Assembly: GCA_022509065.1 (NCBI GenBank)
Contig: JAFLTY010000022.1
Location: 1 to 39,075 of the forward strand
Direction: 5' to 3'
Length of the DNA stretch: 39,075 nt
Origin: Muribaculaceae bacterium
GTDB taxonomy: Bacteria; Bacteroidota; Bacteroidia; Bacteroidales; Muribaculaceae
Shown: piece by piece, positions 1-39,075 of the stretch
Layout of the letters: the number at the start of each line of letters is the position of its first letter
Position numbering within the stretch: position 1 is the first letter of the stretch
Notes under the pieces: model-generated
Database searches by the model: none
The model's input: only the letters and a program-made list of their open reading frames with translations
Told to the model about the DNA's origin: nothing
Position numbers and translations under genes: made by a program

Positions 1-27
1 CTTGTTTACATTGTTGATAAATTCCAT
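1..27 (-). CDS. Possible 5' end of a leftward gene, cut by the window edge
   Basis: On the minus strand an ATG at 27 opens nine codons (MEFINNVNK) that run off the left edge without a stop. A TAACTTTG box, matching the Bacteroidetes -7 consensus TAnnTTTG, lies on the same strand at 61-54. That would give a leader of about 20 bases. The fragment is too short to identify. The only support is the start codon, the open frame and the box upstream, so this is a tentative call. Confidence 0.35.
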
Positions 28-53
28 ATAGGCAATCAATTTTGAAGTTTTTG

Positions 54-99
54 CAAAGTTAACAATTTTTGACGAAAGGTTAAGTCCTTATCGTCAAAA
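54..99 (-). promoter_or_regulatory. Leftward -7 box with a dyad upstream
   Basis: The minus strand reads TAACTTTG at 61-54. Just upstream of it, TTTTGACGA (67-75) and TCGTCAAAA (91-99) form perfect 9-base arms. AAGG (76-79) and CCTT (86-89) extend the stem, leaving a one-base bulge and a 6-base loop. The -33 element should fall inside this loop but no TTTG is visible there. The dyad could be an operator or a transcript hairpin. It lacks a T-tract on either side, so a terminator is unlikely. Confidence 0.3.
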
Positions 100-179
100 G
101 TTTATCATTTAATTTTCCGCCGCAGGTTCAACTGCCAATGAAAGAGCCATGGAAAAATTTCTGGAAATTTGGGTAATTA

Positions 180-211
180 TTTGGTCAATCAAAATAAAAG
201 CATTATTTTTG
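180..211 (+). promoter_or_regulatory. Promoter of tRNA-Ser
   Basis: TTTG at 180-183 and TATTTTTG at 204-211 are separated by 20 bases. This matches the Bacteroidetes primary sigma consensus (TTTG, about 19-20 bases, TAnnTTTG). The tRNA begins 26 bases after the -7 box. Confidence 0.7.
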
Positions 212-237
212 CACCGCAAAGGCAAAAACCGCCTGAA

Positions 238-324
238 GGAGAGGTGGGTGAGTGGCTGAAACCACCAGTTTGCTAAACTGACGTAGGAGTAATCCTACCA
301 CGAGTTCGAATCTCGTCCTCTCCG
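238..324 (+). tRNA. tRNA-Ser (anticodon GCU)
   Basis: Acceptor arms GGAGAGG (238-244) and CCTCTCC (317-323) pair fully, with G324 as discriminator. The anticodon loop reads TTGCTAA, giving GCT and serine. A long variable arm (GTAGGA, loop, TCCTAC) marks it as a class II tRNA, as expected for serine. The T arm is ACGAG-TTCGAAT-CTCGT. No CCA is encoded. It decodes AGC and AGU. Confidence 0.96.
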
Positions 325-330
325 CTTTCT

Positions 331-369
331 AACCTGGTTGCGAAATATCGCAACCAGGTTAGTTTTTTC
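331..369 (+). terminator. Intrinsic terminator of tRNA-Ser
   Basis: A 13-base-pair perfect stem (331-343 with 348-360, loop AATA) is followed by AGTTTTTTC. Stem plus T-tract directly after the tRNA is a classical Rho-independent terminator. Confidence 0.85.
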
Positions 370-389
370 AGATAGCAAGTGTTAGTTGT

Positions 390-409
390 GTCGGGCGCAA
401 GCGCCCGAC
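390..409. repeat. GC-rich perfect palindrome between tRNA-Ser and the S41 gene
   Basis: GTCGGGCG (390-397) and CGCCCGAC (402-409) pair around CAAG. There is no T-tract on either side, so an intrinsic terminator is not supported. It lies downstream of both the tRNA terminator and the convergent S41 gene and could stabilise 3' ends. Its function is unknown. Confidence 0.4.
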
Positions 410-453
410 CGCTATGACAAAGCCTGGGGGTGCGGGTGCGAGGGGTTGTGTGA

Positions 454-1509
454 TTAGTGGGTGAGGGCTTGGATAGCAGCTTCGAGGATGGTGTCTTTGC
501 CGGTGAGGGCTTGGACGGGGTCGAGGTCTACTGCCCAGCCTTCGGTGGGCTCAACGCCGAACTCGGTGTCGTTGCCTTGCGGATCAAGTACACGGCAGGC
601 CGATATGCGTATTCCCCACCCGCACGGTAATTCCGACGATAGGGGCATCCCGCTACCACCACCCGTTGTTGCTCCGACAATAGTAACTGTGGGGAGGCTT
701 TTCATTATGCCCACGAAATTGTTGGCGGCACTGAAAGTGGAACGGTTGGTGAGTACCACTACGGGTTTGGACCATAACAAATGACCTTCGGTGGGTTTAT
801 ACGAATATTCGTATGGCTTCGAAAAGTCGTTGTGAGCCGGTCCTTGCTTGTGCATCATATATCCGGCTACGACAGGTTTGTCTATAAAACGACTGACATA
901 GGTTTCGACGTTGGTGAGCGCCCCACCGCCGTTATCACGCACATCGATGATGAGGCCGCTACAGACGTTAAAATAATCCAATATGGCGTCTATATTACCT
1001 TCACCAAGTCCCGAAGAGAAGGTTGGGATACGCAGATACCCTATGTTATGCCCAGGGAGTATGCCGTAATAAACCGAACCCAGAGAATGATAATCGAAGT
1101 TGAGGTAATACTGTTCGACGAGACGTTCATCGTAGTTCTGGGGGTAATCGCTCCACCATTTGCGATAATATGACGTTTCGAAAGGCGAAGACAAATTGAC
1201 ATGACCGTCGCGCAGTTCATCGAGCATAGCAGCCATCACGTTAAAGAGGGCGCGTTGAGTAGCGCATTGTTTTGCCTGCTGACGATACTTTTCGCCGACA
1301 GCACTCCAATCAATGCCTTTCTGTTCAAAAAAACAATAATGCCCGTCTACAAAATTCCACAAAGCATCGAAATTGCCTGAAATATCGTTGTCATAGTCCT
1401 CTATCGAATTGCAACCTGTAAAGGCACAGACCAACGTCATGACCAAAGAGGTAAAATATATTTTTTGCAAACGTCGATGCATATTTGTTATGATTGACCT
1501 TGTTTTCAT
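454..1509 (-). CDS. S41 family peptidase, lipoprotein
   Basis: A 351-residue serine peptidase of the S41 (tail-specific/tricorn-core) clan. The N-terminus has a hydrophobic segment ending in AFTGC, so Cys33 is the likely lipidation site and the enzyme would be membrane-anchored outside the cytoplasm. A second in-frame Met at residue 10 would give a more ordinary signal length. Family motifs run in order: DGHVNL (101-106), DVRDNGGG (189-196), the probable nucleophile Ser260 in TFSAANNF, a GGGSG turn (283-287) and FGVEP (317-321). No clear PDZ domain is visible, unlike C-terminal processing proteases. It lies 5 bases downstream of the DUF3316-like gene, so the two are probably co-transcribed. 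The substrate is unknown; such secreted enzymes degrade peptides or unfolded envelope proteins. Confidence 0.88.
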   Translation of the reverse strand: MKTRSIITNMHRRLQKIYFTSLVMTLVCAFTGCNSIEDYDNDISGNFDALWNFVDGHYCFFEQKGIDWSAVGEKYRQQAKQCATQRALFNVMAAMLDELRDGHVNLSSPFETSYYRKWWSDYPQNYDERLVEQYYLNFDYHSLGSVYYGILPGHNIGYLRIPTFSSGLGEGNIDAILDYFNVCSGLIIDVRDNGGGALTNVETYVSRFIDKPVVAGYMMHKQGPAHNDFSKPYEYSYKPTEGHLLWSKPVVVLTNRSTFSAANNFVGIMKSLPTVTIVGATTGGGSGMPLSSELPCGWGIRISACRVLDPQGNDTEFGVEPTEGWAVDLDPVQALTGKDTILEAAIQALTH

Positions 1510-1514
1510 GTTTA

Positions 1515-2309
1515 TTATCTTGCGGCACTAAACCAGTCTGTTGTCAGCCCGAGGACAAAATTATGGTTGATGCGTCGACTTACTATGTCATGCACCTTTG
1601 TCGAAAGAATATCTATGCCGTAACCTACTCTGAGCCACTTGGGACCAATCTTTAAATCGACGGTCAACCGCTGATCGAGCCTGAAATACTTTCCCCAGAC
1701 GGCAGGGCTGAATATAGCATGACGATCTCCGAGATAAATTTCGTAATACAACTGACCATAGTCGGGAGCGAACATAGCTCCGATTACCGGCAAAGCGGCA
1801 CGATAGAAAGCCACTGCCTTTACTTTACCCACATTAAACCTCGCCGTTGCATAGGCAGCTATATCTGCAGTCCACGAGGCATTTGCGGCAACAGGGTTGT
1901 TACCGTTACGACTAAGATACAATGCTCCGGCATCGACCGTCGTCGCACCACCCACCCCAACTTCATATATTGGAGAGAAAGCATGTCGATACATTATGGC
2001 CCAGCGGCATTGCAACTGAGCGCCAAGCATAGCCGAATTACGTACGGGGTTTAGAGTGCGGTCGGTAGTTATATCGGCGTTGAGCATCCATAGAAAAGGT
2101 TTTGTCGTCGCCACGTTGATATGTTCGTAGCCCAAACGCACATCCCATCCTTTGTAATGTAAAGGAGTGAGATAAGTGTCGGCCCGATTGGCTCCACCAA
2201 TCTCCAACATGAACGAATTGTTGACGGTGTTTATCGAACGGTCAGTTGTTTGACCATAGACAACGGTAACACAAAACAACAACGTCAATATGCCAAGCAA
2301 CTTCTTCAT
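1515..2309 (-). CDS. DUF3316-like secreted/outer-membrane protein
   Basis: The chosen start is the ATG at 2309, which begins MKKLLGILTLLFCVTVVYGQ, a standard signal peptide of about 20 residues. An upstream in-frame TTG at 2327 adds only six polar residues and is unlikely. The mature part (about 245 residues) is rich in alternating aromatic and polar residues and Gly, and ends in WF plus a short tail, consistent with beta-strands of an outer-membrane barrel. It resembles the DUF3316 family of Bacteroidales; this is recognition by eye, not a search. The function is unknown. The S41 peptidase gene follows after 5 bases, suggesting a shared envelope role. It lies 88 bases after topoisomerase subunit A on the same strand. 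Confidence 0.75.
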   Translation of the reverse strand: MKKLLGILTLLFCVTVVYGQTTDRSINTVNNSFMLEIGGANRADTYLTPLHYKGWDVRLGYEHINVATTKPFLWMLNADITTDRTLNPVRNSAMLGAQLQCRWAIMYRHAFSPIYEVGVGGATTVDAGALYLSRNGNNPVAANASWTADIAAYATARFNVGKVKAVAFYRAALPVIGAMFAPDYGQLYYEIYLGDRHAIFSPAVWGKYFRLDQRLTVDLKIGPKWLRVGYGIDILSTKVHDIVSRRINHNFVLGLTTDWFSAAR

Positions 2310-2397
2310 TTTGTCATGTGGTATCAAAAGTTCGCGTTTCGGAAAAAATCAGACGTGGAGACTGTAAGTTAAAACAATGTGACGGTTCAAGCTTCGT

Positions 2398-5160
2398 TCA
2401 GAACAACCGTTGTTGACCTGTCAATTCATCCCGAATTTCTTCATCGCTCCGATCCGGTTCGAGAACTTCGGGTTCTTCGATATTTTCGTCGGGGGTATCG
2501 TGAAACTCCTCTTCAGATTCTTCGACCTCCCGCGGTTCCAGTTCGACCACATTGTCTACCTCAAGTTGCGTGAGACGTTTGCCCTTGGCCTTGAACGATT
2601 TAACACCGATAAATTCGGCAGCATCTATTTCGAGTGGAGTTCGCGTAGCATCCAAACCGCCAAATTTCAATTCGAAACGAGGCAACACAGCGTCGCTCAA
2701 GGCGATAAGCCTCGAGTCGGCCTCCTCAGACACGAATCTCTGGGGCTTGACAGTAGGTTCGAATGTGTAACGCTTCATATAATAATATCCCGTCGACGGC
2801 ACGTCGTAAACGGCAGTCCATACGCGTTCAGGCTCAAACTTAAGAATACGTTCGATTCCGGCATCATAATGATTTGTCTCGTCAAAGTTGGTGGTGAAAT
2901 AGTCACCCGACTTCATGATGACCAGAATCTTGTCGTTTGCGCCGAATTCGCCGAGGTACTCACCGCGGCCGTCATAATTGAGACGCAACACATCGTGGTC
3001 GAACCATACCTGACGACCACCCAAAGTAGATACGCCCCTTTCCTTAAGTTTGATAGAGTGCACGTCGTTACGTGTCACAAGATTGCCTTGCGCCGTACGA
3101 CTCTTGATGGCGAGTTTACTGAAATCCACATCGATGTGCAGAGTCTTAAGCCGCTGCTTGGGAGAAAGAAGCACCCTCACCACCTCAGCCTCGCCATTCG
3201 AGTTGGCAGAGAACCACACAACCTTGGAACCGGGCACGGGGCTTTCAGGCCGATCCTGGGTGACATTATACTCACGGTCGCGCACTATGCCGACAATAGC
3301 GAAACGCTTCTGATAGTAAGCGCCACCCTTACCGTTTTGATAGATAACATTATATATGGTGCGGTTATCCTTAGGTTTAAACACAGCAATATGGAGGACA
3401 TTTTTGCCTACGAAGAGTTTGTCCTGAACCTTTGTCACCTTATAACGACCATCCTTGTAGAAAATGATGATATCGTCGAGCGACGAACATGTCGCAATGG
3501 GCTGCTCGTCTTTTTCGGGCTTCAAACCGGTGCCGACAAAACCTTCGTCTTTATGGAAGTAAAGTTTCGCGTTTGCCTCGACGACCTTTGCCGCCTCGAT
3601 ATTATCGAAGCTGCGAAGCTCGGTACGACGGGGATAGTTTGCTCCATATTTGTCCTTTAAATCAAGGAACCATTTTACGGTGAAGTCAGTGATATGGTCA
3701 AGGTCGTCTTTAAGACGGGCAATATCCTCGTTCAATTGGTCGATTTGTCTGTCGGCCTCAAAGACATTGAAGCGAAGAATGCGCTTCATTTTTATTTCAA
3801 GTAGCTTAAGGATATCGTCGCGCGTGACTTCGCGAATAAGATTTTTCTTTATCGGATCGAGACGACGATCGATATGATTGACGGCCACATCGAGGTCGGC
3901 GGCTTCTTCATATTCCTTATCCTTGTAAATACGTTTCTCGATAAAGAACTTTTCGAGCGAGGCATACATGAGTTGTTCGTTGACCTCGTCAAGTTTGATA
4001 TTCAGCTCCGCTTTAAGAATCTCGCGTGTCCTTTCGGCTGAATACCTCAGCAAGTCGCTGACACCAAGGAACTCGGGTTTTTCGTTCTGAATGACGCAAC
4101 AGTTCGGCGACACGTTGACCTCGCAATCGGTAAAGGCATATAAGGCGTCTATTGTCTTGTCGCTTGAAGTACCTGGTTGTAGATGAATGACGATACGCGC
4201 CGTATCGGTAGTCTGTTCAACAACCTTACGAATTTTAATAGTACCTTTTTCAAACGCGCGCAAAATGGAATCGATGACTGCGCCTGTTGTCTTGCCGTAC
4301 GGTATCTCGGTGACAGCGAGAGTCTTGTTGTCGACTTTTTCGATTTTCGAACGTATTCTCAGCGAACCGCCCCGTCTACCGTCATTATAACGTGACACAT
4401 CAATGTAGCCCCCCGTTATGAAATCGGGATATAGTTCGAAAGCCTCGCCGCGCAAATGGGCAACGGCACCGTCAATGATGTCATTGAAGTTGTGCGGTAA
4501 TATTTTCGAAGACAGTCCGACAGCTATACCCTCAGCACCCTGAAAAAGGAGAATAGGAAACTTTGTAGGCAAGGTCACCGGTTCTTTTTTGCGGCCGTCA
4601 TAACTAAGCGTCCAGTCAGTTACCTTGGGACTATATAATGTTTCGAGAGCGAAAGGAGACAGACGCGCCTCAATGTATCGGCCTGCAGCCGCTTCGGCAC
4701 CCGTCAGCACATTACCCCAGTTACCTTGGGTTTCGACCAATAGCTCTTTCTGACCCAACTGTACGAGTGCGTCCTTAATAGAGGCATCGCCGTGGGGATG
4801 ATATTGCATAGTGTTACCGACGATATTGGCCACTTTGTTGAAGCGCCCGTCGTCGAGAGTTTTCATTGAGTGGAGAATACGCCTTTGCACCGGCTTGAGA
4901 CCGTCCTCGATTGCAGGGACAGCACGCTCCAATATAACATAAGAAGCATACTCCAGAAACCAGTCGCGATACATGCCACGCAAACTGAAGGCTGCGCCCC
5001 CCTCAAGCTCGGCTGTCGGCGACGTTGTGTCAGCGTCATGATTTGATTCCGATGAGTCAGCGCCAGCGTCCTCCGCAAAATCGGTATGTAAAGTGTCCGA
5101 TTCTTCTTCGATATATTTTTCACCGTCGGTGCGTTCGTCGTCCAATTCTGAATTATGCAT
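2398..5160 (-). CDS. parC: DNA topoisomerase IV subunit A (GyrA/ParC family)
   Basis: The DNA-cleaving subunit of a type IIA topoisomerase, which relaxes and decatenates chromosomes together with an ATPase subunit (ParE). No parE lies in this window. The 920-residue protein starts with about 57 acidic low-complexity residues, then the winged-helix/tower core. HPHGD is at 121-125 and the catalytic Tyr162 sits in AAAGRYIEARLS. The C-terminal third carries degenerate beta-propeller-like repeats, followed by a very acidic tail. The residue matching E. coli GyrA Ser83/ParC Ser80 is Ala126, and Asp130 matches GyrA Asp87. The lack of a clear GyrA-box and the acidic termini favour ParC over GyrA. The start is the ATG at 5160. 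No canonical promoter box is visible in the 130 bases upstream. Confidence 0.9.
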   Translation of the reverse strand: MHNSELDDERTDGEKYIEEESDTLHTDFAEDAGADSSESNHDADTTSPTAELEGGAAFSLRGMYRDWFLEYASYVILERAVPAIEDGLKPVQRRILHSMKTLDDGRFNKVANIVGNTMQYHPHGDASIKDALVQLGQKELLVETQGNWGNVLTGAEAAAGRYIEARLSPFALETLYSPKVTDWTLSYDGRKKEPVTLPTKFPILLFQGAEGIAVGLSSKILPHNFNDIIDGAVAHLRGEAFELYPDFITGGYIDVSRYNDGRRGGSLRIRSKIEKVDNKTLAVTEIPYGKTTGAVIDSILRAFEKGTIKIRKVVEQTTDTARIVIHLQPGTSSDKTIDALYAFTDCEVNVSPNCCVIQNEKPEFLGVSDLLRYSAERTREILKAELNIKLDEVNEQLMYASLEKFFIEKRIYKDKEYEEAADLDVAVNHIDRRLDPIKKNLIREVTRDDILKLLEIKMKRILRFNVFEADRQIDQLNEDIARLKDDLDHITDFTVKWFLDLKDKYGANYPRRTELRSFDNIEAAKVVEANAKLYFHKDEGFVGTGLKPEKDEQPIATCSSLDDIIIFYKDGRYKVTKVQDKLFVGKNVLHIAVFKPKDNRTIYNVIYQNGKGGAYYQKRFAIVGIVRDREYNVTQDRPESPVPGSKVVWFSANSNGEAEVVRVLLSPKQRLKTLHIDVDFSKLAIKSRTAQGNLVTRNDVHSIKLKERGVSTLGGRQVWFDHDVLRLNYDGRGEYLGEFGANDKILVIMKSGDYFTTNFDETNHYDAGIERILKFEPERVWTAVYDVPSTGYYYMKRYTFEPTVKPQRFVSEEADSRLIALSDAVLPRFELKFGGLDATRTPLEIDAAEFIGVKSFKAKGKRLTQLEVDNVVELEPREVEESEEEFHDTPDENIEEPEVLEPDRSDEEIRDELTGQQRLF

Positions 5161-5290
5161 TATGATTTTTTATGGTAATGAGATTATTGAAATTTCTGTG
5201 GAAATTATGTGGTGGGAAATAAGTTAATTATATTTTTCGGATAAATTGACTTATGTATCGATAGTCATTGAGCCGCTGTGAGGAGGCTTG

Positions 5291-6433
5291 TCAGTGCAAA
5301 AGCATCATCGACTGAGACAAATCGGATATCAAATCGGTCGAAACGCCTTGAATGACAGATGAAACAGTCCCGTCAGTATTAATAAGGAGAAAAGTCGGAT
5401 AAACCGTTATACCACATTTTCTGATTAGTGAATCCTCGCCATTGACAACAGGGAGCGATTCGGTAAGAGATGCATCGTCCGGTTTATTGCCGTCGCGGAA
5501 CACATAAACGCCGGTCACGTTGAAAGGCACAGCCTGCAGTGCACTTTCGACAGCAGCCAAAGCTTGTGGTGTTGACGCCACGTCGCTGTCAATGAAAGAC
5601 ATTAGGACAGGTTGCGCCAAGTCGTTTTCGCCACGTGAATGACTCATTCGACCTGCTCCAGGGACAATATATGAGAAAGTAGGCATGGCAGTACCGGGAA
5701 GGTTGTCAGCCTTGAAATTGGATGTTCGATACTTCTCGAAAATATCACCGTATCGCTCCATGAGGTATTCTTCGTTTATCGACGGACAATCGCCTGCGAC
5801 ATCGCTCCAAGTGTATTTAGCATTGACAAACTGTTCGGATATGCTTGCGGGATTGTACACAAAATCGATTTCGAGCGGGAGCCAAGTGGCTGTGTCAAAA
5901 GTATAGGTAAATTCAAGCGCGTCGTAACCGTTTACGGTACGTGACCCTGAGAGGACACCACGAGGCTCGTCAAACGAGTAGGTGTAAGTGGAGTCGTTGG
6001 CCATGGCTGCTATTGTTTTTGCGATGAACGGAGGCAAAATATCAGCGAACTGGGAGTTACGCGCCACTCCACCGCCATCGGCAGTGAAAGGTATGCTGTC
6101 CTCAACGACATGATATTCCTGGAGACGAGAGTCCCTGTATCGGAAATGATCGCCGTTACAGTAGCTACTGAAGCCTTGCGAGAGTTTATTACCGCGAGGC
6201 AATTTCCAGTCTATGAGGTAAGCGCACTCGGAGTAAGAGTCGGGAGTGTTAACCACCGTAAGCTCAATGTCATAAGCAACAGGATCGGCAGCAGATGGCA
6301 ACAAAACCTCGTAACGCACATGAGCCTGTTTGCAATCGAAAGTGTTGATACGCGCAGGCAGATCCATACCTTGAGCGACACCACACAAACATGAACCGGA
6401 AAGAAATAATGAAGCAATAATCTTATTCATCAT
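5291..6433 (-). CDS. Secreted protein with a C-terminal cysteine-less thioredoxin-like domain
   Basis: Start set at the ATG at 6433 (or the adjacent ATG at 6430); the frame also opens at a weaker TTG at 6448. A signal peptide (MNKIIASLFLSGSC...) precedes about 220 residues of beta-rich sequence of unknown family. From about residue 245 the pattern matches a TlpA/thioredoxin fold: a strand PVLMSFIDSD (275-284), a helix, a strand GVYVFRD, then the cis-Pro loop YPTFLLINTDG from residue 345. The position where CxxC would sit reads SDVAST, so there is no redox pair and ordinary disulfide chemistry is not expected. It follows the DUF4831 gene by 15 bases and is probably in its operon. The role is unknown; a binding or scaffold function is inference. 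Confidence 0.7.
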   Translation of the reverse strand: MMNKIIASLFLSGSCLCGVAQGMDLPARINTFDCKQAHVRYEVLLPSAADPVAYDIELTVVNTPDSYSECAYLIDWKLPRGNKLSQGFSSYCNGDHFRYRDSRLQEYHVVEDSIPFTADGGGVARNSQFADILPPFIAKTIAAMANDSTYTYSFDEPRGVLSGSRTVNGYDALEFTYTFDTATWLPLEIDFVYNPASISEQFVNAKYTWSDVAGDCPSINEEYLMERYGDIFEKYRTSNFKADNLPGTAMPTFSYIVPGAGRMSHSRGENDLAQPVLMSFIDSDVASTPQALAAVESALQAVPFNVTGVYVFRDGNKPDDASLTESLPVVNGEDSLIRKCGITVYPTFLLINTDGTVSSVIQGVSTDLISDLSQSMMLLH

Positions 6434-6448
6434 AACAGTGACACTCAA

Positions 6449-7537
6449 TTATTTAGATCCGAGCTTTACAATAGCGCCGGTCACCGGCGAGAATTCGACA
6501 AAAGCAGGAGCTTTCTTGTCGGTAAACAACGCAGGGTCGATGCCGAACACAACACCCAACTGAGCGATATCGACATCGGCGCTGCCGATAATATTGCCGT
6601 TAAAATGCAGACTTATTCTCGCGCTGCCGGGTATAGAGTATGCCACTCCACCCTTAGGGAATTTCTTTGCCTCACCCTTTTCGTTCTCGGGCAACTTTCC
6701 TCGCGTGAGAATCTCATAGCTAAGATATAACGGAATACCGGACAAATCGTCCTTTGCCACAACACCTTCGATAGGCGAAACGCGAGCCAAGAGCACTTTT
6801 GACTCGTCTTCCTTACGAGGGGTAAAGGTTATTGTGGATACTTCGGTAAATGTTTTTACTGTGCCGGTAAACATGGCGGTAAGAGCGGCCTCCTGAGCAG
6901 AAAGACCTGCCAAAACGAGTTCTGTCGCTCTGCCGTCCGGTGGCATAGCCTCGGCATCACCGCTAAAAATGTCGTTGCGACGTTCGCGCAACTCGAAAAT
7001 ACGATTAGCAGCCGCCTGAGCCTTCCTGCCAATGGTGGTGCTAAGAGTCATCTCCTCAGTGACAGCTTCGCGAGCGGCCGGCGATTCGAGCGGAGTGGGC
7101 TGAGCCGGGACAGCTTTGGGGAGCTGAGGCGAAACAGGAGCGTCCGCATCGGTATTGATAGCCAAAGGTACACCATCCTCCATAAGTGACATTGTTACAC
7201 CGGAGCCATTTTTGAACTGGACCTGCCAGCGGTTGTCGGGGTCGGCTGTACCTCGTGGCGTTATAGTAACGGACTTAACAACGACAAGATGTTCGGGCTG
7301 ACGAATGACATTTTTGTCGGAGAGTCCTAAATGGCGGGTAGCATAGTTAAAGAATTCTCCGGGTTGCTTTATAGTGTGTTCGGTCTCAACGGTGATATCG
7401 ACCACAGTCATGGGCAACGAGTAGACTAAAGCATATTCGTTAGTCTTGTCGGCAGTGAACTTTTGGGTAGACTGCGCGAAACAAACCACTGACGTTCCTA
7501 AAAAAGCGATGGAAAATATTGTAGCAAATTTTTTCAT
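6449..7537 (-). CDS. DUF4831 family secreted protein
   Basis: A 362-residue protein with a clear signal peptide (MKKFATIFSIAFLGTSVVCFAQS). The mature start FTADKTNEYALVYSLPMTVVDITVETE and the later repeated beta-rich pattern resemble the DUF4831 family, found almost only in Bacteroidetes; this assignment is by recognition. The middle (about residues 140-165) is Pro- and Ala-rich and looks like a linker. No catalytic motif is evident. It lies 15 bases upstream of the thioredoxin-like gene and 99 bases downstream of nnr, all on one strand. The function is unknown. Confidence 0.75.
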   Translation of the reverse strand: MKKFATIFSIAFLGTSVVCFAQSTQKFTADKTNEYALVYSLPMTVVDITVETEHTIKQPGEFFNYATRHLGLSDKNVIRQPEHLVVVKSVTITPRGTADPDNRWQVQFKNGSGVTMSLMEDGVPLAINTDADAPVSPQLPKAVPAQPTPLESPAAREAVTEEMTLSTTIGRKAQAAANRIFELRERRNDIFSGDAEAMPPDGRATELVLAGLSAQEAALTAMFTGTVKTFTEVSTITFTPRKEDESKVLLARVSPIEGVVAKDDLSGIPLYLSYEILTRGKLPENEKGEAKKFPKGGVAYSIPGSARISLHFNGNIIGSADVDIAQLGVVFGIDPALFTDKKAPAFVEFSPVTGAIVKLGSK

Positions 7538-7636
7538 ATCTTAATCATATAGTGGGCATCAAAGAAAAATAGTTGCCTGGCGAAATATCAAAAAAGAAAA
7601 CCTAAACTTATCATATTAAAAAGCTAAAATTATCGG

Positions 7637-9169
7637 TCAATCGCCCATTATCTGTTTAATGGCAACTCCTATATTATCGGCGATGTCATTGGCTGTGACA
7701 CCATACTGACCGTTGCGTTGTTCGGCAATTTGCCCTGCGAGGCCGTGAATGTAAGGACCGACAAAGGCGGCGAGCTCGCTACGCATACCGGTTGCCATCA
7801 AACCTGTAATCAGACCCGTCAATACATCTCCAGCCCCGGCTGTAGCCATAGCGGGTGTACCCGTTGAGTTAAACATGAGTTGCCCGTCGGGACGTATGAC
7901 GGTAGTGTAACGTCCTTTGAGGACAATAACCACCATATAGTCTTCTGCACATTTTATGGCTTTGCGTAGACGCTCCTCGTCGGATGACGATTCTCCGAAA
8001 ATCCTGTCAAACTCACCTGCGTGAGGAGTAATAACTGACAAAGCGGGGAGGAAATTAAGGATGAGTGGACGAGTCGCGATGATATTCAGGGCGTCGGCAT
8101 CGATAACCAACCTTCGGCCGGCTGCCTGAGCGCTTTTAACAAATTTCTCGAAGGCATTTGCTGTTTCCTCGGCCGTTCCTATTCCACAACCGACACCGAC
8201 AGCATCGTATTTGTTTGAGAACGGCATCTCGGTCATACAATCATTTTTTTTCGTAGGGACAAACATTGCGCATGGAGCGGCAGATTGCACGATATCACAG
8301 CCGTCGGCACAACTTATGACAGATACCTTTCCGGCGCCGGATCGCAAGGCACCGCGAGCAGCGAGCACGGCCGCCCCCATCATGCCACGGCTGCCGGCTA
8401 TCAACAAGGCGTGACCATAATCGGCTTTCGAAGAAAACTCTTTACGTCGCGGCAACATGCGTGACACTATTCCTCGATCGACGTAAGTAAAAGTAAAAGG
8501 AGCCTCTTTTATGGCAGCTGTATCGAAACCAATGCGTATAGTTTTCCATTTACCTACCACTTCGGCGTTTTCGGCCAACATAAAGGCCAGCTTAGGAAAC
8601 TCGACGGAAAGAGTGAGCGAAGCGTGCATCATGTCGTTACGAACGGACGCACCATTCCATTCGGACATTAAACCGGATGGGATGTCAATGCTAATCACAT
8701 AAGCGCCGCTCTGATTGACACTATGAGCAATGAGCTGGAAACTGCGAGGCATAGTGCGATTAAGCCCACGACCAAAGAGGCCGTCGATAACAGTAGCGGA
8801 AGACGGTGGTTCAACCCATTTGAACGATTCGGCACCCGTCACCTCATAGAAAGTTACCGCGGGAGTTTCGGCCAGACGTAAACGCATAGCGTCACAAGAA
8901 GGAGAGAGACGCTGACCACCAATATTAAAGAGGTAAACGACAGGCTTGTAGCCATCGAGGGCGAGAAGACGAGCCGATTCAAGAGCGTCAGCACCGTTAT
9001 TGCCCCACCCTGCAAGAACTATAAGGAGCCCATCGGGACGGCAAACCATTTTAACCTCTTCGGCGACTGCGGACGCGACACGTTCGACCAAATCAAGTTC
9101 GGTGATGTTCTGTGCCTCAAGAGTACGTTGTTCAATTTGCTGTATCTCCTCGTTAGAAAGTATCTTCAT
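7637..9169 (-). CDS. nnr: Bifunctional NAD(P)H-hydrate epimerase / ADP-dependent dehydratase
   Basis: Repairs damaged NAD(P)H: the N-terminal YjeF_N (NnrE) domain epimerises R-NAD(P)HX to the S form, and the C-terminal ribokinase-like NnrD domain dehydrates S-NAD(P)HX using ADP. At 510 residues it has the usual length of the fused protein. NnrE motifs are GWGNNGAD (54-61), GLFGRGLNR (130-138) and DIPSG (162-166). NnrD motifs are TPHAGEF (381-387) and the anion-hole/catalytic stretch NSTGTPAMATAGAGDVLTG (434-452), with Asp448 as the probable catalytic base. It is cytoplasmic. The ATG at 9169 is the start; a promoter lies at 9224-9193. It is divergent from dxr. Confidence 0.95.
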   Translation of the reverse strand: MKILSNEEIQQIEQRTLEAQNITELDLVERVASAVAEEVKMVCRPDGLLIVLAGWGNNGADALESARLLALDGYKPVVYLFNIGGQRLSPSCDAMRLRLAETPAVTFYEVTGAESFKWVEPPSSATVIDGLFGRGLNRTMPRSFQLIAHSVNQSGAYVISIDIPSGLMSEWNGASVRNDMMHASLTLSVEFPKLAFMLAENAEVVGKWKTIRIGFDTAAIKEAPFTFTYVDRGIVSRMLPRRKEFSSKADYGHALLIAGSRGMMGAAVLAARGALRSGAGKVSVISCADGCDIVQSAAPCAMFVPTKKNDCMTEMPFSNKYDAVGVGCGIGTAEETANAFEKFVKSAQAAGRRLVIDADALNIIATRPLILNFLPALSVITPHAGEFDRIFGESSSDEERLRKAIKCAEDYMVVIVLKGRYTTVIRPDGQLMFNSTGTPAMATAGAGDVLTGLITGLMATGMRSELAAFVGPYIHGLAGQIAEQRNGQYGVTANDIADNIGVAIKQIMGD

Positions 9170-9192
9170 GATGGTTTTATTTTTTCAGTATG

Positions 9193-9224
9193 CAAATTTA
9201 TACATTTTTAAATAAAAACCCAAG
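9193..9224 (-). promoter_or_regulatory. Probable promoter of nnr
   Basis: On the minus strand CTTG (9224-9221) and TAAATTTG (9200-9193) lie 20 bases apart, a 3/4 match at -33 and a full match to TAnnTTTG at -7. The nnr ATG follows 24 bases later. Confidence 0.5.
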
Positions 9225-9324
9225 CACAAGCAACGAGCAAGAAAAAATAACTTCAAATTTTAGTACCATTGCCGGCTCTAAACACTTCCATGACATATTT
9301 ATTGACGAACCAGGTTATTATGAT

Positions 9325-9356
9325 ATTGCAGGGGAATATAAAAATTAGTAACTTTG
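9325..9356 (+). promoter_or_regulatory. Promoter of dxr
   Basis: ATTG (9325-9328) and TAACTTTG (9349-9356) are spaced by 20 bases, matching the Bacteroidetes promoter. Transcription would start near 9363. That excludes the TTG start at 9354 and supports the ATG at 9390. Confidence 0.6.
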
Positions 9357-9389
9357 TGGGTTGTATTAATAGTGAGAAGCATTTCTTAT

Positions 9390-10676
9390 ATGACAGAAAA
9401 TACAGCCAACAACATGAACGAGAGCACGAAAAGCGCGCCATCGAAGCATATTGCTCAAAACGCCGAGTTGACTGAGACAAGCACCGGTAAAGAAACGCGC
9501 CAACCTTTGCGACTCGCAGTATTAGGGGCGACGGGATCGATAGGCAGGCAAACACTCGACCTGGTGGCAGCGCATCCGGAGCGTTTCGAACTTGTCACCA
9601 TGTCGGTAAACTCTCGGACAGACGAAGCGTTAAAGGCAGTATCGAAATTTCATCCCCAAACGCTTGCCGTATGCGATGAGCATGCAGCGCGTGGCATTCG
9701 CGACATAATGAAAAGAGATTTCGGGAGCACAGAGCTTGTTACCGGAAGCGATGCCATGACAGAGATAGCTACGCGAGACGATGTAGATATGGTAGTTACG
9801 GCGACTGTGGGATACAGCGGTTTACTGCCTACCGTTGCAGCCATCAAGAAAGACAAAGACATAGCATTGGCCAACAAAGAAACCCTTGTGGTAGCCGGTG
9901 ACTTGATTTCAGAACTGCTAAAAACATCGCGAACACGTATTTATCCCGTTGATTCGGAGCACTCGGCCATAGCGCAATGCCTCGAGGGCGAAGAGCGAGA
10001 TAATGTACACCGCCTCATCATTACAGCTTCGGGAGGTCCTTTCCGAACGCTGACGGCTAAGGAGCTTGAACAGGTCACAGCGGCCGATGCGTTACGCCAT
10101 CCCAATTGGAGTATGGGGGCGAAAATTACCATCGATTCGGCCACGATGATGAACAAGGCATTCGAAATCATTGAGGCTCACCATCTTTTCGGTATAGCAC
10201 CAGACAAAATAAATGCCATCGTGCATCCGCAATCCATAATCCATTCGATGGTAGAGTTTAAAGACGGCGCCATAAAAGCCCAGTTGGGCATCCCTGACAT
10301 GCATCTGCCCATAGCGTATGCACTGGGAATGCACCACCGCATAGCAGGAGCTTCGGGGTATCTTACCTTCGAGCAGATGCACAATCTCACTTTCGAGCAG
10401 CCTGACACAGAGCGTTTTCCGTGTTTGACATTTGCGAATACGGCGCTGATCCGTAAAGGCAATACAGCATGCATAATAAATGCTGCCAACGAGGTCGCAG
10501 TGGACGCTTTCCTGCATGGACGCATCAGATTCACCGACATTTTCGATGTAGTGGCACATACGCTTGAAAACATAGATTATGAAAGCTCTCCCAGACTTGA
10601 AGACTATATTGAAACCAACACATTAAGCCGCAGAAAAGCTGAAGAGTATATCAATAAGTATAAAGTGATAAATTGA
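9390..10676 (+). CDS. dxr: 1-deoxy-D-xylulose 5-phosphate reductoisomerase
   Basis: Second step of the MEP isoprenoid pathway: NADPH-dependent conversion of DXP to 2-C-methyl-D-erythritol 4-phosphate, in the cytoplasm. The NADPH fingerprint GATGSIG follows LRLAVL. Metal and substrate motifs are DSEHSAI, SGGPFR and the NWSMGAKITIDSATMMNKAFE region. The start is the ATG at 9390, placed by the promoter at 9325-9356; an ATG at 9414 is also possible. Either way the protein carries about 30-39 polar residues before the first beta strand, which most Dxr proteins lack. The gene precedes rseP by 22 bases and probably shares its transcript. IspD of the same pathway lies at 29248-29943. Confidence 0.96.
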   Translation: MTENTANNMNESTKSAPSKHIAQNAELTETSTGKETRQPLRLAVLGATGSIGRQTLDLVAAHPERFELVTMSVNSRTDEALKAVSKFHPQTLAVCDEHAARGIRDIMKRDFGSTELVTGSDAMTEIATRDDVDMVVTATVGYSGLLPTVAAIKKDKDIALANKETLVVAGDLISELLKTSRTRIYPVDSEHSAIAQCLEGEERDNVHRLIITASGGPFRTLTAKELEQVTAADALRHPNWSMGAKITIDSATMMNKAFEIIEAHHLFGIAPDKINAIVHPQSIIHSMVEFKDGAIKAQLGIPDMHLPIAYALGMHHRIAGASGYLTFEQMHNLTFEQPDTERFPCLTFANTALIRKGNTACIINAANEVAVDAFLHGRIRFTDIFDVVAHTLENIDYESSPRLEDYIETNTLSRRKAEEYINKYKVIN

Positions 10677-10698
10677 TCAAACCCGACAATAGATATAA

Positions 10699-12174
10699 AT
10701 GGAGACCATATTAATAAAAGCCGCCCAACTTATACTGGCATTTGTCATTCTTGTCACGATACACGAGTTCGGACATTATATCTTTGCCAGGATATACGGC
10801 ATGCGCGTAAGTAAATTCTATCTATTCTTCAATCCGTGGTTTTCGTTGCTTAAATACGACCCCCGAAAAAACACCTTACAACTTATAGCCTGGACGAAGA
10901 AAGTAAAAGGTAAAGACGGTAAAGAGACGACGCAAGAGGAACCGCGAGCTCTCAAGACATTTCGTTTAGGCAAGCCCCATCCTTCAACCAATCCTGACAA
11001 GCCTGGGTGGCGAGACACTCTTTACGGCATAGGCTGGTTGCCGCTTGGCGGTTACTGCGCCATTGACGGTATGGTTGACGAGACCACCGACGCCTCTCAA
11101 CTGAGCGCCGAGCCACAGCCGTGGGAATTCCGCGCGAAAAAGCCTTTCCCTCGCCTCATGGTCATGATGGCCGGGGTGATAATGAATTTCGTGTTAGCTA
11201 TCATCATCTACATAGGGATAGCATTGTATTGGGGCGACCGCTCGATACCTTTCGATAACGTATCGGAGGGCTGGGATTTCGCACCTGAGCTCAAGGCTGC
11301 GGGGCTACAAGACGGAGACATGCCCATACGAATTGACGACACTCCTATCGACAATACAGACGATATGGTGTTCTGGCGCTTTATTCAAGACGGAGCGAAG
11401 ATTACTGCAGTGCGTAATCACACTGATACTATCACCGTCACTATACCTGATGGCACTCTCGCCATGTACGCGGATCCTGACCGCAAACGCGTACCTATGG
11501 CCCTGAGAGTACCTGTAATAGTATCGCAGATATCGCCTGGCGATGGTGCCGATAAAGCCGGTATCACTGTCGGTGACCGTATAGTCAAGATAGCCAATGA
11601 CACTACACCCTCGTACTCGGAACTAACTCAGGCTCTTAAAGAAAACGCCGGTAAGACCATTGAAGTTGGCTTAGTACGTAACGGATTACCGATGAAAGTT
11701 AAGGCAGATGTTAGCGAGAACGGAACACTCGGCATAGGCCTGACACCTCCCGACCAGATATATGACTTTGACCGCATCAATTACGGATTTTTCGAGGCTA
11801 TTCCCATAGGAATCGGCCGAGGTGTGGACAAACTGACCAGTTATGTCTCCTCGCTAAAACTGCTGTTCACTAAACAAGGTGCCAAAAGTGTAGGAGGTTT
11901 CGGAGCCATTGCAGACATGTTCCCGGAAAAATGGAACTGGGAATCGTTCTGGTATCTCACAGCCTTTCTATCTGTTATCCTGGCATTTATGAATATACTG
12001 CCCATACCGGCTTTGGACGGTGGCCACGCGCTCTTCACCCTCGTAGAAATAATAACACGTCGCAAGCCGTCGGAGAAATTTCTTGGTTACGCCCAGATGG
12101 TCGGAATGGCTTTCCTTTTCCTCTTGCTGATATACGCCAATTTCAACGATATATACCGATTTCTGATTAAATAA
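10699..12174 (+). CDS. rseP: RIP zinc metalloprotease (RseP/site-2 protease family)
   Basis: A 491-residue intramembrane zinc protease that cleaves transmembrane substrates such as anti-sigma factors or signal-peptide remnants in the inner membrane. The zinc motif HEFGH is at 22-26 in the first transmembrane helix. The third zinc ligand lies in the NILPIPALDGGH motif near the C-terminus. Two PDZ domains (roughly 195-270 and 270-355) sit between the second and third membrane helices. A cytoplasmic insert of about 60 residues after the first helix (KKVKGKDGKETTQEE region) is common in Bacteroidetes homologues. It directly follows dxr. HtrA at 20184-21647 acts in the same envelope-stress context in other bacteria, but no anti-sigma gene is seen here. 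Confidence 0.95.
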   Translation: METILIKAAQLILAFVILVTIHEFGHYIFARIYGMRVSKFYLFFNPWFSLLKYDPRKNTLQLIAWTKKVKGKDGKETTQEEPRALKTFRLGKPHPSTNPDKPGWRDTLYGIGWLPLGGYCAIDGMVDETTDASQLSAEPQPWEFRAKKPFPRLMVMMAGVIMNFVLAIIIYIGIALYWGDRSIPFDNVSEGWDFAPELKAAGLQDGDMPIRIDDTPIDNTDDMVFWRFIQDGAKITAVRNHTDTITVTIPDGTLAMYADPDRKRVPMALRVPVIVSQISPGDGADKAGITVGDRIVKIANDTTPSYSELTQALKENAGKTIEVGLVRNGLPMKVKADVSENGTLGIGLTPPDQIYDFDRINYGFFEAIPIGIGRGVDKLTSYVSSLKLLFTKQGAKSVGGFGAIADMFPEKWNWESFWYLTAFLSVILAFMNILPIPALDGGHALFTLVEIITRRKPSEKFLGYAQMVGMAFLFLLLIYANFNDIYRFLIK

Positions 12175-12231
12175 CGTAAAGGTTTTTAGCCTTGTACATA
12201 ATTGAAACCGACAAATTTTATAACGTGTGTG

Positions 12232-13428
12232 AATACTAAACAGACCGAACTCCCAATATTGACTCTCGCTCGAGGAAAAGAAGAATCGCTTGACCGGTTC
12301 CATCCATGGGTTTTTTCTGGAGCACTTCGCAAAGTACCTGAAGACCTTGAAGAAGGAAGCCTGGTACGCGTGGCGGCATCCGATGGACGCATTATCGGAA
12401 CGGGGCACTATCAGATAGGCAGTATAGCGGTTCGTATACTGTCTTTTGGCGATTTCCCTGTTGACGAGGCTTTTTATGCCATGCGACTGCGAGACGCATT
12501 CAGACTGCGACAGGCCTTAAACATGGCTCGTCCCGACAACAACGCTTATCGCTTGATACATGGTGAAGGCGATTTTGTGCCCGGACTTGTAGTTGATGTC
12601 TATGGCCATACTGCTGTACTTCAAGCCCATTCGGTCGGTATTCACCATGCGCGGAACATCATTGCCGAGGCTCTCGTCAATCTTGATGGCGCTGAGATTC
12701 ATAACGTATATTACAAGAGCGAGACAACGTTGCCTTATAAAGCACGGCTCGATCCGGTCAATGACTATATAGTCGGTCGATATGAAAGCGACGAGGCGAC
12801 AGAGAACGGACTCCGTTTTCACATCGATTGGCTTAAAGGACAAAAAACCGGATTCTTTCTTGACCAACGAGACAACAGAGAGTTGTTGCGCAAGTATGCT
12901 CATGGAAGAAGAGTGCTCAACACGTTTTGTTACACCGGAGGATTTTCGGTGTATGCTCTTGCCGGCGGGGCGCTCTCCGTGGACTCGGTTGACTCGTCGG
13001 CAAAGGCAATATCGCTGACTGACGCTAATGTGACTTTGAATTTTGGCAATGACACAAGGCACAAATCGTATGCCGAAGATGCGTTTAAGTTTTTGGATCG
13101 TATGGAGCAGGACAGCTATGATCTGATAATACTGGACCCTCCGGCTTTCGCCAAGCATAGGTCTGCGTTAAGCAACGCTCTGCGCGGTTATCGGCGAATC
13201 AACGCCCGGGCTATCGAGCGGATAGCTTCCGGTGGCATTTTGTTCACTTTTTCGTGTAGCCAGGCAGTCACTCGCGAGCAGTTCAGACTGGCTGTCTTTT
13301 CGGCAGCTGCCCAGACAGGTCGCAAAGTACGTATATTGCATCAGCTGACGCAGCCGTCCGACCATCCGATCAACATATATCATCCCGAAGGGGAGTATCT
13401 TAAAGGATTAGTCTTGTATATAGAATAA
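12232..13428 (+). CDS. Class I SAM-dependent rRNA methyltransferase, RlmI-like
   Basis: Likely a 23S rRNA m5C methyltransferase. A PUA-like N-terminal domain (ARGKEESLDRFHPWVFSGAL) is followed by an RlmI-type Rossmann domain. Counting from the upstream TTG at 12202: GQKTGFFLDQRDNR at 213-226, NTFCYTGGFSVYALAGGA at 240-257 (SAM binding), DPPAF at 312-316, and SCS at 351-353 with the probable catalytic Cys352. The GTG at 12232 puts the N-terminus where RlmI proteins start and gives 398 residues, close to E. coli RlmI (396). The TTG at 12202 remains possible and no ATG is available. It follows rseP closely and precedes the DPP III gene by 21 bases. The exact target nucleotide is inference from the family. 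Confidence 0.88.
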   Translation, partial: NTKQTELPILTLARGKEESLDRFHPWVFSGALRKVPEDLEEGSLVRVAASDGRIIGTGHYQIGSIAVRILSFGDFPVDEAFYAMRLRDAFRLRQALNMARPDNNAYRLIHGEGDFVPGLVVDVYGHTAVLQAHSVGIHHARNIIAEALVNLDGAEIHNVYYKSETTLPYKARLDPVNDYIVGRYESDEATENGLRFHIDWLKGQKTGFFLDQRDNRELLRKYAHGRRVLNTFCYTGGFSVYALAGGALSVDSVDSSAKAISLTDANVTLNFGNDTRHKSYAEDAFKFLDRMEQDSYDLIILDPPAFAKHRSALSNALRGYRRINARAIERIASGGILFTFSCSQAVTREQFRLAVFSAAAQTGRKVRILHQLTQPSDHPINIYHPEGEYLKGLVLYIE

Positions 13429-13449
13429 AAACTCACAAAATACCTCGTC

Positions 13450-15468
13450 ATGAAATCAACCCTAATAACAACCGGAATCGCTGTCGCTCTGTTAGCGACG
13501 GCCTGCAATTCAAGTTCAAAAGACATGGAAGACAATGACACTTTCGATTATGTTGTGGATCGTTTCGCCGACATCGAAGTGCTTCGCTATCAAGTGCCGG
13601 ATTTTGACAATCTGACACTCAATCAGAAGTTGCTCGTATATTACCTTACCGAAGCAGCATTGAAAGGACGCGACATCCTATGGGATCAAAACTGCGAAGT
13701 CAACCTGGAACTTCGTCCTGTTCTGGAAAAAATTTACACCGGTTATTCAGGTGACCGCGACAGCGCAGACTTTAAGGCTTTCGAAAAATACATGAAACAA
13801 GTATGGTTTGCCAACGGTATTCACCATCACTATTCGACAGACAAGTTCCAGCCGGAATTCGGTCGTGAATGGTTTATGGAAGCATACCGTGGGGCTTACC
13901 CCGAAGACGAACGCGGCGAATATCTCGCTGAAGCGATTTTTAACCCCGCACTCTATGCCAAACGTGTCAATCAGGAAGACGGTGTCGATTTGGTAGTTAC
14001 ATCAGCCAATAACCTTTACGGCCCCGGAGTGACACAAGCCGAGGTTGAGGCTTATTATGCCGCTTTGCGCGATACTACAGATACACAGCCAATTCCATAC
14101 GGGCTCAACACTCGTGTAGTGAAAGGTGCTGACGGCAAACTGACTGAAGAGGTATATCGCATAGGAGGACGTTACAGTGATGCCATAAGCGATATAGTAG
14201 CCTCTTTACGCCAAGCTTCTCAATATGCCGAGAACGAAGCTCAGCGAGCCACTATCGATAAGCTCATAGAATATTATACCACCGGCGATCTGCGCACATT
14301 CAACGACTACTCTATAATGTGGGTGGAAGACACCGACAGTCAAGTTGATTTTATAAACGGTTTCATTGAAGACTACGGCGATCCGTTGGGTATGACCGGT
14401 GCATGGGAATCGATAGTTAATTTCAAGAATAACGAGGCGAGCGAACGTACTCACACAATCAGCAACAACGCTCAGTGGTTTGAAGATCACTCGCCTGTAG
14501 ACGCCCGCTTCAAGAAAGACAAAGTGAAAGGCGTCAGCGCCAAAGTCATCACGGCAGCTATTCTCGCCGGCGACTCCTACCCCGCTACTCCCATTGGCAT
14601 AAACCTTCCGAACGCCAACTGGATACGCGCCGCTCACGGATCTAAATCGGTCACTCTGGAAAATATTACCGAAGCGTACGACAAGGCGAGCCATGGTAAC
14701 GGCTTCAACGAAGAGTTCGTCATTGACCAACCCACTCGCGAGCTACTTGACGAGTATCTGTTCATTACCGACAATCTGCACACCGACCTGCACGAATGTC
14801 TGGGTCACGGTTCCGGCAAATTGCTGCCCGGCACTGATCCGACAGCTCTAAAAGCTCACAGTAGCACTATAGAGGAAGCGCGCGCCGATTTATTCGCACT
14901 CTATTACTTGGCAGATCCGAAGTTGTTGGAATTGGGTTTGTTAGACAACCCCGATGCATACAAGGCAGAATACTATAAATATCTTCTTAACGGGTTGATG
15001 ACACAGTTAGTTCGCATAGAATCTGGCAATAACATTGAGGAAGCTCACATGCGTAACAGGCAGTTGATAGCCGCTTGGGTATTGGAAAAAGGCGCGAAAG
15101 ACAATGTTGTCGAATTGGTCAAAATTGAGGGCAAGACGTATGTACGCATCAATGATTATGATGCCCTACGCAACCTTTTTGGTCAATTACTGGCTGAAAT
15201 CCAACGTATCACCAGTGAGGGCGATTATGAAGCTGCTCGCAGTCTTGTAGAAAATTACGCAGTCAAAGTCAATCCTGATATCCATCGCGAAGTTCTGGAG
15301 CGATATGCAAAACTCGATATAGCACCTTATAAGGGATTTGTCAATCCAGTATACACGCTTGTCACCGATGAGGAAGGCAATCCTGTAGACGTTACAATAT
15401 CGTATGAAGAGGATTATCCCACCCAAATGCTAAGATATTCGGCTGATTACTCGCCTCTAACAAAATAA
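13450..15468 (+). CDS. Dipeptidyl peptidase III (M49), lipoprotein
   Basis: A zinc exopeptidase that removes dipeptides from the N-terminus of short peptides. The M49 signature HECLGH is at 448-453 (His448 and His453 bind zinc, Glu449 is catalytic) and the second motif EEARAD starts at 475 with the third zinc ligand Glu476. These positions agree with those I recall for the characterised Bacteroides thetaiotaomicron enzyme, and the length (672) is nearly the same. The N-terminus MKSTLITTGIAVALLATAC has a lipobox with Cys19, so export and lipidation are expected; the eukaryotic enzymes are cytosolic. The gene lies between the methyltransferase and tsaB in a tight rightward series. A role in using peptides as nutrients is inference. 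Confidence 0.95.
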   Translation: MKSTLITTGIAVALLATACNSSSKDMEDNDTFDYVVDRFADIEVLRYQVPDFDNLTLNQKLLVYYLTEAALKGRDILWDQNCEVNLELRPVLEKIYTGYSGDRDSADFKAFEKYMKQVWFANGIHHHYSTDKFQPEFGREWFMEAYRGAYPEDERGEYLAEAIFNPALYAKRVNQEDGVDLVVTSANNLYGPGVTQAEVEAYYAALRDTTDTQPIPYGLNTRVVKGADGKLTEEVYRIGGRYSDAISDIVASLRQASQYAENEAQRATIDKLIEYYTTGDLRTFNDYSIMWVEDTDSQVDFINGFIEDYGDPLGMTGAWESIVNFKNNEASERTHTISNNAQWFEDHSPVDARFKKDKVKGVSAKVITAAILAGDSYPATPIGINLPNANWIRAAHGSKSVTLENITEAYDKASHGNGFNEEFVIDQPTRELLDEYLFITDNLHTDLHECLGHGSGKLLPGTDPTALKAHSSTIEEARADLFALYYLADPKLLELGLLDNPDAYKAEYYKYLLNGLMTQLVRIESGNNIEEAHMRNRQLIAAWVLEKGAKDNVVELVKIEGKTYVRINDYDALRNLFGQLLAEIQRITSEGDYEAARSLVENYAVKVNPDIHREVLERYAKLDIAPYKGFVNPVYTLVTDEEGNPVDVTISYEEDYPTQMLRYSADYSPLTK

Positions 15469-15480
15469 TATTCGAAGGAA

Positions 15481-16194
15481 ATGGCTGTCATCCTGAATAT
15501 AGAGACATCAAATACCTCGTGTTCGGTAGCGCTCACTGCAGAAGGAATGGTTTTGCACCATCTCGAAAACATGCAGGGTCGCAACCACGCGGCTACGGTG
15601 AGCGACTTCATGAAAGCCATGTTGGTTTTCGCGAAGGAGAAAGGCATCAAACTCGATGCCGTCGCAGTGTCGTTGGGACCGGGCAGCTATACCGGATTAC
15701 GAATAGGACTGAGCGAAGCCAAAGGTTTGGCCTACGGTCTAGACATTCCGTTGATAGGCGTATCGACACTCGAGCTGATGGCAACGCAGGTGATGTTCGC
15801 AAGTATTGACAATTTGGAGGACGCCGTTTTCGTTCCCATGCTTGACGCGCGTAGGATGGAAGTATATACAGCCGCCTATGACATGGGTCTGACACCCTTA
15901 ATCAAGCCCAGAGCATTGATACTGGAAGATTCGGACAATCCATATTTCAGAATTATCGAGGACGGGCGTCCGGTATTGTTCTTTGGAAACGGCATGCCAA
16001 AATGGAGGTCGATGACAGAAAATAAAGCTTTCGACAATGTGTTTTTCATAGATAATGTAGAACCCCTCGCGGTCGATATGACGGCTTTGTCAGAAAGAGC
16101 GTTTCATCGACGCGAATTTATTGATGTGGCTTATTCAACTCCGTGTTATCTTAAAGACTTTCAAGCCACAACACCTCGTAACAAAATTGTTTGA
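15481..16194 (+). CDS. tsaB: tRNA threonylcarbamoyladenosine biosynthesis protein TsaB
   Basis: A non-catalytic partner of TsaD and TsaE in forming t6A at position 37 of ANN-decoding tRNAs. The 237-residue protein has the ASKHA-fold opening ILNIETSNTSCSVAL and the family motif GPGSYTGLRIG from residue 66. The Zn/catalytic histidines of TsaD are absent, as expected for TsaB. It starts 12 bases after the DPP III stop and probably shares its transcript. The prfB promoter begins 40 bases after its stop codon. Confidence 0.94.
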   Translation: MAVILNIETSNTSCSVALTAEGMVLHHLENMQGRNHAATVSDFMKAMLVFAKEKGIKLDAVAVSLGPGSYTGLRIGLSEAKGLAYGLDIPLIGVSTLELMATQVMFASIDNLEDAVFVPMLDARRMEVYTAAYDMGLTPLIKPRALILEDSDNPYFRIIEDGRPVLFFGNGMPKWRSMTENKAFDNVFFIDNVEPLAVDMTALSERAFHRREFIDVAYSTPCYLKDFQATTPRNKIV

Positions 16195-16233
16195 CACTCA
16201 ATCGGTCAAGACACTATACTATCGAAATACCGT

Positions 16234-16265
16234 TTTGGTTTTCTTTGTAATGTTTATTAATTTTG
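16234..16265 (+). promoter_or_regulatory. Promoter of prfB
   Basis: TTTG (16234-16237) and TAATTTTG (16258-16265) with a 20-base spacer match the Bacteroidetes consensus. The TTG at 16263 lies inside the -7 box, so it cannot be the prfB start on this transcript; the ATG at 16311 is. Confidence 0.7.
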
Positions 16266-16310
16266 CACCATAATTATCAACCTCGCGAAAAAGAAGATAA
16301 ACCCACACCT

Positions 16311-17426
16311 ATGATAACCTACGACCAACTCAAAGACGCAATAGAACGACGCGACGCTCTGAAACGCTATCTTGACATTGACGGCAAACGTATTCAGGTG
16401 GAAGAAGAGGAACTACGCACTCATGTTCCCGACTTTTGGGAGCATCCCACCGAAGCTCAAGCCCAGATGAAAAAAATAAAAGATTTGCAACAGTGGATAA
16501 CAGGTTATGAAGAGGTAGACAAGGCTGTCGGCGAAGTCGAAACAGGCTTTGAGTTCGTAAAAGAAGGCTTGTTGGAAGAAAACGAGATTGACGCACTGTA
16601 CACCGACGCCATGTCAAAGATAGAGAACCTTGAACTGCGCAATATGCTGCGCCGCGAGGAAGATAAGCTTGGAGTCGTTCTTAAAATAAACTCAGGTGCC
16701 GGAGGAACGGAGAGCCAAGACTGGGCATCTATGTTGATGCGCATGTACCTCAGATGGTGTGAAAAAAATGGATACAAGACATCAATAGCCAACATTCTTG
16801 ATGGAGACGAAGCCGGTATAAAATCATGCACGATAAATGTCGAAGGAGACTTTGCCTATGGATACCTTAAAAGCGAAAACGGGGTACATCGTCTTGTACG
16901 AGTATCTCCTTATAACGCCCAAGGTAAACGTATGACATCGTTCGCTTCAGTCTTCGTGACACCACTCGTTGACGACACAATAGAAGTAAAAGTTGACCCG
17001 GCTTGTGTTTCGTGGGATACTTTCCGCTCGGGAGGTGCCGGCGGTCAGAACGTCAACAAAGTAGAATCGGGCGTGCGACTCCGATATCAATTTACCGACC
17101 CTTATACAGGCGAGCAGGAAGAAATTCTAATAGAAAATACAGAAACCCGCGACCAACCCAAAAACAAGGAAAACGCGATGCGTCAGTTGCGTTCCATTCT
17201 GTATGACAAAGAGCTCCAGCATCGCTTGCAGGAACAAGCAAAGATAGAAGCGGGCAAAATGAAGATTGAATGGGGCAGTCAGATACGCTCGTATGTTTTT
17301 GACGATAGGCGCGTAAAGGATCATCGCACCAATCATCAAACCAGCGATGTCAACGGTGTTATGGACGGAGATATCGACGGGTTCATAAAGGCTTATCTGA
17401 TGGAGTTCTCGGGTAACGAAGATTAA
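16311..17426 (+). CDS. prfB: Peptide chain release factor 2
   Basis: Recognises UGA and UAA and triggers release of the finished peptide on the ribosome. The 371-residue protein has the catalytic GGQ at 244-246. The stop-codon recognition tripeptide reads SPY (199-201) where E. coli has SPF, within RVSPYNAQGKRMTSFASV. The start is the ATG at 16311. Many bacteria need a +1 frameshift at CTTTGAC near codon 25 to make RF2. Here the equivalent site is CTTGAC at 16371-16376 (Leu21-Asp22), so the gene is read straight through. It has its own promoter and is followed after 18 bases by a small secreted-protein gene. Confidence 0.96.
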   Translation: MITYDQLKDAIERRDALKRYLDIDGKRIQVEEEELRTHVPDFWEHPTEAQAQMKKIKDLQQWITGYEEVDKAVGEVETGFEFVKEGLLEENEIDALYTDAMSKIENLELRNMLRREEDKLGVVLKINSGAGGTESQDWASMLMRMYLRWCEKNGYKTSIANILDGDEAGIKSCTINVEGDFAYGYLKSENGVHRLVRVSPYNAQGKRMTSFASVFVTPLVDDTIEVKVDPACVSWDTFRSGGAGGQNVNKVESGVRLRYQFTDPYTGEQEEILIENTETRDQPKNKENAMRQLRSILYDKELQHRLQEQAKIEAGKMKIEWGSQIRSYVFDDRRVKDHRTNHQTSDVNGVMDGDIDGFIKAYLMEFSGNED

Positions 17427-17444
17427 TTTTTCAAAAATAGAGAG

Positions 17445-17969
17445 ATGAATCATAAATCACTACGCTTCATCATATTGTCGTTAGCGCTTTTGATGTCTTA
17501 CCCGAGCTTTTCGGCAGTCAATAGTGTAAACCATCTGTCACAAAAAGAGCTTATGCAACGACTTAATATAACGTTCACGGCCGATTCTCTTGACAACGGA
17601 TGGTTGGATAACAATGATCTTTCCGAAGTCGAGCGCCAAATGACCCTTATTGGCATACAATCGGCATGCAATGGAAACGCAACTGTAAATGCGGATAAAA
17701 AAATTACTTCCCTTGACAGTTCGTTAAAAGAATACACCGAGAACGTTTATAAGTTTCGTAAAGAGAATCCAGCTACATGGCGAGGCACGACACAATTTAC
17801 ATCGACCACGGTGGCGGATGCGCATGTGCTTGTCGTTGACAAGACTGATCCGGTGACCGGCAATAGAGTTCTCATTGTGTTCAGTGACGGTGACACTACT
17901 GTGCCCGTACATGGTGTAGGAGGCATCGATGTAGATGCGTGGCGTCCGGAATTTGTCAAAATAAAATAA
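17445..17969 (+). CDS. Small secreted protein of unknown function
   Basis: 174 residues with a signal peptide (MNHKSLRFIILSLALLMSYPSFSA). The mature part starts with a helical, Leu/Gln-rich segment and ends in a beta-rich segment containing DGDTTVPVHGVGGIDVD. I do not recognise a family and see no catalytic motif. One cysteine is in the mature protein. The gene sits 18 bases after prfB and 29 bases before pepT on the same strand, so it is probably transcribed with them, although the product is predicted to be periplasmic or surface-located. Confidence 0.75.
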   Translation: MNHKSLRFIILSLALLMSYPSFSAVNSVNHLSQKELMQRLNITFTADSLDNGWLDNNDLSEVERQMTLIGIQSACNGNATVNADKKITSLDSSLKEYTENVYKFRKENPATWRGTTQFTSTTVADAHVLVVDKTDPVTGNRVLIVFSDGDTTVPVHGVGGIDVDAWRPEFVKIK

Positions 17970-17998
17970 AATTACCTTAAAATCAAGACCTTAAAAAT

Positions 17999-19225
17999 AT
18001 GAATGTAACTGAACGCTTTCTTAAATACGTCACTTTTGACACTCAGAGTGATGAACTGACAAATCTCACGCCATCAACACCGGGCCAGATGGTTTTCGCC
18101 AAATTCCTAAAAGAACAACTGGAAGAACTGGGGCTAACCGATATAACTCTTGATGACAATGGCTATCTAATGGCCACATTGCCTTCGAATGTCGACTATG
18201 CCACACCTACGGTAGGTTTTATAGCCCATCTTGATACAAGTCCCGACATGTCCGGTCGGAATGTCAATCCTCGTATTGTAAAAGACTACGATGGTAAAGA
18301 CATTGTGCTGAATAGCGAAAAGAAAGTGATACTTTCGCCATCCGAATTTCCCGAGCTCACACATTATGTTGGTGAAGATCTGATAGTGACAGACGGCACC
18401 ACATTGCTTGGCGCCGATGATAAAGCAGGTATAGCCGAAATTATCTCTGCTATGGCATATCTCTTAAAACATCCTGAAATAAAGCATGGCAAAATCAGAG
18501 TCGGATTTAATCCTGACGAAGAGATAGGTCTTGGAGCCCATAAATTCGATGTGCCGACCTTCGGATGTGACTTCGCATATACGATGGATGGCGGTGAGAT
18601 AGGCGAATTGGAATACGAGAACTTCAATGCGGCAATGGCAAAAGTGACATTTGTCGGTCGCAACGTTCACCCCGGCTATGCCAAACACAAAATGGTCAAC
18701 TCCATGCGCATCGCAAATCAATTCGTCATTATGTTACCGCGATGGGAAACGCCTGAACACACCGAAGGGTACGAAGGATTTTACCACCTTGTCGGCATGG
18801 AAGGAACTGTAGAGAAAACAGTGCTCACTTATATTATCCGTGACCATGACCGAGACCGCTTTGAACGCCGTAAAAAAGAATTCGAACACCTGGCACGCAA
18901 AATCAACCATGAGTTTCCCGATTGCTGTTCGCTCGAAATCAAAGATCAATATTATAATATGCGCGAAAAGATTGAGGACAAGATGGATATAATTCATATC
19001 GCCGAACAGGCCATGCGCGACTGCGATATTGTTCCAAAAGTCGTTCCTATCCGCGGAGGCACTGACGGCGCTCAGCTTTCTTTCAAAGGTCTCCCCTGCC
19101 CCAATATTTTCGCTGGCGGCCTTAATTTTCACGGCCGCTATGAATTCGTACCCATCCGTTCAATGGAAAAGGCTCGTGATGTCATAATCAAAATCGCCCA
19201 GATCGTTGCAAACGATAAAAAGTGA
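17999..19225 (+). CDS. pepT: Peptidase T (tripeptide aminopeptidase, M20B)
   Basis: A cytoplasmic di-zinc enzyme that removes the N-terminal residue of tripeptides. At 408 residues it has the normal PepT length. Motifs: HLDTS at 77-81 (His77 zinc ligand, Asp79 catalytic support), LLGADDKAG with the bridging Asp (140 or 141), NPDEEIG with Glu174/Glu175, MDGGE near 197 and NFHGRYEF near the C-terminus. It could process peptides delivered after extracellular DPP III and other peptidases act, which is inference. The miaA frame starts within or just after its 3' end. Confidence 0.96.
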
Positions 19226-20108
19226 ACATACCGGTAAGACCTTATTACCGCATGTGACAATAATAACCGGGCCGACAGCCTCAGGAAAAACAGCTCTTGC
19301 TGTCCGGACGGCTCAACGGCTCGGTTGTGATATTATATCGGCCGATTCACGCCAAATATACCGAGGAATTCCCATAACCACGGCTGTTCCGACATTTGAA
19401 GAGCGTGGTGGCGTGAGACACCATCTTTTGGAATGTCTGGATCTGAATCAGCCCTACAGTGCCGCGAACTTTGCTTCAGATGCGTTGAGAATAATTTACG
19501 AAGCCGGAGTCCGACAAGAAAAAAACATCATAGTTTGCGGAGGATCGATGTTATATATCGACGCTTTACTTGGAAAACTCGATGACCTTCCTGACATATC
19601 GCCTGAAGTAAGAAAACGCGTTCTCGCCCTTCACGAAGACATAGGGATGGAAGGCCTTTTGGCACTCCTTTCCAATCTTGATTCGACAACTTATGAACGT
19701 GTTGATAAAAAGAACCCACGCCGCGTTATGCATGCCGTAGAATTATGTCTACAAACCGGTAGACCGGTTTCTGAGTTTGTAGGCAATGCTCTCAACCGCC
19801 AATTACCCTTTAGCTACAACATTTATGCTGTGAAGATGTGCCGGGATGAGCTTTTCGAGCGTATCAACAAACGGGTCGAGATTATGGTAGAGGCAGGTAT
19901 GGAGACGGAAGCACGCTCGGTTTTTCATCTGCGGCATCTCAACTCGCTTAACACTATTGGTTTTAAGGAGTGGTTTGACTATTTCGATGGAAAAATGGAT
20001 CGTGACACAGCGATACAGCGAATAGCCAAGAACACTCGCGTATATGCAAAAAAACAACTGACTTGGCTAAAAGCCCAGTCAGATGTTTTAGATGCCAAGT
20101 TTCTTTAG
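19206..20108 (+). CDS. miaA: tRNA dimethylallyltransferase
   Basis: Transfers a dimethylallyl group to A37 of UNN-decoding tRNAs (i6A37). The P-loop GPTASGKT is at 22-29 counted from the TTG at 19206, followed by the conserved DSRQIYRG. The C-terminal [12 protein letters not shown] motif is present. The start is unresolved: TTG at 19206 overlaps pepT by 20 bases and gives 300 residues, while GTG at 19254 gives 284 residues starting [12 protein letters not shown]. No ATG is available. The dimethylallyl donor comes from the MEP pathway, to which dxr and ispD in this window belong. The last coding segment contains a strong hairpin (20053-20087) that is likely used as the terminator of the convergent htrA gene. 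Confidence 0.94.
20048..20089 (-). terminator. Intrinsic terminator of htrA inside the 3' end of miaA
   Basis: Read on the minus strand: AGCC/GGCT, CTGACT/AGTCAG and TGTT/AACA pair around a 3-base loop with only two mismatches (20087 to 20053). The stem is followed by a run of seven T (20054-20048). This is a good intrinsic terminator about 100 bases after the htrA stop. On the plus strand it is followed only by TTTTA and lies before the miaA stop codon. Confidence 0.65.
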
Positions 20109-20183
20109 TTCAGAAACGAAAGCAATTTATGACTCTTGTTTGCAGTCTTCAAAAGGTTCAAACATTATTATTGAAGATGACAG

Positions 20184-21647
20184 TTAGTCTACAAGGGTGA
20201 CGGCATAAAAAGCTTGTCTTCCCGTGGGAGTAAGTGCTTTGATAAACAACACCTTGTCATCATCACTTTTCATGACGGCATTGTAAATCTTTTCGACATC
20301 GGAAGGTTTATTCACCTGAGCTCCGTTGACAGTAAGCAAAACTGTGCCTTTCGATATACCGGCGTTGCTGAAACGACCTGTTTCCACATCTTCGACAAGA
20401 ACGCCATAACGTACCTCGAGTTGTTGTTTTTCGTCAGCGGTGAGTTCGCGCATTGTAGCGCCCAGATCAGACACCGAGCCGGCGCGAGTCACAGCAGTGT
20501 TACCCTGACGGTTTCGTAACTTCACAGTCTTCTGTAACTCTTTGCCATCCCGAATCAGAGTGACAACTGCCGTATCACCGGGGCTTAAACGAGCGATAAC
20601 CTCTTGTAAATGGGCTGTCGATATGGTAGGATGTTCATTAATGGCTATGATAATGTCTCCCGGCTCTATGCCTGCTTCACGAGCTGCCGAACGATCTTCG
20701 ACACTATCAACCCAGATACCTGCGTTGACGCCTTCAAGTTTTTTCTCGGCGATAAGTTCAGGTGTCAATTGTACGAACATAATACCCAAATAGGCTCGTT
20801 GAACAGCTCCAAACTGTTTGAGGTCGCCTATTACTTTGCTTACGATGGATGTAGGTATGGCAAACGAACAGCCAATATAAGCTCCATTCTGGCTGTATAT
20901 GGCGGTATTGATACCTACCAACTCACCTTCGAGATTGACAAGGGCACCACCCGAATTACCTTGATTGACTGCGGCATCGGTTTGGATGTAACTCTCGATA
21001 CCTCCCGACGAAGGAGTTCCTGTGGTGGTGGAAATATTACGAGCCTTCGCACTGACGATACCCGCTGTCACAGTTGATGTGAAACCAAAAGGATTACCGA
21101 CTGCTAACACCCATTCGCCAACCTTAAGGTCTTCACTGTCGCCCATAGGTATGACATGCAGGTCTGGAGCGTCAATCTTTATCAATGCTATATCAGTAGT
21201 GGGATCGGCTCCAACCACAGTGGCATTGAAATTACGATTGTCATTTAGAGTCACCTCAAGTCGCTCTGCACCGTCAATAACATGATTATTGGTAACTATA
21301 TAACCGTCAGTGCTGATTATCACACCTGAACCGAGGCCAATTTGACGTTGAGAAGGTTTTTCCTGCTGGCGAGGCTGTTGTCTCGGTGAAGACGGCTGTC
21401 CGAAAAAGTATTCGAAGAAAGGGTCACTGAAAAAATCGCGCTGACTGTATTGCTGCCGCGTCTGAGGAGTGGCGTACGACTTGACACTGACAACACCATT
21501 GACTGTAGATTCAGCCGCGCGTGTAAAGTCTTCGCGACTATAACCGGCATGCTCCATCACTACGGTCGTTCCAGGTTGATCTCCTGCCACACAAGCGCTT
21601 GTGCCTAAGGCACTGATGCAAATAAGGGACAAAAATATTTTCTTCAT
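20184..21647 (-). CDS. htrA: Do/DegP-family periplasmic serine protease
   Basis: A periplasmic protease and chaperone for damaged envelope proteins. The 487-residue protein has an N-terminal export signal (MKKIFLSLICISALGTSA), then a Gln/Pro/Arg-rich loop (about 83-100) typical of the LA loop. The trypsin-like domain has the triad His122 (TNNHVIDGA), Asp152 (TTDIALIKID) and Ser232 (NQGNSGGALVN). Two PDZ domains follow at about 275-375 and 385-487. It stands alone on the minus strand, convergent with miaA and divergent from the beta-galactosidase. No standard Bacteroidetes promoter is visible upstream, so a stress sigma factor may drive it, which is inference. Confidence 0.95.
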   Translation of the reverse strand: MKKIFLSLICISALGTSACVAGDQPGTTVVMEHAGYSREDFTRAAESTVNGVVSVKSYATPQTRQQYSQRDFFSDPFFEYFFGQPSSPRQQPRQQEKPSQRQIGLGSGVIISTDGYIVTNNHVIDGAERLEVTLNDNRNFNATVVGADPTTDIALIKIDAPDLHVIPMGDSEDLKVGEWVLAVGNPFGFTSTVTAGIVSAKARNISTTTGTPSSGGIESYIQTDAAVNQGNSGGALVNLEGELVGINTAIYSQNGAYIGCSFAIPTSIVSKVIGDLKQFGAVQRAYLGIMFVQLTPELIAEKKLEGVNAGIWVDSVEDRSAAREAGIEPGDIIIAINEHPTISTAHLQEVIARLSPGDTAVVTLIRDGKELQKTVKLRNRQGNTAVTRAGSVSDLGATMRELTADEKQQLEVRYGVLVEDVETGRFSNAGISKGTVLLTVNGAQVNKPSDVEKIYNAVMKSDDDKVLFIKALTPTGRQAFYAVTLVD

Positions 21648-25100
<3,453 letters not shown>

Positions 25101-25188
25101 GGACGCTATTAACAATTGAACTAACGTCCATTCATGATTGTTTGAATAGTAAGTAAATGTGCACTGCTGAAAAACATTTGAATTTATA

Positions 25189-26595
25189 ATGGCAGACCAA
25201 AACATCTCATCACATACACATAACGGGGGCGAATCCTCCGTTTTCTTCGCGGCCAGGCAAGCCATCCGAAGACATGCTACCGGTGGTAATATCTTGATAA
25301 TGGCTACAGTTGTAGCACTTATCGTTGCAAATATACCCGCAATTAACGGTTATTACTTCAATTTTTGGAATCAAGAAGTACGGCTCCAAGTAGGGTCTTT
25401 CAATCTTTTTAGTCATGATGGACATCCGATGACCTTATTGGCCTTCATTAACGATGCGCTCATGGCCATCTTCTTTTTCAGTATCGGTCTTGAAATCAAA
25501 CGCGAGATACTTGTAGGTGAGCTATCATCTTTTAAACAGGCATTTCTTCCTATAGTAGCTGCTATTGGCGGTATGGTAGTTCCGGTTCTTGTGTTTTTCT
25601 GGCTAAGTAAAGACACAGATTATTTAGGAGGAGCCGCTATCCCCATGGCAACCGACATCGCTTTCTCGCTCGGCGTGTTGGCAATGTTAGGCAAACGCGT
25701 ACCTATCTCATTAAAAATCTTCCTTACGACGCTCGCTGTTGTGGACGATATCGGTGGTATTATAGTAATAGCTGTGTTCTATTCGGGACACATCGAAGCT
25801 ATGCTGTTGGTTTATGCCGCCGCTTTACTTGGTCTTTTGTTGCTTGGGTCGGCCATGCATATCAAATCTAAGATTTTTTACTTGCTTATAGGTGGGGTGA
25901 TATGGTTTTTATTCCTTAATTCAGGCATTCATCCCACAATCGCCGGTGTTCTTGTTGCACTATGCGTACCAGCCACACCCGTTTTTGCACCAAAAAAATA
26001 CATTCGCAAGATACGTAAGTCTATATCCAATTTCCGTGAAATGGACGATGAGGAACTTTCACGCCGAAGCATTCTAAGTAAAGAACAGATGAACTGGCTG
26101 AAACAAATAGAATCGGCCTCCGATAAAGTGATTTCTCCTCTGCAGGAACTGGAAGATACACTCCATCCAATAGTGAACTTTTTTATAGTGCCGATATTTG
26201 CTTTCGCGAACGCTGGAATATTTCTGCTTAATATGGATCCGGCATCTATTTTCGAGGGTATATCGCTTGCTGTCATTCTCGGTCTTGTTATAGGGAAGTT
26301 TGTAGGCATATTATCTTTCTCATGGCTTACTGTTAAACTTCGACTGGCTCCTATGCCGGCGCATTCTGATTGGCACATGATGGCCTCTGTAGCAATGCTC
26401 GGAGGTATCGGTTTCACCGTATCGCTGTTCATCGCCACTTTATCTTTTGGAGGCGATATCTCGCAGATAGACCTCCTCAACCACGCCAAACTCGGTATCG
26501 TTGTCGGGTCAGTGATTGCAGGTCTGACAGGTTTCTTATGGCTGCATAAAACATTGCCTAAAACCGGAGCCCCGGATGCCGAAGAGAAAGAATAA
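25189..26595 (+). CDS. nhaA: Na+/H+ antiporter NhaA
   Basis: An inner-membrane antiporter that exports Na+ in exchange for protons and controls cytoplasmic pH and sodium. The 468-residue protein has about 12 hydrophobic segments. Asp156 (PMATDIAFSLG) matches E. coli Asp133, and the paired Asp186-Asp187 (LAVVDDIGG) match the ion-binding Asp163-Asp164. A charged loop of about 70 residues (KKYIRKIRKSISNFREMDDE onward) interrupts the membrane part, as in other Bacteroidetes NhaA proteins. The start is the ATG at 25189, 88 bases after the beta-galactosidase stop. No clear promoter is visible in that gap. Confidence 0.96.
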   Translation: MADQNISSHTHNGGESSVFFAARQAIRRHATGGNILIMATVVALIVANIPAINGYYFNFWNQEVRLQVGSFNLFSHDGHPMTLLAFINDALMAIFFFSIGLEIKREILVGELSSFKQAFLPIVAAIGGMVVPVLVFFWLSKDTDYLGGAAIPMATDIAFSLGVLAMLGKRVPISLKIFLTTLAVVDDIGGIIVIAVFYSGHIEAMLLVYAAALLGLLLLGSAMHIKSKIFYLLIGGVIWFLFLNSGIHPTIAGVLVALCVPATPVFAPKKYIRKIRKSISNFREMDDEELSRRSILSKEQMNWLKQIESASDKVISPLQELEDTLHPIVNFFIVPIFAFANAGIFLLNMDPASIFEGISLAVILGLVIGKFVGILSFSWLTVKLRLAPMPAHSDWHMMASVAMLGGIGFTVSLFIATLSFGGDISQIDLLNHAKLGIVVGSVIAGLTGFLWLHKTLPKTGAPDAEEKE

Positions 26596-26767
26596 CATAA
26601 AAGCGCAGTCAAAAGCCCATACAACAACGTTTTTACTTGACACAATGATCTTTAAATGTCTTATGAATTGATATTGTTAAACTTGACAAATATCTACATA
26701 GACAAACTCAAAATCGTTACTATTTATAAAAACTTATAACAATTTAAATTTCAATAGTCTTAAGAGC

Positions 26768-26775
26768 TATTTTTG
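26768..26775 (+). promoter_or_regulatory. Possible -7 box for the 67-residue protein
   Basis: TATTTTTG matches TAnnTTTG and lies 51 bases before the ATG at 26827. The -33 region has only TTTA (26743-26746, 21-base spacing), so the match is partial. Confidence 0.3.
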
Positions 26776-26826
26776 ATTTTTCGTCGACTCACATGAAATT
26801 TAAATAAAAAACTAAATTTTTTTACT

Positions 26827-27030
26827 ATGAATGGCGCAGTTTATACAGGAATTATTCTTTTTGCGATAGGCCTGTTCGTATGGCTTTTCGGCATAAGCAA
26901 ATCGCGTGGATTACAAAATGGCTTTGCACCGGTGTCCCGCTCAACTATTCGACGTTATCAAATAATAGGAGCTGTGGGCGCTGTATTGTTTTTCGGAGGC
27001 TTAATTCTGGCTGTATTGTCTTTTGGCTGA
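26827..27030 (+). CDS. Small two-helix membrane protein
   Basis: 67 residues with two hydrophobic segments (about 4-22 and 46-65) separated by a short basic loop (SKSRGLQNGFAPVSRSTIRR). Both ends would lie on the same side of the membrane. The codon pattern and the Arg/Lys-rich loop look like a real membrane protein. No family is recognised. It is preceded by about 230 AT-rich bases with a possible -7 box, so it is probably transcribed on its own, and it is convergent with recG. Confidence 0.6.
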   Translation: MNGAVYTGIILFAIGLFVWLFGISKSRGLQNGFAPVSRSTIRRYQIIGAVGAVLFFGGLILAVLSFG

Positions 27031-27117
27031 GATTGAAAATTTATCGCCATAGTAATAAATTGGCTCGAAAAGGTTCGCTTGTAGCATGAATGTTCTTCCA
27101 ACATTCGAATTTGGTTT

Positions 27118-29214
27118 TCATGATATTCGCGACCACGATTTATCGGAATCTCTTGACAAATTTAGCGCTCTGGCGAATGCGGCATGCTCCGGAAGAACAA
27201 GATGGAAGTCAAGTTCCAATAGTTTTTCGGCTTCTCTCGAAGCCAACGCTATAATCTGGCCATCAGTGGCCAGGTTTGCTATTTTAAGGTCAAAGGGAAT
27301 ACCACTCTGCATTGTTCCTTCAATATCCCCGGGGCCACGCCATTTCATATCTGCCTCAGCTATCAGAAAACCGTCGGTGGTCTGAGTCATAAGCTCGAGT
27401 CGACGACGTGTCTCTTTGGATATGTTATGGCGCGTCATAAGCACGCAATAACTCTGGTCGCCTCCACGTCCCACCCTACCTCGAAGCTGATGTAACTGAG
27501 AGAGTCCGAAACGTTCCGCGTTCTCAATAATCATAGTAGTTGCGTTAGGGACGTTCACTCCCACTTCTATCACTGTGGTGGCAACTAAGATACGTGTAGT
27601 GCCTGAGGCGAACAATGCCATCTGGGCATCCTTCTCATCGGGTTTCATCTTTCCATGCACAAATCCGACCTTATAATCGCGGAAAGTGTCGCGAATATAT
27701 TCATAACCTTCCTCGAGGCTCAACAAATCCAGTTTTTCGTTTTCATGCACCAACGGATAAACTATATAGGCCTGACGCCCTTGACGAAGTTGCAATCCCA
27801 GAGCCTTGAGAACATCCAGTCTGCGGTCGTCAAATCCAAGTTTAGTGAGTATTGGTTTACGACCGGGCGGTAGCTCGTCAATAACCGAGACATCAAGATC
27901 ACCGTACACCGTCATGGCCAGTGTTCTCGGTATGGGAGTGGCCGTCATGACCAGGACATGCGGAGGCAAAGTGGCTTTTTTCCACAATTTGGCTCGTTGA
28001 GCCACTCCGAAACGGTGCTGTTCATCAATGACTGCCAATCCAAGATTATTGAAACGCACGGGATCCTCTATAAGCGCGTGTGTACCCACAAGGATGTGCA
28101 GCGAACCATCGGCGAGCTGTTCATGAATGACACGTCTCTCCTTTGCTCTTGTAGAACCCGTTAACAATTTAATATTGACACCTAATGGGGCTACAAGCTG
28201 TCGCAATGCTTCAAAATGCTGAGTGGCAAGTATTTCTGTGGGTGCCATCATACAGGCTTGGTAACCATTGTCAAGAGCCATCAACATTGCCATAAGCGCC
28301 ACTACCGTCTTACCGCTCCCAACGTCGCCTTGCACCAAACGATTCATTTGGTGACCTGTACGCACATCGTTGCGTATCTCGCGTAAGACTCTTTTTTGGG
28401 CTCCCGTCAGTTGGAAAGGAAGACACTCGGCATAAAACCGATTAAAAAACCTGCCGATGGTGGTAAAGACAGCACCTCGCGACACTTGTTTTCGGGTCCT
28501 GGCGTTTTGCTGCATGTCCACCTGAATTAAAAAGAGTTCGTCGAACTTGAGTCGGAACCGCGCTTTATTTAGCTGTTCTGCACTGCTTGGCGCATGCACC
28601 GAACGTAAGGCGTCCGAAAGTCCAACCATTCCAAGATTGTTTAGCGTTGAAGCCGGGAGATAGTCTGTTATGATTGGACGGGCTATAAAAATATTATTTA
28701 TCCAACCGGATATCATTCGAGAGGTTATTCCGTTACGACGCAGCGGGTCGGGAATTGAGTAGACGGGACGTAACCCCTGCGTTGATCCCAAAGCACCGGG
28801 AGGATCGACTTCCGGATGGGATATCGACCAGGCACCTGTTCGTTCGAAATAAGTGGGTTTACCGAAAATGACATATTCATTGCCTGTTCGGAAAGCATCT
28901 TTAATACGCGAAATGCCCTGAAACCATAGCACTTCGATGATTCCAGTATCATCGCTGAACACACCGACGAGTCGGCGTTTGCGTCCCTCTCCGACAATGT
29001 TAAAATGTAGAAATCGTCCTCTTAACTGAATAGAAGGCATATCACCGGCCAAGTCGGTTATTTTATATATGCTGGTTCGGTCAACATAATGCAGTGGAAA
29101 ATGACGTAACAAATCGTAAGCAGAATGAATATCAAGATGCTTGCGTAACAAATCGGCACGAGCTGAGCCGATGCCTTTGATATACTTTATATCAAAATTA
29201 CGCAAAGAATTCAT
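27118..29214 (-). CDS. recG: ATP-dependent DNA helicase RecG
   Basis: Branch-migration helicase that reverses stalled replication forks and processes recombination intermediates. At 698 residues it has normal length. It carries an N-terminal wedge/OB domain (about 50-150) that binds the branched DNA, then two helicase lobes. Walker A is GDVGSGKT at 296-303, and the DEAD-box variant is DEQH at 397-400. Motif III TATPIPRTL and motif VI QLRGRVGRG are present, followed by the RecG C-terminal region. The ATG at 29214 is 33 bases after the ispD stop, so glyA, ispD and recG are likely one leftward operon. Confidence 0.96.
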   Translation of the reverse strand: MNSLRNFDIKYIKGIGSARADLLRKHLDIHSAYDLLRHFPLHYVDRTSIYKITDLAGDMPSIQLRGRFLHFNIVGEGRKRRLVGVFSDDTGIIEVLWFQGISRIKDAFRTGNEYVIFGKPTYFERTGAWSISHPEVDPPGALGSTQGLRPVYSIPDPLRRNGITSRMISGWINNIFIARPIITDYLPASTLNNLGMVGLSDALRSVHAPSSAEQLNKARFRLKFDELFLIQVDMQQNARTRKQVSRGAVFTTIGRFFNRFYAECLPFQLTGAQKRVLREIRNDVRTGHQMNRLVQGDVGSGKTVVALMAMLMALDNGYQACMMAPTEILATQHFEALRQLVAPLGVNIKLLTGSTRAKERRVIHEQLADGSLHILVGTHALIEDPVRFNNLGLAVIDEQHRFGVAQRAKLWKKATLPPHVLVMTATPIPRTLAMTVYGDLDVSVIDELPPGRKPILTKLGFDDRRLDVLKALGLQLRQGRQAYIVYPLVHENEKLDLLSLEEGYEYIRDTFRDYKVGFVHGKMKPDEKDAQMALFASGTTRILVATTVIEVGVNVPNATTMIIENAERFGLSQLHQLRGRVGRGGDQSYCVLMTRHNISKETRRRLELMTQTTDGFLIAEADMKWRGPGDIEGTMQSGIPFDLKIANLATDGQIIALASREAEKLLELDFHLVLPEHAAFARALNLSRDSDKSWSRIS

Positions 29215-29247
29215 CGCCTATACTGCTTGCCACCACCTCGGCTCAAA

Positions 29248-29943
29248 TTAGTTTCGTTGGCTCTCCAAGAAGGCGTTTGCTATTATCAAATCGTCAGCCA
29301 CGGTAATTTTTATATTACGCCTGTCGCCTTCAACCTGCCGTATGACGGTTCCGTAATGTTCGACAACCGAAGCATCATCGGTAAACGTCGGTTTATATCC
29401 TTGCCTGTATGCATTATATATAGTCTCCGCCTCGAATCCCTGAGGGGTTTGGACAGCGCAGTACAAAGCGCGATCAACAGCTACAGTATTGCCGGTCGTA
29501 GCCTCGACTCTTCTAAGACTGTCGGTCACCGGCACTGTAGGTACTACACCCGTACAGTGGTTTAATTCCTCCCAAACCCTGGATATAACGTCTCTACTTA
29601 CCAAGGGGCGAGCTCCGTCGTGAATAAGAATCTTCTTACCTGCCTTGATCTCAATATTCATCAAAGCGTTGTTGACAGACTCAAAACGGGTAGAACCGCC
29701 AATGATTACTCGCGGAGTCACATATCCGTATTTGCTACACAGTTCTTCCCATATCGCAACATCATCGCCCGACAGGGTCACTATAATATTGCCAAAGGGT
29801 ATTCCAAAGTCAAGAAAAGCATTGATGCTATACATCAGGACGGGATATCCTGAAGGTCCCAAAGGTTGAAACTGCTTTGGAAGTTCAGAGCCGAAACGCG
29901 AACCTTTTCCGGCTGCCGTTATAATGACATGTGTTGATAACAT
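29248..29943 (-). CDS. ispD: 2-C-methyl-D-erythritol 4-phosphate cytidylyltransferase
   Basis: Third step of the MEP isoprenoid pathway: joins CTP and MEP to give CDP-methylerythritol. The 231-residue protein has the nucleotide-binding signature AAGKGSRFG (10-18) with Lys23 in LPKQF, then HDGARPLV and TPQGFE, all conserved in IspD. It lies 23 bases after glyA and 33 bases before recG on the minus strand. Dxr, the preceding pathway enzyme, is at 9390-10676. Confidence 0.95.
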   Translation of the reverse strand: MLSTHVIITAAGKGSRFGSELPKQFQPLGPSGYPVLMYSINAFLDFGIPFGNIIVTLSGDDVAIWEELCSKYGYVTPRVIIGGSTRFESVNNALMNIEIKAGKKILIHDGARPLVSRDVISRVWEELNHCTGVVPTVPVTDSLRRVEATTGNTVAVDRALYCAVQTPQGFEAETIYNAYRQGYKPTFTDDASVVEHYGTVIRQVEGDRRNIKITVADDLIIANAFLESQRN

Positions 29944-29966
29944 AGTCGGAATGACAAAATAGAAAT

Positions 29967-31247
29967 TTACCAGGCGAAGATAGGATATTTCTCCATCATA
30001 CCGTTCACTGCGTCACGGACTTCGGCAATTACAGCGGTATTTTCGGGGTCAGCAAGAACTTGGTCAATGAGGTTGGCTATCAACGGCATCATGTCCTCTT
30101 TCACCCCTCGTGTAGTAATGGCGGGAGTACCAAGACGTATACCCGAAGTCTGGAAAGGACTGCGTGTATCGAAAGGAACCATATTTTTGTTGGCTGTGAT
30201 ATCAGCTTCTACAAGAACACGCTCAGCCACTTTACCGGTCAGATCGGGATATTTACCACGCAAGTCGATAAGGACACAGTGATTGTCAGTGCCCCCCGAC
30301 ACAATATTATATCCTAAATCCACAAGTGCTTTGGCAAGTGCCGCTGCGTTCTTTTTCACCTGCTCCTGATAGGTCTTGAATTCGGGCTTAAGCGCTTCGC
30401 CGAATGCCACGGCCTTTGCTGCGATGACATGTTCGAGCGGGCCACCTTGCACACCGGGAAATACTGCGGAATCAAGCAATTGCGACATTTTTTTGATCTC
30501 TCCCTTTGGTGTAGTAATACCCCAGGGATTGTCAAAGTCTTTACCCATAAGTATTATGCCGCCGCGAGGGCCACGCAATGTTTTATGGGTAGTGGAGGTG
30601 ACTATGTGCGCGTGTTTTACCGGATTATCAAGCAGTCCCGCAGCAATCAGTCCGGCAGGATGGGCCATATCAACCATGAAAATGGCACCTATCTCATCGG
30701 CAAGACGACGCATCCGTGCATAATCCCATTCGCGTGAATAAGCGCTTGCTCCCCCGATGATGAGTTTTGGACGTTCGCGCCGAGCTACTTCTTCCATCTG
30801 CTCATAATCAATAAGTCCGGTTTCACGGTCGACATTGTATTCCAAAGCCTCAAAAACAAGGCCGGAAAAATTAACCGGACTACCATGAGAAAGATGGCCT
30901 CCATGTGACAGATTGAGTCCCAGGAATTTGTCACCGGGCTTAAGACAAGCCATGAACACAGCCATGTTGGCCTGAGCGCCCGAATGGGGTTGAACATTGG
31001 CCCATTCAGCTCCGAACAATTGTTTTACGCGGTCAATGGCAAGCTGTTCTACCTCGTCGACCACTCCACAGCCACCGTAATAACGTCTTCCGGGATAGCC
31101 CTCGGCATATTTGTTGGTAAGACATGAACCCATAGCAGCCATGACTTCGTCTGACACGAAGTTTTCGCTTGCAATAAGCTCAATGCCCTTTAACTGACGC
31201 TGATGCTCTTTCTCGATAAGGTTGAAAATCGCAGTATCTTTTTTCAT
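29967..31247 (-). CDS. glyA: Serine hydroxymethyltransferase
   Basis: A cytoplasmic PLP enzyme that interconverts serine and glycine and charges tetrahydrofolate with one-carbon units. It is 426 residues from the ATG at 31247 ([15 protein letters not shown]). An upstream TTG at 31316 would add 23 residues not seen in the family and is rejected. The PLP lysine is Lys222 in [14 protein letters not shown], and the folate/active-site stretch IELIASENF (22-30) is intact. It heads the probable glyA-ispD-recG operon, 93 bases after the mannosidase. Confidence 0.97.
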
Positions 31248-31293
31248 AATTGTAGTATATGGGAAACGATATTTAATGTCATCATTTGTTCTG

Positions 31294-31301
31294 CAAATAT
31301 A
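31294..31301 (-). promoter_or_regulatory. Possible -7 box of glyA
   Basis: The minus strand reads TATATTTG, matching TAnnTTTG, 46 bases before the glyA ATG. No TTTG lies at the usual distance upstream, so this is a weak call. Confidence 0.3.
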
Positions 31302-31340
31302 CAATTTTTTCGGCAAACAATGTTAGATGGATTGAATGCT

Positions 31341-34300
31341 TCAATAAACGGCAAATTCGTATATGCGAGTGGCCGGTCCGTCAGCCGATTGTTCGGGCTG
31401 TATTATAAGTAATCGCACGTAGCGCGCAACTATCGAATCATTCAAAGTACGCTTGATTCTATTCTTATGGTTGGAGAGCAGTTTGTCGATTGTCTGCCAC
31501 TCTTCTTCGCTGTTATTCCGGATCTGTAACAGACAGGTAGAGGTCACAAATCCGGGGTTTTCATGACCGGCACAAAGCATCTCCCAAGACTGTACCTTTT
31601 TAGACTCTCCGAAATCATATTCGACAAAAGCCGGGCCGCTCGAGACATCGCACCACTTTGTGCGCTCGTTTCCGTCATGCAGAAAACGAGGATGCTCGCG
31701 TTCGTTTACATATCCCGACCATCTCGTCATATTGTCTGCGTTCACAAGACTGTTTTGCAAAGCAGAACTCTTCTGAGTGCCTTGAGGCACATTGTCTGCG
31801 AGATTGGATGTTCGGAATAATGGAGAGGCGGCTTTTGTTTTATCGGCGGACTCCGATGACAATGTGGCGGCAAATATTACCATGTCAGGATTTTGAGGCA
31901 ACACTATGTACTCAGCATCGTATGGAATGATGAAGTCATATTTAAACATATATGTAAATTCATACGGACTGTCACCGGCAGCCGAATGACGGTGAGTTCC
32001 GGCATATGCCACTTCATTAGGCCTCAAAAAACCCTCCGTGTGTCCGCTATGCCCCCACTGTCCGATAAAGCCTGTGTACGATGGGACTGATAACGTATAT
32101 GAATTATTTCCTATGATAAGATTGCCGGATGTAGCTCCTTCTTCGCCTGCAAAAGCCGCCAAGAGGTATAAGGTTTTAAAATCGGCTGCCGGAATCGACA
32201 ACGTATCTGACAGACATTTTTTGCCGCCATATAGTTTTTGAGACTCTATGCGGAACGGTATGCCGTCTTTCACAAGTGTGTCGGGCAATAACTCGACAGC
32301 ATACGAAAAGCCTTCCGAAAAGTCGGCGTCACTTTCAAATCCGTTCAAGCTGAAACATTTTTTGTCATAACTGAGCGGCAAGAAATGATGTTGCGATGAT
32401 TTTTTCACCGGAGGCGCAACGAATTTCAATTTATATGTCGCCATGCCATTTCTGGCGACTTCGGCATGTAGCGTATTACCTGAATATGGAGCCGGTTCAA
32501 GGGTCTTTTCGGTGCCGTCGGCTTTCCATGCTTCAGCAATCTCGAAGGGGAAGGTTATGTCTCCCCTATTATTTTTGACGCCACCTGTTTCGTATAGACG
32601 CACGACATAATAGTGTGACGCTTCAGCTTTTTTCAGAGCCATGATTGCCATATCGGGATTGTCTAACGTGGTAAGCGAAAAAGTGCGACCCAACCGCCCG
32701 GGATGACTGTCGGTAACAAAAGCTTTCAGTCCGCGATCCAACTTTCCAGCATCAGCACTGGCCTTGGATGGATTAAGTTGTGTTTCATGGGGGACAAGCG
32801 AATAAGTGAAAGTGTGATGCCCATAATCCTGATGATTTTGATATACATATCGATCTGAGGTTTTAGGGGTGTGCAGTAATGTGAGCCTCAGCGTGTTATT
32901 GTCTGGTTTATCCCACCCGTACTTACTATCGCTCATCACTGTCATACCGAAACTTTCGTTTTCATCACTTAAATCGGCCCACCGTTGGGCATATACCTCA
33001 TAAGCTGTCAATGTATTGTTGCCGCGCTTAATTGTTCCGAGTCCAAGGTCGTATGTAGCATCCGGGTTGGAAGCGGTGACAGGAATCTCCGCTTTAAGCA
33101 AAGCGTTTGATGTAGCCCAGTCTATTTCATTGTAAAAATCTATCCTTTCTGCCAAAGCTCCTTCATATAGTCTTACGTATTGTATAAACTCAGAGTCACC
33201 GTATTTTTTACTTATCTTCACTGTTGAGCGCAAAGGTCCGTTTTCGGTCAGAAAAATTTCGCAGCCATCAGTTATCGAGACGGGAGTGCTGTCAGTAGTT
33301 TTCTTAAGAATCTCCCAAGCCGGCCACGCAAAAGATTCGTTTTCTTCGAAGATGACCGGACGTATGCTTTTTCCTGACTGCACAAACTCTCTACCGGTTT
33401 CTTTAGATACCAGGGACACAATCTCCCCCGCATCGTTAAATTTCAAGTCATATTTTGAATTACTTAATTTATTGGCAGGTGGGACTTTCGATGGTTTGCC
33501 ACTTCCTTTCATTACCACATCGATGACCGCGAAACCATTCGCATTCACTGTCGCTTCTACAAGTATATGAGCTTTGCCACTTTCGTATCCTGTAACCTGT
33601 GCTAATAAACTTTCGTTATTCGGGCCCTTGACAATTACATCTGCTGGCAGCTCATGCGCGGGTATTGCGATATTGACAACATCGGTGACGGTATGACCGG
33701 TAGGATTATAAAGTACTACGGGTATTCCTTTAACACGGGTGTCCATAATGTCGGAGACTACCGAAACTGAATGCTCAATAATATCGGCGAACTGTTTAAG
33801 TGACAGCAATTCATCATTCCACGAAAACTCGTATGCCCGAGGAATGCTTGTGCCTGTAAGATCGTCATGGAATTGATGGAAAAGGAATCTTCTCCAGGCT
33901 TCGGTAATAGCAGACGAGGGGTAATTCTCCACTCCGAGGAGTTCCGCTACTACTGCAGCACGCTCGGCCGCGTCACCAAGAGCCTCATTTTGTCGGTTAT
34001 ACAGTTTCATGGCGGCTTGTGATGTATAACAACCAGTACCATGGACATCCATAGTAAGTTCTCCGTCGAACACGGGTAGTTCGGGATGTTGATCATACGG
34101 TAGGAAATGTTTATACAGACTGTCGCTGCATACTGACAATATCTTTGTCGGACCTTCAGCCATCGTCGCGTCAATAACAGATTGTACAGATCCTATCGTC
34201 GGAGAACCGCCGATATCCCCTGTGCCGTAATAATGCATGCCGATGTTTAGTGGACTCGCCTTGACTCTTTGGGCGACCAAAGTGTTATGGGTCAAATCAG

Positions 34301-34991
34301 TGTCATCCCAACGAGTCGTGTAATCATAGGCGTGCGCCATCATAATCCTTGAACCGTCTACTCCCTGCCATAATCCAACTGTAAAGGGATATTTTTTATC
34401 ACCATAAAATGGATTGACGCGCCATTGCAATTTTTGCGAAGAGAAGCCTATCAGACCGCAATGCGCAGCGATAGTCGGCAGAGTCCATCCGAAACCAAAA
34501 CAGTCCGGCAAAAAAATATCAGTGCTTTCCTCACCGAATTCGCTACGGTAAAATGTCTGCGCTTGCAAAATGTTGCGTATGGCAGACTCTACTGAAGGGA
34601 CGATAGCATCGGTGGCATCCCAACTGGCGCCCGTAAGATGCCAACGGCCATTCTTTACATACTTTTTTAGTAACTCATATTCATGTGGATAGTATTCTTT
34701 CATCCACAAGTATTTCACTCCCCCTTCAAAGTTAAAAATATATTGAGGATATTTCTCGAGAAGATATAAATTTTGGTGAAGTGTGTTCCATACATACTCT
34801 TTTATAGTTGATTGGATGTCCCAATTCCATTGAGTATCCAGATGGGCAGTTGAAACCATGAATGCTGTTGGTTGACTTTCAGTATTGTCAGCGCCGTTGT
34901 TAGACGAAACCGAAGAATATAGCACATTAGGAACACAGATAAGACCCAAAGCGGCTATTATCAAGCCTTGAATAGTTTTCAACTTTGACAT
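31341..34991 (-). CDS. GH38 alpha-mannosidase with C-terminal F5/8-type carbohydrate-binding domain
   Basis: A predicted secreted retaining alpha-mannosidase. It is 1216 residues from the ATG at 34991, which starts an N-terminal signal segment (MSKLKTIQGLIIAALGLICV); an upstream TTG at 35027 adds a non-signal stretch and is rejected. The GH38 metal site is seen in AHLDTQWNW (His50, Asp52), and the nucleophile is probably Asp163 in LPDCFGFGWTLP. Later motifs include YGTGDIGG and FLFHQFHDDLTGTS. Middle and C-terminal beta-sandwich domains follow. The last 135 residues or so, from about 1080, look like a discoidin/F5-8C domain (FLHDGNERTKWCD, FVEYDFGESK, ARYVRLLI). No other mannan or N-glycan genes lie nearby. 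Two perfect dyads lie 52-98 bases upstream. Confidence 0.92.
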   Translation of the reverse strand: MSKLKTIQGLIIAALGLICVPNVLYSSVSSNNGADNTESQPTAFMVSTAHLDTQWNWDIQSTIKEYVWNTLHQNLYLLEKYPQYIFNFEGGVKYLWMKEYYPHEYELLKKYVKNGRWHLTGASWDATDAIVPSVESAIRNILQAQTFYRSEFGEESTDIFLPDCFGFGWTLPTIAAHCGLIGFSSQKLQWRVNPFYGDKKYPFTVGLWQGVDGSRIMMAHAYDYTTRWDDTDLTHNTLVAQRVKASPLNIGMHYYGTGDIGGSPTIGSVQSVIDATMAEGPTKILSVCSDSLYKHFLPYDQHPELPVFDGELTMDVHGTGCYTSQAAMKLYNRQNEALGDAAERAAVVAELLGVENYPSSAITEAWRRFLFHQFHDDLTGTSIPRAYEFSWNDELLSLKQFADIIEHSVSVVSDIMDTRVKGIPVVLYNPTGHTVTDVVNIAIPAHELPADVIVKGPNNESLLAQVTGYESGKAHILVEATVNANGFAVIDVVMKGSGKPSKVPPANKLSNSKYDLKFNDAGEIVSLVSKETGREFVQSGKSIRPVIFEENESFAWPAWEILKKTTDSTPVSITDGCEIFLTENGPLRSTVKISKKYGDSEFIQYVRLYEGALAERIDFYNEIDWATSNALLKAEIPVTASNPDATYDLGLGTIKRGNNTLTAYEVYAQRWADLSDENESFGMTVMSDSKYGWDKPDNNTLRLTLLHTPKTSDRYVYQNHQDYGHHTFTYSLVPHETQLNPSKASADAGKLDRGLKAFVTDSHPGRLGRTFSLTTLDNPDMAIMALKKAEASHYYVVRLYETGGVKNNRGDITFPFEIAEAWKADGTEKTLEPAPYSGNTLHAEVARNGMATYKLKFVAPPVKKSSQHHFLPLSYDKKCFSLNGFESDADFSEGFSYAVELLPDTLVKDGIPFRIESQKLYGGKKCLSDTLSIPAADFKTLYLLAAFAGEEGATSGNLIIGNNSYTLSVPSYTGFIGQWGHSGHTEGFLRPNEVAYAGTHRHSAAGDSPYEFTYMFKYDFIIPYDAEYIVLPQNPDMVIFAATLSSESADKTKAASPLFRTSNLADNVPQGTQKSSALQNSLVNADNMTRWSGYVNEREHPRFLHDGNERTKWCDVSSGPAFVEYDFGESKKVQSWEMLCAGHENPGFVTSTCLLQIRNNSEEEWQTIDKLLSNHKNRIKRTLNDSIVARYVRLLIIQPEQSADGPATRIYEFAVY

Positions 34992-35042
34992 ATAGATTGA
35001 TATTATAAAAATATGATTTTTCAACAATTAAACTATCAGTGT

Positions 35043-35089
35043 TATAAGATCTCTTATATCATCTGATTGTAGAGACATGTCGGACATGT
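35043..35089. promoter_or_regulatory. Two perfect dyads upstream of the mannosidase
   Basis: TATAAGA-TC-TCTTATA (35043-35058) and ACATGTC-G-GACATGT (35075-35089) are both perfect inverted repeats with 7-base arms. Their centres are about 31-32 bases apart, roughly three helical turns. They sit 52-98 bases upstream of the mannosidase ATG and could be operators. They differ in sequence, so they need not bind the same protein. Confidence 0.35.
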
Positions 35090-35404
35090 TTGCCAATTCA
35101 AATTATATTTATGTATTGGCTTTTAGACATACGATGCAATATTCATATTTTCTATTGCAAATCAGTCTAAGGGTTAGTTGTATAGCTCTCTAAAGTAAAT
35201 TTATTGATAGTTCTGCATACAAATTTATAAATTTATTATGAATTCATATAAAAAATCACAGGTAATTACCAATCTCTTCATTTCTTCAATGATTCCAATG
35301 GTTCTTCATTGGTTTTTCAATTTACAAATCTCGATTTTTTGTTTGCAAATTTGTGAAAATTTGCTTTTAGTAGTTTAATATCGAACCAAATAAGCCAATG
35401 GTTT

Positions 35405-35436
35405 ATTGTTTCCCAAATTATTTTTCGCTAACTTTG
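35405..35436 (+). promoter_or_regulatory. Promoter of the WG-repeat protease / HEPN pair
   Basis: ATTG (35405-35408) and TAACTTTG (35429-35436), 20 bases apart, repeat exactly the boxes seen before dxr. The ATG at 35463 follows 26 bases later. Confidence 0.6.
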
Positions 35437-35462
35437 CAAAATAAATTCTAAAAAAAATAAAA

Positions 35463-37745
35463 ATGAAAAAAATAGTATATATACTCTTCATCATTTTATC
35501 AGTTACATTCTTTTCGTGTCATAATAATTCTCCCGAAAAGGAAAAAGACTCCAATCTTTTGAGAATTCAAATTGGCGATAAATTTGGCTTCATAAATGAG
35601 AATGGAAAGATCATAATTGAGCCCCAATTTGATGAGGCTAATTTAACATTTGTAGATGATAAATGCTTTGTAGTAATTGGAGAAAGAAAAGGGATTATCA
35701 ATTCAACTGGCGAATTTATATTTGAATTACCGGATTCTGTTATATATGCCTACCCTTATTTAGAAGGATTCGCAAAAGTTAAATTAAAATCAGGTGCATA
35801 TAATATAATTGATTCGTTAGGATCTTTTATTTTTAATAAAGCAAAATATAAAATTGAAATTATTAATGATAATGGTAATATTTATTTTTTGGGAGTGGCT
35901 TATCCGGATAGTTTAATGGTAAATAAAGAATCTAATTGGATTGTCTCTGACGAGGCCGGTGTTATTTTATATGAAAACGAAGATAGTATAGGAGGGTTTA
36001 GTGAAAATTTGTGCCCAATAAGAGTTAATAATAAGTGGGGATATATTGATATTAATGGTAAAGTTGTTATAGAGCCGCAATATGATTATGTCCGAGCTTT
36101 TACTACTCAAAAAGTTGCAAGAGTAAAGAAAGATGGTTTAGAATTTTATATAGATGATAGAGGAAATACTCTTTTTTCCTGCGACAAAGCATTAACCCCA
36201 TTAGAATTTGACCGATCAATCATTGAAAAAAATGGAAAAAAGTTCCTAGTAGATTCAAAAGGATATTCTATTTGCTCAATAGATGCTGACGAAGTATATG
36301 GTTTTAAAGAGACTGATAGTTTAGCAACCATAATAAAAGATGGGAAGGCTTCTAAGATTAATCTTGAAGGTAAAATCGTTCTTAATACTAAATATGATGA
36401 TATCGAAAAATTTATCAATGGTGTTGCCATAGTGACGAAGAATGAAAAATTCGGTGTGATTGATTTGAAAGGTAATGAAATTATCACTCCATCTTTTGAT
36501 GTACCTGGTCCATTATCCGCAAATGAATATGGATTATCATCAACCATAAAAAATGTTATATGTTTGGTAAAAGTAGAAAATAATCAAGGTATCTTCTATT
36601 ATTTTGATTTGAATGGAAACTTAATTGGGAAGGATATGCCTAATGCTGTAGGCTATCTTCCTAACAATCCCCAAAAAGAAGATTTTGTTAAATATTTTGA
36701 TGCAAAATTAGCGGAATTAGACCCAATTGAAGGTTTATATTATGTAACTTATAAAGATTATTATCAAAACAGAATTAATCCTGATATTATGGGATTGAAT
36801 AGTTCTTCTTCAGTATTTTATGCCGTATTAAAGGATACTGATTATTCTGGATATGTTGTATTATATGCCGATGGCAAAAATAATTGGTGGGTGAATAAAT
36901 TCGTTCGCATTGGCGAAACGAATGACTATGCCATAATCCAAAACGAAAGGTTCAACCAAAATAGAGAAAAATACTCTTCGGAGGGTAAAGTTACTATTGA
37001 AGACCCATCAAAATTTGAATTTAGGTTAGAAAAAGAACATAATAGCAATTATAATTTTTTTGTTACTTATGAATTTGTAAAAGACTATCCGCCCTTGTCG
37101 GAGTATGAGAAAATTCAACAAATTGATTGGACTGGATCAGGTTTTGCTATTGCAGACGGATATATTGCGACGAATTATCATGTTACCAGTGGAGCAAAAA
37201 ATATTCGCATAAGAGGCGTGAATGGAGATTTTGATAAATCATATAAGGCGATGGTTGTGGCGTCAGATAAAGAACATGATTTAGCAATAATACGCATTGT
37301 AGATAAGGATTTTGATGGGATAAAAGAAATACCATACCAAATTGGCAAGTCATCCGCAGATGTTGGAGAGAATATATTTGTGTTAGGTTACCCTCAAATA
37401 GACACTATGGGTGAAGAAATTAAATTAACAGAAGGTGTTATCAGTGCTTTAAGCGGCTATAAAGGAAATCAATCGATGTTTCAAATTTCGGCTGCTGTAC
37501 AACCGGGAAATAGTGGTGGACCATTGTTTAATGAAGAAGGTAATGTAATCGGTGTAGTTTGCGCCAAACATGCAGATGCAGAGAATGCCAATTACGCAGT
37601 GAAAGTTTCTTATTTGTTCTCTCTTGTTAACTCATCAAATCTCGGCATTAAACTTTCTGATAATAAAATCAATGAAAATAAGGTTAGTAGCATTGTTAAA
37701 AAAGTAAAGAACTTTGTCTATCTAATAGAGTGTAGCAGTAAATAG
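35463..37745 (+). CDS. Lipoprotein with WG-type repeats and a trypsin-like serine protease domain
   Basis: 760 residues. MKKIVYILFIILSVTFFSC is a lipoprotein signal with Cys19 lipidated, so the rest should face the periplasm or cell surface. Residues about 34-346 hold eight or nine WG-type beta repeats (pattern: FGFID..GK.II.P.FD), best seen at 41-57, 189-208 and 326-346. Residues about 405-545 form an unassigned region (LDPIEGLYYVTY, VFYAVLKDTDYSGYVVLYADG). The C-terminal domain is a trypsin/HtrA-like protease with His573 (ATNYHVTSG), Asp606 (EHDLAIIRI) and Ser684 (QPGNSGGPLF); no PDZ is visible. Very AT-rich codon use contrasts with neighbours and suggests transfer. It is followed after 8 bases by the HEPN-like gene. 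WG repeats probably bind a ligand or partner and the protease acts on an unknown target; both are inference. Confidence 0.85.
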   Translation: MKKIVYILFIILSVTFFSCHNNSPEKEKDSNLLRIQIGDKFGFINENGKIIIEPQFDEANLTFVDDKCFVVIGERKGIINSTGEFIFELPDSVIYAYPYLEGFAKVKLKSGAYNIIDSLGSFIFNKAKYKIEIINDNGNIYFLGVAYPDSLMVNKESNWIVSDEAGVILYENEDSIGGFSENLCPIRVNNKWGYIDINGKVVIEPQYDYVRAFTTQKVARVKKDGLEFYIDDRGNTLFSCDKALTPLEFDRSIIEKNGKKFLVDSKGYSICSIDADEVYGFKETDSLATIIKDGKASKINLEGKIVLNTKYDDIEKFINGVAIVTKNEKFGVIDLKGNEIITPSFDVPGPLSANEYGLSSTIKNVICLVKVENNQGIFYYFDLNGNLIGKDMPNAVGYLPNNPQKEDFVKYFDAKLAELDPIEGLYYVTYKDYYQNRINPDIMGLNSSSSVFYAVLKDTDYSGYVVLYADGKNNWWVNKFVRIGETNDYAIIQNERFNQNREKYSSEGKVTIEDPSKFEFRLEKEHNSNYNFFVTYEFVKDYPPLSEYEKIQQIDWTGSGFAIADGYIATNYHVTSGAKNIRIRGVNGDFDKSYKAMVVASDKEHDLAIIRIVDKDFDGIKEIPYQIGKSSADVGENIFVLGYPQIDTMGEEIKLTEGVISALSGYKGNQSMFQISAAVQPGNSGGPLFNEEGNVIGVVCAKHADAENANYAVKVSYLFSLVNSSNLGIKLSDNKINENKVSSIVKKVKNFVYLIECSSK

Positions 37746-37753
37746 TTATTTAT

Positions 37754-38653
37754 ATGTCACATTTCGATTATAATCCTATAGCCCAATTTTTAACACTTAA
37801 ATTTTGCTGTCCCAAATGTTCCAATCATGAGGAAACAGAACCTTTCTTTGTCCCTACTCCTGATTTCGCTGCAGAAACTCACAGAGAAAGTGTGAACTCA
37901 GAATTTTTCAAGCATATTTGTTCAAAATGTAACTATGAATTTGATATTGAACTTCATAATGGTTATAATGGAGGTTCTGGTGAAATTTCTGGGTTAGGAG
38001 ATAATTCATTCTTAGATGTAGTAGAAGAATTTGAGGAATATGACAATGGTTGGGAATATGAATATATAGAGGAACATGTAAGAGATATTGTAAAGGCAAT
38101 AGATGCAATAGAAGATTTGAGCCAGAATATTAAAAGCATTCTCTATAAAAATTTATATGCTAACTTAATTGGCATAATGGAAGCCTATCTTTATGAAACA
38201 ATACTTCATACGGTTATGAGCTCAGAAAATTCAAAAAGGAGATTTGTTGAAAATTTTAAAGATTATACTAATACGGAGATTTCTATTGCTAATATATATA
38301 AGAATATTGATGAGATTGACACACGTATACGTCACTCTCTTGATAATTTATTATATCATAATCTGCCAAAAATTAAACCATTATTTAAAGATACAATTGA
38401 TATTGATCTCGGAGACATTTCACTCCTTATTAAACCAATAAATAAAAGGCATCATATTATACATAGAAATGGAAAAAATATCCAAGGAGAGGTGGTCTCT
38501 GTTGAAAAAGATGAATTACTGAATTTAGTCAATATAATTTCAAATTTTATAGAACGTATAGAAACCCAATTACATCCTCATCATCCGGATTTATCGGATT
38601 TTTTAAGTGAAGATGCTTTTGGAAAATTGAATGAGATTGACATATCGGTTTGA
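37754..38653 (+). CDS. Zinc-ribbon protein with a HEPN-like C-terminal domain
   Basis: 299 residues, no signal peptide, so cytoplasmic. The N-terminus holds a CxxC pair at Cys19/Cys22 and another at Cys56/Cys59, as in a zinc ribbon. An acidic stretch (about 88-108) links to an all-helical region (about 108-272). This region carries RHHIIHRNG with Arg232-x4-His237, the RX4-6H signature of HEPN domains, which are often RNases in toxin and defence systems. The helical pattern (YANLIGIMEAYLYETI early, the motif late) fits HEPN topology. It shares very low GC with the upstream gene and starts 8 bases after it, so the two are almost certainly co-transcribed. HEPN assignment is by motif and helix pattern only; whether it is an active RNase is unknown. 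Confidence 0.72.
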   Translation: MSHFDYNPIAQFLTLKFCCPKCSNHEETEPFFVPTPDFAAETHRESVNSEFFKHICSKCNYEFDIELHNGYNGGSGEISGLGDNSFLDVVEEFEEYDNGWEYEYIEEHVRDIVKAIDAIEDLSQNIKSILYKNLYANLIGIMEAYLYETILHTVMSSENSKRRFVENFKDYTNTEISIANIYKNIDEIDTRIRHSLDNLLYHNLPKIKPLFKDTIDIDLGDISLLIKPINKRHHIIHRNGKNIQGEVVSVEKDELLNLVNIISNFIERIETQLHPHHPDLSDFLSEDAFGKLNEIDISV

Positions 38654-38665
38654 CGGTTTGCATTT

Positions 38666-38827
38666 TTATCCATTGGCCAGGTCTCGTCCAACGATGTTGC
38701 CGCAGAGTGTGGTGTTACCTCGGCTATTATCGTAGAGTTGGTCGGGCGTCACAATCTCGCCATCATTATTTGACAGTGCCCTCATTACTTGTCGGCTCAC
38801 TTTGGATTTCCACGTAGAGCCTTGTTG
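38666..38827 (-). pseudogene. Remnant of the 3' end of an unidentified gene
   Basis: On the minus strand 53 codons are open between an in-frame TAG (38830-38828) and a TAA (38668-38666). The translation contains RALSNNDGEIVTPDQLYDNS followed by RGNTTLCGNIVGRDLANG, which reads like real protein rather than a shadow frame. There is no plausible full-length start, only an internal ATG. I do not recognise the family. It is best explained as the truncated tail of a gene lost by insertion or decay next to the tRNA. Confidence 0.35.
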
Positions 38828-38976
38828 CTATAAGGCATTTGGTCTATCGACATTCAACCTCGTTGAGTATTGTATGTAAAGACTGCGGAGATATCGGAGA
38901 GTGCAGTCGGAAGTCTCCAGTTGAACCTACTCTGCCTGCTTGTTGAAAGCAGGGTAAGAAAGTTTGGAGTGAAAAA

Positions 38977-39008
38977 TTTGGCAGATAAAAAAAAAGTATG
39001 TAATTTTG
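38977..39008 (+). promoter_or_regulatory. Promoter of tRNA-Val
   Basis: TTTG (38977-38980) and TAATTTTG (39001-39008) with a 20-base spacer match the Bacteroidetes consensus; the tRNA begins 17 bases after the -7 box. Confidence 0.75.
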
Positions 39009-39024
39009 CAACGCTTTTGGCAAA

Positions 39025-39075
39025 GGGCGTTTAGCTCAGCTGGTTCAGAGCATCTGCCTTACAAGCAGAGGGTCG
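39025..39075 (+). tRNA. tRNA-Val (anticodon UAC), truncated by the window end
   Basis: The sequence starts with the acceptor strand GGGCGTT, then TAGCTCAGCTGG of a standard D arm, and an anticodon stem-loop CTGCC-TTACAAG-CAG with anticodon TAC for valine. The T arm and the 3' acceptor strand lie beyond the window. It may be the first of a tRNA cluster. Confidence 0.9.

Follow-up and report, generated by a model that had tools for sequence, protein, structure and literature searches.

An AT-rich locus of a Muribaculaceae bacterium encodes a putative exported WG-repeat protease and a HEPN-type protein whose relatives were found apart

Two closely spaced genes near the end of a 39,075-nucleotide stretch of a Muribaculaceae bacterium (GenBank assembly GCA_022509065.1, contig JAFLTY010000022.1; hereafter, the window) raise the question of whether they form one functional system, as the original prediction proposed, or are separate cargo genes. 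Gene A (35463-37745, + strand; 760 aa, defined from the ORF list and domain scans) is followed after 8 bases by gene B (37754-38653, + strand; 299 aa, defined from the ORF list and the alignment of motifs and relatives), in agreement with the arrangement described originally. Both lie in an AT-rich, insertion-like stretch (35028-38653; 30.4% GC) between host-like DNA. The GC content was 31.5% for gene A and 29.9% for gene B versus 46.1% for positions 1-35027, and the local values first reported (25% at 38221-38280 and 55% at 10021-10080) were reproduced. We compared the two-gene region (35463-38653; 31.0% GC) with 633 overlapping segments of 3190 bases, taken from positions 1-35027 and from 20 of the 91 contigs of the same genome (at most their first 20 kb), and found it to be lower in GC than all 633 (mean, 45.8%; SD, 3.2; minimum, 31.7%). 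The minimum came from contig C7 (L106), where a second AT-rich stretch (approximately 5600-11700; down to 31.7% GC per 3190 bases) contains exported-looking ORFs. Repeats within the stretch harboring genes A and B were limited to weak two-copy matches.

A promoter-like site of the pattern TTG-N20-TAnnTTTG, which we take to be the Bacteroidota consensus, was located at 35406-35436 (+ strand), 26 bases upstream of the gene A start. This pattern occurred six times in the window versus 0.61 expected matches in shuffled sequences. No match of the exact spacing was found inside gene A or between genes A and B, nor was a terminator-like site found between the two genes, and gene B is probably read from the gene A promoter. 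The single promoter proposed originally is consistent with this distribution, yet a sigma-70-type scan gave 32 sites versus 21.5 expected, some of them inside genes A and B.

To the left lies an alpha-mannosidase gene, for which four of the 49 genomes searched in the genus have relatives of 58-62% identity. On the right, some part of the window tail was matched by 47 of these 49; the matches listed fall within 38937-39075, which covers a tRNA-Val and its leader. These matches on both sides make contamination an unlikely source of the AT-rich stretch. The tRNA-Val gene, of which the first 51 bases are present (39025-39075, + strand) before the contig ends, was missed by ARAGORN and recognized through matches to tRNA-Val regions of relatives and to contig C28 of the same genome; the tRNA gene originally placed beside the pair is therefore real. 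The last 27 bases of the window are identical to the start of C28, which carries a second tRNA-Val and core-looking genes (by eye), and tandem tRNA-Val genes account for the assembly break here (C28 = L112, positions 1-182). The ORF remnant originally described beside the pair (38654-38971) gained no support, as none of the matches listed for the 49 genomes starts before 38937. The tRNA-Val has gene B on its 5' side, and in the window no integrase was recognized close to gene B. In all 12 tRNA-Val regions of relatives examined (L070-L081, out of a larger number of matches), gene A, gene B, and the mannosidase gene were absent beside the tRNA, and thus no empty insertion site was found; the sole match to a window gene in these regions was one of 27% in L073, to the gene at 19206-20105. 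Insertion at the tRNA is not supported by these observations. Of the 22 other window ORFs of at least 120 aa, 10 were scanned, and these were core or metabolic (SHMT, IspD, RecG, IPP transferase, release factor, and others). Their PADLOC matches were judged generic, and no defense genes or defense island were recognized on this scanned side.

The gene A product begins with a lipoprotein-like signal including a lipobox-like Cys19 (assigned by eye), followed by WG repeats (residues about 31-390; PF14903, 1.4e-34), a linker region (about 391-548), and an HtrA-like trypsin domain (about 549-760; PF13365, 1e-28) in which H573, D606, and S684 are present. This architecture confirmed the earlier description of a WG-repeat/trypsin lipoprotein. 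No PDZ domain was found in gene A by the Pfam scan. By eye, signal-like starts were visible in gene A, in three relatives aligned with it, and in its phage relative (L132), so that the topological difficulty noted from the beginning, an exported A product opposite a cytoplasmic B product, stands. The window encodes its own housekeeping HtrA (20187-21647), which has a PDZ domain and served as a control; because it matched the same defense models as gene A, those matches were judged generic and rejected. The PADLOC system RT-Protease XI was likewise rejected, because only residues 528-723 of the A product matched and Pfam showed no reverse transcriptase domain; the housekeeping HtrA matched this model as well. 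A structural model of A reached a pLDDT of 33 and was not used. No description of gene A was found in the literature on WG repeats (covered by titles) and on trypsin/HEPN/SIR2 systems, and no exported protease pair was seen in the sections available of a paper on trypsin with SIR2 and HEPN.

The best relative of gene A was encoded on IMG/VR contig L132, a 747-aa protein 53% identical from end to end, with the triad kept. It was recovered only when viral contigs were searched with an alignment of four proteases; viral-contig searches with gene A alone, or with the G013 protease, the G147 HExxH protein, or the G101 SIR2-like protein described below, returned no relative. The L132 relative is a single AT-rich gene (38% GC) between the portal and terminase genes, on the strand opposite to the portal, head protease, major head protein, and terminase genes, with a 95-aa ORF before the terminase gene; the contig has an integrase, and gene B is absent from it. 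A promoter-like site lies 61 bases upstream (also matched in 17 of 200 shuffles), and shortly past the stop comes a strong hairpin with seven T behind it. This layout is that of single-gene phage cargo, a so-called "moron." Between gene A and the L132 relative, pS was 0.79 and pN was 0.29, and the protein is therefore under selection; the trypsin part was more conserved (69% identity) than the WG part (43%).

Gene A-like genes were found in nine of 198 family genomes (E 1e-30, own genome included), 10 of 307 genomes (E 1e-28), and 10 of 395 genomes of the phylum (E 1e-40). In the genus of G101, this type of protease was found in one of six genomes, G101 itself. The relative in G013 adjoins a plasmid mobilization gene, with an integrase about 5 kb away, and that in G147 lies about 2.5 kb from an integrase. 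In G123 (g20), an IS1595-family transposase gene lies between two pieces of the relative, one of which contains stops. Relatives had a lower GC content than DNA at a distance of 3-7 kb at all nine loci measured (the G123 value includes the inserted stretch). Together with the lowest GC content among the sampled segments, the occurrence of relatives on a phage contig, on plasmids, and beside mobilization or integrase genes upholds the original view of the locus as mobile and accessory. A Pontibacter plasmid (L065:3104-5434) encodes an A-type protease, with a SocA-antitoxin-domain gene about 280 bases downstream. Several of nine distant relatives elsewhere in the phylum lie beside core-looking genes (by eye), such as those for ATP synthase, valyl-tRNA synthetase, and phosphoglucomutase, and two (L098 and L099) start without a signal, which indicates that the wider protease family has other roles.

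The gene B product carries a zinc-ribbon-like N terminus (C19/C22 and C56/C59; CxxC-CxxC) and a predicted C-terminal HEPN domain with the motif RHxxxHRxG. R232, H233, H237, R238, and G240 were invariant in nine aligned sequences (gene B and eight relatives), and R232-H237 fits the Rx4-6H motif of the HEPN superfamily. Gene B itself had no HEPN match in the Pfam scan; among 10 relatives scanned for RiboL-PSP-HEPN (PF18735), L016 and L030 scored above the cut-off (33.6 and 35.6 bits versus 28.4), three scored below it, and five had no match. The HEPN assignment made originally was thus retained, given the intact R232xxxxH237 motif and the two relatives. The fold match of gene B fell below the safe level of the tool for helical bundles, and Foldseek alone with the gene B model gave no significant match.

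Relatives of gene B were found in 43 of 72,556 plasmid records and seven of 50,697 phage records, on two IMG/VR contigs, and in Treponema putidum (31% identity). Among family genomes, B-like genes occurred in four of 198 (E 1e-3) and four of 397 (E 1e-4), own genome included, and among 395 genomes of the phylum, in two. They were poorer in GC than the rest of the locus in 12 of the 17 loci measured, out of 19. The N-terminal modules of these relatives vary (CxxC-CxxC, HEPN_Toprim_N, and HNH), as expected from published work in which HEPN domains are joined to a variety of N-terminal domains (PMC3710099). Two viral contigs (L034:5647-6615 and L035:5569-6537) join an HNH-type N terminus to the HEPN type of gene B; the HNH part of L034 scored above the Pfam cut-off and was close to PtuB models, and that of L035 scored just below the cut-off. 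Several relatives have close same-strand neighbors of other kinds. Genes for HipA, RelE/Phd, an abortive-infection protein, NACHT, RES, a caspase-family protein, and recombinases occurred within 8 kb of some B relatives, as counts with no background rate. No serine protease was annotated in the 12 annotated B-relative regions opened.

The conservation of the pair itself was assessed in genomes and at loci. The only genome in both the A-like and B-like lists was that of the window, with gene A counted only at E 1e-28 to 1e-40 and with genome samples for A and B that overlap but are not identical sets. None of 37 loci (18 around A relatives and 19 around B relatives) held both genes, and no A-type gene was present at the 19 B-relative loci. 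Three loci (L018, L019, and L024) were cut by contig ends, and the G672 locus was read from the ORF list only. This check used phmmer with A and B only, and HEPN proteins of other families would therefore be missed. A fixed A-B pair was rejected, as what was searched contained no second genome or locus with both genes. The original prediction expected conservation of the two genes as neighbors and regarded homologues lying mostly apart as evidence to the contrary; the latter was found in the genomes and loci searched, and a two-component arrangement with the repeat protein as sensor and the RNase as responder is not supported for this pair.

Three other loci, however, partly revive the two-component idea, as the protease is followed there by a different cytoplasmic-looking protein, SIR2-like in one and HExxH in two. 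In G101, the protease stop is followed after one base by a SIR2-like gene (PADLOC SIR2, 6.6e-13; below the cut-off in Pfam). In G013, a 175-aa protein with HEVGH is encoded 60 bases past the protease gene. In G147, a 109-aa ORF overlaps the protease end and is followed directly by a gene for a HELGH-containing protein of 172 aa, which shares 38% identity with the HEVGH protein of G013. The HExxH assignment rests on the motif, with no Pfam match and a weak CapP match in PADLOC (0.005) for one of the two. By eye, the 109-aa ORF (L023:8585-8911) resembles the C-terminal part of the G101 protease (L021:1565-1990), and the G147 protease gene may be frame-broken at this ORF. The three proteases are 39-41% identical to gene A, and the host of gene A, G101, G013, and G147 represent four genera. 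No plasmid relatives were recovered for the HExxH and SIR2-like proteins, and a comparison of these proteins with solved structures was uninformative.

No partner was packed behind the protease in L132, G672, G123, G096 (where the protease gene has its start cut by a contig end and one stop inside), G091, or G050. In G091 and G050, the protease is preceded, in an AT-rich stretch (L026:5646-8356 and L027:6114-8797), by two conserved proteins that look exported and share 73% and 70% identity across these genomes. In G040, a YhcG-type nuclease gene lies about 470 bases past the protease gene and is not packed behind it; the vicinity of this protease (L025:1203-2219 and 6724-7827) holds two YhcG-type nuclease genes and an IS110-family transposase gene. 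Thus, cytoplasmic-looking partners of three kinds follow the protease at four of 11 near loci (10 family genomes, window included, and phage contig L132), a proportion that has no background rate for cargo genes beside it. We consider a protease with differing downstream partners to be a lead rather than a result.

We favor, at about an even chance, the reading that the locus was horizontally acquired and is most likely anti-phage cargo, with genes A and B sharing a promoter and acting separately. The gene A product would be an exported, probably lipid-anchored serine protease, whose fast-changing WG repeats may bind a ligand while the HtrA-like domain cuts an envelope protein; in a lysogen or element carrier, it could exclude phages or otherwise alter the cell surface. 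By analogy with Ltp (PMC3952083), excluding other phages would be the likeliest benefit of a phage-borne envelope protein. The gene B product would be a cytoplasmic HEPN RNase, in which the zinc-ribbon-like N terminus may recognize a trigger, whereupon the dimeric HEPN site (R232 and H237) would cut RNA and growth would stop. A would probably act in the envelope and B inside the cell, each alone. The defense role proposed originally is plausible; no defense island was seen among the 10 of 22 ORFs scanned. The core-looking neighbors of several distant A relatives and the lack of defense genes in that scanned part count against the favored reading, as does the low-scoring fold match of gene B; a functional pair would be expected to have just such an 8-base spacing and shared promoter, and the downstream partners at three other loci argue against pure independence.

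The first alternative is a modular two-gene system, in which a constant exported protease reports envelope attack and is coupled to an exchangeable cytoplasmic effector: the HEPN RNase here, the SIR2-like protein in G101, and the HExxH protein in G013 and G147. We consider this roughly half as probable as separate action. The packed partners in these three genomes, the 39-41% protease identity, and the distribution over four genera favor it. However, seven of the 11 near loci have no such partner, the rate for cargo neighbors in general being without a reference value, the 19 B-relative loci lack an A-type gene, and we know of no route by which an exported protease would signal inward. A published precedent favors coupling: in a proposed proteolytic cascade, a NucA-type nuclease is encoded together with trypsin-like peptidases, of which some have membrane segments (PMC7159879). 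About as probable as the modular system is that the locus belongs to a mobile defense family, whose constant component would be an exported HtrA-like protease (with WG repeats in some cases, on its own on a phage in others) and whose cytoplasmic effectors would be exchangeable, so that damage or phage contact sensed in the envelope would be answered inside the cell.

Slightly less probable is an ordinary role for A, as a protease of envelope quality control or nutrient use in an AT-rich region, with no anti-phage role and with B as a chance neighbor. HtrA-type proteases are typical envelope quality-control enzymes, and some of the nine distant relatives adjoin core-looking genes (by eye), but gene A is without a PDZ domain, its near relatives lie on a phage contig, beside a plasmid mobilization gene, and near integrases, and its spread is patchy (9/198 family genomes). 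The 8-base spacing and the RNase-type HEPN could also suggest a toxin-antitoxin pair, with B as the toxic RNase and A as the antitoxin; this is very improbable for a 760-aa A product with an export signal, and at the 37 loci examined, A relatives occur without B and B relatives without A. A phage-carried envelope protease whose repeat part changes faster than its catalytic part would be an unusual surface cargo, and the differing neighbors of A relatives offer a direct test of whether envelope sensing is linked to cytoplasmic suicide effectors. If partner swapping proves to be chance, two things are still gained from the locus: an architecture in which a zinc-ribbon-like N terminus precedes a HEPN RNase, and a clear case of cargo genes lined up behind a single promoter.

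Finally, we compared the two proteins with known systems. HEPN-MNT toxin-antitoxin was rejected, as the upstream neighbor of B is gene A and only short ORFs lie downstream to the contig end. Like HtrA/Deg proteases, gene A has a trypsin-like domain with a His-Asp-Ser triad; unlike them, it has no C-terminal PDZ domain and carries WG repeats in front. Ltp, to our knowledge, is not a protease. Its likeness to gene A is one of logic only, with no homology claimed: Ltp-type superinfection exclusion, which blocks DNA injection from the cell surface, uses a prophage-borne lipoprotein (PMC3952083), and the best relative of A is phage-borne. The trypsin-like peptidases of PMC7159879 resemble A-B in being encoded with effectors, but their partners are Trypco, vWA/MoxR, and NucA, and their hosts are mostly alphaproteobacteria or bacteria with a multicellular lifestyle; among them, neither WG repeats nor a partner of the HEPN type were seen in the sections available. 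Tha, a 301-aa prophage HEPN protein of Staphylococcus aureus that is described as cutting RNA and arresting growth in response to a phage tail-protein trigger (PMC11087260), matches gene B in size (about 300 aa), in being one protein, and in its C-terminal HEPN with ArgX4His, and relatives of B also occur on phages. The two sequences showed no similarity (BLASTP E 0.34; profile comparison probability 0.3%), and, in contrast to the zinc-ribbon-like N terminus of B, the word zinc is absent from the Tha paper. The RiboL-PSP-HEPN/MAE_18760-type proteins (PF18735; Anantharaman 2013, PMC3710099) share with gene B a C-terminal HEPN with Rx4-6H and exchangeable N-terminal domains; gene B differs in its CxxC-CxxC N terminus, in its position behind an exported protease gene, and in itself missing the Pfam model.
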